This document shows positions 1-64,000 of a stretch of DNA of 64,000 nt, one piece after another. Location of the stretch: assembly GCF_016599855.1 (NCBI RefSeq), contig NZ_CP067041.1:1364001-1428000 (forward strand). Reading direction: 5' to 3'. The translations under genes and the position numbers were made by a program. A model generated the notes under the pieces. That model made no database searches. It was not told the DNA's origin and saw only the letters and a program-made list of their open reading frames with translations. Origin of the DNA: Bradyrhizobium diazoefficiens (GTDB taxonomy: Bacteria; Pseudomonadota; Alphaproteobacteria; Rhizobiales; Xanthobacteraceae). The stretch's first letter is position 1. Every line of letters starts with the position of its first letter.

Positions 1-417
1 GTTGGCGGATTGCGTCCACGCCATGTGATCGGCGCCTACGAGGATCTCGGCATGGAAGTCGTCGGCACCGGCTATGAGTTCGGCCACAACGATGACTATC
101 AGCGCACCGCCCAGCATTACGTCAAGGACGGCACGCTCATCTACGATGATGTCAATGGCTATGAGTTCGAGCGCTTCGTTGAGAAGATGCAGCCAGACCT
201 GGTCGGCTCGGGCATCAAGGAAAAATATGTGTTCCAGAAGATGGGGGTGCCGTTCCGGCAGATGCACTCCTGGGACTATTCGGGTCCGTACCACGGTTAT
301 GACGGCTTTCCGATCTTCGCGCGCGACATGGACATGGCTATCAACTCGCCCGTGTGGAGGAAGACCAAGGCGCCCTGGAAGGCGGCCCTCGAACCGAGGC
401 TCATGGCTGCGGAATAG
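1..417 (+). CDS. nifD: Nitrogenase MoFe protein alpha chain, C-terminal part (cut by window start)
   Basis: This is the C-terminal 138 residues of the nitrogenase molybdenum-iron protein alpha subunit; the 5' part lies outside the window. The reading frame is open from base 1 and stops at 417. The segment [16 protein letters not shown] near base 265 is the hallmark of NifD and carries the histidine that ligates molybdenum in FeMo-cofactor (equivalent to His442 of Azotobacter). NifD pairs with NifK to form the alpha2beta2 protein that reduces N2. nifK follows after 69 bases, consistent with one nifDKENX transcript. The promoter of this operon is not in the window. Confidence 0.98.
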
Positions 418-486
418 GCGGCCTCCGCTTCTCTTCAGAGACGTCGAGCCGACATAGACCACGATTTTCAAGAGGATTCCCACGAA

Positions 487-2043
487 ATGGCGCAGAATGC
501 AGAACACGTGCTCGATCATGTCGAGCTGTTCCGCGGTCCGGAATACCAGCAAATGCTGGCCAACAAGAAAAAGATGTTCGAGAACGCTCGAGATCCCGCG
601 GAGGTCGAACGCATCAGGGAATGGTCGAAGACGCCCGAATATCGCGAAAAGAACTTTGCGCGGGAGGCTCTGACGATAAACCCGGCCAAGGCTTGCCAGC
701 CGCTCGGTGCGGTCTTCGCCTCAGTTGGATTCGAGGGCACACTGCCCTTCGTGCACGGCTCCCAGGGCTGCGTCGCCTATTATCGTAGCCATCTGTCGCG
801 GCACTTCAAGGAGCCGAGTTCCTGCGTCTCCTCTTCGATGACGGAAGATGCTGCAGTTTTCGGCGGCCTGAACAACATGACCGATGGGCTCGCCAACAGC
901 TATAACATGTACAAGCCCAAGATGATCGCGGTCTCCACGACCTGCATGGCGGAGGTGATCGGGGATGACCTCAACGCGTTTATCAAAACCTCAAAGGAGA
1001 AAGGATCGGTCCCGCAGGATTTCGATGTGCCGTTCGCGCACACGCCAGCCTTCGTCGGCAGCCACATCACGGGCTATGACAATGCGCTGAAGGGTATCCT
1101 TGAGCACTTCTGGGACGGAAAAGCCGGGACAGCACCGAAGCTCGAGCGCGCCCCCAACGAGAAGATCAACTTTATCGGTGGCTTTGACGGCTACACTGTT
1201 GGCAACACCCGTGAAATCAAGCGCATCTTTGATTTGATGGATGTCCAGTACACCATCCTCGCGGACAATTCCGATGTGTTCGATACGCCGACCGACGGCG
1301 AGTTCAGGATGTATGACGGCGGCACCACGTTGGAAGACGCCGCGAACGCGGTTCACGCCAAGGCGACGATATCTGCGCAGCAATGGTGCACGGAAAAGAC
1401 GCTTGCGTTCATCGCCGGCCATGGCCAGGAGGTCCTTGCGTTCAACCATCCGGTCGGCGTCTCCGCGACCGACGACCTCCTCATGGCGCTAGCGCGCATC
1501 ACCGGCAAGGAAATCCCCGAGGCGCTGGCGCGAGAGCGCGGCCGCCTGGTCGACGCGATGGCCGATTCCAGCGCGCATATCCATGGCAAGAAATTCGCGA
1601 TCTACGGCGATCCAGACCTTTGTTATGGGCTAGCTGCCTTCCTGCTCGAACTGGGCGCCGAACCGATCCATGTGCTGTCCACGAACGGTAACAAGGCCTG
1701 GCACGATAAAATGCAGGCGTTGTTTGCGAGCTCGCCGTTTGGGCAGAACTGCCATGCCTATCCAGGGCGAGACCTCTGGCACATGCGCTCGCTGCTGTTC
1801 ACGGAGCCCGTCGACTTCCTGATCGGCAACACGCATGGCAAATATCTGGAGCGCGATACCGGCACCCCGCTGATCCGCATCGGTTTCCCCATTTTTGATC
1901 GGCATCACCATCACCGCTCTCCGCTGTGGGGCTATCAAGGCGGCATGAACGTTTTGGTGAAGATCCTCGACAAGATCTTTGACGAGATCGACAGGAAGAC
2001 CAGCGTTGCAGGCACCGACTATAGCTTTGACATCATTCGTTGA
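487..2043 (+). CDS. nifK: Nitrogenase MoFe protein beta chain
   Basis: Beta subunit of dinitrogenase, 518 residues, full length. The three P-cluster cysteines stand at residues 70 (NPAKAC), 95 (HGSQGC) and 153 (VSTTC), matching the classical Azotobacter numbering, and the serine-rich [13 protein letters not shown] stretch that holds the P-cluster serine is present. The C-terminus contains the [20 protein letters not shown] segment typical of NifK. The ATG at 487 is preceded by a GAGG about 11 bases upstream. With NifD it forms the catalytic component; electrons arrive from NifH through the P-cluster. It sits between nifD and nifE in the expected order. Confidence 0.99.
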
Positions 2044-2061
2044 TGACGAAAGACGCGAAGT

Positions 2062-2086
2062 CATCGCCGGCAAAACATCGGCGATG
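2062..2086 (+). other. Intergenic hairpin between nifK and nifE
   Basis: CATCGCCG and CGGCGATG form a perfect 8-bp stem around a 9-base loop, 18 bases after the nifK stop. There is no T-run behind it, so it is not a classical terminator. A role in mRNA processing, or in setting different levels of nifDK and nifEN message, is inference. Confidence 0.5.
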
Positions 2087-2140
2087 GCTGAGCGAAGACA
2101 GGCTGCTTTTTCACATGATCGCGATTGAGGGGAGAGACCG

Positions 2141-3820
2141 ATGAGTTCGCTTTCGGCCAGAATCCTGGACGTCTTCAACGAGCCGGGCTGCGCCAAAAAC
2201 GCCGACAAGTCGGAGGCTGACCGCAAGAAGGGCTGCACCAAACCACCTAAGCCGGGCAGTGCGGCCGGCGGTTGCGCCTTCGACGGAGCCAAGATCGCGC
2301 TGCAGCCCTTCACCGACGTGGCCCATCTGGTGCATGGACCCATTGCCTGTGAGGGCAATTCCTGGGACAACCGCGGTGCAGCTTCGTCCGGAGCCAGCAT
2401 CTGGCGCACCGGCTTCACCACTGACATGAACGAAACCGATATCGTGTTCGGCGGCGAGAAGCGACTTTACAAAGCGATTAGGGAGATCTTGGCGAAATAC
2501 GATCCGGCAGCGATCTTTGTCTATCAGACCTGCATTCCGGCCATGATCGGCGACGACATCAATGCCGTCTGCAAGGCGGCTTCTCGTAAGTTCGGCAAGC
2601 CCGTGATTCCGGTCAATTCGCCAGGCTTCGTAGGGTCGAAAAACCTCGGCAACAAGCTTGCGGGCCAAGCATTGCTTGATCATGTCATCGGCACCGAAGA
2701 GCCGGACCACACCACGCCCTGCGACATCAACCTGATCGGGGAATACAATCTGTCGGGCGAATTGTGGCAGGTCAAGCCGCTGTTGGACGAGCTCGGCATC
2801 CGCATCCTCTCCTGCATTTCCGGAGATGGGAAATATCGTGAAGTTGCCTCATCGCATCGGGCGCGCGCTGCGATGCTGGTGTGTTCGAAGTCGATGATCA
2901 ATGTGGCGCGCAAGATGCAAGAGCGCTACGGCATCCCGTTCTTCGAAGGCTCGTTCTACGGCATCCAGGACTCCAGCGATGCCCTGCTCAACATTGCACG
3001 CGTGTTGGTCGCGCGCGGGGCCCCGGAAGATCTGATCGGCCGTACCGAGGCCGTCATCGCGCGGGAGGAGGCGCGCGCGTGGGCGAAAATCGCATCCTAC
3101 AGACAGCGCCTCGCCGGAAAAAGGGCACTCCTCATCACAGGTGGCGTGAAATCCTGGTCCGTGCTGGCCGCGTTGCAGGAGGCCGGCCTTGAGCTGGTCG
3201 GCACCAGCGTCAAAAAATCCACAAAAGAAGACAAGGAGCGCATCAAGCAGCGGATGGGGCAGGACGCCCATATGATCGACGACATGGCGCCACGCGACAT
3301 GTACAGGATGCTGAAGGCCGCGAAAGCGGACATCATGCTCTCGGGCGGCAAGTCGCAGTTCGTCGCGCTGAAAGCGGCCATGCCCTGGCTCGACATCAAC
3401 CAGGAGCGCTCTCATGCGTATATGGGCTATTTGGGGATCGTGGAGCTGGTCGAAGAGATCGACAAGGCACTGTTCAACCCGATGTGGGAGCAGCTGCGCC
3501 GGCCGGCCCCATGGGACGAGATCGCCAAGGATAGCCAGCCCATGCGCTTGGCCCTCGCGCAGAGCGACGGACAAGCCGCCGAAACCGCAAAAACCCCGGC
3601 GCCTATCGAGGCGAGCCACCGCGCGAAAAAGGTTTGCCTCTGCAACAAAGTCGATCGCGGCACGATCGAAGATGCAATCCACGTGCACGGTCTGACGAGC
3701 GTCGAGGGTGTCAGAGAGCACACTGACGCATACGGCGGCTGCTGCAGGAGCCGCATTCAGGACATCCTGAAGGCGATGTCGGTCTCTCCGCCGCCTGCCA
3801 TGCGGCAGGCCGCGGAATAG
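2141..3820 (+). CDS. nifE: FeMo-cofactor assembly scaffold NifE with C-terminal cysteine extension
   Basis: NifE with NifN forms the scaffold on which the NifB-derived iron-sulfur precursor is turned into FeMo-cofactor. The 559-residue protein resembles NifD: cysteines in the AGGCAFDGA, HGPIACEGNSWDNRG and VYQTCIPAMIGDD segments correspond to the NifD/NifE cluster-binding positions. From about residue 496 there is an extra domain with a CLC motif (499-501) and a CC pair (534-535) separated by 32 residues, resembling the [2Fe-2S] BFD (bacterioferritin-associated ferredoxin) fold. From memory, NifE of related rhizobia also has a C-terminal extension. The ATG follows GGGGAGAG closely, and nifN starts 9 bases after the stop. 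Confidence 0.97.
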   Translation: MSSLSARILDVFNEPGCAKNADKSEADRKKGCTKPPKPGSAAGGCAFDGAKIALQPFTDVAHLVHGPIACEGNSWDNRGAASSGASIWRTGFTTDMNETDIVFGGEKRLYKAIREILAKYDPAAIFVYQTCIPAMIGDDINAVCKAASRKFGKPVIPVNSPGFVGSKNLGNKLAGQALLDHVIGTEEPDHTTPCDINLIGEYNLSGELWQVKPLLDELGIRILSCISGDGKYREVASSHRARAAMLVCSKSMINVARKMQERYGIPFFEGSFYGIQDSSDALLNIARVLVARGAPEDLIGRTEAVIAREEARAWAKIASYRQRLAGKRALLITGGVKSWSVLAALQEAGLELVGTSVKKSTKEDKERIKQRMGQDAHMIDDMAPRDMYRMLKAAKADIMLSGGKSQFVALKAAMPWLDINQERSHAYMGYLGIVELVEEIDKALFNPMWEQLRRPAPWDEIAKDSQPMRLALAQSDGQAAETAKTPAPIEASHRAKKVCLCNKVDRGTIEDAIHVHGLTSVEGVREHTDAYGGCCRSRIQDILKAMSVSPPPAMRQAAE

Positions 3821-3829
3821 GACGGCGCC

Positions 3830-5233
3830 ATGGCTATCATCAGCACGCCGAGCAAGGCCTGCACGGTCAACCCGCTGAAGATGAGCCAGCCGATCGGTGG
3901 CGCATTCGCGTTCATGGGGCTGCGCGGGGCGATGCCGGTTCTGCACGGCTCGCAAGGCTGCACTTCTTTTGGGCTCACGCTGTTCGTGCGGCATTTCAAG
4001 GAGCCGGTCCCGCTGCAGACCACCGCGATGAGCGAGGTGACAACCGTGCTCGGCGGGTTTGAAAATATCGAGCAGGCCATCCTCAACATCTACCATCGAA
4101 CCAAGCCGGAAATCATCGGGATCTGCTCGACCGGGGTGACCGAAACCAATGGCGACGATATCGACGGCTACATCAAACTGATCCGCAAGAAGCATCCGCA
4201 ACTCGCCACATTTCCCCTGGTCCATGTCTCGACCCCCGATTTCAAGGATGCTTTTCAGGACGGCTGGGAAAAGGCAGTGGCGCGCATGGTCGAGGTGCTT
4301 GTCAGCGCGCCGGCCAGCGAGGCAGAGCGCGATCCGGCGCGGGTGAATATCCTGCCCGGATGTCACCTAACGCCCGCCGACCTCGATGAGGTCAGGACAA
4401 TCATCGAGGATTTCGGGCTCAAGCCAAGCTTCCTGCCTGACCTGGCGGGATTGCTGGACGGACATATCCCCGAGGAGTTTACGTCAACGACCATCGGCGG
4501 CATCGGCATTGAGGAAATTGCCAGCATGAGCCAGTCCGGCTGGACCATTGCCATCGGTGCGCAGATGCGGCGGGCGGCGGAATCCATGCAGACCAGGACA
4601 GGGGTGCCGTTTCGACTGTTCGAGCGATTGTGTGGTCTTATCCCCAACGACGAATTCATCGCCTTCTTGAGTGAGATCTCCGGCCGCCCTGTGCCATCAA
4701 AATATCGGCGCCAGCGTGGGCAGCTCGCCGATGCGATGCTGGACGCCCATTTCCATATCGGCGGCCGTAAGCTCGCGATCGGTGCCGCGCCTGACCTCTT
4801 GTTCGATCTGTCCAGCATGCTGCATGACATGGGCGCGCAGGTCACGGCGGCCGTGACGACCACGCTTTCGCCCGTGCTGGAGCGGATAAGGACCGAGGAG
4901 GTGGTGATCGGCGATCTCGAGGACCTGGAAGAGCGCGCCCGGAGAGCGAATTGCGATCTGTTGATCGCGCATTCGCACGGCCGCCAAGCGGCGGAACGGC
5001 TCAAGATCCCGTTTCATCGCGCGGGATTTCCGATGTTTGACCGCCTTGGCGCAGGACACCAGCTGTCCGTTGGGTATCGCGGCACGCGCGATTTGATCTT
5101 CCAGATCGCCAACCTTCTCATCGCCGACCGCGAGGAAAATCATAAGCCCTGCCCCGATAGCTGGCGGGCCTCAACGCCGCCTCTCAAGTCCGAACGCAGC
5201 TTCACCGACGCAACAGAGAGGTCGATTGCATGA
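3830..5233 (+). CDS. nifN: FeMo-cofactor assembly scaffold NifN
   Basis: Second subunit of the NifEN scaffold, 467 residues, related to NifK. The N-terminus begins with STPSKACTVNPLKMSQPIGG and continues with HGSQGCTSFGLTLFVRHFKE, the NifN version of the P-cluster region of NifK. The NifEN complex carries a cluster that accepts the NifB product and, with NifH, adds molybdenum and homocitrate. An AGGACGG ribosome-binding site lies in front of the ATG. The stop overlaps the nifX start by four bases (ATGA), so the two are probably translationally coupled. Confidence 0.98.
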   Translation: MAIISTPSKACTVNPLKMSQPIGGAFAFMGLRGAMPVLHGSQGCTSFGLTLFVRHFKEPVPLQTTAMSEVTTVLGGFENIEQAILNIYHRTKPEIIGICSTGVTETNGDDIDGYIKLIRKKHPQLATFPLVHVSTPDFKDAFQDGWEKAVARMVEVLVSAPASEAERDPARVNILPGCHLTPADLDEVRTIIEDFGLKPSFLPDLAGLLDGHIPEEFTSTTIGGIGIEEIASMSQSGWTIAIGAQMRRAAESMQTRTGVPFRLFERLCGLIPNDEFIAFLSEISGRPVPSKYRRQRGQLADAMLDAHFHIGGRKLAIGAAPDLLFDLSSMLHDMGAQVTAAVTTTLSPVLERIRTEEVVIGDLEDLEERARRANCDLLIAHSHGRQAAERLKIPFHRAGFPMFDRLGAGHQLSVGYRGTRDLIFQIANLLIADREENHKPCPDSWRASTPPLKSERSFTDATERSIA

Positions 5234-5625
5234 AAGTCGCATTCGCTACCCAGGACTTGAGGCGCGTCGATGCGCATTTCGGCTGGGCCAAGAATATTGT
5301 CGTCTATGACGTCGGGCCGGACGGGCACGTCTTTCTGAAGGCGGTGCAGTTCGACGGCGATCTTTCGGAAGACGGCAACGAGGATAAGCTCGCGCCCAAG
5401 ATCGAGGCGATCAAGGATTGCGCCATCCTCTATGTCGTTGCGATCGGCGGCTCTGGTGCCGCCCGGGTGGTGGCCAACAAAATCCACCCCATTAAGGTGA
5501 ACAAGCCCGAGAACATCCTGGAGCTGCTGCAAAAGCTCCAACGGATGCTGAACGGGACGCCGCCCCCCTGGATACGCAAGGCCCTGGCGAAGGCCAAGGA
5601 GCGCAGGTTCGATTTCGAGGAATGA
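5230..5625 (+). CDS. nifX: Cofactor-binding protein NifX
   Basis: Small (131 residues) protein of the NifX / NafY / NifB C-terminal family, which binds FeMo-cofactor precursors between NifB and NifEN. The N-terminal [20 protein letters not shown] is the typical start of this fold, with the conserved histidine and a second half around [20 protein letters not shown]. It overlaps nifN by ATGA and is followed after 7 bases by the next gene, so nifN, nifX and the small downstream genes form one cotranscribed set. Confidence 0.97.
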
Positions 5626-5632
5626 GGGTCAC

Positions 5633-6103
5633 ATGATTGAGGCCGCAGAAGCGGGGCAACCCGATACTGCTCTTGATGCGCCGTTCGTCAAGCAGCTGGT
5701 CAAGATCTGGCGCGCTGAGGACACCCATGGGGCTTGGGAGGGCAAGAGCGATCTCGACTTGCTCGAGCCCTATATCGTGGACAAGGAGAAGCGGCACACG
5801 TTGCCGATCGTGGGCGATCCAGATCCAGACACGGTATGGCGCGTGGAGCTGTTCTTCAATGCGGTTGCGCTCTCGATCGAGAAGGCAACCGGCGTGATGA
5901 TCCAGCCGATGCTGAAGATGCATCATGAAGGCTTTGGCCGCATGGTGCTGATCGGAGGCCGCCTGATCGTCGTCAATAAGCAGCTGCGCGACGTGCATCG
6001 CTTCGGGTTCGAAAATCTTGCGAAGCTCGCCGCCGAGGGTGAAAAGTATGTCGCAGACGGGATCGGGATGATCCAGAAATTTCCGGACGCGGCGAATTAT
6101 TGA
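5633..6103 (+). CDS. NifX-associated nitrogen fixation protein (DUF269)
   Basis: A 156-residue protein of the NifX-associated family (DUF269), almost always found directly after nifX. Recognisable parts are [20 protein letters not shown] near the N-terminus, the acidic [16 protein letters not shown] stretch and the [20 protein letters not shown] core. The exact biochemical role is not settled; the constant link to nifENX suggests help in FeMo-cofactor synthesis. The ATG at 5633 is preceded by GAGGGT, and the next gene starts 9 bases after its stop. Confidence 0.93.
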
Positions 6104-6112
6104 GGGCAGCAC

Positions 6113-6313
6113 ATGAGCGAACTTGAAACGCTGAAGGCAGACATCAAGAAGCTGTCAGCCAAGGCGACGCAGGCCAAGATGGATCTGCACGACCTGTCAG
6201 AGGAGCTGCCGCTCAACTGGCACTCGATCATGGCGGTGGCGCAAAGAGCACATGAGGCGTTTGCCGAGCTCGAGAAAAAGCGTGAGAATCTCAAGGCGCA
6301 GGAAAGGGGCTAA
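6113..6313 (+). CDS. Small nif-cluster protein (DUF683 / CCE_0567-like)
   Basis: A 66-residue, highly charged, mostly helical protein of the DUF683 family (CCE_0567 type), found after the DUF269 gene in many nif clusters. The sequence starts MSELETLKADIKKLSAKATQ, continues with MDLHDLSEELPLNWHSIMAV, and ends in a lysine/glutamate-rich helix, as expected for a helical hairpin. Histidines in the middle could bind metal, as proposed for the family. It lies 9 bases behind the preceding gene and 12 bases before fdxB, so it belongs to the nifENX transcript. Its function is unknown. Confidence 0.9.
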   Translation: MSELETLKADIKKLSAKATQAKMDLHDLSEELPLNWHSIMAVAQRAHEAFAELEKKRENLKAQERG

Positions 6314-6325
6314 GGGTATACAAGC

Positions 6326-6622
6326 ATGTCATTTGCAACGCGCGACGGCCGCCGCTGGATGCCCGATTATCTCGTCTCGATCGATTCCGGAAAATGCATC
6401 GGATGCGGACGCTGCTTCAAGGTCTGTGGTCGCCATGTCATGATATTAAAAGGGATCAACGAGGAGGGCGATCTTGTCGAGCTTGACAGCGATGAGGACG
6501 ATGAGATCGAAAAGAAGATCATGGTGATGAATGATGAGGGCGCCTGTATCGGCTGCGGCGCCTGCGCCCGGGTCTGTCCGACCAACTGCCAGACTCACGC
6601 GACCGCCGCGGAAGGGGCTTGA
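6326..6622 (+). CDS. fdxB: Nif-specific ferredoxin III, 2[4Fe-4S]
   Basis: A 98-residue ferredoxin with two cysteine clusters: CIGCGRCFKVCG (about residues 24-35) and CIGCGACARVCPTNC (about 74-88). The acidic linker between them (EEGDLVELDSDEDDEIEKK) is characteristic of the nif-specific ferredoxin III (FdxB) family. It probably donates electrons in cofactor assembly or to nitrogenase. It is the last gene of the plus-strand nifDKENX group here; the next recognised gene lies on the other strand. Start: ATG at 6326 without a strong ribosome-binding site (GGCTAAGGG upstream). Confidence 0.96.
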   Translation: MSFATRDGRRWMPDYLVSIDSGKCIGCGRCFKVCGRHVMILKGINEEGDLVELDSDEDDEIEKKIMVMNDEGACIGCGACARVCPTNCQTHATAAEGA

Positions 6623-7128
6623 CGGCCGCCTCCGTTCGTCTGTGCTGGACAAGGACGGACACTCGGTGCGAAGCCGCGGGTGAGAGAATTCCGGCGGCCG
6701 CAGCTTCACGCTGCGTGTTCGGTGGCGCGACTCGGCGCCCGCTGCGGGCAATAACTCAGCCGCTTCGATGAGCATCCGAACACACGAACATGCCCGTCTC
6801 CCCGACCAAGGCCTGGTGATGATCTCCGGTCGGCAAAGGTATGCTCACTTCAGGCGGGAATGATCAATGGGCGGGCGAAAAAGACCGGCGAGGACTAACC
6901 TCAACGAAGGGCTTGCCAAGCGAATGGGGCAATGGAGGTTGTCTCCATGCGCGGCGGGGATGACACCACCGCCGTGGTCGTCGTCTTGCCGCATTAGGTA
7001 AACGGGACCATTCGCTGCTCGGACTGAAGCTCGCGGTGGCCTTGCGACGGCGGAGTCTTTCCGCAGATCGCGCTCAGAACTCGGCAGCTGCTTCTGGCGT
7101 GGTACTCGCGGCTGAATCCACCAACGGA
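6623..7128. other. Intergenic, no gene recognised
   Basis: About 500 bases between fdxB and the convergent porin gene. No open frame with convincing coding character and no clear terminator were seen. Confidence 0.5.
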
Positions 7129-8691
7129 CTAGAAGAATACTGATGTCGACACCAAGACGTTCAGGGCATGTCCGGTTTGGCGTGAATATGTGATGGTTGT
7201 CGGGTTATTGATGTATAGCAGGCCCAGCGTTGCATAGACGCCCGGCGCCAGCCGCGCGGTGTATCTGCCCCAGATTGCCGTGCTATCGCGATGGACGAGA
7301 TCGCCCTTAGCCAAGGCCGCATCGACGGCAAAGTGGCTCCAGGCGGTATTGGTGGCAGCAATGGCAATCTGATCACCGGGCCGGCTGCTAAATAGTCCTT
7401 TCGCATAAACACGAAGCTCGAGATGGCGGCTGACCTTGTTGACATCAGACGGAGCGTACATGGCGGAGAACCCACCATAGATGCCCCGAGCGGGCGAACC
7501 CTCGGCATCAGATTGCCAAAACTGCCGGTCAACTGCTACGTAATAGGCGCTGTTTGCGTTGGCTCTCGGTTGGCTCGGATCCGCCAAGTTCGGATAGCGG
7601 CTATCGTTGAAACCGATTCCAGCCCGCAACCAGGTCTCGGGCGATCCCTCAGCCGCCTTGGCCTTGTATCCAAATTCATCAAGCAACAAAATGCCGGCAT
7701 TGACCGTGCGCCAGTTCAAGCCGGTGGGATTTTCGCTCATGTGCGCCAATTGTCCATCCGGACTGACCGAGCGCTGGATCGAAATCTTGGTGTAGAGGCG
7801 ATCGTCAAGATTGTACTTCACGTTGAGAGCCGGCGTCGGCGCGGAATTGTTGCTCATTCCAGCTTGGGACAAGATGACCGGCGTCGGCCCGAACGGGTTC
7901 ATTCCCGAGAATTCGTCATGATTTCGGAGATAACCCATCTTGAGTTCGAGCTTCCTGTCGAAGAACGTCTGGTAATAGGCGACTGTACTGATTCCCACCC
8001 GATTTGGCCCGGCAGGCTTCCAGGTCCAATATTGTTGCTCGGCCCCGACGGTTATCTGGCCATCAGGAATTCCAAATCGGCCGAGATCGTAGGTCACGAT
8101 CATGGAATTTACGGTACCGAATGTCGGACTCTCCCCAATATACCGCTGATTGAAGATGGTGCTCTTGGATGCATTCGGCATTCGGTTGTCGATCAAGCTG
8201 TTTTGCGTCCAGCCCACATAGCCGATCCCGAGATCCGCCAGCGCGGACCTCACCCCGCCCTTGTCTTGATCGATCGTATCCGCAGGCCCGGGTATATTGA
8301 GCCAAATGCCTTTCTCACGCAGGTTATCGAACTTCGCGAACGGGGCGATCTTCTCTGGGGCCCTGGTCTCAGCAACTTTGTCTGGATGATCGTGCCTCGA
8401 TTCAGGGGCATTGATCGGTTGTGCCGGCGCCGAGCGGGGGGCGAGAGGCGCTGTTCGTTTGAGCCGACGGCTTCGGACACTGATGGTCGCGCCACTCTGC
8501 TTTTGAATTGCTGGTGCAGAAGCCTCATCCGACGTCTCCCTCCCGGTGTCTGATGCTTTCTCAGCCCCTGCCAAGGCCGAGCCGCAGACGAGACTCGCCG
8601 CAAAGGATACGGCGACGGCAAGCCCGGTTTGCCAGATGGTTGATTGAGCGCTGAAGACCGGAGCCGCAGCCGAGCGAGTGCGAACCGTCAT
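7129..8691 (-). CDS. Outer membrane carbohydrate porin (OprB-like)
   Basis: Probable outer-membrane beta-barrel of the carbohydrate-selective porin OprB family, 520 residues from the chosen ATG at 8691. That start gives a signal peptide: MTVRTRSAAA followed by a hydrophobic stretch (LAVAVSFAASLVCGSALAGA). A long linker rich in Pro/Ala/Arg follows, then the barrel: GIWLNIPGPADTIDQDKGG, many alternating aromatic strands (VTYDLGRFGIPDGQITVGAE, QQYWTWKPAGPNRVG) and a C-terminal phenylalanine, the usual Omp insertion signal. The frame is open upstream to 8895, but that extension has no signal-peptide logic. It is convergent with fdxB. The substrate is unknown; sugar or small-organic uptake in the nodule is inference. 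Confidence 0.8.
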   Translation of the reverse strand: MTVRTRSAAAPVFSAQSTIWQTGLAVAVSFAASLVCGSALAGAEKASDTGRETSDEASAPAIQKQSGATISVRSRRLKRTAPLAPRSAPAQPINAPESRHDHPDKVAETRAPEKIAPFAKFDNLREKGIWLNIPGPADTIDQDKGGVRSALADLGIGYVGWTQNSLIDNRMPNASKSTIFNQRYIGESPTFGTVNSMIVTYDLGRFGIPDGQITVGAEQQYWTWKPAGPNRVGISTVAYYQTFFDRKLELKMGYLRNHDEFSGMNPFGPTPVILSQAGMSNNSAPTPALNVKYNLDDRLYTKISIQRSVSPDGQLAHMSENPTGLNWRTVNAGILLLDEFGYKAKAAEGSPETWLRAGIGFNDSRYPNLADPSQPRANANSAYYVAVDRQFWQSDAEGSPARGIYGGFSAMYAPSDVNKVSRHLELRVYAKGLFSSRPGDQIAIAATNTAWSHFAVDAALAKGDLVHRDSTAIWGRYTARLAPGVYATLGLLYINNPTTITYSRQTGHALNVLVSTSVFF

Positions 8692-8992
8692 AGCCGCGCC
8701 CGCATGCGACCTGAGTTTCCCCTCCTCGTTATTGACCTTGATAGATTGTGCGCCGACCAGATTGGTCCGTAGCTCACTCGCAACGACCGGAAGCCGCTGC
8801 GTCAGAAACTGCGTCATGGATGTCCATGAGCAAGAGGAGATTGCGGTCGGAGATGAGGTCATCGCTGCGGGGCGCCGGGACTGGACATTGTTCAATGCCG
8901 ACAGCGGAACACGCTTGGATGCTGTAAGAGCAAACGAGCGGAAGAGATTGCGTCGGCGGGATCTTTGACGTCTCTGGGGAGCCTTAAGCGAC

Positions 8993-9910
8993 CTAAGCGG
9001 ACGGCTCCTTGGCGGCCTTTATGCGCATCGAGCTCAATCGACCATCGGTGCTGACGGGCACCTCGCCGGCGACGGTGGCGCGGCGAACGACACGACGCTG
9101 GTCGCCGTAATCCCTGACCGCATAATGTTGCGTGGCGCGGTTGTCCCAGATCGCCACATCGCCCACCTTCCAACTCCACCGCACGGTGTTTTCAGGCGCG
9201 GTGATATGGGACTGGAAAAGGGTAAATAGCCTCTGGCCATCATATTTCGGGATGCCAACCAAGCGTTGCACCACGTCGCCGAGCACCAGCGCGCGTTCTC
9301 CGGTTTCGGGATGGACACGCACGACGGGATGCTCGGTCTCATAGACCGTCCTGGCGAACACCTCGTCGAGATGCTTTTTGTCGGCCTCGCTGTTGGCCAT
9401 GACGGAGTAGTCGAACGCATTGCTGTGAACCGCCCAGAGTTCGTCGGCAAGCCGTTGCAGCGGCGCGGAGAGATCCAGATAAGCGGTCGCGGTGTTTGAC
9501 CAGATCGTATCGCCGCCAAATTGCGGGATCACAACGCCTCGGAGGACCGCGATTTTAGGATAAGCCTCGAAGAAGGTCCCGTCGCTGTGCCAGAGGTCGG
9601 CTCGGCGAGGGGGGCGCGCGGAATCAAGCTCGATCATCGATACCGTTCCCTCGATGGCACCGAGTATCGGATACGCCATAAGCGTTCCGAAACGAAGGGA
9701 AAAGCGCTCCTGCTCTGCGTTCTCGAGATGGCCCTGATCGCGAAAGAAGAGAACCTTGTGCTCGAGGAGCAGGCTGTTGATCGCGGTAATCGTCTCCGCC
9801 GGCAAATCGCCGGACAGCTTGATGTTCTTGATTTCAGCGCCGATCCGCGCCGCGCGCTTTGCGATATCGGCTTGCGGAATGATACTGTCGATCGAGGATA
9901 TCTTTGTCAT
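8993..9910 (-). CDS. TauD/TfdA-family Fe(II)/2-oxoglutarate dioxygenase
   Basis: A 305-residue non-haem iron dioxygenase of the TauD/TfdA family. The iron-binding triad is visible: WHSDGTF (HxD) and the distal histidine in ATQHYAVRDYG; the 2-oxoglutarate-binding arginine is in RRVVRRATV. The start at 9910 is preceded by GGGAG at good spacing; the frame extends upstream to 10171, but an earlier start lacks such a site. Family members hydroxylate sulfonates, phenoxy-acids, carnitine precursors and other small acids; the substrate here cannot be read from sequence. It is on the same strand as the porin, 301 bases upstream of it. No sigma-54 promoter was found for it. Confidence 0.9.
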   Translation of the reverse strand: MTKISSIDSIIPQADIAKRAARIGAEIKNIKLSGDLPAETITAINSLLLEHKVLFFRDQGHLENAEQERFSLRFGTLMAYPILGAIEGTVSMIELDSARPPRRADLWHSDGTFFEAYPKIAVLRGVVIPQFGGDTIWSNTATAYLDLSAPLQRLADELWAVHSNAFDYSVMANSEADKKHLDEVFARTVYETEHPVVRVHPETGERALVLGDVVQRLVGIPKYDGQRLFTLFQSHITAPENTVRWSWKVGDVAIWDNRATQHYAVRDYGDQRRVVRRATVAGEVPVSTDGRLSSMRIKAAKEPSA

Positions 9911-10721
9911 GCTGGCATTCTCCCGAAAACGCATCTGTTCGCAAAACCAACCTTTTGGGCCGGGAAGCGAATGAGTAAGTCGCAGAATCGGACGGCACGT
10001 GCAGGCGGCATCAAATTCCGCTGCTATAGACCCGTTGCTGCGCGCTTCGCGCGATATCAACGAGATCACGTTTAACCTACACGACGCTGATTTTCCTGCC
10101 GTTTGACATGCCGGGTCACCTCGAACAATTGCGAAGATTGGTAGTTGACCGAGACGCAAGCCTATCCACATTCACGCGAGATCGACGACGGAAATGCTGC
10201 TGTCAGGCTCGTTGTATCCCCATGGGCCATGACTCAACAGGCGGGCGGTAGAAGCTGAGGATCTCATTGTATTGCGTCGCCGCTGGTGTTTGACGATGTT
10301 GCATTGGCGCAAGGTGCGATACTGCGCCATTCCTGGCGAATATTGTCTTCGTTAGGTGCGTGTAGAGCGAGTACCACGAGCAAGCATTGCCGACACAAGG
10401 GTGTTTCTCGATCGCGTGCTATTCCTTCGAGAAAGTCAAATGCATGCGGCGGTGAGCCGGATCATGCAGGCGCCGCACAAGAACCGCAGATTCAGTTTTT
10501 GATGGTTCGGATCTCCTTCTGACCCCGATCGTTGGATGATGTTCAACACCAGCCAAAGCGAGGTCGGTTCGGAACGGAACGGGCGCGACTTGCGACAACG
10601 CCGGTTGTTGACCGCCGCAACCGGCCCTCGTGCGCGCGCAAATCGAATTGCGATGCGGTTTCTATTGGGGGCAGCGTCGCCCATATCGCGCTCGCGAACG
10701 ACGCGGCCTCAACTCAGAAAA
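9911..10721. other. Intergenic, no gene recognised
   Basis: Upstream region of the dioxygenase gene. Short open frames exist on both strands but none shows a family resemblance, and no GG-N10-GC promoter was found for the dioxygenase. Confidence 0.5.
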
Positions 10722-10754
10722 AAGGCCCGCACGGCGGAGCCCCGCGCGGGCCTT
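10722..10754 (-). terminator. Rho-independent terminator (minus strand)
   Basis: AAGGCCCGC and GCGGGCCTT form a perfect 9-bp stem. On the minus strand the stem is followed directly by a run of T. It is placed to end transcription coming from the minus-strand sigma-54 promoter at 11281-11297. Confidence 0.75.
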
Positions 10755-10934
10755 CCTGGAATCGGTCAATCTGGTTACCTCCGCCAGTCTGGACCGATCC
10801 AAGCTCGAAGGGACGAAAGGCCTGCAAAAGCTGGACGTCGTCAGGCGGTGCAGGAGTTCTGCATCTTCCTATGCCCGAAGCCGAGAGAATAGCTAAGGAC
10901 GGCGGCGATTTAGCTGGGCGCCTGACAATCCGCT

Positions 10935-11225
10935 TTAGAGTATGAGATGGAGAGGATGAATTGGCTCCCATGACAGGAATGGATCGGTGAAGCGACTGAG
11001 AAGGGACCACGCCAGCTTCGCAAATGGGGTGCGCTGGCGGCTGTCGCTGTTCGCTTCTTGGCCGAATAGTCCAATGACCGTGTCGCGTTCGTGATGGGAC
11101 GTCGAATTCAACCCGCCGTGAGCTTCGAAGTCGCGCGGCTTTGTGGCCACACCTTCGCATCGACCGATGAGGAGGAGGGCCTCGATCTCCAGCGGCTTGG
11201 TGGCGTCGTGCTTGGCTGCAGTCAT
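10935..11225 (-). pseudogene. Shortened, diverged copy of the sigma-54-driven gene at 17459-18049
   Basis: From the ATG at 11225 a 96-residue frame runs to 10935. Its first 40 residues (MTAAKHDATKPLEIEALLLI, later GVATKPRDFE) align with the start of the 196-residue protein encoded at 17459-18049 (MTAIENTALGRLDKEGRLLN, later GETAKPGRFG); after that the protein similarity fades, although the DNA still shows patches of match. The promoter (identical 16-base core) and further upstream DNA are duplicated too, with the same spacing. It reads as a truncated copy that still has a promoter and a terminator (10722-10754). It may be translated, so pseudogene status is an inference. No function is known for the full-length relative. 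Confidence 0.6.
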
Positions 11226-11280
11226 GAGAATGATCCCTCTAGCTAAGACAATGCCCCCCGTTTTGGTGGCGCGATACGCG

Positions 11281-11297
11281 ATGCAAATTGCTTGCCG
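11281..11297 (-). promoter_or_regulatory. Sigma-54 promoter for the diverged gene copy
   Basis: On the minus strand the sequence CGGCAAGCAATTTGCA has GG and GC separated by exactly 10 bases, the -24/-12 pattern. The same 16 bases occur at 18105-18120. It lies about 60 bases before the ATG at 11225. No TGT-N10-ACA site was found upstream of this copy. Confidence 0.7.
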
Positions 11298-11529
11298 AAT
11301 GGAATGTGCCGCTTGACCGGCATACCAAAAAAGGGCGCGCGAGCTATCGCAACGCCTCGTAAGTCCTCCGTCAGGAACCCTATAGCGTGCCCTGCGGTAA
11401 CCGAGGCGAGAATGAGAAGCGTACGTATTGTGACATGCGAGAAGAATTTGCACGGCCACTTCTTGTCTGAGAGGGGAGAGGACTTTCAGACTCTAACCCT
11501 CAGACAAGAGGCGTTCGGATCGCTCAGGT

Positions 11530-11645
11530 CAGCCCTGTCCTTCCGACGCATGATCGAGGATATGACCGTCCGCAATTTGCCGCCGCCAAATCAGAATGCC
11601 CAGGGGTCGTTGAGACGCCAAGACGTGCTCACTCAGAGCCTGTAA
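11530..11645 (+). pseudogene. Possible tyrosine recombinase N-terminal fragment
   Basis: The plus-strand frame encodes RRMIEDMTVRNLPPPNQNAQ before stopping at 11645. This resembles the SAM-like N-terminal domain of site-specific integrases and transposases (typical LRQRMIEDMxVRNLSPxTQ). The catalytic domain is absent. If correct, it is a scar of an integrated element. The match is short and uncertain. Confidence 0.35.
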
Positions 11646-12211
11646 CAACCGCGTTACGGGCACCGGAAGGAACGCCTTGCGCCCCAGTCAACTACTAACC
11701 TTAGCAATTGATCGTTTCGGCGCACACATGGCAATCGTGGCGGCATGACGCTGCGCATGTCATGCGTCGAGGAAATCGGAATGCAATTGAGGTCTGTGCG
11801 CGCGAACGAGCCTGATGGGCATGTTCACTGGCCGTCTGCAACGACAAGAGTTACTCCAAGCGCGATCGTTTCATTATCACGCAAAGCCATGATGGATGCT
11901 CGGTCGCGATTACCGAGCAGGCGCGCGACGCCCTGCTTTCCGATCACTGCGATCCCTCGAAGGAGAGGTCTTGCCGCGAGCAAGACGCTATGTGTGAGAA
12001 AATGCCGAAGCCGTATGGTGGAAGAGGCGGGGCGTTCCCGGTCGGCCAAGAATGCCAGGCTTGCAGATCCGACCAACTTGGGCTGTTGGCGTCGAGCGTC
12101 TCGCTCCGCGAAGGAGTACCGACCGAGGACTGGCGATCTCTCGCGCCTTTGCGACGCTGCGGTTAATTCAGTAAGAGCCAGCTTGCGCGGTGAGCATGGC
12201 CGGATTGAGCT
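11646..12211. other. Intergenic, no gene recognised
   Basis: No convincing coding frame and no sigma-54 promoter were found in front of the ABC exporter. Confidence 0.4.
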
Positions 12212-14014
12212 ATGAGCGCCCCAGCTGACAAACGGCCTAGCGCGATGCACGCGGTGATTCCGTTCGTGTTGCGTCATTGGCTGCTCGAGCCCTACCGCGC
12301 CGTCATTGTGCTCGTCGGTTTTGTTGGTGGAGCGGCGGTCGACCTGTTCATGCCGATCTACTCCGGCCATCTCATCGACGCATTGACCTCAGGCCCTTAC
12401 GACCAGGCTACGCGACATGCGGTGCTGGTTGCCTTCGCAAGCATCGTCGCTCTCGGCTTGGCATCGATCACCTTGCGCCTGGTCGGTCTGCAAGGGATCG
12501 TGCCATTCACGCTCAAGACGATGTCGGACGTAGCGTGCGAGGCATTCATGCGCGTTCAGCGCTTCTCGACGGAGTGGCACGCCAACTCTTTCGCCGGCTC
12601 GACCGTGCGCGATATCACGCGCGGCATGTGGGCTGTCGAACAGATCAACAATACCATTATGATGGTGCTGCTGCCCTCATTCAGCGTGCTGCTCGGCTCG
12701 ATGATCCTGCTAGGGGTGCGCTGGACCTCGCTCGGCGTGGTGATCGCGCTCGGCGGGGTGCTCTATGTCGTGATGACCGCGCTGTTCTCGACGCGCTACA
12801 TCACGCCCGCTGCCCGTGTCTCCAATGCCTGGGACTCAAAGATCGGCGGTACGCTCGCGGATGCGCTGACCTGCAATGCGGTGGTAAAATCGTTTGGCGC
12901 AGACGCGCGCGAGAATGCGCGGCTCGCCCGCGTCATCGACCGCTGGCGGGTGCGCGTGCGGCGGAGCTTGCTGCGCTACAATTGCAGCGCGATATCGCAG
13001 CAGCTGCTGCTGCTGTGCCTGCGCACGTCGGTGATCGGGGTCTCGGTGCTGCTATGGATGTCGGGGTATGCCTCGCCCGGCGACGTCACCTATGTACTGA
13101 CAAGCTATTACGTCATCCACGCCTATTTGCGTGACGTCGGCATGCACATCAACATTCTGCAGCGGTCGGTCAACGATATGGAGGAGCTGGTTGCGATCCA
13201 TGGCGTGCCGATCGGGATCGAGGATGCACCGGATGCGGGCCCGATCCTGATCGAGGGCGGCGAGATCGCGTTCGACGACGTCACCTTCCACTATGGCGAC
13301 CATTGCGCACCACTCTATGATGGGTTGTCGGTCTGCATCCGCGCCGGCGAGCGCGTCGGCCTGGTCGGCCGCTCCGGCTCCGGCAAGACCACATTCGTCA
13401 AGCTGGTGCAACGGCTCTACGACGTCTCTGGCGGCCGCGTCCTGATCGACGGGCAGGACATCGCGCTAGTCACGCAGCAATCGCTGCGCAGCCAGATCGC
13501 AATCGTGCAGCAGGAGCCGATGCTGTTCCACCGCTCGCTTGCCGAGAACATCGCCTATGGCCAGCCCGGCGCCAGCCTGAAGGCAATCGAGCAGGCAGCG
13601 CGGCTTGCCAACGCGCACGACTTCATCCTGCGCCTTCCTAAGGGCTACGGCACCCTGGTCGGCGAACGCGGCGTCAAGCTCTCTGGCGGCGAGCGGCAGC
13701 GCGTGGCGCTGGCGCGCGCGTTCCTGGCCAATGCGCCGGTGCTGATCCTGGACGAGGCGACCGCGAGCCTCGATTCGGAGTCGGAAGCGCTGATCCAGCA
13801 GGCAATGGAGCGCCTGATGAAGGGACGGACCTCGATCGTGGTCGCGCACCGGCTGTCGACGGTGCGCGGCCTCGACCGTATCCTGGTGTTCGACCGCGGT
13901 CACATCGTCGAGCAAGGCACGCATCTTACACTGACCAAGCGGCCCGGCGGAATCTATCGCGGGCTATTCGAGAGACAGGTCACCGAGTTCAGCCACATCT
14001 CGCGGGCAGGCTAG
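12212..14014 (+). CDS. ABC transporter, fused permease and ATPase (exporter type)
   Basis: A 600-residue half-transporter. Residues about 1-320 form the six-helix membrane domain (for example YRAVIVLVGFVGGAAVDLF and MVLLPSFSVLLGSMILLGV). The ATPase domain has Walker A GRSGSGKTT (about residue 390), Q-loop IVQQEPMLF, signature LSGGERQRVALARA, Walker B VLILDEATASLD and the switch histidine in VAHRLST. This is the arrangement of homodimeric type IV exporters (MsbA/multidrug/peptide family). The cargo cannot be deduced. It stands alone on the plus strand between minus-strand genes; a link to nitrogen fixation is positional only. Confidence 0.9.
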   Translation: MSAPADKRPSAMHAVIPFVLRHWLLEPYRAVIVLVGFVGGAAVDLFMPIYSGHLIDALTSGPYDQATRHAVLVAFASIVALGLASITLRLVGLQGIVPFTLKTMSDVACEAFMRVQRFSTEWHANSFAGSTVRDITRGMWAVEQINNTIMMVLLPSFSVLLGSMILLGVRWTSLGVVIALGGVLYVVMTALFSTRYITPAARVSNAWDSKIGGTLADALTCNAVVKSFGADARENARLARVIDRWRVRVRRSLLRYNCSAISQQLLLLCLRTSVIGVSVLLWMSGYASPGDVTYVLTSYYVIHAYLRDVGMHINILQRSVNDMEELVAIHGVPIGIEDAPDAGPILIEGGEIAFDDVTFHYGDHCAPLYDGLSVCIRAGERVGLVGRSGSGKTTFVKLVQRLYDVSGGRVLIDGQDIALVTQQSLRSQIAIVQQEPMLFHRSLAENIAYGQPGASLKAIEQAARLANAHDFILRLPKGYGTLVGERGVKLSGGERQRVALARAFLANAPVLILDEATASLDSESEALIQQAMERLMKGRTSIVVAHRLSTVRGLDRILVFDRGHIVEQGTHLTLTKRPGGIYRGLFERQVTEFSHISRAG

Positions 14015-14543
14015 CGGCAGAGATCATAGAACTGATATCTCAATCGTTCGAGGCGACGTCGCTGGGCTGTTTAGCGGAACCGCAAAATCGCCGCGATGCT
14101 GGTCTCGTGATCGTCTCGAGCTGAGCTTCACGAAACTCGCGTATTCGCGCAGAGACAGCTGTTTCGCCGATGTAAGGATAAACCCGGCTGCCAGAATCGG
14201 GATGTGCTCCAGATCAGCGGTTTGGAGATGAAAGCGGCTCGCGATGGGACGGCCGCGGGCATGGCTGTCCATGAATCTTCGCGGACGGGTGCTTGCCTGT
14301 ATTGGAGCGTGTTCAGTTTGGCAAGTGCCGAGTGTTTTCGGTGTCAGAGCGGCGCGCGTAAGTCACTGGCGAGCGCGCGGGCGGGAGCAAGGCGATGCCC
14401 AGCCGAGAGCCAGGGCGATCATCGCAGGTCTCACCGGATTGATGACACAGCCGAGTTTCGAACCCAGCCCACTTGCACGAAGCAACCCACCACGGCGGCC
14501 GTTGCTAATGGTTGTCTTCCACAAATATCGGCCGCATGAGTTA
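14015..14543. other. Intergenic between convergent genes, nothing recognised
   Basis: About 530 bases between the ABC exporter and the HemN-like gene. Short frames only; no clear hairpin terminator was noticed. Confidence 0.5.
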
Positions 14544-15875
14544 CTAGGCTGAGCGGTCGAGATAAGCGTCGAATGCCGCAGCGACAGCGCGAAGCAAGAA
14601 GCGGTACTCCTGCCTCACGCGGATGAAGCCGCCTTCGATGTCCACGACCCCATCCTCGGCGAGCATCGGCAAGCGTTCAGCTGAATCAAGGAGGGGAACC
14701 GGATCAAAGCCAAAGGCCGCACAGATCGCCGGAACATCAGCCTCCAGGTCGCACATCAGCCGCTCGATGATGGCGGCCCGAACGCGGTCCTCGTTGCAGA
14801 GAGGATAGCCCTTTGACGCCGCTAGGCGGCCAGCTCGGATGTGCCGCGTGTAGGAACCCGTTGCAGCGTCGTTCTGGACGTAGCCGTCGTCGAGACGGCC
14901 GAGAGCCGAGACACCCAGGCCTATAACGGTTTTACACGTATCAGCCGAGTACCCCAACGAGTTGCGCCGCAAGCGACCGGTTCTCTGCGCCAATGCGAGT
15001 TCGTCGTCGGGCAAAGCGAAATGGTCGAGCCCGATTTGGCGGTAGCCGGCAGCAAGCAGCGTGCCGGCCACGGCCGCGGCCTGTTCGGCACGGGCAACCG
15101 TGTCCGGCAGCGCGGCCTCCTCGATCAGACGCTGATTCTTCTTGAAGGAGGGGACATGCGCGTAGCCGAAAACCGCAAGGCGGTCGGGGCGCATCGCCAC
15201 TGCCGTCTCCGCCGTCCCGACGCAGGACTGCACCGTCTGATGTGGCAGACCGTAGATGAGGTCGAAGTTGATGCGGTCTATTCCATTCCGGCGGAGATTT
15301 TCGATGGCACTCCCGGTTTCTGCTTCACTCTGGATCCGGTTGATAGTTTTTTGAACAACCGGATCGAAGCTCTGCACACCCAGGCTGGCGCGGTTGACAC
15401 CGGCCGCTCCGAGGGTTTCGGCCATTTCATCCGTGAACGTGCGCGGGTCGATCTCGACGGCGACCGCAGCCGGTTGGCTGAAAGTGAATCGGCGGCGCAG
15501 CAATTCCATCAGGGCCAGGAACTCGGCTGGCGCGATGAGGGTCGGCGTTCCGCCGCCGAAATGCACGTCGCTCACGGGCAGCGCATCCGGCGCTTGCGCA
15601 GCCACCAAGCGGATCTCCTCACGCAGCACCGCCAGATAGTTGAGGATCGGCGCATCCCGGCCAGTGCTGCTCCTCGGAAAGCCGCAATACCAGCAGATCG
15701 AGCGGCAGAACGGAACGTGGATATAGAGCGACACGGCATCATCCGTCGGCAGGCGCCTTAGCCATTCCTCACAATCCCTGGCGCCGACCGCCGCGGAGAA
15801 CTCCGGTACTGTTGGATAGATGGTGTACCAAGGCAGGCGGGCATCGTAATATTGCTTCAGAATTGAGGACTGCAA
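14544..15875 (-). CDS. HemN-like radical SAM protein (coproporphyrinogen dehydrogenase family)
   Basis: 443 residues of the HemN family, which makes protoporphyrinogen without oxygen; such enzymes support haem synthesis in nodules. The start region YYDARLPWYTIYPTVPEFSA is the HemN N-terminus, followed by SLYIHVPFC and GGGTPTLI. The cluster motif reads CRSICWYCGF: the CX3CX2C that binds the radical SAM [4Fe-4S] cluster is there, but the fourth cysteine of true HemN (CX3CX2CXC) is replaced by Phe, which is the HemW-type spacing. Coproporphyrinogen oxidase activity is therefore not certain. The chosen start is TTG at 15875 with AGGA upstream. It lies 107 bases behind the gene at 15983-16849 on the same strand and is probably cotranscribed with it. 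Confidence 0.85.
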   Translation of the reverse strand: MQSSILKQYYDARLPWYTIYPTVPEFSAAVGARDCEEWLRRLPTDDAVSLYIHVPFCRSICWYCGFPRSSTGRDAPILNYLAVLREEIRLVAAQAPDALPVSDVHFGGGTPTLIAPAEFLALMELLRRRFTFSQPAAVAVEIDPRTFTDEMAETLGAAGVNRASLGVQSFDPVVQKTINRIQSEAETGSAIENLRRNGIDRINFDLIYGLPHQTVQSCVGTAETAVAMRPDRLAVFGYAHVPSFKKNQRLIEEAALPDTVARAEQAAAVAGTLLAAGYRQIGLDHFALPDDELALAQRTGRLRRNSLGYSADTCKTVIGLGVSALGRLDDGYVQNDAATGSYTRHIRAGRLAASKGYPLCNEDRVRAAIIERLMCDLEADVPAICAAFGFDPVPLLDSAERLPMLAEDGVVDIEGGFIRVRQEYRFLLRAVAAAFDAYLDRSA

Positions 15876-15982
15876 CGTTCCTGCCCATGCTAGCTCACCC
15901 CGACCATTCGGAGCGGATTTTTGGCCCTCTCCAGAGGGTAAAATGACGCGTTTGAGGCGGCCGGTAGGGCAGCCAGTTACGC

Positions 15983-16849
15983 TTATCCCGATATCCCCGC
16001 TTCAATGACCAGGCCGAATCGCTGCGCCGCACCTCGAAGAACCGCACTTAACGTGGCGTTGGCGATTGCCCGGCCGCGGTCGTCGATGCCGGTCCATTGC
16101 GCCAGCACGCCGCGCGGGTCGATCTCGAGCAGCTTGACGCCAGGAGGAACCTCGGTCCCGTCGCGGACGATGCCGCGCAGCACGCCATCGCGCGGCGCCA
16201 TGGCGGGCACGCCGGAGACATGACCGAGCACGAGATCCTTCTCGACATGCGTTCCAATTGCGACCGATGTTCGCCAGGTGCCAACGAAGCTGGAATAGAC
16301 AAAACGTTTCGCGCCGAGATCACCGAGCCGGCTCGCAATCCCGTCCGCCGCATCCGTCCACCCGTCTCGCTGGACCAGGCCGATCCTGCCGGGCCGGGTT
16401 TCGATCGCGACATCGCAATTCGTGCTTCTGGAGAAGCCTGGCCCCAGACCTATTGTCAGTCCCGCGAGCCGCCGCAGGTCGGGCCTGATCCGGCGCTTCT
16501 GCAGACGTGCGTCGATCAGCACATCAATGCGGCGGACCGGCAACAGGTCGACAAGCCCGAGACGGGAGACGATCACCCGTCTTCGTCGGCCAGCGTCCCC
16601 GCGGATCGCCCTGAGAACCTGCATGGCCTCGTCGAGGCGCTCACCCACAATATCTTCGACCTGTGCGATCCCGGCGAACAGCGCGTCATGGAAGGCCATC
16701 CTGCGCCGGATCACAGGCGGATCTGGATCGTGCGACAGCACCACGCAAGTCCCGCCGCGCGCTAGCTGGACGGCGATTGCGGACGCAATCTCATTCGTGC
16801 CGAGGATAATCGCGAACAGTCGACCCTGATGATCAGTTCTTGAAGACAT
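15983..16849 (-). CDS. Molybdenum hydroxylase maturation-like protein (EF2563/YqeB family)
   Basis: A 288-residue protein resembling the EF2563/YqeB family linked to maturation of selenium-dependent molybdenum hydroxylases. The N-terminus (LFAIILGTNEIASAIAVQLA) has a Rossmann-like glycine pattern, followed by CVVLSHDPDPPVIRRRMAFH as in that family; the C-terminal half has GVPAMAPRDGVLRGIVRDGT and GVKLLEIDPRG. The start at 16849 has GAGG six bases upstream. A sigma-54 promoter (16933-16949) with a TGT-N10-ACA NifA site (17051-17066) precedes it, so it should be on in nitrogen-fixing cells. No molybdenum hydroxylase gene is in the window, so its client is unknown. Confidence 0.7.
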   Translation of the reverse strand: MSSRTDHQGRLFAIILGTNEIASAIAVQLARGGTCVVLSHDPDPPVIRRRMAFHDALFAGIAQVEDIVGERLDEAMQVLRAIRGDAGRRRRVIVSRLGLVDLLPVRRIDVLIDARLQKRRIRPDLRRLAGLTIGLGPGFSRSTNCDVAIETRPGRIGLVQRDGWTDAADGIASRLGDLGAKRFVYSSFVGTWRTSVAIGTHVEKDLVLGHVSGVPAMAPRDGVLRGIVRDGTEVPPGVKLLEIDPRGVLAQWTGIDDRGRAIANATLSAVLRGAAQRFGLVIEAGISG

Positions 16850-16932
16850 TTGGACCTCGAAGAGAAGTGTCCTCGCTGCAGCAAGCGCTGCCGACAACCT
16901 AGTTGCGCTGCACGATTACGGTGAGACACGTG

Positions 16933-16949
16933 AGCAAGAGCCGCGCCAA
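16933..16949 (-). promoter_or_regulatory. Sigma-54 promoter of the YqeB-like/hemN-like operon
   Basis: Minus strand reads TTGGCGCGGCTCTTGCT: GG-N10-GC with a good -24 block and a perfect TTGC at -12. The predicted transcript start lies about 70 bases before the ATG at 16849. A NifA-type site lies about 105 bases further upstream. Confidence 0.8.
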
Positions 16950-17050
16950 TCAACAGACGCCCGAGTACTGGTGCCGCGAATGACAGCAGGGCCGTTCAAT
17001 GTGAGTTATGTGCCGAAGCAAGCGAATGGCTTGTTGCAGAGCCGCAAACC

Positions 17051-17066
17051 TGTTTGGAAAAGCACA
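17051..17066. promoter_or_regulatory. NifA upstream activator site (TGT-N10-ACA)
   Basis: TGTTTGGAAAAGCACA is an exact TGT-N10-ACA match, about 105 bases upstream of the -24 element at 16947, the normal distance for NifA sites. Confidence 0.7.
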
Positions 17067-17458
17067 TCGCCTAGAAATCCCGAATGCATCCACGTTGGCT
17101 CTTCAGTTCGACCTCCTGCAGTGCGCCTGGGCGCGTGCATTTCCATCGTGTGATTGTTGACCCGAACGACAGCCGCAGGTCGTCGGCTGCCCGTGTGGTG
17201 TGCTGGGGCCAAGCCGTTCTTTGGCACCCTGAGTCTGGGATCGCCATCAATCCGGGGACGAACGCCAGCAGTTATTCATGGCCGACGGCATTTGGCTGAT
17301 GCGCGGCCAGGAAGCTCGCATCGAGCGCCGCACGCTCGCTGCGTTGAGACGCTGCAGCGCGCGCGGCTCACGCTACACGGCGATGGAAATGGAGCGCGAC
17401 ATCTGCTGACGGTTTGACCTGTCGAGGAGGGCGCCTTGGCCAGATCCGAACCCGTCGC
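17067..17458. other. Intergenic, no gene recognised
   Basis: About 390 bases after the gene at 17459-18049 and before the NifA site. No coding frame with family resemblance and no clear terminator were seen. Confidence 0.5.
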
Positions 17459-18049
17459 TCAGACCGGTCGGTTCTGGTTGCGGTTCTTCACGGGTCCCAT
17501 CCGCTTCAGCCCGTCTTCGTAAGGGATCTCGTCACAGGAGACATCGAGAGCCACGACTGCCTCGAGCAGGTAATCCAGCTTGCCGCCTGCATCGAACTTC
17601 TTGAAGTCGTTCTTATTGAGCCCGGCGAGGTCCATCATCTCTTTCCAGACGGTCGATTCATCGCACGGTAGGATCTGAAAGGTGATGTCGCCGATCTTGG
17701 TCCGGTACTTCGCCAACAGATCTATATTGTTGCAGAACATGAAGTAGCGCCCGTCAGGCCTCAGCGCGCCGTCAAGAACGCTGCCGACGTCGGAGAGATA
17801 GGCCAATGAATGCAGATAGCCGGCCAGCACCGGGATCGTGCTTTCGCCCTCCTGCACGACCGTCAAGACCTGCTCGATTGAATATTCCGGCGGCCGCTTC
17901 TCGTCCGCGAGCTGGGCCTGGAACTTCAACGCGATATCGCCACGAAAACCGAAGCGGCCAGGCTTGGCGGTCTCGCCCTTGAGTACGGCGTTGAGAAGTC
18001 GTCCCTCCTTGTCCAGTCGGCCGAGCGCGGTGTTCTCGATTGCAGTCAT
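17459..18049 (-). CDS. Unknown protein with sigma-54 promoter, divergent from the nifS operon
   Basis: A 196-residue soluble protein I cannot assign to a named family. The start at 18049 has GAGGACG upstream and a sigma-54 promoter about 55 bases away. The sequence is acidic/basic mixed with no membrane segments. Notable stretches are GRFGFRGDIALKFQAQLADE, VLAGYLHSLAYLSDVGSVLD and RYFMFCNNIDLLAKYRTKIG, then a C-terminal part with two cysteines (LPCDE, VSCDE). It faces iscA-nfu-nifS across a 277-base region with promoters in both directions, so a nitrogen-fixation role, perhaps Fe-S related, is likely by position only. A truncated relative with a copied promoter sits at 10935-11297. Confidence 0.8.
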   Translation of the reverse strand: MTAIENTALGRLDKEGRLLNAVLKGETAKPGRFGFRGDIALKFQAQLADEKRPPEYSIEQVLTVVQEGESTIPVLAGYLHSLAYLSDVGSVLDGALRPDGRYFMFCNNIDLLAKYRTKIGDITFQILPCDESTVWKEMMDLAGLNKNDFKKFDAGGKLDYLLEAVVALDVSCDEIPYEDGLKRMGPVKNRNQNRPV

Positions 18050-18104
18050 GAAAATCGTCCTCGATCTAAGCTCATCGCCGGCCCTCGACCGGCACAACAC
18101 GGAA

Positions 18105-18120
18105 TGCAAATTGCTTGCCG
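18105..18120 (-). promoter_or_regulatory. Sigma-54 promoter of the unknown gene
   Basis: Minus strand CGGCAAGCAATTTGCA, GG-N10-GC. The predicted start is about 45 bases before the ATG at 18049. It is identical to the core at 11281-11297. Confidence 0.75.
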
Positions 18121-18193
18121 GCACTGGGCTGCGCTTCACTTGCGTAGCACCTGAAGAAACGAGACGTGCGCGCTTCACTCCCGAAAACAGCAC

Positions 18194-18227
18194 CGTCAGG
18201 AAGACGACACGAGTCGCAAAGCCAACA
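18194..18227. promoter_or_regulatory. Two imperfect NifA sites between divergent promoters
   Basis: CGTCAGGAAGACGACA (18194-18209) and AGTCGCAAAGCCAACA (18212-18227) each match TGT-N10-ACA except for the first base. They lie between the two opposing sigma-54 promoters and could serve both. No perfect site exists in this interval. Confidence 0.4.
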
Positions 18228-18268
18228 GGCGGGAATTGAAAAACTCAAGCCTATCAGGCGCGTGTGCG

Positions 18269-18285
18269 CTGGCATGCGAATTGCC
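18269..18285 (+). promoter_or_regulatory. Sigma-54 promoter of iscA-nfu-nifS-nifT-SIR2
   Basis: CTGGCATGCGAATTGCC has GG and GC spaced by 10. The predicted start is about 30 bases before the ATG at 18327. Confidence 0.8.
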
Positions 18286-18326
18286 AACCTGCAGTCAGCC
18301 GAGCCACGCAGGTGAAAGGGTGAGCC

Positions 18327-18641
18327 ATGATCAATTTGACAAACAACGCACTGAATGCGGTCAGGGGCGTGATTTCAACATCGGGAGCGAGCGGCTTGCG
18401 CATTACGGTGGAGTCCGGCGGCTGTGCCGGGTTCAAGTACATCATGGGCTTGGCCAATGAGACGAAATCCGACGATACCGTGATCGAACGCGACGGGATC
18501 AAGTTGTTCGTCGACAACGACAGCCACAAATATCTCGCCGGCACCACGATTGATTTCGTGCTGGCGCAGGAGGGCTCGGGATTTACCTTCGATAACCCGA
18601 ACTCCAAGGCGAGTTGCACGTGTGGCAAATCCTTCAGCTGA
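18327..18641 (+). CDS. IscA/HesB-type Fe-S cluster carrier
   Basis: A 104-residue A-type carrier protein. The three conserved cysteines are present: one in ESGGCAGFKYIMGL and two in the C-terminal SCTCGKSF. Such proteins receive Fe-S clusters from a scaffold and pass them to apo-proteins; here the likely clients are nitrogenase components. An AAGGGTGA ribosome-binding site precedes the ATG, and a sigma-54 promoter lies about 40 bases upstream. The stop codon overlaps the next start (TGATG). Confidence 0.93.
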   Translation: MINLTNNALNAVRGVISTSGASGLRITVESGGCAGFKYIMGLANETKSDDTVIERDGIKLFVDNDSHKYLAGTTIDFVLAQEGSGFTFDNPNSKASCTCGKSFS

Positions 18642-18949
18642 TGAACGAGGTCGCAAGCATGCTGGCCGAAACCAAGCATCCAAAACAACTGCCAGCCGCC
18701 GAGGCGGACCGGGAGCAAGTGATTCGCGCCGTCCTCGAGGAGATCCGCCCCAATCTAAAACGCGACGGTGGTGACTGTCAGCTGGTTGCGATCGACGGCA
18801 CCAAAATCATGGTCAAGCTGACCGGGGCCTGTGTGCTCTGCAAGCTGTCAGCTGCAACGCTTGAGGGCATTCAGGCGCAGCTGATCGAAAAGCTCGGCGA
18901 ATTCGTTCGCCTGATCCCCGTCGCCGGGGCACCCACGGCGCCACATTGA
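18641..18949 (+). CDS. NifU C-terminal-like (Nfu) Fe-S scaffold
   Basis: About 102 residues forming only the Nfu domain, the C-terminal third of NifU. The conserved core is PNLKRDGGDCQLVAIDGTKI, then the cluster-binding CxxC in LTGACVLCKLSAATLEGIQ. The start is taken at 18641, where ATG overlaps the iscA stop; the open frame extends nine codons further upstream inside iscA. The N-terminal IscU-like and ferredoxin-like parts of full NifU are missing, so IscA plus this protein seem to replace NifU beside NifS. The stop overlaps the nifS start. Confidence 0.93.
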   Translation: MNEVASMLAETKHPKQLPAAEADREQVIRAVLEEIRPNLKRDGGDCQLVAIDGTKIMVKLTGACVLCKLSAATLEGIQAQLIEKLGEFVRLIPVAGAPTAPH

Positions 18950-20130
18950 GCAAGGCTTCAGTGGCGGTTTATCTCGACAACAATGCGACGACCCGAACGG
19001 ATCCGTCGGTCGTGCAAGCCATGTTGCCGTTCTTAACCGAACAGTTCGGCAATGCCTCCTCAGCCCATGGCTTTGGCAGGCAGGTCGCGGGCGCTATGCG
19101 GCAGGCACGCAGCAGCGTGCAGGCGTTGTTGGGGGCTGCCTATGACGATGAGATCGTCTTCACCTCTGGCGGGACGGAGTCCAACAATGCCGCTATTCTC
19201 TCTGCACTTTCGACGCAGGAGGGCCGGGACGAGATAGTCACGACCTCAGTCGAGCATCAGGCGATCCTGGCGCTGGTCGAACAGTTGGCTAAAAGCGGCG
19301 TCAAGGTTCATCTGATCGCGGTGGATTCGCGCGGCCGGCTCGACCTTGAGGCGTTTCGGTCGGCGCTTGGACCACGTACGGCGATTGCATCGGTGATGTG
19401 GGCCAACAACGAGACCGGCACCATCTTCCCGGTGGAACATCTGGCCGCCTGGACGCGTGCCTGTGGCGCGCTGTTTCATACCGATGCCGTGCAGGCCGTC
19501 GGCAAGGTATCTATTGACCTGAAGGCCAGCGAGATCGACATGCTGTCGATGTCCGGGCACAAGCTGCACGGACCCAAGGGGATCGGCGCGCTCTATTTGC
19601 GCAAAGGCACGACATTCAGGCCGCTGATCTGGGGCGGCACACAAGAACGCCAGCGCCGCGGCGGAACCGAGAATGTCCCGGGCATCGTCGGCCTCGGAAA
19701 AGCGGCTGAGCTTGCTGCAGAGCGGCTCGAACGAGCGCGCGTTCGCGTTGCTGCGCTGCGTGATCGACTGGAGCGGTCGATCTTGCAGAGCGGTCACTGC
19801 GAGATTCTTGGCGATCCCAGTGACCGACTGCCGAACACAACCAATATCGCCTTCGAGGGTCTCGATGGCGAAGCGATCCTCCATCACCTCAACCGCGCCG
19901 GCATTGCCGTGTCGCTCGGATCGGCCTGTAGCTCCGGCGCGATGGAGCCCTCGCATGTTCTGCGCGCCTTGCAGGTGCCGGCTGGTAGCCTGCACGGCGC
20001 GGTCCGCTTTTCGCTGTCCCATGAAACCACCGCTGAAGAAATCGACCAGGTCGTGCGCGCCCTGTCGGACATCCTGGCTCGTCTGCGCGGCATGTCCCGA
20101 GAGCTCGCTAATCCCGCCAGCAACCCGTAA
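18946..20130 (+). CDS. nifS: Cysteine desulfurase NifS
   Basis: PLP-dependent cysteine desulfurase that supplies sulfur for nitrogenase Fe-S clusters; about 394 residues. Typical features are VYLDNNATTRTD at the N-terminus, FTSGGTESNN, NNETGTIFPVE, the PLP lysine in MSGHKLHGPKG and the active cysteine in SLGSACSSGAMEPSHVL. The first possible start is TTG at 18946, overlapping the stop of the preceding gene; GTG at 18961 is an equally good choice and starts directly at AVYLDNNATT. It belongs to the sigma-54-driven operon starting at 18285. Confidence 0.98.
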   Translation: MSKASVAVYLDNNATTRTDPSVVQAMLPFLTEQFGNASSAHGFGRQVAGAMRQARSSVQALLGAAYDDEIVFTSGGTESNNAAILSALSTQEGRDEIVTTSVEHQAILALVEQLAKSGVKVHLIAVDSRGRLDLEAFRSALGPRTAIASVMWANNETGTIFPVEHLAAWTRACGALFHTDAVQAVGKVSIDLKASEIDMLSMSGHKLHGPKGIGALYLRKGTTFRPLIWGGTQERQRRGGTENVPGIVGLGKAAELAAERLERARVRVAALRDRLERSILQSGHCEILGDPSDRLPNTTNIAFEGLDGEAILHHLNRAGIAVSLGSACSSGAMEPSHVLRALQVPAGSLHGAVRFSLSHETTAEEIDQVVRALSDILARLRGMSRELANPASNP

Positions 20131-20147
20131 TCCCCGGAGTTGATCTC

Positions 20148-20372
20148 ATGAAAATCATGATCCGCCGCTCTCCCGAGGCGGGCCTGTCCATTTACGTGCC
20201 GAAGAAGGATATTGAAGAGAGAATCGTCGAATCCGAGCACGAGACGCTGTGGGGCGGTTGGATCAGATTATCGAATGGATGGGTGCTCTATTTGCCCGAA
20301 CTGGCAAGCGATACGCCGCTGCCGATCACGATCAATGCTAAAAGGCTTGGCGGGAACGGCGATGAACGATGA
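20148..20372 (+). CDS. nifT: NifT/FixU protein
   Basis: A 74-residue protein of the NifT/FixU family, typically encoded near nifB, nifZ or nifK. The diagnostic start MKIMIRRSPEAGLSIYVPKK and the middle ETLWGGWIRLSNGWVLYLPE are clear. Its function is not settled; mutants usually still fix nitrogen. GGAG stands at good distance before the ATG. Its stop overlaps the start of the SIR2-like gene (ATGA), showing translational coupling. Confidence 0.95.
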   Translation: MKIMIRRSPEAGLSIYVPKKDIEERIVESEHETLWGGWIRLSNGWVLYLPELASDTPLPITINAKRLGGNGDER

Positions 20373-21232
20373 AAGCAGTGCCGCAAATCACCGTTCTCAA
20401 GGGGACGGATGCGGAGGCGTTGCTCGCAGATGTTGCGGCGAGACTCCGTGCCGGCAACATTGTTCCCTATCTCGGCCCCGGCCTCGCCGCGTTATCCAAG
20501 CCTGACGTGCCACTGACACCTGATGCGCTGGCGACCTTCTTCGGCGCCAAGGTCGCGCTGCCGCGCCGGGCCCGCGGCAATGCCTGGGCTGCAGCACAGT
20601 ATATCGAGAGCAACAAGCATCGGTCCACAGTGACGGGACTGATGGCTCAGGCGTTTGCCGTGCCGGTCGAACCAACGGCCTTGCATCGTCATCTCGCTGC
20701 GTTACGCTTACCGATGATCGTCGATACTTGGTATGATGGCGCGATGCGGGCCGCACTTGGCAAGCGAGACGGATGGGGCGAAGTCCAGGGTATCACCCGC
20801 GCTGGGATCGGCGAGTTTCGCTGGTATCGTTTCTATGGCGTCGATGGCAACGAGGTCGATTCCGTGGCGGCCGGTACCTGGACCACGGTCCTCTACAAGC
20901 CGCATGGCGGCGTGCTGCCGGCAAGACACTTCCTGATCTCCGACGCCGATTATGTCGAGGTCCTGACCGAGATCGATATCCAGACGCCGATTCCGGGGAT
21001 CGTCAAGCAGCGGCGGCTTGGGCGGAGCTTTCTTTTCATCGGCTGCCGGTTCGACGATCAGCTCTTGCGCATTTATGCGCGGCAGATCACGAAGCGCTCG
21101 GCAAACGTTCACTACGCACTTGTCGAGCCGGATGCGCTCTCGCGAAACGAGCGGAGCTTCCTGCTCGACCAAGGCTTGATCCCGCTTGCGGTGCCGTTGC
21201 CACGCGCCGTCGAGATATTGCTGACCAATTAG
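20369..21232 (+). CDS. SIR2-like domain protein in the nif operon
   Basis: A 287-residue protein that looks like a SIR2-like (NAD-binding Rossmann, SIR2_2 type) domain. The N-terminal glycine loop reads NIVPYLGPGLAAL, the catalytic-histidine position is suggested by TVLYKPHGGV, and the late FLFIGCRFDDQLLRIYARQI segment is characteristic of this group. It overlaps nifT by four bases and lies in front of nifB, so it is an operon member and not a stray gene. SIR2-like proteins elsewhere hydrolyse NAD (some in phage defence) or deacylate proteins. What it does for nitrogen fixation is unknown. Confidence 0.75.
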   Translation: MKAVPQITVLKGTDAEALLADVAARLRAGNIVPYLGPGLAALSKPDVPLTPDALATFFGAKVALPRRARGNAWAAAQYIESNKHRSTVTGLMAQAFAVPVEPTALHRHLAALRLPMIVDTWYDGAMRAALGKRDGWGEVQGITRAGIGEFRWYRFYGVDGNEVDSVAAGTWTTVLYKPHGGVLPARHFLISDADYVEVLTEIDIQTPIPGIVKQRRLGRSFLFIGCRFDDQLLRIYARQITKRSANVHYALVEPDALSRNERSFLLDQGLIPLAVPLPRAVEILLTN

Positions 21233-21368
21233 AGGCGCTGTCAAACCGAAGCCGTCCCAGTTTGGCCCGGCCTGTGGCAGCCGTCCGACCACGGTAAAGA
21301 GTGCCGGTGCCGCTGAGCGGAAGCGCATTGATGGACGGCGTGGCATTCGCTCCCAGCATCCCAAACTC

Positions 21369-21414
21369 TGTCGCATTTCCGACACGCCGCATGCTCGCTG
21401 TCGGCTGCGCAACA
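21369..21414. promoter_or_regulatory. Two NifA upstream activator sites for nifB
   Basis: TGTCGCATTTCCGACA (21369-21384) and TGTCGGCTGCGCAACA (21399-21414) are both exact TGT-N10-ACA sites, 60-105 bases before the sigma-54 promoter at 21474. Confidence 0.85.
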
Positions 21415-21473
21415 GCGTAGACCGCTCTCACTAACCAATTAGCGGAGATAAGAAAATCGGTCGCCGGTCGCGA

Positions 21474-21489
21474 TGGCATGCGAGTTGCT
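21474..21489 (+). promoter_or_regulatory. Sigma-54 promoter of nifB
   Basis: TGGCATGCGAGTTGCT has GG-N10-GC, a good -24 block and TTGC at -12. The predicted start is near 21500. Confidence 0.88.
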
Positions 21490-21558
21490 CACTCTCATTC
21501 AGGGGCTCGCTCAGGAGTGACTCCGGGAAGCCTGTTTGGCTTAGGGGAAGAACTGGAC

Positions 21559-23112
21559 ATGGACGCAGTGGAGCGCGGCAGTCGCGCTAAAAACGCTCGA
21601 GATGGCGGCGAGATCGTGCTGGCCGCCGAGCCTAAGCGCAGCGGCACCTCGACCGGACGCGGCAAAGCGAGCTGCAGGGCGCAGGCAGGCCGAGGCGATC
21701 TGCCGCCGGCGACCTGGAACAAGGTGAAGACGCATCCCTGCTACAGCGTAGAGGCGCATCACCACTATGCCCGCATGCATGTTGCGGTCGCACCAGCTTG
21801 CAACATGCAGTGCAACTACTGCAATCGCAAATATGACTGCGCCAACGAATCGCGCCCGGGCGTGACCAGCGAGAAGCTCACCCCCGAGCAGGCGACCAAA
21901 AAGGTGCTCGCGGTCGCCTCCCGCATTCCGCAGATGAGTGTGCTTGGCATTGCCGGTCCCGGCGATCCCCTGGCCAATCCGGACAAGACCTTCAGAACTT
22001 TTGAGCTCGTGGCCAAAGCCGCGCCCGATATCAAGCTGTGTCTATCCACCAACGGGCTCGCCTTGCCCGATCACGTCGACACCATCGCCCGACTGAACAT
22101 TGAGCACGTCACCATCACGATCAATATGATCGATCCCGAGATCGGTGCCCGGATCTATCCGTGGATCTTCTATAACCACAATCGATACAGCGGGATCGAG
22201 GCGGCGAAAATCCTGACCACGCGTCAGCTCCAGGGCCTCGAAATGCTCTCCGCCCGAGGCATTCTCTGCAAGGTCAATTCAGTCATGATCCCCGGCATCA
22301 ACGGGCGGCACCTGATTGAGGTCAACAAAGCCGTGAAGTCACGCGGCGCGTTCCTGCACAATATCATGCCGCTGATCGCAGCACCCGAGCACGGAACCGT
22401 GTTCGGTCTCAAGGGCCAGCGCACTCCGACGGCCCGCGAGTTGAAGGCGCTGCAGGACGCATGCGAAGGCGAGATGAACATGATGCGCCATTGCCGCCAA
22501 TGCCGCGCCGACGCAGTCGGACTGCTCGGCGAGGATCGAAGCGCGGAGTTTACGAAGGAGAAGATTGTGACAATGACCGTCAACTACGACCCTGAGGCGC
22601 GCAAGGCCTACCAGGCTGGAATCGAGGAGGAACGCCGCGCCAGAATAGTGGCCAGGCGGGAGAACTCGGGGGAGCATGCAGGCGGGACAAGCGATATCAA
22701 AGTACTGATCGCGGTCGCAACCAAGGGCGCTGGCCTCATCAACGAGCATTTTGGACATGCCAAGGAGTTCCAGGTGTATGAAGTTTCGAGATCCGGCGCC
22801 AAATTCGTCGATCACCGCCGCGTCGGTCACTACTGCCAGGGCGGTCATGGCGCGCAAGATGACCTTGCGGCCATCGTCCGCTCCATCAATGACTGCCATG
22901 CTGTGTTCGTCGCCAGGATCGGTGGTCGGCCTACGAGCGAACTCAACAAGGCGGGCATCGAGCCGGTCGATCAATACGCGCACGAGTTCATCGAGAACTC
23001 CGCGATCGCATGGTTCAGCTCTTACTTCGAGAAGGTGAAAAGCGGCAAGATCCAGCATGTCGACCGGGGTGACGGAGCGATCCGGCAGGACCCGATGATT
23101 TCGGTGGCGTGA
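21559..23112 (+). CDS. nifB: Radical SAM FeMo-cofactor core synthase NifB
   Basis: NifB makes the iron-sulfur-carbide precursor (NifB-co) of FeMo-cofactor. The 517-residue protein has the radical SAM motif in [15 protein letters not shown] (CX3CX2C), the [10 protein letters not shown] and [17 protein letters not shown] segments and a C-terminal NifX-like domain (about residues 380-495; [20 protein letters not shown]). The start is ATG 21559 with GGGGAAG upstream. The frame is open back to 21478, but that would place coding sequence on top of the promoter. NifA/sigma-54 control is evident. frxA and nifZ follow closely. Confidence 0.98.
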
Positions 23113-23124
23113 AGAGGACATCGG

Positions 23125-23349
23125 ATGCCGTTCAAGATCATTTCTTCGCAATGCACAGGCTGCTCCGCGTGCGAGACCGAATGTCCCAACGTGGCAATCT
23201 TTGAGAAGGGCGGAACGTTCGTGATTAATCCGAAAAAATGTACCGAATGCATCGGTCATTTCGAGGAGCCGCAATGTGTCGCGGTCTGCCCGGTCGACAA
23301 GACCTGCGTCGTCGACACCTCATTGCCGCGGGCCCAGCCACCGGCCTGA
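23125..23349 (+). CDS. frxA: 2[4Fe-4S] ferredoxin beside nifB (FdxN/FrxA type)
   Basis: A 74-residue ferredoxin with cluster motifs [12 protein letters not shown] (residues 10-21) and [18 protein letters not shown] (CX2CX8CX3C, residues 38-55). The long spacing in the second motif is typical of FdxN-type ferredoxins encoded with nifB, which are thought to supply electrons to NifB. It starts 12 bases after nifB, with GAGGA upstream. Confidence 0.95.
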
Positions 23350-23364
23350 ACGGGAGTAAGCTTC

Positions 23365-23481
23365 ATGGACTACACGTTGACGGTAGCTGCAGGGAAAACT
23401 GCCCCGTTTCGTCCCGGCAATCGCGACCACGAAGGCCTGCGAGCTCGTAGAGTGCGGCCGATCGAGTTCACGACGGAGTGA
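23365..23481 (+). CDS. Small open frame between frxA and nifZ (38 residues)
   Basis: From ATG 23365, with GGGAG about 9 bases upstream, a 38-residue frame runs MDYTLTVAAGKTAPFRPGNR and on to RVRPIEFTTE, and stops at 23481, four bases before nifZ. It is basic with no cysteine, no membrane segment and no family I recognise. Its position and ribosome-binding site suggest it is translated, perhaps as a leader coupling translation to nifZ, but this is inference; it could also be a chance frame. Confidence 0.4.
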   Translation: MDYTLTVAAGKTAPFRPGNRDHEGLRARRVRPIEFTTE

Positions 23482-23484
23482 TGC

Positions 23485-23805
23485 GTGAGCAACATCGTCC
23501 GCGACAGTGACGTCATAGAGCTGGATGGACCTCCGGCCTTCAACCTTGGTGAAAAGGTGAAGGCCAACCGCACTGTTCGCAATGACGGGACCTATGCCGG
23601 CAAGGAGATCGGGGACGTCCTGGCCAAGAAAGGCGAGGTCGGCTACGTCGTTTCCATCGGCACGTTCCTGCAGCAATTCTACGTCTACGGTGTCGAGTTT
23701 CTTCAAACCGGCAACCGCGTCGGAATGAAATGCAAGGAACTTGATTCGGTTGACGCACCCACCGAGCTCGAGGGCTCCCTGTCGCGAGAAGGGCCCCCGT
23801 CATGA
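23485..23805 (+). CDS. nifZ: Nitrogenase maturation protein NifZ
   Basis: A 106-residue NifZ. The core FNLGEKVKANRTVRNDGTYA, GEVGYVVSIGTFLQQFYVYG and VEFLQTGNRVGMKCKELDS is characteristic. NifZ helps form the second P-cluster of the MoFe protein, acting on NifK with NifH. The start is GTG at 23485. It belongs to the nifB transcript. Confidence 0.95.
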   Translation: MSNIVRDSDVIELDGPPAFNLGEKVKANRTVRNDGTYAGKEIGDVLAKKGEVGYVVSIGTFLQQFYVYGVEFLQTGNRVGMKCKELDSVDAPTELEGSLSREGPPS

Positions 23806-24056
23806 TCGCGCCCCTTCGTTCGACGTCCGAATGGTGCCCGCGGCTCAAATCCGCCGGCGAGCTCATAAACGGCCGTTGTTGCACGGATCGTCGCCGCCTT
23901 GATGGATCTTTTGGCCGGCTTCGGCAGCATCGGCGAGATCGCAGGCTTGAGAGCGCACACGCAAGCGAATGTACGGACCTGGCTTCTAAAGTTTTGCCGG
24001 GCGGCCGGTCGGCTGTGCTGAAGACCAAAGAATGCGGGTTTAAGGGGGCTTTCACA

Positions 24057-24416
24057 ATGAATGCTGCGGTCATGAAAAGGGCAGTCGTCGGCCTGAACGC
24101 TCACCCGAACGAGGTCGATCGCAAGCGGATCGAATGCGCATTGGGCTCCCGCAGACGGTATCGTTATGTCTCACCTGGTGTGAGGCCGGTTAAGGGCGGC
24201 TATCTCATCGAGAGCCCCTGCTGCTCACGCGACATCGACAAGGATGGCCGCGTGATCGATGTCGCGTTGATCCATCATGACGCCGTATGCGGACTGTGGA
24301 AGCTCTTCTGCAAAGACCATGCGCGAGGAAGCTGGCAATTCCACAGCGTCCATCAGCGGCTGAGCGCGGCGACCGATGAGCTCAATGCCGATCTCGACCG
24401 GGTATTCTGGCAATAA
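24057..24416 (+). CDS. Conserved nif-cluster protein (DUF3024-like)
   Basis: A 119-residue protein from ATG 24057, chosen because AAGGGGG precedes it; the frame is open upstream without coding character. The sequence VGLNAHPNEVDRKRIECALG, RRRYRYVSPGVRPVKGGYLI, ESPCCSRDIDKDG and the C-terminal ELNADLDRVFWQ match my memory of a small family (DUF3024-like) seen near nif genes. The CC pair in ESPCCSR might bind metal. Function unknown. It lies between nifZ and nifH on the same strand. Confidence 0.75.
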   Translation: MNAAVMKRAVVGLNAHPNEVDRKRIECALGSRRRYRYVSPGVRPVKGGYLIESPCCSRDIDKDGRVIDVALIHHDAVCGLWKLFCKDHARGSWQFHSVHQRLSAATDELNADLDRVFWQ

Positions 24417-24446
24417 ACTGAATTGTTTCGCTCATAAACAACAAGG

Positions 24447-24722
24447 ATGGACATGGCGGTGGACGAAAACGAACTGATCGAACTTGAACGAGTGATGACG
24501 GCGGCAAAGGGCCGCGCGAGCCCCTTTACCGAGCTGCGGCGCCGTTTTCCGCATCTCGCCCTGGTGCGATGCGATGCGTCTGATGTCACCGAGCCGCCCT
24601 TTCGCAGCTTTCCGCATTATGACCTGCACTTGCTCGACCGGTCCGAACACTGCGTCCAGATCACAGCCGATCCGCTGCTGGCGATTGGCATTGTTCTGGC
24701 GGCAAGGGGGCCTTCGGGATGA
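24447..24722 (+). CDS. Conserved small nif-cluster protein, function unknown
   Basis: A 91-residue acidic protein (MDMAVDENELIELERVMTAA, then FPHLALVRCDASDVTEPPFR, YDLHLLDRSEHCVQITADP). I recall similar small proteins in other nif clusters (possibly DUF6129), but give no function. It starts 30 bases after the preceding gene with AAGGA nearby, so the two are probably cotranscribed. No membrane segment; two cysteines. Confidence 0.65.
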   Translation: MDMAVDENELIELERVMTAAKGRASPFTELRRRFPHLALVRCDASDVTEPPFRSFPHYDLHLLDRSEHCVQITADPLLAIGIVLAARGPSG

Positions 24723-25400
24723 CTGGGGTTGCATTCGCAGACGTTTACGGCCCTGGTCGCTGGGGGCTGGCAAAGCGCATCACCGTTACCGCCGTGACGA
24801 GTTCCCGGACGCGGAAAGACCGCCGACGGCGCGGCGGCGCTGCCGCTTTCGGACCGATGAGGGATCGAGTTCATCGAGGAAATGACTGGTGCACCCATCG
24901 ACATTGGCATGCGCGCGAGCCGTCTATGAGGAGCCGCCGGAGGCAGATCGTAGGCCGGCGGTCCGGGAGCGGCATGTGGATCAGCCATTAATGCCTCAAT
25001 CGCGATTTCCCGTCGATTGTCCTGAAGAAGCCGTGCGAACAGTCCGAGTCGGGCTCGCGATGTCCGATCAGCGCCCGCTCATGCGTCGCTCTCGTGAAGA
25101 CAGCAGTCGGCACATGCCGAATTCGAGCCAATCGACATTCCTGCGCGCTGGCATCGGAAGCTTCTCGGTTTCGCTGTCCTGATGCAACGGGGAAGGACAA
25201 ACCGGTCAGCACATCTTCATCAAGCGCGAACGGCCGCCTTTAGTGCACGGCGGTCGAACTTCGATGCTGATCGGAGCATCACTTCTGAAACTCGTGCCGA
25301 GAGGCTCGGCCGCAGTTGCATTTTGACCCTCCATTCAGGGAGTTGCGTTTCGCGGATGAATGCGCCGCAAGCAGACTTATGTGTGAAAAATTGTGAGCGC
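24723..25400. other. Long region upstream of nifH, no intact gene recognised
   Basis: About 680 bases before the nifH activator sites. A frame starting at 24719 overlaps the previous stop (ATGA) but has no recognisable family. Another plus-strand frame near 24860-24930 reads EFIEEMTGAPIDIGMRASRL before a stop and might be the end of a decayed gene. Confidence 0.4.
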
Positions 25401-25445
25401 TGTCAGATTGCTCACAGCCGCGCAGCCGCTGTCAGGTTCGAAACA
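25401..25445. promoter_or_regulatory. Two NifA upstream activator sites for nifH
   Basis: TGTCAGATTGCTCACA (25401-25416) and TGTCAGGTTCGAAACA (25430-25445) are exact TGT-N10-ACA sites 70-115 bases before the promoter. Two such sites upstream of nifH are known in Bradyrhizobium. Confidence 0.92.
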
Positions 25446-25512
25446 TCCAGTGCGATCAGCGATCTCGCGAGGTTTGCAGTGCATCATCAGAAGCTTAAAC
25501 AGGAGGCCGGCG

Positions 25513-25530
25513 TTGGCACGGCAGTTGCTC
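25513..25530 (+). promoter_or_regulatory. Sigma-54 promoter of nifH
   Basis: TTGGCACGGCAGTTGCTC is a near-perfect -24/-12 promoter (TGGCAC-N5-TTGC). The predicted transcript start is near 25541, giving a leader of about 150 bases. Confidence 0.95.
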
Positions 25531-25561
25531 CTGCGATGCAGCAACACTGAGTAAGGGCTGA

Positions 25562-26578
<1,017 letters not shown>

Positions 26579-26597
26579 AAGGGCACAACGCGGCAGC

Positions 26598-26630
26598 CCG
26601 GCCCTCCCAACACCGAAAAAGGAGGGCCGG
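26598..26630 (+). terminator. Strong hairpin behind nifH
   Basis: CCGGCCCTCC and GGAGGGCCGG form a perfect 10-bp GC-rich stem, 20 bases after the nifH stop. No T-run follows, so it may be a partial terminator or a 3' stabiliser letting nifH be expressed above nifQ. Confidence 0.6.
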
Positions 26631-26709
26631 CAGTCGCGCGAAAGGGTGTCTCCCGAGTGCCTACGCGGTGCTACATCCTTGAGCAATGTGGAAAGAGTAG
26701 CGAACGCCC

Positions 26710-27417
26710 ATGTTCGAAGAGCGGTTCTATCCTGTCATGGTTGTCGAGACGAATGATGGGAGCGGCCAGAGAGGTGGAGGAATTGCCAGCTATCGCCTCC
26801 TGACCGGGATGCACCCCGCAGATGCCGACATCAGCAATGACTTTAGTTTCGACCGCCATGTGCTGGCGTGCATTCTCGCGGCCGGTGTGATGGAAAGTGG
26901 TCTTCTGTTCGAGAAGGTCGGCCTGTCCAGCGATGAGCTGGCGGGCTTGCTCGAGCAAGAGTTTCCGTCGGTTCGGATCAAGGGCGATGATTTGCTGCTG
27001 GGTTCCAAGCGCGATGACAACGACGAGGTCACAATGGTGCGTGATCTCTTGCTCGCGCAACGATCGACGGCAGGAGACACCGGCCGTTGGCTGGCCGCGA
27101 TGATCGCGCGCCGCGTCATGGAGCCAAACCATCTGTGGGCAGATCTCGGATTGCGCGATCGTGGTGAACTGTCGCGTCTTCTCAACCGCCATTTCGGGCC
27201 GCTCGCCAGGCGCAACGTTAAAAGCATGCGCTGGAAGCGCTTCTTTTATCGCACGCTCTGCGAGGACGAGGGCCTCATCTTGTGCACGACGCCGGTGTGC
27301 ACCGAGTGCAAGGACTTCCACCACTGCTTTGGCGATGAAAGCGGTGAGAGCCGCATGGCCGAGCGCCGGCGCGATGGTCTGGTGGCGCCGGCCGCTCCGG
27401 TCGCGGGCGGCAGCTGA
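26710..27417 (+). CDS. nifQ: Molybdenum delivery protein NifQ
   Basis: A 235-residue NifQ, which provides molybdenum-iron-sulfur precursor for FeMo-cofactor. The family's cysteine motif is at the C-terminus: LCTTPVCTECKDFHHCFG (CX4CX2CX5C). Preceding helices include SFDRHVLACILAAGVMESGL and LNRHFGPLARRNVKSMRWKR, typical for NifQ. It lies 131 bases behind nifH with a hairpin between; no separate sigma-54 promoter was seen, so it probably shares the nifH promoter by readthrough. Confidence 0.93.
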   Translation: MFEERFYPVMVVETNDGSGQRGGGIASYRLLTGMHPADADISNDFSFDRHVLACILAAGVMESGLLFEKVGLSSDELAGLLEQEFPSVRIKGDDLLLGSKRDDNDEVTMVRDLLLAQRSTAGDTGRWLAAMIARRVMEPNHLWADLGLRDRGELSRLLNRHFGPLARRNVKSMRWKRFFYRTLCEDEGLILCTTPVCTECKDFHHCFGDESGESRMAERRRDGLVAPAAPVAGGS

Positions 27418-27977
27418 CCCGTATTCCCCCCACCCGCTTGATGTTCTTTGGCGCGACTGTCGGACGACGACGCGCAGCCCGTCGAGGACGCGCACGAGGC
27501 GGCCAATCTGCCGAAGCGGACTACGGCGCGAACCAGCGGGGACGCTCATCTGCTCAAGGCCAGCTTGCGCCCAAGCCCCAAGCCATGTGTTCTGAAGGGA
27601 ACTGTGGTTTGCCGGCCCGGACAAGCGAGATCGCTCCGACTTGTGTTCGGGCGAGGTTGCTCAATTCAGCGTCCGGTGCCGGGAGGCCAACGTCCATCAG
27701 ATTGTGGATCGATCGCGCAAGCGGTCCTGTTGCGGCTGGATGATGCCTGATGCCCCACGATGGTGTTCGACGCCGATACCCCACCGCATCTGTAATGTTG
27801 TGTACGGCAGCGGCGTCCTGCTCATCATGACAAAAGCAAATCTCCTGGTGCGATGTGCCAGGTTTGCGAACCGATGAACTCTGACGCGTCGATCTGATAT
27901 TCGATCCGCGCCGCAACCCGAGCTGATCCAGGATGCAGAATGGTGAGAGCTCAAGTGGTGCGTCGGGTTTGCGACAC
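27418..27977. other. Intergenic between nifQ and nifV, no gene recognised
   Basis: No convincing coding frame. The region ends at the NifA site of nifV. Confidence 0.5.
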
Positions 27978-27993
27978 TGTCGTCCTGGCGACA
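27978..27993. promoter_or_regulatory. NifA upstream activator site for nifV
   Basis: TGTCGTCCTGGCGACA is an exact TGT-N10-ACA, about 53 bases before the -24 element of nifV. Confidence 0.8.
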
Positions 27994-28045
27994 TCTGATT
28001 AGAGGGCGAGAATAGTGGATATTCCTAGGTTGCGATCCTACACTC

Positions 28046-28062
28046 GTGGCATGCGGTTTGCC
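28046..28062 (+). promoter_or_regulatory. Sigma-54 promoter of nifV
   Basis: GTGGCATGCGGTTTGCC, GG-N10-GC. The predicted start near 28073 rules out the ATG at 28015 or 28051 as the translation start of nifV. Confidence 0.8.
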
Positions 28063-28098
28063 AAAGCAGTCCTTACCAAGCCCAATCAGGAGGCTTCG

Positions 28099-29289
28099 TT
28101 GATCGACGCCAAAGCCATCGCTTCCAACCCGTCATGGTCCGAGTCGGCACGGAACCAGCGGACCGTGCTTAATGACACAACGCTGCGCGACGGCGAGCAG
28201 GCGCCTGGTGTTGCGTTCACCACGGCGGAAAAGGTGGCCATCGCGGGTGCGTTGGCCCGTGCAGGCATCACGGAGATCGAGGCCGGAACCCCCGCCATGG
28301 GCAATGACGAGATCGCTTCTATCCGCGCCATTGTCGAAGAGGGGCTGCCGCTCACCCCTATTGCTTGGTGCCGCATGCGTGAGGCCGATGTCGACGCGGC
28401 GATCGAGGCCAAGGTGTCGATGGTCAATGTTTCGATCCCGGCTTCGGACGTACAAATCGCGGCCAAGCTTGGCGGTAACCGCAAGCAGGCATTGCAGCGG
28501 GTAGAGCGGGTGGTGGCTTACGCCCGCGAGCGAGGGCTTGATGTCGCCGTCGGAGGCGAGGATTCCTCCCGCGCCGATGTCGAATTTCTCATAAGTCTCA
28601 TCGCGACCGCGAAAACCTCGGGCGCGCGGCGGTTTCGGATCGCCGATACGCTCAGTGTCCTCGATCCCGATTCCGCCTACGCGCTGATCGCGCTCCTGCG
28701 CGCGACCACTGATCTCGAACTCGAATTTCACGCCCATGACGATCTCGGGCTCGCGACCGCCAACACGCTCGCTGCCATCAGGGGCGGCGCGAGCCACGCT
28801 TCTGTCACGGTCATCGGGCTCGGCGAACGGGCCGGTAATGCGCCGCTCGAGGAAGTTGCCGTCGCACTCCGGCAGCTCTACGGGCGCGACACCGGCATCG
28901 TGCTGCCGGAGGTCGTCGACGTCGCCGCGCTGGTTGCGACAGCGGCCAGACGTGCGATTCCTCTCAACAAGGCGATCGTCGGGGAGCATGTGTTCACGCA
29001 CGAATCCGGCATTCATGTCGATGGGTTGTTAAAGGACGAGCGCACCTATCAAGCGCTCGACCCGCGTTTGCTTGGTCGCTCCAACCGGATCGTGATCGGC
29101 AAGCATTCCGGGCTCTCGGCCATCACCACGCTGCTTTGCGAATTGCAGCTCGCCGCCACCACCGAACAGACCAGACATATCCTGTCTCGAGTGCGAAAAT
29201 ACGCCATCGAGCACAAACGCCTAGTCGCGCGCGAGACGGTGGCGGCGATCTGGCGCGATGTTTGCGAGTGCTGTTCCGATTGGACGTGA
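28099..29289 (+). CDS. nifV: Homocitrate synthase NifV
   Basis: NifV condenses acetyl-CoA with 2-oxoglutarate to homocitrate, the organic ligand of FeMo-cofactor. The 396-residue protein has the catalytic start VLNDTTLRDGEQAPGVAF, the metal-binding histidines in EFHAHDDLGLATANT and the GERAGNAPLEEVAVAL and HVFTHESGIHVDG motifs of the homocitrate/isopropylmalate synthase family. The start is TTG at 28099, five bases after a perfect AGGAGG; the frame is open upstream to 28015 but this contains the promoter. Promoter and NifA site precede it; nifW follows after about 200 bases. Confidence 0.96.
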   Translation: MIDAKAIASNPSWSESARNQRTVLNDTTLRDGEQAPGVAFTTAEKVAIAGALARAGITEIEAGTPAMGNDEIASIRAIVEEGLPLTPIAWCRMREADVDAAIEAKVSMVNVSIPASDVQIAAKLGGNRKQALQRVERVVAYARERGLDVAVGGEDSSRADVEFLISLIATAKTSGARRFRIADTLSVLDPDSAYALIALLRATTDLELEFHAHDDLGLATANTLAAIRGGASHASVTVIGLGERAGNAPLEEVAVALRQLYGRDTGIVLPEVVDVAALVATAARRAIPLNKAIVGEHVFTHESGIHVDGLLKDERTYQALDPRLLGRSNRIVIGKHSGLSAITTLLCELQLAATTEQTRHILSRVRKYAIEHKRLVARETVAAIWRDVCECCSDWT

Positions 29290-29487
29290 GTGAACTCTCG
29301 AGTTTCAGTTGGCCCGCCACCAAATTAATCGAAGCGCGGCCAAAGCTCGCGCAGACCGCGGAAGTCCGAGGACATGGGCTGTGTGGCCATGTCCAGCAAG
29401 GCCCACGTGAAACGGCCGTTTCCACGAACTAACAGCGCGCTGCGGGGTCTTGACCGAGACGGGCGGGCCGATCCAAGGAAAGTTTCG

Positions 29488-29829
29488 ATGAGCAATGCAC
29501 CCCAGAGGGCCGGCATCCTCTACCGGCTCAACAAAGCCTGCTCGGCTGAGGAGATTTTTGCGCTGCTTGGCGTCGACTACGATCCCAAGATCGTCAATGT
29601 CGCGCGCCTGCATATCCTAAAGCGCATGGGGCAACATCTCGCCAACGAGAAATTCGCCGATGCCGCGGAAGCGGAGGTGGCTGCACGCTGCAAGGCGATG
29701 CTAGAGCAGGCCTATGCCGATTTCGTCGCGTCTTCGCCAATCGACCAACGCGTCTTCAAGGTCCTGAAAGATGCGGTCGCGGAGCCCAAGAGGCCAGCCG
29801 CCTTCGTGCCGCTGAGTACGTTGAAATAG
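29488..29829 (+). CDS. nifW: Nitrogenase-stabilising protein NifW
   Basis: A 113-residue NifW, which protects the MoFe protein. Characteristic parts are LNKACSAEEIFALLGVDYDP and VNVARLHILKRMGQHLAN. The chosen ATG at 29488 has AAGGAAAG in front; the open frame extends further upstream to 29374 without coding resemblance. Probably transcribed from the nifV promoter, since no other promoter was seen in the 198-base gap. Confidence 0.95.
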   Translation: MSNAPQRAGILYRLNKACSAEEIFALLGVDYDPKIVNVARLHILKRMGQHLANEKFADAAEAEVAARCKAMLEQAYADFVASSPIDQRVFKVLKDAVAEPKRPAAFVPLSTLK

Positions 29830-30041
29830 CCTTCTCCTCAATGCCGTCTGCCTCAGAGCACACAGCTGCGGCGCGGCTCGGCGTGCGCCTCTTCGTTCGA
29901 TCGAGTCTGTGGAGCGAGGCGGGAGACCGCCCCTGTCGCGTTCCCGACGTATGTCGTGGCCCTGTTGTCCTCTACGGCGGCGACCATTTTAGCAAAGGCG
30001 GCTAATTCATTCTTTTGCTGCACGAGCTGCGGTGTTCTCAG

Positions 30042-30058
30042 TTGGTATGACACTTGCT
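30042..30058 (+). promoter_or_regulatory. Sigma-54 promoter of the fix operon
   Basis: GTTGGTATGACACTTGCTG contains GG-N10-GC with TTGC at -12. The predicted start near 30069 lies before the fixA remnant, so fixBCX is read through it. Only an imperfect NifA site (TGT-N10-ACG at 29934-29949) was found upstream. Confidence 0.75.
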
Positions 30059-30112
30059 GCTCTGCACCTAAGACTTGCCCGACAACAAATCGATCCTGTC
30101 TTGGAGAAGCGC

Positions 30113-30700
30113 ATGCATAGCGTCATCTGCATCAAACAGGGCCCCGCCCCAGCGAAGATCCGCGCCCGGTTCCTGTCAAACACGATTGTGCAGCGGGGTG
30201 TGCCGACCAACCGTCACGAATCCGTAACCGCGGAGATGCCCTCCAGTTCGGTGACAAGCTGGCCGACGAGATCAGCGCGCACGCTATGGGCCTGTATTCA
30301 CCCGAGCACAGACTCCGGAAGGTGCGCACCTTTGGTGCCGAAGGTGCGGTGCTGTTTGCCGAACGCTCCTCTGTCGATGACTCGATACTACCCACGACGT
30401 ACGCACGCACGACCGCGATATCGAGGTCAGGGAGCTATCTGGTGGGACCGCTGTCGTCTTCATTGGCGAGTCGGCCATTCACGGCGACACGGTCGAGCTC
30501 GGCCCCTGGATCGCAACATAGCTCTGTTTGTCGCAGTTCAACCACCCCGCCGCAATCGTCGGCCTCGATCTCACCTCCCGCAGTCTCTGGCGCCGAGCGC
30601 CAGGGGCGCTGTCCTCCGAGAAAACGCTCTTGCGTGTGAGCCGCGAGCGGCGAACTCGCTCATCTTGGCCACGTTCAACCGACAGTCGATGCCAGAACCC
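30113..30700 (+). pseudogene. fixA: Decayed fixA (electron transfer flavoprotein beta subunit)
   Basis: Directly in front of fixB, behind GGAGAAG and an ATG at 30113, the DNA still encodes the FixA start: [20 protein letters not shown] followed by [15 protein letters not shown], corresponding to functional FixA (MHSVVCIKQVPDSAQIRVHP type). The similarity then continues in other frames: [20 protein letters not shown], then [20 protein letters not shown] and [12 protein letters not shown], matching the ordered blocks of FixA. At least two frameshifts and several losses make it non-functional. It keeps a start, ribosome-binding site and sigma-54 promoter, now serving as a long leader for fixBCX. 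A working FixA would have to be encoded outside this window. Confidence 0.85.
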
Positions 30701-30745
30701 GGTCGTGTCACGCAGGCGCGTGGATCGGAAGGAGAATGCAAAGTG

Positions 30746-31855
30746 ATGAGCAACGTCATCAAGGGTCCCACATCAGCCGCAGCGGGCCGCGCAGCAACGA
30801 AGAAGCAGTTGCCCGACCGGTTCAAAGGCTACAAACATGTCTGGGTGTTCGTCGAGCAGGAGCGCGGCCAGGTCCATCCCGTCTCATGGGAGCTGATGGG
30901 GGCGGGCCGCAAGCTTGCCGACAGGCTCAAGGTTAAGCTCGCGGCTGTTGTCGTTGGCCCTGAGGGCGAGACCACACGCAACGCCGCGCTCGAAGCCTTC
31001 TGTTACGGCGCCGATTTGACTTATCTCGTCGCCGACAATGTGCTCTCGGATTATCGCAACGAGTCCTACACCAAAGCGCTGTCCGATCTCGTTGAGATCT
31101 ACAAGCCCGAGGTCCTGCTGTTAGGGGCAACAACGCTCGGCCGCGATCTTGCGGGCTCGGTCGCCACGACATTGCTGACCGGTCTTACCGCCGATTGCAC
31201 CGAACTCGACGTCGATACGGATGGCTCGCTCGCGGCGACCCGTCCGACCTTTGGCGGCTCGCTGCTATGCACGATCTACACCTTGAATTACCGGCCGCAG
31301 ATGGCAACCGTTCGCCCGCGCGTGATGCCGATGCCTGAGCGTGTTGCGCGCGATCCCGGCCGCATCATCGTCCATCCGCTCGGGCTGGTGGAAGACGATA
31401 TCGTGACCAAGGTGCTGTCGTTCATCCCCGACCGTGATTCGGCCAAATCCAATCTTGCGTACGCCGACGTCGTGGTTGCCGGCGGGCTGGGGCTCGGTTC
31501 TCAAGAAAACTTTCAGCTGGTACGCCAGCTCGCCGGCGTGCTCGGCGCCGAATATGGCTGTTCCCGTCCGCTCGTGCAAAAGGGATGGGTCACTTACGAC
31601 CGACAGATCGGCCAGACGGGTAAGACGATCCGACCAAAGCTCTATATCGCCGCAGGCGTTTCCGGCGCGATCCAGCATCGGGTTGGCGTAGACGGCGCCG
31701 ATCTGATCGTCGCCATCAATACTGACAAGAACGCACCGATTTTCGACTTTGCCCACATCGCCATCGTCAGCGACGCCATGCATCTGTTACCGGCACTGAC
31801 GGACGCGTTCCGTGCGCGGCTCTCGCCACATTCGCGCGACCGGATTGCGAGCTAA
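30746..31855 (+). CDS. fixB: Electron transfer flavoprotein alpha subunit FixB
   Basis: FixB, 369 residues, is the alpha subunit of the FixABCX bifurcating complex that feeds low-potential electrons towards nitrogenase. Recognisable are [20 protein letters not shown] and the FAD-binding C-terminal domain with [55 protein letters not shown] and the final [23 protein letters not shown] 30746 has GGAAGGAG in front; the frame is open far upstream through the fixA remnant, which is not part of FixB. fixC begins 11 bases after the stop. Confidence 0.97.
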
Positions 31856-31866
31856 AGGAGGTTATC

Positions 31867-33174
31867 ATGATCGAGGAAAGCTTCGATGCAATCGTTGTCG
31901 GCGCCGGCATGGCGGGCAACGCGGCGGCACTGACCATGGCTAAGAAGGGCATGAAGGTGCTGCAGCTTGAGCGCGGCGAGTATGCCGGATCGAAGAACGT
32001 TCAGGGCGCAATACTCTATGCCGACATGCTGGAAAAGTTGATCCCGGAGTTCCGCGAGGACGCGCCGCTTGAGCGACATCTGGTCGAACAACGGTTCTGG
32101 ATCATGGATGATCGCTCCCATGTCGGGCTGCATTACCGCTCAGAGGACTTCAATGAGGAGCGGGCCAACCGCTACACGATTATCCGGGCTCAGTTCGATC
32201 GATGGTTCTCCGCAAAAGTGCGCGAGGCCGGCGCGACCGTGCTGTGCGAGACCACCGTCACCGATCTTGCGCAGGATGCCTATGGCAGAGTCATCGGTGT
32301 TCGTACAGATCGCCAGGACGGCGAGATCCATGCAGATGTCGTGGTGTTGGCCGAGGGCGTCAACGGCCTGCTCGGCACGCGCGCGCGCCTGCGCGAGCGC
32401 CCCAAAACTAACAAGGTGGCCCTCGCGGTGAAGGAAATGCACTTTTTGCCGCGCGAGACCATCGAAGCGCGGTTCAATCTGAGCGGCGACGAAGGCGTTG
32501 TGATCGAAGCTGCCGGCACCATTTCCGGCGGCATGACGGGAATGGGCTTCATCTACGCCAACAAGGAATGCATTTCGGTCGGTATCGGCTGTCTGGTCGC
32601 GGACTTCCAGCGCACCGGAAAGACCCCCTACGAGCTGCTCGATCGTTTCAAGCGCCACCCCTCGGTCGCGCCGCTGATTGAGGGGTCTGAGGTCAAGGAA
32701 TATTCCGCGCACCTCATTCCTGAGGGCGGCTACAAGGCCATCCCGCAGCTCTATGGAGACGGCTGGGTCGTTGTTGGTGACGCGGCGCAGCTCAACAATG
32801 CCATTCATCGCGAGGGATCCAATCTTGCGATGACCTCCGGCCGGATTGCAGCCGAAGCGATTTTCCAGGTCAAATCGCGTCGGCTTGCCATGACCAAGGA
32901 AAATCTCGCGCTCTACAAGCGGATGCTGGATCGCTCCTTCGTCTTGAAGGACATGAAGAAGTACAAGGACATGCCGAGGCTGATGCATACCAACTCGCAA
33001 AACTTCTTCCTGACCTACCCCCAGCTCATCTCCAAGGCGATGCAGACCTACCTTCGTGTTGACGGTACGCCAAAGTCTGAGAAACAGAAGTCGACCCTGA
33101 AATCCTTCGTCAATGCGCGGTCCTGGATAGGGCTGTTCGGCGACGCGTTCCGTTTCGCCCGCGCTTGGCGCTAG
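31867..33174 (+). CDS. fixC: FAD-dependent quinone oxidoreductase FixC
   Basis: FixC, 435 residues, is related to ETF:quinone oxidoreductase. The FAD-binding motif is at the N-terminus ([20 protein letters not shown]), followed by [15 protein letters not shown]; the middle contains [20 protein letters not shown], and the late FAD contact is [19 protein letters not shown]. In the FixABCX complex it passes the high-potential electron to quinone. A perfect AAAGGAGG stands in front of the ATG. It lies between fixB and fixX. Confidence 0.97.
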
Positions 33175-33207
33175 TTTGCGAACGAATCCCAACAAACGAG
33201 GCCGACT

Positions 33208-33504
33208 ATGAAGGTCGAACGATCAGTGCGTGTCGAAGACAAGTTGTTTTGCAACCGCTACCTTGTGGACACCGGACGGCCCCACATCAAGGTGCGTGCA
33301 CACACCAGGCCCTCGCCGCAGCTCCTTGCGCTTTTGAAAGCTTGCCCCGCGCGCTGCTATGAGCTCAATGACAAGGGGCAAATCGAGGTCACTGTCGACG
33401 GCTGCATGGAGTGCGGCACCTGCCGAGTCATCGGCGAGCCCACCGGCGACATCGAATGGAGCTATCCGCGTGGCGGATATGGGGTGCTATTCAAATTCGG
33501 GTGA
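33208..33504 (+). CDS. fixX: Ferredoxin-like protein FixX
   Basis: FixX, 98 residues, is the small iron-sulfur partner of FixC. The start [20 protein letters not shown] and the C-terminal cysteines in [13 protein letters not shown] and [13 protein letters not shown] are typical of the family. It starts 33 bases after fixC with CGAGG upstream. It is the last gene of the fix operon here; the next genes are on the other strand. Confidence 0.97.
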
Positions 33505-33707
33505 GCGAGTTACGATTACCGCCGTGTGATCGACATCGGCGGAGAAGGGCATCACGGTAGAATCATTTCGCCGTCGCTTACGTGGGTACGAGAGACCGAA
33601 GTCGACTGACGCTCAAATATTCGGATGCAAGGGCACTCAGCCGTGAATATGGGCGCCCACGCCGAGCCTGCCCGGGAGGGCGAGGCGAAGGGTGCGGGGT
33701 GGATGGA

Positions 33708-34253
33708 TTACTCCGCCGCTTGTGGCGTGCCACGCCCTGCCGCCTCGATCGCAACCGCAACTGACTGCACGATTGCGGCAAAGCGCACGGCCGTTTGAAT
33801 TGTGTCCGAGCCGACGCCGGCTTGCCGCAGCGACTTCTCATGAGCGTCCATGCAGGCACCGCACCCATTGATTGCGCTTACTGCCAGGGCCCACAAATCG
33901 AAATCGGCTCTGTCCACGCCGGGATGACCCAGCGCGTTCATGCGCAGCCGCGCCGGCATCGTCTTGTATTCCGGGTTGGAGGCGAGGTGAACGAAGCGGT
34001 AGTACACGTTATTCATTGCCATGACTGATGCTGCATATTTCGCCGCCGCGACTGCCGCAGGCGTTATCACCTCGGATGCTGCAGATTCGATAGCGGCAAT
34101 CACCAATGGATGATGGGTCGCGATCGCACTCACCAGCAATACGCCGTATTTGCTTTGTAGTGAGAGTGTGTCGTCCGCCATCGTCGACGCCAGATTGAGC
34201 CTGACGTCCCTGGCGAAATCCGGGATCCACTCCTTCAACTGCTCGATCGACAT
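33708..34253 (-). CDS. ahpD: Alkylhydroperoxidase AhpD
   Basis: A 181-residue AhpD-family peroxidase/disulfide reductase. The active-site CxxC is in INGCGACMDAHEKSL, with the supporting glutamate in the helix upstream of it; NNVYYRFVHLASNPEYKTMP and ARLRMNALGHPGVDRADFD are family hallmarks. AhpD regenerates AhpC. It starts 6 bases after ahpC, so the two form an operon. Position beside fixX suggests protection of nitrogen-fixing cells from peroxides. Confidence 0.95.
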   Translation of the reverse strand: MSIEQLKEWIPDFARDVRLNLASTMADDTLSLQSKYGVLLVSAIATHHPLVIAAIESAASEVITPAAVAAAKYAASVMAMNNVYYRFVHLASNPEYKTMPARLRMNALGHPGVDRADFDLWALAVSAINGCGACMDAHEKSLRQAGVGSDTIQTAVRFAAIVQSVAVAIEAAGRGTPQAAE

Positions 34254-34259
34254 ACTCCG

Positions 34260-34814
34260 TCAAGCTACTTTCAGCGTTTCGCCGCCAACCTCGCGGTTGC
34301 AGGGGCAGAGCTCGTCAGTTTGCAGGGCGTCTAAGACGCGTAAGGTGTCCTTCGGGCTGCGGCCGACATTGGGATTTGTGGCATAGACATGCTGGATGGT
34401 ATTCTCAGGATCGACGATGAAAGTCGTGCGGTGGGCAACTCCCTCGGCCGAGCGGCCGCCCAAGCCATCGACCAGCGCGCCGTCCGTGTCGGCAAACTGC
34501 CAAATCGGCAGATGATGCAGGTCCTTGTGCTCGCGCCGCCAGGCCAGCTTGCAGAATTCGTTGTCAGTCGAGCCACCCAGCACCACCGCATCGCGGTCGG
34601 CGAAGTCCTTGGACAGGCGGGCGAACTCGGCGATCTCGGTCGGGCAGATAAAGGTGAAATCCTTAGGGTAAAAGAAGATGATTTTCCATTTCCCCGGAAA
34701 GCTCCGTTCGGTCAGCGTCTCGAAGGCGCTCTGTCCCTTCTCTTCGTGCAGGTGAAAGCCGGGCTTCACACCGATAACTTCGAACGCCGGCAACTTGCTG
34801 CCAATTCCAAGCAT
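34260..34814 (-). CDS. ahpC: Peroxiredoxin AhpC
   Basis: A 184-residue peroxiredoxin of the AhpC type paired with AhpD. The peroxidatic cysteine is in PKDFTFICPTEIAEFA and the resolving region near the C-terminus is LQTDELCPCNREVGGE. It reduces hydrogen peroxide and organic peroxides. A sigma-54 promoter at 34870-34886 lies about 45 bases of transcript upstream, so expression with the nif genes is expected. Confidence 0.95.
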   Translation of the reverse strand: MLGIGSKLPAFEVIGVKPGFHLHEEKGQSAFETLTERSFPGKWKIIFFYPKDFTFICPTEIAEFARLSKDFADRDAVVLGGSTDNEFCKLAWRREHKDLHHLPIWQFADTDGALVDGLGGRSAEGVAHRTTFIVDPENTIQHVYATNPNVGRSPKDTLRVLDALQTDELCPCNREVGGETLKVA

Positions 34815-34869
34815 TTTCTATATCCACTCGTGTGATTGGGGCGGACCCCAGTGATCGGGCCATCAGCGA

Positions 34870-34886
34870 AGCAAGCGATGTGCCAT
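34870..34886 (-). promoter_or_regulatory. Sigma-54 promoter of ahpCD
   Basis: On the minus strand TGGCACATCGCTTGCT matches the consensus TGGCAC-N5-TTGC completely. Confidence 0.88.
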
Positions 34887-34904
34887 CAGAGCACGTGGTC
34901 TAGC

Positions 34905-34920
34905 TGTCGCCAATACGACA
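34905..34920. promoter_or_regulatory. Candidate NifA site close to the ahpC promoter
   Basis: TGTCGCCAATACGACA is an exact TGT-N10-ACA, but only about 20 bases upstream of the -24 element, much closer than usual. It may be a chance match or an unusual arrangement. Confidence 0.5.
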
Positions 34921-35655
34921 TTGTCGTTGTCGTTATGGCCGGTTCAGGCCGATGTTGCGACGTCGGAGACGATGGCTCTAGGGCACATGCCTTGAATATG
35001 GGAGCAGAGCACGCGGAGCTCATCACAAGCTCCGCCCCTCTCCGGCGACCGACAAGACAGGCGTGAGTGCCGATCCGTGAGCAAGCCGGCAATGGTTTTT
35101 ACGGCGAGAAACAGAATGTGGCTCGAAGCAAGATCCTGAGCTTGTCCACAGTAGCACTACGGCACGTCATTGCAGCCAGGCATTGAGTTGTGACCGCGAA
35201 TAGCCCCTGAGGATCGATTCTTCTTACCGCTGGGCACGTGGGTTTGGACTCCAACCGACTCTCAAGTTGACCAGATGAATGAAGCTATTCTTTCGTCATC
35301 TGCTTGGACTGTACATGACGACTACCCAGCAATTTTTCGATGAGCCCTTCTCAGGAGTGTCTGGGTGGAAGTCGGAGAATACCGCACGGGATGATTGCGT
35401 TCCTGAGGGAACGAGTGATGTCGACCGAACTCAGCCGAACCGGCATATCTGTTACTATTGATTGTGAGCTAGACAATCGAGGCGATTGGGAATGACGGGC
35501 ATTTTATCTCATTCATCCGCGCGAGCAATGACAAGTCTGGCTCAAAGCTTGCAAGGTCGAGACGACTGGAGACATGGCAAAGGTGCGCGCCGCGACTTCC
35601 GCCGGTCACAGCGGCGGCCGTCTGAGCTCATGAGCACTTGTTGGAGATTGTGAAA
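34921..35655. other. Intergenic, no gene recognised
   Basis: About 730 bases between the ahpC promoter and the cold-shock gene. Only short frames, none with family resemblance. Confidence 0.5.
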
Positions 35656-35862
35656 GTGGCGATAGGCATTGTGAAGTGGTTCAATCCTGAAAAGGGGTAC
35701 GGATTCATTAGGCCTGAGGACGGCAGCGCTGACGTCTTCGTTCATATCTCGGCGGTTCAAAAGGCCGGGCACACAACTTTAGCTGAGGGCACGCGCGTGA
35801 GCTACGAGCTCCTCCCCGGTCGCTCCGGCAAGGTGTCGGCTGAAAACCTTCGCGTTGGCTGA
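35656..35862 (+). CDS. Cold-shock domain protein (CspA family)
   Basis: A 68-residue OB-fold RNA/DNA-binding protein. The RNP motifs are clear: [15 protein letters not shown] and [14 protein letters not shown]. The start is set to GTG 35656 because it gives the usual MAxGxVKWFN start with GGAG at correct spacing; the frame is open slightly further upstream. It probably acts as an RNA chaperone. It is a single gene, and marks the transition from the fix block to the decayed region. Confidence 0.92.
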
Positions 35863-36499
35863 TGCCGGAACTGCGCCGCTGCTGCGGTAGCAAATTGGAA
35901 GGGAAATCCACCAATGGTGTGCCACCTGCCCAAATCACCTAACGTGTAGCTCAAGCTTGCTGGATCTTCCAAAAGTGCTTGATCACCCATCCTCCTGCGT
36001 GAGGTTCCGGAACCTCAGCTCGTCCAGCTATTTGTTGCTTGGTCGATGACCAACGCCACAAAAAAACTTTCGATCGTGGGTGGCCTAGAATGGAGTCGAG
36101 CGCACCGGCAGAGCGATTTTGATCGCGGCAGGCTCGGGTGCGCCTTTGAATCGAATCAGCATCAGCTTGCATGGCGTTAGTCGCAGCGCAGTTTGGACCC
36201 ACGGCGTTGAATGCTGAGCTGCGAGCAAGTTAGCTTAACGAATTCCGATTAGGCACTGGAGATACCGGATGGGGATGACTGCAGTCGACGGACGCTGGCG
36301 AGCCTTCCGGGGTTATTGATGAGCCTCGGTCCGCTTTGCTTCTTGTGGAGAGGACATGTCCAGCGCATTGCTTCGATCGCGCGAGAGCTAAGTCGGCGAG
36401 CAGGCAATCGAGGTCGTGTTCCGGCCGGTCACGATGGCGTGACGGGATTGGGATCGGCCCCTGCGAGGTTGGCGATCAAGGTCCTGATCCTCTTATTAG
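35863..36499. other. Intergenic, no gene recognised
   Basis: About 640 bases without a recognisable gene or repeat. Confidence 0.45.
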
Positions 36500-36990
36500 C
36501 TGGTTTCGGGCGGCGGCGCTTGCCTGTTCGGATTGTTCCGCCGGCGTCGAGGCATCCATGGCTTGCAGTGGCGGTTCAGAGGCCGAGGCCAATGAGACAT
36601 GCTTGAGCTGGGCAAACACGTCCATTCCGCCCTTGAGTCCCAGCGAATCGAACGAGTAACGCGTGATGCGGGCCAAAATGTCGGTACCCGAGCCGCCGGT
36701 GCCGAGCGCAAGCACCAGAGTCACCTCGGACGCGCCGAGCGGAAAACAAGCTTTAATCCGCGCCGGAAAGACATTGACGATAGTGCTTGAGCACGGCGAG
36801 CCTTTCATTCAGGCGCTTTAGACATGACAAAATCTCACGCTTGGCGCGGCGATCCAGGGTGTCAAGCGGCTCGTCCATCAGAAGCACTCTGGGCTGCGAC
36901 AATAGCGCGCGGCCAATGGCGACGCGCTGCCGCTCGCTGGTGGAGAGATGCGCTGGCGACGCGCGCTGCTTAACGATGGTGAATCGACTA
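36500..36990 (-). pseudogene. modC: Remnant of molybdate transporter ATPase ModC
   Basis: Reading the minus strand, about 36790-36960 encodes [20 protein letters not shown] and [20 protein letters not shown], the signature and Walker B region of the molybdate ABC ATPase ([32 protein letters not shown]). The signature itself is damaged (LSTSERQ). In another frame, at about 36520-36710, follows DILARITRYSFDSLGLKGGM and VFAQLKHVSLA, the end of the ModC TOBE domain. The P-loop part and the middle are missing, so it is a dead, internally deleted gene. Confidence 0.75.
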
Positions 36991-37969
36991 CTCGTACCGG
37001 CTTGGTCTCCGGAAGGGGTGAGCAGCCTTGTCAGATTTTCGACACCGGCGGCTTCAACCAAACACCGATGGAGCCTGAAGATGGTAATGCCTCCTCTATT
37101 GTCATTGTGGGAACGTCTGCTTAGATGATGACGTGCCCAATGACACGTCACGTCCAAAGGCGCTCGGCATTGCCGAATGAACCGAAACCATGATGGCGTG
37201 TCGCATGGGACCCGTGATGCTGGCACTCGCCGGGAATTGCGGCGGCGAGATTCTGCTGGCCGGTGTGAAGCGCGCTCGCGCTCAATTTCTGACAATGCGT
37301 TTCAGGTCTTAAAAGAACCGACCTCTTTGAGGCGCCATCGACGCAGATAACAGCGCATCATTCGTTTGATGCGCGCTGACAGTGTGCACAACTGTTGCTA
37401 CCAAGGCGGAGCAGCACTGAGCGACGATTGAAAGAACGCAGGTCGATACATCTGCAACTCTCCTTCCGTGAATCGATCATCTGCGATGGTGTGATTGGCG
37501 GCGGGCACCGCCTCCGGTAAGCGCCGGGTCGATCAGCAGGCTATCGCCGGAAGGCTCACGATTGGATCATCGCTCAGTGGCCCGATCGTTTTCCACGGTC
37601 ATATATAGTGGGCGCGCTGGACCGCCCATTCATCGTTCTACTCGAGCAGGATCGCACCGAGGCGGACAATGGCATCCTCGTTAAGAAGATGCCGACCACT
37701 TCGGTGGTGACGATCGTATTGCTCAACACGATCGCGACTTTCTTTTCGAGCCACATCACCTTGCTATAGGCAACCGCTGGCCCAAGATGACGCCCGAGCA
37801 GGAGACTGGCATGCTCATTCTTGGCATGGTCGGTAAAGTGGCTAGCCGGCGGTTTGAGGATGTAAGTGGCCAGAGTACGCCCGGATGGAATGCCCCGTCG
37901 GTTCCTTTTCAGAAGGAGCGCATTTTGGGTGGGCTCCGGCGAGCCTGAATTGACCAGTATCGCGCGAAA
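36991..37969. other. No intact gene recognised, probably decayed DNA
   Basis: Open frames on both strands, but none that I can assign. The end may belong to the same IS66 element as the next feature. Confidence 0.4.
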
Positions 37970-38440
37970 GGCGCTAGGGCGTGATCCGCACGCAAGGGGT
38001 CCCAATCATCGAGACTGCATGCCGGGCGCACGGCAGGCGCAAGTTCTTTGATCTCGCGCGGCTGAGAAAGGCGCCGATCTCGACTGAGGCGGTCAAGCGC
38101 ATCAATCTTCTGTTTGCCATTGAGCGCAAGATCAGCGGGCTTGCACCGCAAGAGCGTTTGCGCGCGCGCCAGGAGCCTAACCGCCAACCCTCCGGGAACA
38201 ACGATACGATCAAGGCGAATCATTGCTGCCTCAGCCGCTTGGATGCGTTCTCCCCTTCCTTCACAACGGGCGCCAGTGCATGACGAACAATGCCGCCGCA
38301 CGGGAGCTACGGCCGTCATCGTGAGAAGAAGAAACTTTCGCCGCCCTGATGAGCCCCTGATGAGGGCGGCCGGCGTGCGGCTGCAATCTACCCACCATCG
38401 CCCCAAAACTCCGACGATGTCATCGCGACGCGGTCGCCTG
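37970..38440 (+). pseudogene. IS66-family transposase remnant
   Basis: The plus strand encodes ETACRAHGRRKFFDLARLRK followed by APISTEAVKRINLLFAIERK and GLAPQERLRARQE, a well-known stretch of the IS66 TnpC transposase (ACWAHxRRKFFDLA...). Later pieces (NNAAARELR and DEGGRRAAAIY in shifted frames) match the C-terminal part. Frameshifts and stops make it inactive. Confidence 0.8.
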
Positions 38441-38639
38441 GCGTAAGAAATGCGCTGTAGATCGGGCCGAGAAGCTCTGACGATTCGTTCCCGACAATTA
38501 CGTGATCCGTGGAAAGACCGTAAGCCTTGGCGGCAGCCTCGCCTCAAGCTGATGTTGTCATCGTCCCGATAGAGATGCTGATGCTCAAGCGCCATACTGC
38601 ACTTTGCCATACCAGTTTTGGTAGTCGAAATCGGTTCTC

Positions 38640-38985
38640 ATTTGTGTTTAGCTTCACGCAACTTTCCATCCGGCGGTCGGCTGGCCGGAGCGCGGTGCGC
38701 AGCCCATTCCCGTTTATCGAGAAGGTCTGGGCCGATGGTGGCTACAGCCAAGAGCGCATAGCCTCGGGCACCACTTTCCTTGATGCTCTGGCTGTCGATA
38801 ATTGCGGTGCTAGGACTGGCTTTGCGTACCATCCATTCGCGATCGGCCGTGACCAAAGTATGATTCATCCGCTCCAACACGGTTTCGTCGTGCAGACTTG
38901 CGAACCAGAGATACAGCGTCGGCGAGGGCGGAAAATCCTTCGCCAACAGCCGCCATGTGATCCCGCCGCGCAGGGCGTACAAATG
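38640..38985 (-). pseudogene. IS5-type transposase N-terminal remnant
   Basis: The minus strand encodes ALRGGITWRLLAKDFPPSPT, LYLWFASLHDETVLERMNHT and ASPSTAIIDSQSIKESGARG. These correspond to the N-terminal half of IS5-group transposases (WRxLPKDFPP, SPxAxIIDSQSVK). The catalytic C-terminal part is missing. Confidence 0.8.
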
Positions 38986-39511
38986 GCGTTCAGTATCTTT
39001 CGCGTCGGTTCCCGCCGTCGACCGGTCGAGCTCGCCTCGCGCACAAGAAGGCGACCAATCGCCGCTCAGCTCTGCTCAAATCCGTCTTCGCCAGTGCATA
39101 TGCTGCGCGCGGTGGCCGGGGTCCAAACACCTACCTCCGAGATGCCTACAAATTCCCGGAATAGCGGCCTATCAGGGCAGTCCCTGCGCCAGCGTAGGAA
39201 AAGTGCAGAATTTCTGCAAGTTATTACCTGCTTCTCGTTAATTCGAGCTTCAGTTCTCTCTTACACTTCCGGACATCCTCAAGCACGGTCATCACTTGCG
39301 ACAATATCGGAAATTCTAGATAGATGGCCGTTGGGTCGAACCGATCAGGACTAGGTCCCTGGACGTACGGCAAGGTTGGGGGCCGTTGACCTGGTGACTG
39401 GCCCGCGCGTCTAAATCAGCCGTCGCGAGCGCTTATTCACCAAGGAGGAACTGTTGCAGACGATGAGGTCAAAGAGGTACACACCGCCACCTAGAAGAGG
39501 CTCCTAAACAC
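38986..39511. other. No gene recognised
   Basis: Region between the IS5-type remnant and the aconitase-family gene; short frames only. Confidence 0.4.
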
Positions 39512-40771
39512 ATGTCCAAGACGATGGCGGAGAAACTTCTCGCAAAAGCTTCCGGAAGAGACGCGGTCTCGGTCGGGGATGTGGTTACAGCGAAGATCGA
39601 TCTCATCTCGATGCTCGACTCATTTCTCGACGAGTGGCTGCTTGAGAACCATCTCAAGGCATGGGATCCAAGTAGAGTAGTCTTCTCGTTCGACCATTTG
39701 CCCCCTCGATCGACCTCGGGCTTTCCATGGGGCGATGTGGAGCGAACGAGGGAGTTTGCGCAGAAGCTAGGTGTACCAAGAGAGAACGTCTACGACCTCG
39801 GGAGACATGGCCTGTCGCATCAAGTCCCGGCCGAGGAGGGATGGGTTCTGCCGGGCATGTTTTATCTAGCTGCGGATACACAAGGCGCCACAATGGGTGC
39901 GCTGAACTGTTTCGCGATGGCGGGAATCTTCTCGACATTCCCGGCATTGGCGACAGGTGAGATGTGGATGGTCGTGCCAGAGGCCGTCCGGATAATTTTG
40001 ACCGGAGAAATGCCGAAAGGGATACTCGGAAAGGACATCTACTTCCGGCTGCTTCAAGACCTTCATGGCCGAGCTGATAGTCGTGTTCTTGAGTTCGGTG
40101 GGCCGGGGTTGCAGTCACTGCCTATTGACGTGCGCATGGGCGTGGCGAACGGTTCGAATCACATCGGCGCTATGACCTCGGTATTCGAACCGGACCAGAG
40201 GCTCCTCGACTACTTGAACCCTAGGGCAAGGGGACCGTTCGAACCAGTGACCGCGGACCCAGATGCCAAATACGTCGCTTCCTACGCATACGACTTGTCT
40301 ACATTCGAACCATTGGTTTCTGGGCCTGGGGACATTTCGAAGATTCAGCCACTCAGTGAGGTCAGAGGGACAACGGTCCAGGCGGCGTACATAGGGTCGT
40401 GCTCAAGCGGAAGGATGGAGGATCTCAAGCTCGCGGCGGAGGTCCTGGATGGGCGGAGGATTTCGTCTGATGTACGACTTGTCGTGACGCCGATTTCATC
40501 GAGTGTAGCACGGGACGCCGCAGAGAACGGTGTGCTGCGAACACTCCTGCGCGCTGGCGCGACCGTAACGACACCGGGGTGCGGAGCGTGCGTTACAGGC
40601 AATCTGTCACCGCTACGGCTCGCCGATGGAGAGACGTGCATCACTGCTTCCGTCGAGAACTATCCCGGGCGGATGGGGAGCAGCAAGGCAAAGATCTATG
40701 CCGCGAACGCGGCAGTGGTAGCCGCATCGGCGCTTACGGGAGAGATTACTGACCCGAGGGATTATTTCTGA
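39512..40771 (+). CDS. Aconitase-family dehydratase large subunit (LeuC/HacA-like)
   Basis: A 419-residue protein of the 3-isopropylmalate/homoaconitate dehydratase large-subunit family (the short HACN/archaeal-type form). Fe-S ligands are suggested by YIGSCSSGRMEDLKLAAEVL and TPGCGACVTGNLSPL; the C-terminal ENYPGRMGSSKAKIYAANAA, ALTGEITDPRDYF is standard. It makes or isomerises hydroxy-tricarboxylic or related acids; the substrate is not clear. The stop shares one base with the small-subunit start, so both are coupled. It is flanked by transposase remnants on both sides, which suggests acquisition by transfer. The function need not be leucine synthesis. Confidence 0.85.
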   Translation: MSKTMAEKLLAKASGRDAVSVGDVVTAKIDLISMLDSFLDEWLLENHLKAWDPSRVVFSFDHLPPRSTSGFPWGDVERTREFAQKLGVPRENVYDLGRHGLSHQVPAEEGWVLPGMFYLAADTQGATMGALNCFAMAGIFSTFPALATGEMWMVVPEAVRIILTGEMPKGILGKDIYFRLLQDLHGRADSRVLEFGGPGLQSLPIDVRMGVANGSNHIGAMTSVFEPDQRLLDYLNPRARGPFEPVTADPDAKYVASYAYDLSTFEPLVSGPGDISKIQPLSEVRGTTVQAAYIGSCSSGRMEDLKLAAEVLDGRRISSDVRLVVTPISSSVARDAAENGVLRTLLRAGATVTTPGCGACVTGNLSPLRLADGETCITASVENYPGRMGSSKAKIYAANAAVVAASALTGEITDPRDYF

Positions 40772-41295
40772 TGAATGCCCTGACGCTTAAAGGTAAGGTC
40801 TGGAAGTACGGCGACAACGTCAGCGTCTATTACTTCTTTCCCGCGATCTACGAGATGTTGGGGGTCGCCGAATGGCCAGAAGAACTCGCTAAGCATTTTC
40901 TTGAAGAAGTTGAACCGCATCGGGTCGAGCAAGTCGAGAGTGGCGATGTGCTCGTGGCCGGAAAGGGCTTCGGGCAAGGCAAACATCACTGGTACTACAT
41001 CGATGCATTCCAAAAGCTGGGATTCGCTGGCTTTGTAGCCGAGAGTTTTCACCCGCAGTTCCAGCGCGAGTGCATTGACCGAGGGATTCCAGCAATCGCG
41101 TACCCGGACATTCCATCGAAGCTGGAATCGGGCGATGTTCTGGAGCTGGACCTCAGGACGGGAAAGGGGAGCGTCCTGAACCGAGCGGTGGCAATTAGCG
41201 TGGGGCCCACACCGCAAGTATTCCTCTCGATTTTGGCGGCTGGAGGTTTGAAGCCCTATACCCTACAGAAGCTCGCCACCGGAAGCAGAAGCTAG
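40771..41295 (+). CDS. Aconitase-family small subunit (LeuD-like), divergent
   Basis: A 174-residue swivel-domain partner of the large subunit. The framework KVWKYGDNVSVYYFFPAIYE, SGDVLVAGKGFGQGKHHWYY, GFAGFVAESFHPQFQRECID and RGIPAIAYPD follows LeuD-type small subunits. In normal LeuD the loop reads GCGSSREHAP; here it is GQGKHHWYYI, so the usual serine and arginine of the substrate loop are absent. This argues for another substrate or a changed activity. A 9-bp hairpin follows its stop. Confidence 0.8.
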   Translation: MNALTLKGKVWKYGDNVSVYYFFPAIYEMLGVAEWPEELAKHFLEEVEPHRVEQVESGDVLVAGKGFGQGKHHWYYIDAFQKLGFAGFVAESFHPQFQRECIDRGIPAIAYPDIPSKLESGDVLELDLRTGKGSVLNRAVAISVGPTPQVFLSILAAGGLKPYTLQKLATGSRS

Positions 41296-41297
41296 CC

Positions 41298-41322
41298 CGG
41301 TCCGGAGACTGCGTCCGGACCG
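41298..41322 (+). terminator. Hairpin after the LeuCD-like pair
   Basis: CGGTCCGGA and TCCGGACCG form a perfect 9-bp stem with a 7-base loop, three bases after the small-subunit stop. No T-run follows. Confidence 0.6.
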
Positions 41323-41737
41323 GTGACCCCTTCGAGGCAGTCATCCCACTGAATGGTCCGTTGGTGATTATTCGTCCCAGGAGTGGCGCGGGCGAGCGGA
41401 GCCCAATCCGCTCCGCACATCCGGTGGCGCGGAGATTGAGTTCTAAATCCTGACGGCTCGGTTCGTCCGCCCGTTCCACGCATCACTCGCACCTGGGCGC
41501 AGGCGTGGATATGACGCGTTTTACTCTCGGGAAGAGCCGAGTGCGGGAAAGCCGCGCGCCACAGATCTGTAAGGGCGAAAGCCGAATGGCTGAGCTACTC
41601 GACCACGACCGTCGCGAACTGGAAGCGGCGCGAGACTCTTGCCGATCGTCCGACAAGCCCCAAGAAAGCCAAATCGACTGTCCTTTCCATCGAGGCATAG
41701 GGGACTATCGCTGCTTTTCGACGAGATTCGTCGTCCG

Positions 41738-42105
41738 TTAAGAAGCCGGATTGAGCTGAGGTAGACAGCCGAGCGTTCGCCATAGCGGCAGGAACGTGGC
41801 CAGGAGTTCTTTTGGCCAGGTGAGGATGCGGCGGAAGTTGTGGCCGCCGGCTGAGAGGATGACGTTGGCGCCGTCTCCTGCGCGGCCTTTGAGGTAGCAA
41901 CGGTCGAGGTGACCTTCGGCTTCAAATGTCCGAATGGCGGAGCGACGGCGCAGTTCGGGCTTGATAGTGCCGAAGACGCCGCGCTTCTGGCCGGCGATGA
42001 AGATACGCCTTGGGTTTTGCGCATCGTGATCGCGGTATCCCTTGTCAACATGGGCTCCTTCGATCGGACAGCCGGTGAGCGTCTCTGAGTGCGGTCGGTG
42101 TATTG
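41738..42105 (-). pseudogene. IS5-type transposase C-terminal remnant
   Basis: The minus strand encodes AHVDKGYRDHDAQNPRRIFI, AGQKRGVFGTIKPELRRRSA and ANVILSAGGHNFRRILTWPK, the C-terminal catalytic end of IS5-group transposases (DKGYRGHD, RRRSAIEPVIGH). The usual IEPVIGHMK motif is damaged (IRTFEAEGH). It ends at a stop at 41738. Confidence 0.8.
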
Positions 42106-42439
42106 GCGTAGGGATTATCGGGCAGCGAGCTAGCGTGCAGCACAAACAGGCTGCTGAGCGCGGCGACTGTCGGTGACGATGGGAGCGCCTTCACGCCGAA
42201 CTCATACGGCGCGGCAGCTTTGCGTTTGCCGGTCCACTGTACCTCCGGGGATGGAAGGAATAGAGCTTCCGCACGCGCGGACGCTGCTGCTGCGAGCGGA
42301 TCTGCGCGGCCCGGCCGAGCGGAAGGGCAAAATCTCTTCCGGCCCCGGGCGGCGGATGTCGCGAGCGATTCGACCGGGCCGGCTGCGCAGGATGCGTAAA
42401 TGCTGCTGATGCCGCCTGAACTGTTTGGCGTGGGCGTAG

Positions 42440-42930
42440 CGGCCCGCCATCATCGCCGCGGCCTTGACCACACGGCAGTAGGATTGGCGCAGCCTGACGC
42501 CGTACCTTCTCGCCAAGCGATTGAGGCCCTTGAAGGCCGCATGCAACAGCTTGACATCGCTCGGCGGAATAGAACCACATAGACAGCGGCCTTGTTCTGG
42601 AAGGCGATCTCGCCCGCCAGCACCGGCAGAGCGAAGACGACATGGAAGTACGGGACCTGCAACAGCTCGGGCTATCGATGCGCGAGCCAGCCCTTGGCAC
42701 TTGGGACAACAGTGGTGGTTGCGGCAGGAGTTGTAAGCGATGCGTGTCGCCTGCAATTACTGCACTGCTCGACGTGACCGCCGAGCGCCGCCGTCCGGCA
42801 CGCCATGATGCCCATAACGCGCTGCTCGACGCGGCCGAGACGCCCGGCGAAACACTTCGCCGTGGCGGCGGAGACGGCTGCGATGGCATTAGCGCGATTA
42901 CCATGCGCCCTTCGCGTCCTCAACTCTATC
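42440..42930 (-). pseudogene. IS91-family transposase remnant
   Basis: The minus strand in different frames encodes CRTAALGGHVEQCSNCRRH, TRIAYNSCRNHHCCPKCQGL and VPYFHVVFALPVLAGEIAFQ, NKAAVYVVLF. These are the zinc-binding N-terminus and following part of IS91-type transposases. Several frameshifts make it inactive. Confidence 0.8.
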
Positions 42931-43212
42931 TGATTTGGTAGTTGTCGTAGCGATGCAGCCGGTGGCTTAGTTCAACCCAAGAGTCCACACGACCTAGTGC
43001 TCTGCTCGTGTGACCCAGAGGCGACGCTTGATCGCACAAAAGAAATCGCATCCTTCCAGCTAAGGCGAAGACTTGCTCTACCGACTGCCACATTGCGGAA
43101 AATTCGGCTAGGGATTCCCACAGCATTTCGGCCGACCCCCTCCGCGGCCATCAAGAGTTTCTAAGGGCCAGAGGAATCCACGCATTTTACCCTAAAATTG
43201 GAGATCTATGAC

Positions 43213-43761
43213 ATGGCAAGGAAAATGCTCAGTGGGAAGATCGAGGAAGTCATCTACGCACAACTCGAAAGAGGTGAAGACCTTCTTCGAGGCCTTTGGG
43301 ATGTCTGCAAACTAAACGATGTCAAGACAGGAGTCCTTCTGGATGCAACCGGCTGTTTGAATGAAGTCAGGGTGCACAAGATTTCCCATGATCCGGAGCA
43401 CGCTATGGGGGTGGACTTCGCTGAGATCCCGGGGTACCTGGAGGTGAGCGCGCATGGCATCATCGGGATGGGCTGGGTCCCGGACAAGTCGCTGACGCCA
43501 CCGCCGGGCCTTATCCGGAGCAGTTACGACACAGGCTTCGGTGGTGCAGGATTTGTGGGACACGAAACCCCCTATATCCATGTTCATATTACAGCGTCGA
43601 GTTCTTCGCAGACGATCTGTGGGCACCTCTTGGAGGGATCACACGTGACCAGTCAATACTTCACGGTCGCCATCGCAAAAGTTTCGGGGGTCGTCTTGAG
43701 GGCGACTTGGGACAATCGCGACTACCCAGCGGGCTACTACCACGAGCTCGTGCCGGCATAA
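43213..43761 (+). CDS. PPC/DUF296-domain protein
   Basis: A 182-residue protein with a PPC (DUF296, PD1-like) domain, known as DNA-binding in plants and of unclear function in bacteria. The chosen ATG 43213 has GGAG in front. Typical parts are MLSGKIEEVIYAQLERGEDL, HGIIGMGWVPD and PYIHVHITASSSSQTICGHL followed by LEGSHVTSQYF. The histidines in HVHIT may bind metal. It is isolated among transposase remnants and near the LeuCD-like pair, possibly from the same transfer. Function unknown. Confidence 0.8.
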   Translation: MARKMLSGKIEEVIYAQLERGEDLLRGLWDVCKLNDVKTGVLLDATGCLNEVRVHKISHDPEHAMGVDFAEIPGYLEVSAHGIIGMGWVPDKSLTPPPGLIRSSYDTGFGGAGFVGHETPYIHVHITASSSSQTICGHLLEGSHVTSQYFTVAIAKVSGVVLRATWDNRDYPAGYYHELVPA

Positions 43762-44299
43762 GCCGAACATGCGAGGTGACGTTCTGAGAATGGCGAAGAA
43801 CACGGCGTAGTCGCGGAAGCTCTGGCGGCGAGGCGGACGAGCCGCGCATCATTGGTGCCGAGCAGAAAGAGTAATGAGCCTGCACCAATGCTGCCACTTC
43901 TGCAGGAGTTGAGCGCAAGTGCCATCCGCGATGAATTGGTCAAGCGCCTCTTGAGCGATTCCCGAACGTCTTGTTCTCGTTTAGGAACGCTATTCCGCCC
44001 ACCGTCCTGCCAATTGGCCTCAGCAGAATCGCATAAAAGTCGCGGTCTGACATATTCGAGAATGCGACTGACCCTACTCCTGCAATGGCTGCGTCCACAT
44101 GATGCTGCTTCAACTCCAGTTTGCGGTCGGCGAATGTCGACTTTAACTGGTGAGGTTTGCTCTCCCCGAGAGCTCAATGGGGAAAACGGCGACCACCAAC
44201 GGCGCCCTGGAGCCGGGCCGGTAACACGCGGCCCGTGAGCGCCGACGCCCTGAGGGGCACGGACAAGGACAGACCAATTCTTTAGGCATGCAAGGTTCT
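43762..44299. other. No gene recognised
   Basis: About 540 bases with short frames but no recognisable family. Confidence 0.4.
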
Positions 44300-44712
44300 A
44301 TCGCTCGATGCTGTTCGTTTCCCGGCACAAGCTCGACGGGACGTCGAAGGCGCCGAAGTACCGAGCGGATGCCCTGATGTTCGATTTCGAAGGTCGGTAT
44401 AGGTCGGAAAAAGCCCGACGCGCAAGGCGGTCGCGACTGCAATCAAGGAGCTTCGCGGCGGCTCCTTAGACGCTTCGTGAGGCTCACGACGGGTGGTGAA
44501 CGGGCTGCTGCTGGACAATGCGGTCGTCATTGAAGGTCTTGATGGCGTGACGCTAGCCAGGACCGAAGAACCGGAATACGTCGCCGCATTGGACCTCGTG
44601 CGCAGGGTACTGGAGAGGTCGCGCGATCTGCCGGTCGGCCGGATCGAGATTTGTCCCCACGCGTAGATCGAGCTGGCCAGGCACAAGTCCTACGACATCT
44701 GCATGGCATAAA
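44300..44712 (+). pseudogene. HpcH/HpaI aldolase / citrate lyase beta-like remnant
   Basis: The plus strand encodes LFVSRHKLDGTSKAPKYRAD and ALMFDFEGRY, like the start of CitE/HpcH proteins (FVPGHKxxxxxKAPKxGADALILDLED). After frameshifts follow FVRLTTG and VVIEGLDGVTLARTEEPEYV, AALDLVRRVLERSRDLPVGR and IEICPHA, matching the CitE middle region. Several frameshifts and stops show it is dead. Confidence 0.65.
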
Positions 44713-44724
44713 ACGTCCGAGCTC

Positions 44725-45440
44725 AATCTCGTCTCGTCGATACCACGGTGCAGCCCAACAACGTGATGTTCCCGACCGATGCGCGGCTTGTGAACCGGGC
44801 CCGCGAGATCCTGGTCCGGCTTGCAAAACGGCGGGGCCTTGCGTTGCGGCAATGCTAAGCGCGCGTGGGCAAGTTCGTGCTGATCGAGCATCAGCGCTAC
44901 GCCTACGCCAAGCAATTCAAGCGCATCAACCGAGCCTTTAGACGCTTAGAACTATCTCGGCCGTCTTATCCGCGGCATCACCCGCGAGATCGAAGGCCGC
45001 ATCCACTTGCTCAGTGAGATTGTCCTCGGGCGCATGCTGGCGCTGGCGCGATGGTTGCTTGACCAGAAGCAGCACCAGCGTGGACCGACGTCTACTCGCT
45101 GCACGTGCCCGAGGGGGAGTGCATCGGAGGCCCAGACTCACCGGCCTGACGAGTTCGTGGTCAAGGTGTCCGTCGCCACCATGCTATCGCATGCTTAAAG
45201 ACTGCCAATTCGTCACCCATGTGAAGACGCTCCCTATGATGACCATACACTCAAGACCGTGATCCCGGAGGTGGAGGCGCTGATCGGCCTATCATCGAGT
45301 GCCTCGTTCTTGACAAAGGGCATCGCAGCCACAATGCTCCCCCGAGGGCCGGAACTATCTCTGGCACCGCCACGGCGATGCCACCAATGCTGTTCTCGCA
45401 ATCCTCGTCGAGCTCATCCTCCGACTTCACCTGGGCCCGA
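44725..45440 (+). pseudogene. IS5-type transposase remnant (second kind)
   Basis: The plus strand encodes VQPNNVMFPTDARLVNRARE, VGKFVLIEHQRYAYAKQFKR, DVYSLHVPEGECIGGP and (near 45240) HTLKTVIPEVEALIGLSS, all parts of a long IS5-related transposase. Stop codons interrupt it in at least three places, so it is inactive. It directly follows the citE-like remnant, so the insertion may have broken that gene. Confidence 0.75.
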
Positions 45441-45629
45441 GCTGAAGTCTGGCTTCTTGACTGACGACTTCCTCCTTTACTCGGCGGACGTCCTTCGGGA
45501 GCGGCCCCTCTTTTGGCAGGGCCGCACAATTTCGTCCTTTTGAAAAACCGACAGCAACTCCGGCAAGCCTCCGCTCACCGTTTAAAGCGCTCGGCAATAC
45601 AAAATATGGGAGTTTTGGCGATGAGGCAA

Positions 45630-47276
45630 TCAGAGGGGAGTCTTGGGATGATCGTCTTCCTTCCGGCGCACTGATCCGAACGGGCGCTCCAGCATGCGCC
45701 GAATACGCACAGGCTCAGAGCCGACATGGAAAGCCATCGCCTGCCGATCCAGCGCGCGCTCAAATTCGGTCGAGCGGTTGCGCTGGCGCAAGTAATCGAG
45801 CCAAGTGGGGCAGTGATAGCGTTCAGTCCACAGTTCCGGATCTGCGATGTCGCGCGCGATCACCCAGCCGTAGGCACCGTTTCGTCGACGGGACAGCTGC
45901 ACTTCCTGCATGATATTGTGAAAGGCCCGTGCGCTCTCCTGCGATACGCGGTATTCGATCTCGACCACCAGAGGTCCGCTGCGTCCGGTGAGGGGCAGCC
46001 GCAGCTCCGGATCTGCAAGCAGTTCGGCCTCATCGCTCCGGGCGCCGATCGGCGGCATCCGCAACCAGAGCCCCAAGAGCGGCGAAATGAACATCAGGGC
46101 CGACGAGACTAGAAGTGCCGTTTCCACCCCGGTGGTGTCCGTCAGGCGGCCCCAGCCCCAACTGCCAACCGCGATCCCACCTGAGCTCGCAGCTTGATAG
46201 GCCGCAAGTGATCGGCCCGCCACCCAGCGCGGTGCGGACAGCTGTACACCAACGCTGAACAGTACCCACGCCAGCATCCACACGGCTCCCGCCAGAACCA
46301 GCGCGACCGCCGTCAATACCGGATCCCGGCTCAAGGCCACTATGGCCAACGCCGCCCCCATGCTCACCGCACAGGCGCGGATCGCGGCCTCGCCGCTCAT
46401 GCGCTTGCGAACCTCGGTAATTGACACCGCGCCGATGACAGCGCCCAGACCAAAGGCGCTAAGCATAACGCCGTAAGTTTGCGCAGTGCCACCCAGGAGA
46501 TCTCTGACCACCAAAGGCATCAACGCTGTGATCGCACCCCCAATCACGCCCGTGACCATGGAGCGGAGCAGCACGATTTTGATCGATGGCGAATTGCTGA
46601 TGTAGCGCACGCCCGATATTATGGCGCGGTTAAGCTTTTCAGGCGGAAGGCGCGGGGGTTCAGTGATGCGCTTCCACAAGTACAACGCCGCCATAAGAGG
46701 CAAGTACAGCAGCGCGTTGACGGCGAACGCGGCCACTGCGCCGGCCGTAGCAACGAGAATGCCTCCGATCGCCGGACCCAGGCTGCGCGCAATGTTGTAG
46801 CTTATGCCGTTCAACGCGACAGCCGCGGGAAGTGCGTCGGAGGGGACCAGCTCTCTGACGGAAGCTTGCCAAGCCGGTCCCATTAGCGCCATACCGCTCC
46901 CGACGGCAAAACAGAGGGCCAGCAACAGATTCGGCGTGACCTGATCCAGCCAGGCGAGCGTCATCAGCATGGTCGCGCTGGCGAGCGTTGTGCTTAGCGA
47001 CACCAGAGCCACCACTCGCCGGTCATGCATGTCAGCAACCGCACCGGCCGGCATTGAGATCAGCATAACCGGCAGCAGCAGCGCAGTTTGCACGAGCGCG
47101 ACTTTATCGGCTGACGACGTCATCTGTGTCATGGCCCAAGCCGCCCCGACGCCCTGAATGAAAATGCCAAGATTAGAGAGCAGGCTCGCGAGCCAGATGC
47201 GGCGGAAGGCTGGAAACCGAAATGGAGCAGTGACTCCTTCGGCGGCGCGTGCCTTGGACTTCAATGAATCGTTCAT
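45630..47276 (-). CDS. MFS transporter (enterobactin-exporter-like, MFS_3)
   Basis: A 548-residue major facilitator protein. Residues about 20-420 contain the 12 membrane helices (for example LASLLSNLGIFIQGVGAAWA and VALVQTALLLPVMLISMPAG, with the following AVADMHDRRVVALVS loop). The last about 110 residues (GPLVVEIEYRVSQESARAFH, WTERYHCPTWLDYLRQR) form a soluble dimeric ferredoxin-like domain typical of the MFS_3/EntS-type group. It probably exports a small molecule; the cargo is unknown. It is a single gene. Confidence 0.88.
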   Translation of the reverse strand: MNDSLKSKARAAEGVTAPFRFPAFRRIWLASLLSNLGIFIQGVGAAWAMTQMTSSADKVALVQTALLLPVMLISMPAGAVADMHDRRVVALVSLSTTLASATMLMTLAWLDQVTPNLLLALCFAVGSGMALMGPAWQASVRELVPSDALPAAVALNGISYNIARSLGPAIGGILVATAGAVAAFAVNALLYLPLMAALYLWKRITEPPRLPPEKLNRAIISGVRYISNSPSIKIVLLRSMVTGVIGGAITALMPLVVRDLLGGTAQTYGVMLSAFGLGAVIGAVSITEVRKRMSGEAAIRACAVSMGAALAIVALSRDPVLTAVALVLAGAVWMLAWVLFSVGVQLSAPRWVAGRSLAAYQAASSGGIAVGSWGWGRLTDTTGVETALLVSSALMFISPLLGLWLRMPPIGARSDEAELLADPELRLPLTGRSGPLVVEIEYRVSQESARAFHNIMQEVQLSRRRNGAYGWVIARDIADPELWTERYHCPTWLDYLRQRNRSTEFERALDRQAMAFHVGSEPVRIRRMLERPFGSVRRKEDDHPKTPL

Positions 47277-48332
47277 CTCGGCTCTAGTCAGTTCTCCGGC
47301 GGATTGGTCCTGGAAAGTGACACGTCGGCAGGAAACGACCTTCGCAAGGGAGTAAGCGCGTTTTGAATCCCGCCTCTATTGTGCACCTGATGGTCTGATC
47401 CGCCCGAGGTTCACTAAGCTCGTCAGGCGCCGGCAGTAACTCGCAACAGTCACCCGGCGCGGGTCCTCGCCCCCCGAGAGTGAGCGGTAGCCATCCTTTG
47501 CGCCGCGATGTCAATTTGGTAGACCTCGCAGCGTCCTTGTGCGGAAGGAACGCTGTCGTGACGAGTCTCTGGCCAGAGATTCTTGCGCTCAGGTGGGGCA
47601 CGTCCGTCGCGGCGGTCGTCGCTTCGCAATTCGCGCTCCGATGGCGGCCAAATATAGCGTTGACGCTTCGGCCCCTTGAGGCGACCTTCCTACTCGTTTG
47701 CCGCACCTTAGAATGAATTTCTTCAGCCTCCGATCGTCTCATCAGTGTGAAGGATCGCCCAACTGGTAAGGATGACACCGCCGCGTACCCAATTACCAAT
47801 CGCAAAGAGCCTACCGAGCTAAATTATCGACAGGAGAATAGTAAGAGAACGGCAGCGCAGGTTTTAGGCGTTGTGAAGGACTGCGTGATGAAAAACCGCG
47901 CGAGCTCGGGCGGTCTGCTGAGCGTCCCTGATCATACTTGGGGCGGAATGGAACGATAGAGCCGGTCTTTGCGAGCTTCCGCACGACCATCTCCTGAATA
48001 TCGGACCCCATAGAATGTCGCCGGGTGACGTCTGAACGCTCCCACGAAGCCGCGAAGGCGGAAGCGCGAGTTAGTCAGGCAAACTGTTTCGGGCTTCGGC
48101 CTCGATGTGCCTTCCGGCTGGAGCACTTCGAGCTTCGTTGGCACATTGGCTACTGTGCGGTTCGTCAATCTCTTGCAAGTCAGAGGGGGCACTCAGGCCT
48201 GTTGCGTCGTGAAGCGGCGGAGAATCGCAGGAAATCGTCCAAAGGACGAGAATTTTGGCGCAAATAAGTGTCCGGCGCCGGTATCCTGATTATCTGGGAA
48301 ATTTCAACACATTGACGGCGCGTGACATTCAA
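47277..48332. other. Intergenic between divergent genes, no gene recognised
   Basis: About 1 kb without a convincing coding frame; a few frames of 60-170 codons on both strands show no family. The 5' end of the next gene may reach back to a TTG at 48255. Confidence 0.45.
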
Positions 48333-49847
48333 ATGGCCTTCCAAAGCATTCGTCCCAAAACTCGTTATCTGGCTGGTCTTGCTGCGAGACATCTTCATGA
48401 TCTGAATCGCCGTGATTTCGTCGCGGGGGCAGCGCTCATCGACGGCCGCTGGATTTCGCGCGAGCAAACGGACGTCGTGATAGACCCGGCCAATGGGGAG
48501 GAGATCGCGGAGGTTACCCGCTGCACTGCCGCGGAAATGGATCTGGCGATCGCGGCAGCCGAACGATGCTTTGCGGCGTGGCGGGAATTGTTGCCTGCTC
48601 AACGCGGAGTGATCCTGAGGTGTTGGGCGTCATTGATGCGCGACCATTCGGAGGAGCTTGCCATCCTGGTGACAAGTGAACAGGGCAAGCCGCTGGCTGA
48701 AGCGCGCCACGAAATTGCGTATGGTGCTGGTTTCCTTGATTGGTTCGCTGCGGAGGGAGAGCGTGCATACGGAGAGACGATCCCGAGCCACAAGCCAGGA
48801 AGCCAGCTTCACGTGCGAATGCAGGCAGTCGGCGTTGCAGCGGCGATCACTCCTTGGAATTTTCCTGTCGCGATGATTACCCGAAAAGCGGGCGCGGCCC
48901 TTGCCGCCGGTTGTCCGATCATTGTGAAGCCTGCTCCCGAGACGCCGCTTTCGGCTCTTGCAGTGGCCCGGCTGGCCGAGGAGGCCGGAGTGCCGGCCGG
49001 CGTGTTACAAGTGCTTATCGGTGATTCCATCGAACTTTCGGCGCCGTTACTGCGCGATAAGCGAATACGCGCTCTCTCCTTCACAGGGTCGACCCAAGTT
49101 GGACGTCTGCTTCTCGAGGGGGCGGCGGACACAGTAAAGAAGGTCTCCCTCGAATTGGGAGGGCATGCGCCCTTTCTCATCTTTAATGACGTCGATCTCG
49201 ACAAAGCTGTGGCGGGGGCGATGGCCGCAAAATTCGCTACCTCAGGCCAGGACTGCCTGGCCGCCAATCGCATCTACGTACAGCGGGGGATCTATCCCGA
49301 ATTCGTTGAGGCATTGGCCGCGGCGATGGCTCAGCTCAAAGTCGGTCATGGTCTAAAGCCTGAGACAGATATCGGGCCGATGACAAAGGTCTCTGTCGCC
49401 GACAAGTGCAGGGCCCACATCGATGACGCCGTGGCAAAGGGTGCGCGGCTTTTTTACGCAAATCAAGCGGCCGGGCTTGGCCCGAGCTTCGTTGTTCCGA
49501 CGCTACTTAGCGACGTCAGCGAAGAGATGATCATCGCGCGCGAGGAGACATTCGGGCCTGTAGCTGCTGTACTTTCCTTCGATTCCGAAGAGGAAGTCAT
49601 CGCAAGAGCTAATGCAAGTGAATTCGGCCTAGCTGCATACGTCTACACAGACAGCCTACGTCGGGCGCTGCGACTTTCGGAGCAAATCGAGTACGGCATG
49701 GTCGGCGTCAATACCGCATCATTTACGGGGCCGCCCATTCCGTTCGGCGGATGGAAGCAGTCCGGGCTCGGCCGTGAGGGCTCACGACACGGTTTGGCAG
49801 AATATATGGAACTGAAATACGTCTGCTTTGGCGATCTGAAGGCCTAG
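48333..49847 (+). CDS. NAD(P)-dependent (succinate-)semialdehyde dehydrogenase
   Basis: An aldehyde dehydrogenase closest to succinate-semialdehyde dehydrogenases (GabD). It has ITPWNFPVAMITRKAGAALA, FTGSTQVGRLLLEGAADTVK, the catalytic Glu in LELGGHAPFLI and the catalytic Cys in SGQDCLAANRIYVQ; late motifs EETFGPVAAVLSF and PFGGWKQSGLGREGSRHG are typical. The start is uncertain: ATG 48333 gives 504 residues; TTG 48255 (with AGGACGAG upstream) would add 26. It oxidises a semialdehyde to the acid. It is followed after 10 bases by a class III aminotransferase, so the pair probably degrades GABA or a similar omega-amino acid. Confidence 0.9.
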   Translation: MAFQSIRPKTRYLAGLAARHLHDLNRRDFVAGAALIDGRWISREQTDVVIDPANGEEIAEVTRCTAAEMDLAIAAAERCFAAWRELLPAQRGVILRCWASLMRDHSEELAILVTSEQGKPLAEARHEIAYGAGFLDWFAAEGERAYGETIPSHKPGSQLHVRMQAVGVAAAITPWNFPVAMITRKAGAALAAGCPIIVKPAPETPLSALAVARLAEEAGVPAGVLQVLIGDSIELSAPLLRDKRIRALSFTGSTQVGRLLLEGAADTVKKVSLELGGHAPFLIFNDVDLDKAVAGAMAAKFATSGQDCLAANRIYVQRGIYPEFVEALAAAMAQLKVGHGLKPETDIGPMTKVSVADKCRAHIDDAVAKGARLFYANQAAGLGPSFVVPTLLSDVSEEMIIAREETFGPVAAVLSFDSEEEVIARANASEFGLAAYVYTDSLRRALRLSEQIEYGMVGVNTASFTGPPIPFGGWKQSGLGREGSRHGLAEYMELKYVCFGDLKA

Positions 49848-49857
49848 GAGAATCGGT

Positions 49858-51258
49858 ATGATTGACGTCAAGATCATCGCGGAATGCGATCGCTCGAGTG
49901 TCCTGCATCCCTTTACGCAGCTCAAGGACTTCGCAGCCGGGAAGATTGGCGATCCCACTATCATTACAGGCGGCAAGGGTATTCGTATCGATGACGCGCA
50001 GGGGCGCAGCTATATCGATGGCTTTGCTGGTCTTTATTGTGTAAACATCGGCTACGGTCGCGCCGAGGTAGCTGAAGCCATTGCACGGCAGGCTTACAGG
50101 CTGGCGTACTACCACACGTATGCCGCTCACACGACCGAGGAGCTTGCAAGGCTTGCGGATCGCCTCGTACGAATGGCGCCTGGTAAGCCGAGCAAAGTTT
50201 TCTTCGGCCTGTCCGGGTCGGACGCCAACGAGACCCAGGCTAAGCTCGTCTGGTACTACAACAATCTACGTGGTCAACCCAAAAAGAAAAAGATTATCTC
50301 GCGGGACCGCGGCTATCACGGCTGCTCAGTAATTTCCGGCTCTATGACCGGAATGTCATTCTACCATGATCACATGAACCTTCCTTTTCCCGGTGTTTTG
50401 CACACAGGTACCCCTCATCACTACTGGGGCGCTGAGGCAGGCGAGACCGAAGAGGACTTTTCTCGTCGGCGTGCAGCCGAACTCGAAGCTCTGATCGTGC
50501 GAGAGGGTCCAGAAACAATCGGCGCCTTTATTGCTGAACCTGTGCTGGGTACGGGAGGAATCACACCGCCCCCTGCCGGATACTGGCGTGAAATCCAGGC
50601 TGTGCTCAGGCGCTATGACGTTCTTCTGATTGCGGATGAGGTGATCTGTGGATTCGGTCGAACCGGTGCGGACTTTGGCAGCACCCTCTATGGGATTGAG
50701 CCGGACCTGGTGACCGTCGCCAAAGGTCTCACCTCTGGCTACGTGCCCCTGTCGGGAGCCATCGTTGGCGAGAAGGTTTACTCGGTTATGGAGGACGCCG
50801 CGGATCGCGTCGGAGCATTTTCGCATGGATACACCTACTCCGGCCATCCGATTGCGGCCGCTGCTGCGAACGCAGTTCTAGACATTGTCGAGAAGGAGCG
50901 ACTTAGCGATCGCGCGAGAATCGTCGGAGGATATTTCCAGAGGCGCTTGAAAGAACGATTTGCGCAGCTGGAGATTGTTGGAGAAGTGCGAGGTGTGGGT
51001 TTGCTTGCTGGGATCGAGTTTGTGGCGGATCGCCAGGCGAAACGACGATTTGACCCCTGCCTCAAGCTAGGCGCCCGTATTTCGAAAGCTGCACGTGACC
51101 GGGGTCTTATCGCTCGAGCAATGCCGCATGGAGACATTCTTGGTTTTGCTCCACCTCTCGTGGTGTCTGAGAGTGAGATCGACGAAATCGTCGACCTCGC
51201 CTATCAAGCGACCAAACAAGTGATGGACGAGCTGGTGAAGGAGGGGCCAGTCCCCTGA
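49858..51258 (+). CDS. Class III aminotransferase (omega-amino acid/GABA type)
   Basis: A 466-residue PLP-dependent aminotransferase. The fold markers are CNIGYGRAEVAEAIARQAYR, SGSDANETQAKLVWYYNN, DRGYHGCSVISGSMTGMSFY, LIADEVICGFGRTGADFGS and the PLP lysine in VTVAKGLTSGYVPLSGAIVG. It belongs to the pyruvate-dependent omega-transaminase/GABA transaminase group. With the upstream dehydrogenase it would convert an omega-amine or GABA to a semialdehyde and then an acid. It starts 10 bases behind that gene. Confidence 0.9.
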   Translation: MIDVKIIAECDRSSVLHPFTQLKDFAAGKIGDPTIITGGKGIRIDDAQGRSYIDGFAGLYCVNIGYGRAEVAEAIARQAYRLAYYHTYAAHTTEELARLADRLVRMAPGKPSKVFFGLSGSDANETQAKLVWYYNNLRGQPKKKKIISRDRGYHGCSVISGSMTGMSFYHDHMNLPFPGVLHTGTPHHYWGAEAGETEEDFSRRRAAELEALIVREGPETIGAFIAEPVLGTGGITPPPAGYWREIQAVLRRYDVLLIADEVICGFGRTGADFGSTLYGIEPDLVTVAKGLTSGYVPLSGAIVGEKVYSVMEDAADRVGAFSHGYTYSGHPIAAAAANAVLDIVEKERLSDRARIVGGYFQRRLKERFAQLEIVGEVRGVGLLAGIEFVADRQAKRRFDPCLKLGARISKAARDRGLIARAMPHGDILGFAPPLVVSESEIDEIVDLAYQATKQVMDELVKEGPVP

Positions 51259-51594
51259 ACGGTGCTGCTTTTTGGGTCGATCTCTTAAAGCATGAGAACT
51301 CACCTTCTTGTCAGGACATTGAAGGCGACGAGGCCATGGACATGCCGCTTGCCAGCATGTCTGTCTGACTGGATCCGGCGGCGATGCTGCCGATGTGATT
51401 GAAAGTGTCGTCTACGGAGAATGACCTTCGTATCTCCGTGGATCGATCTCTCATCTCCTAGTGCTATGTCCATCTCACGAATGCTGCGACCTGGCGGAAT
51501 CCCTGATCAGCCGCAGAATTTCGCAGCTGCCAGGCCTGATATTAAGGGACTCCGTGTGTGAAAGGACGATACTAGGTTCATCCTAGTGATTTTG

Positions 51595-52050
51595 ATTCTT
51601 GGCGGTGGCTGGATAGGCGCGGCCGAGTTTGGCGCGGGCTTTGTCGGTTGTGAACATCCATTTGATGCGGGCTCGGATTTTATTTCGCCGCCTTTGCCAT
51701 GTGGCGATCTTGTTTCGTAGCCTTTTGGGGGCGTCGATGCGGCGGCCGAGACGCTGGCGCCCACGACACGAATGCAGGCGGCTTGGGGATAATGGACATC
51801 GACGAGTTCGCGCATGCAGTGCGCGTAGTCTACGGCGGCGCGGCGGTCCGTAGCCTTGACGTTGCGCCAGCCACGATGCGGGTCGAAGCTAGCGAAGAGA
51901 TTGACGGTGCCGTTGCGACGGTACTCGTAATCGTAGCGCTCGCGCTGTCTCGGTTGCGCCGGAGTCGGCCGACGCACCTCGCCGATGAGTTGGACAGGGT
52001 CTCGTCGAAGCAGACCGGCGGCCGCTCGGGCAACATCGTGAAGTCAAACG
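51595..52050 (-). pseudogene. IS630-family transposase remnant
   Basis: The minus strand encodes PAQPRQRERYDYEYRRNGTV, NLFASFDPHRGWRNVKATDR and RAAVDYAHCMRELVDVHYPQ, then in another frame FTTDKARAKLGRAYPATAKN. These are standard blocks of the IS630 DDE transposase (RYDYEYxRNGTxNLF, CMRELVDVHYP, FTTEKARAKMGRAYP). The middle is deleted. The 5' end abuts the truncated folD gene. Confidence 0.85.
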
Positions 52051-52054
52051 GCTA

Positions 52055-52660
52055 CATTTGATCGAGTTACTTAATGCTGACAACTCCGTAGACGGTATTC
52101 TCGTTCAGCTTCCGCTGCCCGATCACATCGACCGCTGGCGCATGCTGGAGGCGATTGCTCCAGAAGGATGTGGACGGCTTTCATCCCTACAATGTCAGAA
52201 GACTGGCAGTCGGTCGACCAGCTCTCGTCCCTTGCACTCCGCTTGGGGTGTCGTCCATCTTATCAAGGCCGTCGTGAACGATTTGAGTGGCCTCGACGTT
52301 GTCGTCATTGGACGCTCGAATATCGTCGGAAAACCTTGGCAGTTCTTCTCGGCAATGCCGGATGTACCGTGACGAGTGCTCAGCTCCAAACGCGAGACGT
52401 GCCGGACCTCTGCCGAAGGGCCGACATTCTTCGCCGCGGCCGGCAGCGCGCAGCTTGTCCGGGGCGACTGGCTGAAGTCCGGCGCGATTGTCATCGACGT
52501 CGGCATCAACCGGGCGGTCGATTCGACAGGCGCTGCCAAATTAGTCGGAGATGTCGCTTTTGCTGAAGCCCGCAAGCGGCCAGCTAAATAACCCCGGTCC
52601 CCGGCGGTGTCGGACCCATGACTGTGGCCTACCTGCTCGCAAATGCGGTCAGGGCGGCAG
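52055..52660 (+). pseudogene. folD: Broken folD (methylene-THF dehydrogenase/cyclohydrolase)
   Basis: The plus strand encodes [20 protein letters not shown], then [20 protein letters not shown] and [27 protein letters not shown] and GVGPMTVAYLLANAVRAA in at least three frames. These are the core blocks of FolD, which interconverts methylene- and formyl-tetrahydrofolate. The N-terminal third is missing at the IS630 junction and frameshifts break the rest, so it is dead. It lies in front of the one-carbon-generating dehydrogenase, suggesting a former C1 operon. Confidence 0.85.
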
Positions 52661-53358
52661 TGTTGCGACGAGGCGTGTCGTTGGTAATGAATTTCGAGCC
52701 TCGGAAAGTGTGGCGATCCTGCCTACGAGAGCGAAGGCGTGCGGCCTGAGCTGCACGATCAACTCAGGCGTAATCGCGCTTCAACGCGTCTGCAATCGCT
52801 CTATTCGATCATGCTTGAGGGCACTGAGGCGCACAATGACCAGCTGTTGCTGGCTATGCCCAAAAAGGCACATTGTGCCGAGCCTGACCGATCGTTCGAG
52901 GTTCAGACGATTTTTCGTGATGCAACTACTTTCGCCGCCGACCTTCAGTTCTTGCGCGTTAAACGCAGAATTCCCGCTCTGCAGAGCCCCATATTAGGTA
53001 AATTCGGATCCAGCGCTCGGTAGTATCCGTGCGATCAATGAGATTGGTGGCGCGGGCGCGGATCAGATTGTGCAGGGGATGTGGAACGTCATAGATCGCG
53101 GTGCGCCTCGCACTTTCTCGCGTGCTATTCCTCGGCAGGTGGCGCTACCTATCAGGACAATCAATTGTGCCAGATTATCCGGCTTCACGCGAATGGCGCA
53201 TGGCCTGCTCGCGCTAGGCAGTATTCGGCACCCAGTGCCATGTGATCGAGGAGGCCGCCACTGTCCAACCACTCAACACTTTTGACGATGCAAACGAAAT
53301 CCTGCGCTGATCTCGAAGCGCGTGCGACCCGTTCTTACTGATTTTCCTGAGTTGTGGA
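52661..53358. other. No gene recognised
   Basis: About 700 bases between the folD remnant and the dimethylglycine-dehydrogenase-like gene. A frame of 94 codons at 52739-53023 has no recognisable family. Confidence 0.4.
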
Positions 53359-55866
53359 ATGCAAAGCAAGCTGCCCTCCCACGCGGAATACGTTATCGTC
53401 GGCGGTGGCATTATTGGTCTGTCCGTAGCCTACCACCTCACGCGGCTCGGCCATCGTGAAGTTCTGCTGCTTGAGCGCGACCAGCTCACCTCCGGAACGA
53501 CATGGCATGCGGCTGGATTGGTTACCCAGCTTCGAGCCAGCGAGAATATGGCGAAGCTCGCCCAGTACACCGCGGGGCTATTCCGGGAGCTTGAAACGCT
53601 GACCGGTCAACACACCGGCTTTCGCCAATGTGGGTCGATCACCGTCGCGGCGACACCTGCCCGGCTTGAGGAGCTGAAGCGAGGCGCGTCTATGGGGCGC
53701 TCTTTTGGCCTGGATGTTGAGATCATTGACGCAGCCGAAGCCAAGCGGCGCGTATCTTTGCTTGATGTGGCCGACGTGCTGGGCGCGGCATGGATAGCCT
53801 CCGACGGTAAGACGAATCCGGTCGATACGGCGCGCGCATTTGCGGCTGGCGCTCGTATGGGCGGCGCGAAAATCCTCGAACGTACAGCGGTGACGCGCAT
53901 CATGGTTGAAAGGGGGCAAATAGTAGGCGTCGAAACCGCAGAAGGTATCGTGCGCACAGAAAAAATTGTTATCTGTGCCGGGATGTGGAGCCGCACGCTG
54001 GCTGCTGACCTCAAGTGGACAGTCCCGCTGCACGCGGCAGAGCACTTCTACGTCGTAACTGAGTCCATTGCTGGTCTTTCACTCGATACTCCCACTGTGC
54101 GCGATCTTGATGCGTGCTTCTATGCAAAGGAAGATGCGGGCAAACTGCTGGTAGGTTTCTTCGAACCCAAGGGCAAACCTTGGGGCATGGACGGGATTCC
54201 GCGTGAGTTCAGTTTTGATTCACTACCCGACGACTTCGAACATATCGAACCTCACCTAGCCAATGCAGTCCGGCGCATGCCCGCGCTCGAGAACGTGGGG
54301 CTGCAGCTTAGCTTTAATGGCCCGGAGAGCTTTACGCCCGATAATCGATTCCTGTTAGGGCCCGCTCCCGATATCGACGGTCTCTATGTGGCCACGGGCT
54401 TCAATTCGTGCGGTATCGAGTCTTCTGGCGGAGCCGGCAAGGTTATGGCCGAGTGGATGTCTACCGGCATGCCCGCCAATGACTACTGGGAAATGGATGT
54501 GCGACGTGCCATGCCGTTCCAGCGCAATCGCAGGTACTTGCGCGATCGGACAGGCGAGGCGGTTGGGCTCCTTTACGCTTTGCATTGGCCGCACAAGTCG
54601 CCCGTGACGGCTCGCAACGTACGCGTATCGCCGCTGCACGACCGACTGGCAGCCGCTGGCGCGAATTTTGGCGAGGCAGCGGGGTGGGAGCGGGCGCAAT
54701 GGTTTGGCGCCCCTGAGCCGTCGGTCAATGTCCACGCGACATTCGCTCGCGACAATTGGTTCAAGGCGAGCGGTGCCGAACACCAGGCGACTCGTGCCGG
54801 CGTTACACTGTTTGATCAGACTTCCTTCGCGCATTTGCTGGTGCAGGGACCTGACGCGCTCGCCTTTCTTCAGCGCCTCTCCACCAACGATGTTGACGCG
54901 CCGGTGGGCCGGATCGTGTACACACCGTGGCTCAACGAGCGGGGCGGCATGGAGTCCGACGTCACTATCGCGCGGACCGGCGACGAAGAATTTCTGGTGG
55001 TCACGGCGGCAGTCCAGCGTGTCCGGGATCTCGCTTGGCTCCGAACTCATGCCAAAGGTGCGGGCAACGTGTCCGTAGCCGACGTGTCGTCGGGCTACGC
55101 CTGCCTGTCCGTCATGGGGCCACGTTCGCGAGAGCTGCTTATGCGCGTGAGTCCCGCGGATTTTTCCGATGCCACATTTCCCTTCGCGACGGCGCGAGAA
55201 ATAGAGATCGGCTATGGCATGGCTCTCGCGTTCCGCATGACCTTCGTTGGGGAACTCGGATGGGAGCTGCACATTCCGGTGGAGCAGGCGTTGGGTATTT
55301 ATGACGCATTGATCTCCGCGGGAAGAGCTCTCGATCTGCGTCACGCCGGTTACGTAGCACTGAACACGTTGCGCCTCGAGGCGGGTTATCGCGACTGGGG
55401 CGCAGACGTCAGTGATGAAGATTCGCCGCTCGAAGCTGGACTCGGATTCACAATCGCCTGGAAAAAGACTGCCGAGTTTATCGGACGGGCGGCTCTCGAA
55501 CCACAGCGCGCCCAGATTCCGCGCCGGCGCCTGGTGCAAATTGCCGCGCCCCTGGCGGCGCCGCTCATGTTCGGTACAGAGCCGGTGTGGCGCAATGGAT
55601 CGCTCGTCGGCTATCTGCGGTCAGCAGGCTTCGGTCATACTTTGGACTGCGGCATCGGCATGGGTTATCTGCATTCCGAGAGCGGAGTCAGCGCAAAATG
55701 GCTGTCTGAAGGAAACTTTGAGGTAGAGATCGCGGGCAAAAGGCATGCTGCTATCGCATCTCTGCGTGCCTTCTACGATTTCAATCGCACCCGCGTGAAG
55801 GGCGAAATGCATAAAGTTGAAGACATCATCGCCCCCGAGCTGCTCACAGCCCGTTCAAAGGGATGA
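53359..55866 (+). CDS. Dimethylglycine/sarcosine dehydrogenase-like flavoprotein with GcvT domain
   Basis: An 835-residue protein with an N-terminal FAD-dependent oxidoreductase domain ([20 protein letters not shown]; the likely covalent-FAD histidine in [16 protein letters not shown]) and a C-terminal glycine-cleavage T-protein domain from about residue 430 ([60 protein letters not shown]). This is the layout of dimethylglycine and sarcosine dehydrogenases, which remove an N-methyl group and load it on tetrahydrofolate as methylene-THF. The exact N-methyl substrate is unknown. The purU gene follows, so the one-carbon unit may be released as formate. Confidence 0.88.
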
Positions 55867-55927
55867 CTTTCACCTCCGTCTCCCTTCAACGGAGCCTACG
55901 AGAGGCAGCCGCTGGGCAGTGAATGCT

Positions 55928-56791
55928 ATGTCGAACCGTTCCATGATTCTCGCCCTGTCCTGTCCTGATCGTCCCGGAGTCGTATCGGCGGTCTCGAGCC
56001 GTTTGTTCGAAGCCGGCTGCAATATCCTTGACGCTCAACAGTTTGACGACGGCGAGACCGGTAACTTTTTCATGCGCGTTGTCTTCGATCGTCTGGAGCA
56101 CGCGAAATCAGAGCCAGAAATCGCTGCAATGATCGACGGGCTCGCGGAGCGGCTCGCGATGACATTCACTCTGCGCCCGGGTTCGGTTAAAAAACGAGTG
56201 ATGCTGCTGGTTTCTAAGTTCGATCATTGTCTGGCCGATCTCCTTTATCGCTGGCGCATCGGTGAATTGCCTATGGAGGTGACGGCGGTCGTTTCCAACC
56301 ATGCCCGCGAGCATCTGGCCTCCACTGATCTGGCCGAGCTGTCTTTCCACCATCTGCCCGTCACCAGGCAGACCAAGATGGAGCAAGAGGCACGAATATG
56401 GGAGCTCGTGCAGAAAACCAACACCGATCTCGTTGTCCTCGCACGTTACATGCAGATTTTGTCGGACGGGTTCTCCGCCAAGTTGTCCGGACGCTGCATC
56501 AACATTCATCACTCATTTTTGCCGGGCTTCAAAGGCGCCAAGCCTTACCACCAGGCTCATGAGCGAGGCGTCAAGCTGATCGGTGCGACAGCTCATTATG
56601 TGACTTCCGATCTCGACGAGGGCCCGATCATTGAGCAGGATGTCGAACGGATCTCGCATCGCGACACGCCGGACGATCTCATCCGCAAGGGCCGCGACAT
56701 CGAACGGCGGGTACTCGCCAGGGCAGTGCGCCATCACATCGAGGATCGCGTGGTGCTAAATGGCAGGAAGACTATCGTCTTCACCGGCTGA
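55928..56791 (+). CDS. purU: Formyltetrahydrofolate deformylase
   Basis: PurU hydrolyses 10-formyl-THF to formate and THF. The 287-residue protein has an N-terminal ACT domain ([20 protein letters not shown]) and a formyltransferase-type domain with [40 protein letters not shown] and IIEQDVERI, holding the catalytic His and Asp. The start is taken at ATG 55928, where the ACT domain begins; the frame is open upstream inside the preceding gene. It forms a one-carbon recycling pair with the upstream dehydrogenase. Confidence 0.93.
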
Positions 56792-56929
56792 TCCAAACCT
56801 TTAAGGATTATCGCCAGAGGGGAGTATCTTGCGCTTGCACGGTGAAAGTCTGCCCGATCGTCCGTTCACGATAATTGGGGCCGAAGGCCAGCCTTCTCGC
56901 GCAATCAATGCGACCACGACGCAAAGCTC

Positions 56930-57547
56930 GGCCGAAAGCGAGCTAAGCTGCATCGAAATACCGGTCCAACATCCTGCGGTAGATCTCTGTCAGCGTCTCT
57001 ATATCGGCCGTCGCGGCGCTCATCGATATCATGCATGGTCTGGCCGACGAGGTCCAACTCGATGACGGGACAGTAGCTCGCAATAACCGAGCATCGGGGG
57101 TGTCGCCTGTAGTAGAGAGATCTCGTCTGTTGCCCGTGACTTGCTCGATATCTCGACCAAGGCAAGAGCGGTGAAAGTGCCAGGCTGGGTCAGAAAGACA
57201 TTGGAGTTCGATGGTCGCGCATTCAATATGCGCAAGGATGCTGTTGGACGCTACCCTTGCGACCGCTGCTCAATCAGCTCGCGCCGGGGAGCCCTGCGTG
57301 TGCAGGTGTTGTTAAATCTGGCGCGTCCTGGGCCGCGATCACGTTCGTTGCGCTATTGCCAATGTCGACGTGAACTCGACGCCTGGAAGTGCGAATTGCC
57401 AGGTCGAGGGGATCGCCGCTGAGCATCAGGATCACCCGCGCAATATCCCACACCGGGTTTTGCGCGCAATGCGGATAGGCGGCATGACCCCGGACGCCTC
57501 GACGAAAAGCGTTTCGGAGCCGAAATCTATGGGGCGAAAGAGCCGCA
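56930..57547 (-). pseudogene. Broken M20 peptidase (dapE-like)
   Basis: The minus strand encodes VRGHAAYPHCAQNPVWDIAR, VHVDIGNSATNVIAAQDAP and, in shifted frames, DLSTTGDTPDARLL and ELDLVGQTMHDIDE. These match the M20 metallopeptidase DapE (succinyl-diaminopimelate desuccinylase) blocks VxGHxAYPHxxxNPxH, GNxATNVIP, STxGGTSDAR and GLVGxTMHxVDE. The N-terminal half is missing and frameshifts are present, so it is dead. The remnant reaches the 3' end of the AsnC-type gene. Confidence 0.75.
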
Positions 57548-58024
57548 TCAATCCTCTGCGGGAACGTCAATTGGAACGGCAAAGCTTGCCTTGACGCGGT
57601 CCATAATAACCATTGTCTTTACCCCTTTGATATCGGGGTTCTCATAGAAGAAGCGGCGTGTAAACTGCTCATAGTCTTCCATGCTACGCGCCGTGATATA
57701 GAGCACAAAGTCCGCATCGCCGGTGACGTAAAATCCATTGACGACTTCAGCCGACGATTTGATCGCCTTCTTGAACCTGTCAATGATATCTGAACGCTCC
57801 CGCTCGAGGGTCACAAGCACAAGCATTTGGATCGGGTTGCCTACCGCCTTGGGCGAAACGATCGAGACATCTGCCTCGATGATGCCCTCCGAACGGAGCC
57901 TTTTCAGCCGACGTTGACACGCGGTAGCAGAAAGCCCCGCCAATTCGCCGATTACCTCGGAAGTCAGACGGTTATTCTTCTGCACGATCTCAAGGATGCG
58001 GGCGTCTATTCGATCGTACTGCAT
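57548..58024 (-). CDS. Lrp/AsnC-family transcriptional regulator
   Basis: A 158-residue Lrp/AsnC regulator. The N-terminal helix-turn-helix is clear (MQYDRIDARILEIVQKNNRL, AGLSATACQRRLKRLRSEGI), followed by the RAM ligand domain (VLVTLERERSDIIDRFKKAI, VNGFYVTGDADFVLYITARS). The start at 58024 is preceded by GGAG at good distance. It is divergent from the amine/amino-acid oxidase gene at 58160 and probably controls it in response to an amino-acid-like ligand; the 135-base gap should hold its operator. Confidence 0.93.
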   Translation of the reverse strand: MQYDRIDARILEIVQKNNRLTSEVIGELAGLSATACQRRLKRLRSEGIIEADVSIVSPKAVGNPIQMLVLVTLERERSDIIDRFKKAIKSSAEVVNGFYVTGDADFVLYITARSMEDYEQFTRRFFYENPDIKGVKTMVIMDRVKASFAVPIDVPAED

Positions 58025-58159
58025 AATCGGCTCCAGGTGAAATCCGCCGCAAAGCGACTGGGCAATGCAGCAAATCCTCCGAGTCGCTGGAAAGTGCGAC
58101 GTAAATATCTTCGAAATAACACTATTTTGCACTCCTAGGCAATTTTCAAAGAGGCAGGC

Positions 58160-59551
58160 GTGGAGAATTTCTGGTTAAAGCAGGCGTTCGATCGCCTTGG
58201 GAAACCGCAGCTACGATCATTGTCGACGAACGTGACAGCCGACGTGACGATCGTCGGCGGCGGCTACCTTGGTCTGTGGACAGCCATCCGGATTAAGGAG
58301 CGTTCGCCATCACTCAAGGTCGTGGTGCTGGAGCGGGATTTGTGCGGTGCGGGCGCAAGCGGCCGCAACGGCGGCTTTGTCACCAGCTACTGGGCCAAAT
58401 ATCTCTCCTTGCACAAGCTGTGCGGTACCGAAGAAGCCGCACGCATTGCGAAGAGCTCAGCGGACGCAGTGCTGGAGCTCGGCGCGTTCTGCCGAGAGAA
58501 TGGGGTAGACGCCGAATTCCGCGCCGATGGGTGGCTGTGGACTGCGACATCCGGCGCGCAAATCGGCTGCTGGAATATCCTGATAGACGAGCTCGCCAAG
58601 CACAATGTGCGGCCCTTTGAGGTCATTGATAATGCAAAAGTGGCGCGCTTGGGTGGCACCGATCGCAACCTCGCTGGCGTGTTCGAACCGGACGCCGCGA
58701 CGGTCCAGCCAGCCATCCTTGCCCTTGGACTGCGAAATTACGCCCAGAAGCTGGGCGTGGCGATCTATGAGCATTCGCCAATGATCCGTCTTGAGCGGGC
58801 CAGGACGCCAAGAGTGAGAACGCGCAAGGGGACGGTCACCAGCAAGAAGGTTGTTCTGGCCATGAACGCCTGGGGAGCCCAGTTCGCCTACCTGCGGCGC
58901 AAGGTGGCGATCGTGTCCAGCGACATGATTGCGACAACAGCCAGCACCGACAAGCTGAAGGAGATCGGCTTCACGAATGGCATCGCAATATGCGATTCCC
59001 GCATGTTCCTAAACTACTACCGAAATACGCGTGATGGCCGTATCGTATTCGGCAAATCACTTGGCCACTTTGCCTTCGCTGGGCAGGTGGCTGATAACTA
59101 CGAGGGACCCTCGCTCAGAGCCGGTGAGGTGGAAAATAGCTTTCGCGAGCTTTATCCGACGCTCAATGGCATGGACGTTGAGACGTCTTGGACTGGCCCG
59201 ATCGACAGGTCCGTGGATGGCCTGCCGTTCTTCGGCCGATTGGAGAATCACCCGAACATATTCTTCGGCATCGGCTTTTCCGGCCAGGGCGTCGGGCCCA
59301 CCGTTCTCGGCGGAAAGATACTCGCCTCGCTGGCGCTTGAAGAGGTGAATGAGTGGTCCGGTTGCGGATTGGTTCGTGACGATGTGGAGAAATTTCCGAT
59401 AGAGCCTTTCCGTTATGTCGGCTCCATCATGGTGCGCGAGGCGTTGCGCCGGAAAGAGGGCCTTGAAGACCGCGCCCTGCGGGCTGACCCCCTTACGCTT
59501 GCGATCGCGAACCTTGCCCCAGTCGGATATGTGCCTTCGAAGCGTGACTGA
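58160..59551 (+). CDS. FAD-dependent amine/amino-acid oxidoreductase (DadA/PuuB-like)
   Basis: A 463-residue FAD oxidoreductase of the DAO superfamily with the nucleotide-binding VTIVGGGYLGLWTAIRIKER, LERDLCGAGASGRNGGFVTS and the late SWTGPIDRSVDGLPFFGRLE, GIGFSGQGVGPTVLGGKILA. It is closest to gamma-glutamylputrescine oxidase and similar amine oxidases. The start is GTG 58160 with GAGGCAGG in front. It is divergent from the AsnC-type regulator and followed by a cupin protein, so it probably oxidises an amino compound imported by the nearby binding protein. The substrate is unknown. Confidence 0.85.
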   Translation: MENFWLKQAFDRLGKPQLRSLSTNVTADVTIVGGGYLGLWTAIRIKERSPSLKVVVLERDLCGAGASGRNGGFVTSYWAKYLSLHKLCGTEEAARIAKSSADAVLELGAFCRENGVDAEFRADGWLWTATSGAQIGCWNILIDELAKHNVRPFEVIDNAKVARLGGTDRNLAGVFEPDAATVQPAILALGLRNYAQKLGVAIYEHSPMIRLERARTPRVRTRKGTVTSKKVVLAMNAWGAQFAYLRRKVAIVSSDMIATTASTDKLKEIGFTNGIAICDSRMFLNYYRNTRDGRIVFGKSLGHFAFAGQVADNYEGPSLRAGEVENSFRELYPTLNGMDVETSWTGPIDRSVDGLPFFGRLENHPNIFFGIGFSGQGVGPTVLGGKILASLALEEVNEWSGCGLVRDDVEKFPIEPFRYVGSIMVREALRRKEGLEDRALRADPLTLAIANLAPVGYVPSKRD

Positions 59552-59580
59552 TATTCCGCACACAAAACAGGAAATAGATC

Positions 59581-59952
59581 ATGACTCCGGTTGTCCTCAA
59601 GGCTTCCGCTAATCTGCCTGCTAGCGAACTCGATACCATCGCGCCGGTTTCCCGCCCGATTGGCGAGCCCATCTCCGTGATGCGCAGCAAGGTTGCCTTT
59701 AAGTCTCCGGCCGATGCGACCAGTACCGGCGTGTGGCAATGCTCGCCTGGAAAGTGGCGTCGCCAGGTTGTCGAAGCGGAATTCTCGACGTTTCTTTCGG
59801 GGCGCTGTACCTTTACGCCCGATGGTGGTGCGACAATCGTCCTCGAAGCCGGTGATTCCATATATTTTCATCCGAACACGAATGGCGAATGGAATGTCAT
59901 TGAGACCGTACGGAAGGCGTACGTAATTCTTCCCAAGAGTACGCCAGCCTGA
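59581..59952 (+). CDS. Cupin-domain protein (DUF861-like)
   Basis: A 123-residue single-domain cupin (DUF861/EutQ-like). The barrel motifs are SPGKWRRQVVEAEFSTFLSG and RCTFTPDGGATIVLEAGDSI, YFHPNTNGEWNVIETVRKAY. Such cupins often accompany amine oxidases in polyamine or amino-acid catabolic operons. It starts 29 bases after the oxidoreductase, with AGGAA in front. Enzymatic role unknown. Confidence 0.85.
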   Translation: MTPVVLKASANLPASELDTIAPVSRPIGEPISVMRSKVAFKSPADATSTGVWQCSPGKWRRQVVEAEFSTFLSGRCTFTPDGGATIVLEAGDSIYFHPNTNGEWNVIETVRKAYVILPKSTPA

Positions 59953-60270
59953 TGCGATAAACGGGCATGCGAGCGTATTCCAATCTGGTCTTGCCGTGCG
60001 ATGCTGCAGGCGCGGCTCGATCGGTCGCTCGCGGGTGGCGCCAAACCGTCAGCTCGTCGACATGAAGGACCGGCGCGGGGTAGGATTGCATCCCTGTCCT
60101 CAGGGAGGAACACGTCTTCTGCGTCGCATGAACCAACTCAAAGTCGGGCAGATGATCCGCAGGTGCGCTCGCAAGGATGTTTTCGCTAGGTCGACGCGAA
60201 GCCAGAGTACTGCTGCCTGATTAAACCGAGGCACATCATTCTTAGACAAGCACCCATGAGAGGAAACAAC
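59953..60270. other. No gene recognised
   Basis: Gap between the cupin and the binding-protein gene; no clear terminator or promoter seen. Confidence 0.4.
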
Positions 60271-61113
60271 ATGCTTTCACAAAGCGCCCTAGTTCGTCTC
60301 ACGATTAGCGTTCTTTCGGTTGTATTCAGCCTTGTGGCCAGCGCTACCTGCGCGAAAGACACCAAAAAGACGATCAACGCGCAGACAATAACGACCTATC
60401 CGCCATTTTCGTTCAAGGATCCATCTTCGAACAAGCTGACCGGGTTCGACATCGACACGCTCGACGCGATTGCGGCGAAAATGGGTGCGGAAGTCAAGTG
60501 GGAAGAAGCGAGCTTCGACCAGCTGATCAGTTTCAGCGCGCTCAAAACAAAGCGGGTCGATATGACTGGATCGGCAATGACAGATACAGCTGAACGCCGG
60601 GCGACCGTGAATTTCCTCGACTATGTGTATGAGCCTCAGGTGTTCTACACCCTGCGGGCAAACTCAGAACATTTTACGACCGCAGACGCCCTGTGTGGCA
60701 AGCATGTCGCAATCACGCGCAGTAGTGTGTACATGAATGAGGCGGTCGCGAAATGGAGCGAGGAGAGCTGCGTAAAGGCAGGCAAGTCCGCAGTAGTTGT
60801 GATCGGCAGCGAAAATTCAGGCCAGTCACAGCAGATGCTGAAACAGGGGCGCGTGGACGCTTCGCTGACAGGCTCGGGGTCACTCGCATATCAGAACAAC
60901 TTGGAGGGTGATCGCTACGTTTCGCTTGGGAAACCTTTGATCAAATTCATGTACGGGATGGGGTTCCGAAAAGATGATGCTCAGCTCGGAGAAGACCTCA
61001 AGAAGGGGCTTAACGCAATCATGCTCGATGGCACGTATGATCGGCTGATGCACAAGTGGAATTTGACGGAGGACGCTTGGATTCAACAGCCAATGATCAA
61101 TGGCGAACCCTGA
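60271..61113 (+). CDS. Amino-acid-type ABC transporter substrate-binding protein
   Basis: A 280-residue periplasmic binding protein (SBP_bac_3). The start at ATG 60271 (AGAGGA upstream; another ATG lies at 60256) gives a signal peptide with hydrophobic core LTISVLSVVFSLVASATCA. Family hallmarks are TYPPFSFKDPSSNKLTGFDI, DTLDAIAAKMG, MTGSAMTDTAERRATVNFLD and MYGMGFRKDDAQLGEDLKKG, LNAIMLDGTYDRLMHKWNL. No permease or ATPase gene is in the window, so the partner proteins are elsewhere or lost. It probably binds the amino compound used by the nearby oxidase. Confidence 0.9.
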   Translation: MLSQSALVRLTISVLSVVFSLVASATCAKDTKKTINAQTITTYPPFSFKDPSSNKLTGFDIDTLDAIAAKMGAEVKWEEASFDQLISFSALKTKRVDMTGSAMTDTAERRATVNFLDYVYEPQVFYTLRANSEHFTTADALCGKHVAITRSSVYMNEAVAKWSEESCVKAGKSAVVVIGSENSGQSQQMLKQGRVDASLTGSGSLAYQNNLEGDRYVSLGKPLIKFMYGMGFRKDDAQLGEDLKKGLNAIMLDGTYDRLMHKWNLTEDAWIQQPMINGEP

Positions 61114-61514
61114 TCTTGGCCGCGTTGATTCGGTTACGTCAAAATCACGAGTTGAGAGCCTGATCAAAGCTGTTGCAGCTGCGACATGCTAGGCGCCGCT
61201 CGCCTAAACTCTCCAACGCGGAACGGAAAACACAGGAATGTCGACGTGATACGACAACGAGTTTGCTTAGCGTTCGCGAGCAGGGCTTCGGTGAAGTACA
61301 AACAATGGGCTGCGCTCCTGCGACCTCATCCATATCCATCTAGACGTTTCCTTTCGCGCGAGCAGCCCGCCGCCCAGTCGTTGATCGCTCCGTAGAGCAC
61401 TATCGATGAATTTGCGCCAGAAAGCCGCTAAAGATCCGTGGAGCAACCGCTTGCCGCCGCTGATTATCGTAGCCGCCAAAAAAATTGAGTTTTCTCTGCC
61501 CGCAAGGAACAGCT
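61114..61514. other. No gene recognised
   Basis: About 400 bases upstream of the ThDP enzyme gene; no motif identified. Confidence 0.4.
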
Positions 61515-63176
61515 ATGAGCCAAGAATCTAAAGCCAGGAGCAAACCACGCACCGGTGGGCAAATTCTGATCGACCAGCTCGTCAGGCAAGGCGTCGAGCG
61601 TGTGGCATGCGTTCCTGGCGAGAGCTATCTTTCCGCGCTCGATGCGCTGCATGACAGGAAGATTGACATCATAACTTGCCGAGCGGAAGGTGGGGCGGCA
61701 ATCATGGCAGAGGCTTATGGTAAACTTACGCAGCGGCCAGGCATCTGTTTTGTTACACGAGGTCCCGGCGCGACCAATGCGAGCGCCGGCGTGCACATTG
61801 CCATGCAGGATTCGACGCCAATGATCCTGTTTATCGGACAGGTTGACAGCGGCATTCGAGAGCGCGAGGCGTTCCAGGAGATCGACTACAAAGCCTTTTT
61901 CGGTAGTATCGCAAAATGGGTCGTTGAGATCGACCGGCCCGGTCGAATCCCCGAACTGGTGGCGCGTGCTTTCCGGATAGCGATGCAGGGCCGCCCGGGC
62001 CCCGTCGTGATCGCGCTGCCCGAGGATGTCCTGACGCAAATGGCAGCCGTCAGCGATGCGCCGCGGGTCAGGCCGGCGCTAAGCTGGCCGGCGCCTTCAG
62101 ACGTCAAGCAGCTCGAGATGCTGCTCGCCCACGCGAAGGCGCCCATTGTCGTTCTCGGCGGATCCGGTTGGGACGAGGCGGCAACCAAATCTATCACTCG
62201 TTTTGCCGAGCGCTTCGATCTACCGGTCGCAACCTCGTTTCGTCGCGCGTCACTGTTCGACGCCGATCATCCAAATTATGCCGGCGACCTCGGCATAGGA
62301 CCCGATCCACGTCTCAAGGCGCGTCTCGTGGGTGCGGACCTCATCCTTTTGGTCGGAGGCAGGCTGTCGGAGTTGCCGTCGGCGTCCTACAGTCTGCTTG
62401 ATATTCCCTCGCCTGTGCAGCAGCTCGTTCATGTCCATCCCGGTGCAGAGGAGCTCGGGCGCGTTTACCAGCCATCGCTCGCAATCCCGGCGACTCCGAT
62501 CGCCTTTGCGCAGGCCATAGATGCACTCAAGCCAGTCCATCCCCCGGCCTGGATGGGCGAAGCAAGAAGAGCGCATGCCGACTATTTGCAGTGGACCGAG
62601 ATACCGCGAGAGCTGCCGGGTTCATTTCAATACGGTACGGTCGTTTTGTGGCTGCGGGATCGCCTGCCAAAAGATGCAATCCTCTGCAACGGCGCCGGCA
62701 ATTATTCCGGTTGGCTGCATCGCCATCATCGCTTTCACTGTTTCGCGACGCAGCTTGCCCCAACCTCCGGCTCAATGGGCTATGGCGTGCCGGCTGCAGT
62801 GTTAGCGAAACGGCAATTCCCCGATCGCGTCGTTGTCGCCTTCGCCGGTGACGGCTGCTTCCTGATGAACGGCCAGGAGTTTGCGACCGCTGTTCAATAC
62901 GGTACAGCAATCATCGTGGTTGTCATAGACAACAGCCAATACGGCACCATTCGTATGCACCAGGAGCGCGAATATCCGGGCCGCATCGTCGGCACTCAGC
63001 TGCAAAATCCGGACTTCTCTCAATACGCTAGAGCATTTGGCGGCCATGGCGAACGGGTGGAGCGCACGGAGGAGTTCATCCCTGCATTCGAGCGCGCACT
63101 TGCTTCGGCGAAACCAGCCATCCTGCACTGCCTGCTTGATCCTCGAGCGCTTTCAGTCGCTCAGAACTTATGCTGA
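61515..63176 (+). CDS. Thiamine-diphosphate enzyme (acetolactate synthase-like)
   Basis: A 553-residue ThDP-dependent enzyme like the large subunit of acetolactate synthase. It has the catalytic glutamate in CRAEGGAAIMAEAYGKLT, FVTRGPGATNASAGVHIAMQ, the ThDP-binding motif FAGDGCFLMNGQEFATAVQY and VIDNSQYGTIRMHQEREYPG. The start ATG 61515 has AAGGAAC in front. No regulatory small subunit is nearby, so it may be a 2-oxoacid decarboxylase, carboligase or related enzyme and not a branched-chain amino-acid enzyme. It is followed by an FMN-dependent oxidase gene, which may act on its product. Confidence 0.85.
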   Translation: MSQESKARSKPRTGGQILIDQLVRQGVERVACVPGESYLSALDALHDRKIDIITCRAEGGAAIMAEAYGKLTQRPGICFVTRGPGATNASAGVHIAMQDSTPMILFIGQVDSGIREREAFQEIDYKAFFGSIAKWVVEIDRPGRIPELVARAFRIAMQGRPGPVVIALPEDVLTQMAAVSDAPRVRPALSWPAPSDVKQLEMLLAHAKAPIVVLGGSGWDEAATKSITRFAERFDLPVATSFRRASLFDADHPNYAGDLGIGPDPRLKARLVGADLILLVGGRLSELPSASYSLLDIPSPVQQLVHVHPGAEELGRVYQPSLAIPATPIAFAQAIDALKPVHPPAWMGEARRAHADYLQWTEIPRELPGSFQYGTVVLWLRDRLPKDAILCNGAGNYSGWLHRHHRFHCFATQLAPTSGSMGYGVPAAVLAKRQFPDRVVVAFAGDGCFLMNGQEFATAVQYGTAIIVVVIDNSQYGTIRMHQEREYPGRIVGTQLQNPDFSQYARAFGGHGERVERTEEFIPAFERALASAKPAILHCLLDPRALSVAQNLC

Positions 63177-63686
63177 ACGAGGGACTTTAAGGCAAGATCG
63201 CGAACAACCGCCAGCTCGTGAGCCTCAGTCGCCGCTTTCGCGCGCCCCTATCAGAACGAGTGCAGCATAGCTGCGGCGCTTCTGCAAAAATCACCCGATA
63301 AGGTCGCGGGCGCATGTCTAATCTCTGGCGGCGAGGAGGCGTGGTTGGTATCAGCATATGGGTCTGACTAGGGTTTATTTCCCGAAAGCAGAGTGCGGTA
63401 GGACGTGTCAGCGATTGTTAGAGCGTGGTGCTCTCAGCGCCCTCTGGCTCCGGCCGGGGCACGCCCGTTCCGTCTCTGGCATGAAGCAAACCATATTCGC
63501 TCTATCATGCATGATAGGTGCGCGCGGGGTTACAGGTCGGGAGATCCGCAGGGGCACAAATTAGCGGAGTCCTTCATCAAACTGCAGATGCGATCAGATA
63601 AGCAAAGCGTCCGACGTGCTTGACAATACTGGTGTGATCGCTGTGCGCCCGCCTACGGTAAGGCGCGCACAGGCCGACGTGCCGCG
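63177..63686. other. No gene recognised
   Basis: About 510 bases between the ThDP enzyme and the alpha-hydroxyacid oxidase; short frames only. Confidence 0.4.
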
Positions 63687-64000
63687 GTGCCTTCGCCGCT
63701 ATCTTTGCCTCGATGGTTCGAGCTGGTGGCACGGCGAGTCCTGCCGAAATTCTTATATGGGTATGTCGCGGGCGCCGCTGAAACCGACGCCGCCTTTTAC
63801 GAGAACAGAAGAGCCTTCGACGAATACCGCTTCGTGCCGCGGGTACTCAAGGACGTCTCCGGCCGTGACCAGACTGCCACCCTGTTCGGTACAGCATATG
63901 CTTCTCCCTTCGGGATCCCGCCGATTGGCTTGTCAGCTCTGAGCGCCTACCGCGGCGATATCGTCCTGGCGCGTGCGGCAAAAGTAGCAAACTTACCGTT
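63687..64000 (+). CDS. FMN-dependent alpha-hydroxyacid oxidase/dehydrogenase, start only (cut by window end)
   Basis: The plus-strand frame from GTG 63687 stays open to the window end and encodes VARRVLPKFLYGYVAGAAET, YENRRAFDEYRFVPRVLKDV, TATLFGTAYASPFGIPPIGL and AYRGDIVLARAAKVANLP. This is the N-terminal part of the L-lactate/mandelate/glycolate oxidase family (FxYVxGGAExExTxxxNRxAFxxxxFxPRVLxDVS). The C-terminal FMN and catalytic residues are beyond the window. The GTG start is a guess; another start further upstream is limited by a stop at 63621. Confidence 0.75.
   Translation, partial: MPSPLSLPRWFELVARRVLPKFLYGYVAGAAETDAAFYENRRAFDEYRFVPRVLKDVSGRDQTATLFGTAYASPFGIPPIGLSALSAYRGDIVLARAAKVANLP

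Follow-up and report, generated by a model that had tools for sequence, protein, structure and literature searches.

The SIR2 gene and its place in the nif cluster

The window, a stretch of 64,000 nucleotides of the Bradyrhizobium diazoefficiens genome, contains a nif region with the local gene order iscA-like, nifU-C, nifS, nifT, SIR2, nifB, fdx and nifZ (Table 1). The 287-aa product of the SIR2 gene matched the Pfam family SIR2_2 (PF13289, E 3.6e-20, over the cut-off), and the genome search returned one match to this protein in the source genome, which the named homologues of the protein mark as a Bradyrhizobium. An earlier note on this DNA had placed a SIR2-like gene in the nifS operon, between the nifS group and nifB, with a four-base overlap with nifT. 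The overlap was found as an ATGA shared by both ORFs, and the position before nifB agreed with the gene order. Judged by that order, the SIR2 gene is the last member of an apparent operon, iscA-nifU(C)-nifS-nifT-SIR2, with nifB seemingly forming its own unit.

Table 1. Features of the nifS-SIR2-nifB region (positions in the window)
Feature	Position	Strand	Basis or remark
-24/-12-like (RpoN) site 5' of the operon	18270..18285	+	2 mismatches to the pattern used; 57 bases upstream of the iscA-like ATG
iscA-like gene opening the operon	18327..18641	+	ORF list, profile match
nifU C-terminal domain gene (ORF as listed)	18614..18949	+	ORF list, profile match
nifS	18946..20130	+	TIGR03402 over cut-off
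nifT	20148..20372	+	PF06988 E 3.6e-28; TIGR02934 over cut-off
ATGA common to nifT stop and SIR2 start	20369..20372	+	Read from the sequence
nif-associated SIR2-fold protein (W clade), 287 aa, ATG start	20369..21232	+	ORF list, Pfam, predicted structure
Trp121 codon, in place of the SIR2 catalytic Asn	20729..20731	+	Alignment
His179 codon, aligned with KomC His146	20903..20905	+	Alignment
NifA-box-like TGT-N10-ACA 5' of nifB	21369..21384	+	Pattern scan
Second NifA-box-like TGT-N10-ACA 5' of nifB	21399..21414	+	Pattern scan
-24/-12-like site of nifB	21474..21489	+	1 mismatch; overlaps the ATG at 21478
nifB, likely start 21559 (listed ORF from 21478)	21559..23112	+	TIGR01290 over cut-off; start inferred

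The only NifA/sigma54 signal 5' of the operon was the -24/-12-like site at 18270, a weak candidate by count, as the promoter patterns barely exceeded chance (11 vs 6.4 and 42 vs 33 expected), but one supported by its place before the iscA-like ATG. The pattern scan revealed no TGT-N10-ACA between 17066 and 21369, a range that takes in the region before the nifS operon, and the sigma70 and terminator scans gave nothing usable. Because the -24/-12-like site of nifB overlaps the ATG of the listed ORF, nifB is more likely to be under its own promoter and to start at 21559 rather than 21478. In the interval 25401-25562, a mismatch-free -24/-12-like site (25514-25529) and two TGT-N10-ACA boxes were detected just before the listed nifH start at 25562. 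A 244-aa ORF beside the operon (17459-18193, minus strand) had no Pfam match at E 0.1. In Bradyrhizobium sp. BWA-3-5, a hypothetical gene was located at a like place (L167:3085-3675), the likeness being one of position alone.

The dN/dS of the SIR2 gene was 0.16 and 0.12 in two comparisons, similar to nifT (0.20 and 0.12) and nifS (0.21 and 0.18). The gene is under purifying selection.

Occurrence with nif genes

The distribution of the SIR2 gene relative to nifB, taken as the marker of diazotrophy, was surveyed in four genome samples, with some genomes common to more than one of them. In the family sample (n = 248, E 1e-3), SIR2 matches were present in 65 genomes and nifB in 64, with both in 62. 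The three matches in nifB-negative genomes (E 4.6e-4 to 8.1e-4) were set aside, and one counted match, in G242, was a fragment near nifB. In the class sample (n = 318, E 1e-10), SIR2 was present in six genomes, all within the nine with nifB, and in the Gammaproteobacterial class sample (n = 185), searched at E 1e-6 with a protein of the N clade described below, in 14, all within the 18 with nifB. All 16 SIR2-positive genomes of the phylum sample (n = 319) were nifB-positive, nifB having been counted for these 16. No SIR2 gene was thus detected in nifB-negative genomes of the family, class and Gammaproteobacterial samples at the thresholds used, apart from the three matches set aside. Fisher tests of SIR2 against nifB gave 9e-57, 6e-11 and 8e-18, with relatedness ignored and the three weak matches left out. 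Within these thresholds, the SIR2 gene goes with nif and is confined to diazotrophs, and the survey of nif clusters for orthologues, proposed in the earlier note, returned the gene in 62 of 64, 6 of 9 and 14 of 18 nifB-positive genomes.

In the 44 family loci drawn from the 62 SIR2-positive family genomes, nifT preceded the SIR2 gene on its own strand in 43, at a distance of at most 30 bases in 35. An overlap of one to four bases occurred in 9 of the 44, so such short overlaps are no general feature. In the one locus without nifT upstream (L037), the SIR2 gene was flanked by nifH and by fixAB-like genes, the latter named by eye. Plasmid matches comprised 75 records from rhizobia, Methylococcus, Paraburkholderia or Microvirga, and all four plasmid loci inspected were nif clusters; on R. 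etli p42d the order was nifA-nifB-fdx-nifZ-nifT-SIR2. In Methylococcus-type nif clusters (L165:7682-10798; L158, L191-L193), four genes separated nifT from SIR2, encoding a DUF6129-like protein, a DegT-type aminotransferase, a 2Fe-2S protein and a small protein of a kind not assigned.

The SIR2 gene is not essential because some nifB-positive genomes do without it: in the family it was missing from G024 and G079, and in the genus of the window it was absent in G024 and reduced to a remnant in G242. Remnants of the gene 3' of nifT in this genus were located at L045:3717-3958 and L049:2689-3041 (G242 and a second nifT copy in G105).

Fold and two clades

The confident structure prediction yielded a complete SIR2 domain. 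Structure comparison with Foldseek and VIA-align, the latter ranking Foldseek's own matches only, identified defence NADases as the nearest solved folds, with the sirtuin deacylases Sir2-Af1 (1ici) and SIRT5 less similar. The view that the protein is SIR2-like was therefore borne out by both the PF13289 match and the predicted Rossmann fold, which place it in the SIR2-fold superfamily.

Two clades of nif-associated SIR2 proteins were distinguished. The W clade, to which the 287-aa protein belongs, lies 3' of nifT; the N clade, from Gamma- and Zetaproteobacteria, is often divergent from nifHDK and was found in Mariprofundus, Chromatiales, Sedimenticola, Thiodiazotropha and Marinobacterium. Four distant matches of the phylum profile search (E 1e-21 to 1e-29), all in nifB-positive genomes, belong to the N clade. 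Among 13 N-clade loci, SIR2 was divergent from nifHDK in six (L184-L189), three of them with draT between, and in two others (L152, L154) nifB was about 5.5 kb away. In the fetched stretch of the remaining five (L153, L155, L182, L183, L190) nif genes were not found at the sensitivity used; other matches there were an LRR gene in L153 and SOD and rhodanese-ankyrin genes in L155.

The clades aligned with an hhalign probability of 99.8% at about 21-28% identity, and the alignment revealed residues common to both and absent from three canonical relatives (3 of the 12 outgroup proteins). In a tree of 73 rows, with the 12 outgroup rows trimmed to their SIR2 part, W, N and W+N each fell on one side of a branch with support of 91, 99 and 95, the branches being very long. 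Since identity is low and the genomic places differ, the function of the two clades may differ.

Loss of the catalytic residues

In SIR2 proteins, the Asn of the TxNYD motif is a catalytic residue, as is a His, and the sirtuin deacylases carry a four-Cys zinc ribbon. With a single Cys in its 287 residues, the protein has no such ribbon. In the alignment with KomC, N107 of KomC faced W121 and H146, the residue mutated in structure 9xvc (H146N in the entry title), faced H179.

These positions were surveyed in 387 distinct relatives, an unevenly drawn set made of the best 120 of each of three homology listings and the fetched loci. The Asn place was occupied by Trp in 157 (the W clade) and by Asn in 230 (the N clade). 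At the His place, the W clade had 142 His, 12 Leu and 3 others, and the N clade 202 Met, 18 Leu, 5 Thr, 2 Ala, 2 Val and a single His, so that the catalytic His was absent in 244 of 387 (15/157 W, 229/230 N). Asn and His occurred together in one relative, the N-clade protein P0285 (DINRD and KPHG, where the N-clade motifs are DINRD and KPMG), and in none of 288 in a smaller residue survey. Gly36 of the Gly-rich loop was invariant (387/387). In 30 genomes searched there were 13 SIR2_2 places not of the nif type; the 12 with a locus were counted, the 13th carrying a stop, and all 12 kept both residues. The loss of the pair is therefore specific to the nif SIR2 family and old. A second SIR2_2 protein of the same genome (G000:C1:3463521-3463946, L195) kept TTNYD and HG and resembled KomC by eye.

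Since the catalytic Asn is replaced, here by Trp, a NADase or deacylase role of the usual kind is unlikely, and a NAD-consuming enzyme of that kind was set aside on the residue survey. Some catalysis in the family is possible, as His179 is kept here and P0285 has both residues. With the usual pair gone, a repurposed SIR2 fold, the better of the ideas put forward in the earlier note, is most likely; NAD consumption or deacylation of the usual kind was not supported, and the link to NAD status that the note also put forward is conceivable.

Probable relation to PnfA and proposed function

PST1325 (PnfA) of P. stutzeri A1501 is a protein of about 30 kDa encoded divergently from nifHDK under NifA-sigma54 control, with close homologues in diazotrophs only and a further subfamily sharing 20% identity (PMC2820453), and PST_1325 is annotated as SIR2 family (PMC11332353). 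Gene order, size, taxa and the published SIR2 annotation indicate that PnfA is probably a member of the N clade, and the subfamily at 20% would then be the W clade. At 0.5% O2, the nitrogenase activity of a non-polar pnfA mutant was 23% (complementation data are not shown in the paper), with nifH transcription unchanged; nitrate-supported fixation was absent, and the mutant was still Nif+ on semisolid medium (PMC2820453). Under argon its activity was wild-type-like (PMC2820453), which may be a floor effect because the wild type itself was far less active there. A weak UspA/ETF similarity led the authors of that paper to suggest a part in electron transfer or in protection from oxygen, a proposal that includes no SIR2 role (PMC2820453).

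Such SIR2 proteins are also in print as members of nif clusters (PMC6925177, PMC8594446, PMC8600466, PMC9412634). SIR2 is absent from the main text of PMC7860042. The remark in the earlier note that no role was described is therefore only partly right: the N clade matches PnfA, which has a mutant phenotype, while no paper linking alpha SIR2 genes to PnfA, or remarking on the lost Asn, was found in the open-access literature searched. The SIR2 gene is thus real, nif-dedicated and partly described; new are its non-canonical SIR2 site, the two clades and the probable link to PnfA.

We consider it slightly more probable than its opposite that the 287-aa protein is a PnfA-type accessory protein dedicated to nitrogenase, which keeps the enzyme active under respiration, perhaps by nucleotide binding. 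Its linkage to nif, its SIR2 fold and the loss of the usual catalytic pair were established in the present analysis. The Rossmann fold without the canonical NAD-cleaving site would have been retained for another task, and the protein would be produced from the nif operon along with NifS and NifT. It would act after transcription, keeping nitrogenase fully active during respiration with low oxygen or nitrate, and would be of little importance in the absence of an electron acceptor. The remodelled pocket would most likely still bind a protein partner or a nucleotide, for instance NAD(H) or an ADP-ribose compound; nitrogenase activity, electron supply or the repair of clusters would thereby be tied to the redox state. 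A helper that reads a nucleotide or redox state is suggested because the protein is nif-encoded, its pocket has no cleaving pair and it would be needed mainly with an electron acceptor. We infer that W-clade proteins serve the same function as PnfA; the ligand and the target of the pocket are guesses. A wider formulation is tentative and, on balance, doubtful: the protein would be a pseudo-sirtuin dedicated to nitrogenase, with the pair lost at a different residue in each of the two clades. Its pocket would gauge respiration through NAD(H) or an ADP-ribose compound and hold nitrogenase active accordingly, in most of the Alpha- and Gammaproteobacterial diazotrophs sampled as well as some Zetaproteobacteria.

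The next best reading, though unlikely, makes the protein an assembly factor for FeMo-cofactor or Fe-S clusters that works with NifT or NifS, without a nucleotide ligand and with the SIR2 fold as a mere scaffold. Apparent co-transcription with nifS and nifT by gene order, the short distance to nifT in most family loci and the recurrence of nifT, nifZ and LRR genes as neighbours are consistent with it, but the 6 of 13 N-clade loci divergent from nifHDK lie away from nifT, the Gly-rich loop is fully conserved and the wild-type-like activity of the pnfA mutant under argon is unexpected for a general cofactor factor.

Less probable still is a working NAD-dependent enzyme (a NADase, or a deacylase of the kind suggested for Zymomonas ZMO1821) that through His179 and other residues would control nif proteins by deacylation or NAD consumption. 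The predicted fold, His179 kept in 142 of 157 W relatives and the one N-clade relative with both residues speak for it, as do the induction of ZMO1821 under N2 fixation, the protein being taken for a likely deacetylase, and the acetylation of nif proteins, from an acetylome study of Zymomonas motivated, as it states, by the deacylase reading (PMC8600466). The likeness to ZMO1821 is, however, one of description and not of sequence, Trp occupies the Asn place in all W members, the His is gone in 15 of 157 W and nearly all N proteins, and a deacylase is at odds with the single Cys and with NADases as the closest folds.

A service to the ADP-ribosylation control of NifH by DraT/DraG is very improbable. 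It was suggested by draT lying between nifH and SIR2 in the three N-clade loci mentioned (G966, G1021, G927; L186:5880-6722) and about 1.1 kb from SIR2 in G877, but over 80 nifB-positive genomes the two genes were unassociated, draT occurring in 41 of them (36 of 71 SIR2-positive and 5 of 9 SIR2-negative), and the genome of the window has no draT. A defence protein that travels with nif, to which a weak PADLOC match to ThsA (E 1.2e-6) and the nearest solved folds might point, is hardly credible for a single-domain, nif-linked protein without the usual catalytic site, and was set aside as phage records, searched with the 287-aa protein alone, contained no match.

Homologues are often annotated as 'NAD-dependent protein deacylase', and this label, on a gene present in most proteobacterial nifB-positive genomes sampled, is probably wrong for this clade as judged by its residues. 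If the link to PnfA is true, one family would account for the 'SIR2' genes that turn up here and there in nif clusters, and it would gain a phenotype open to testing, namely nitrogenase activity in cells that respire oxygen or nitrate. It would then also bear on how respiring cells keep nitrogenase working and on the choice of genes when nif clusters are moved.

Comparison with known systems

The SIR2 NADases ThsA, DSR2 and KomC have the catalytic Asn that is replaced in the 287-aa protein, which also differs from them in having no partner domain and in sitting in a nif operon; His146 of KomC is nevertheless matched by His179. The sirtuin deacylases Sir2-Af1 and SIRT5 differ by the zinc ribbon and the Asn, both missing here. 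Rcc03262 of R. capsulatus, compared by description, is likewise a SIR2 family protein next to NifT: its gene directly adjoins that of NifT in a NifA-dependent nif operon, with values reported in the wild type and 'NF', read as not found, in the nifA double mutant (PMC6925177). That operon differs in having nifB1 first and nifZT-rcc03262 last (PMC6925177). For PnfA, the NifA/sigma54 control is in print, and its likeness to the 287-aa protein was set by description and gene order, not by the PST1325 sequence. The place of PST1325, divergent from nifHDK, equals that of the N-clade loci L184-L189, whereas the 287-aa protein belongs to the W clade and is encoded co-directionally with nifT, not divergently from nifHDK; the SIR2 family annotation and close homologues in diazotrophs only are common to both.
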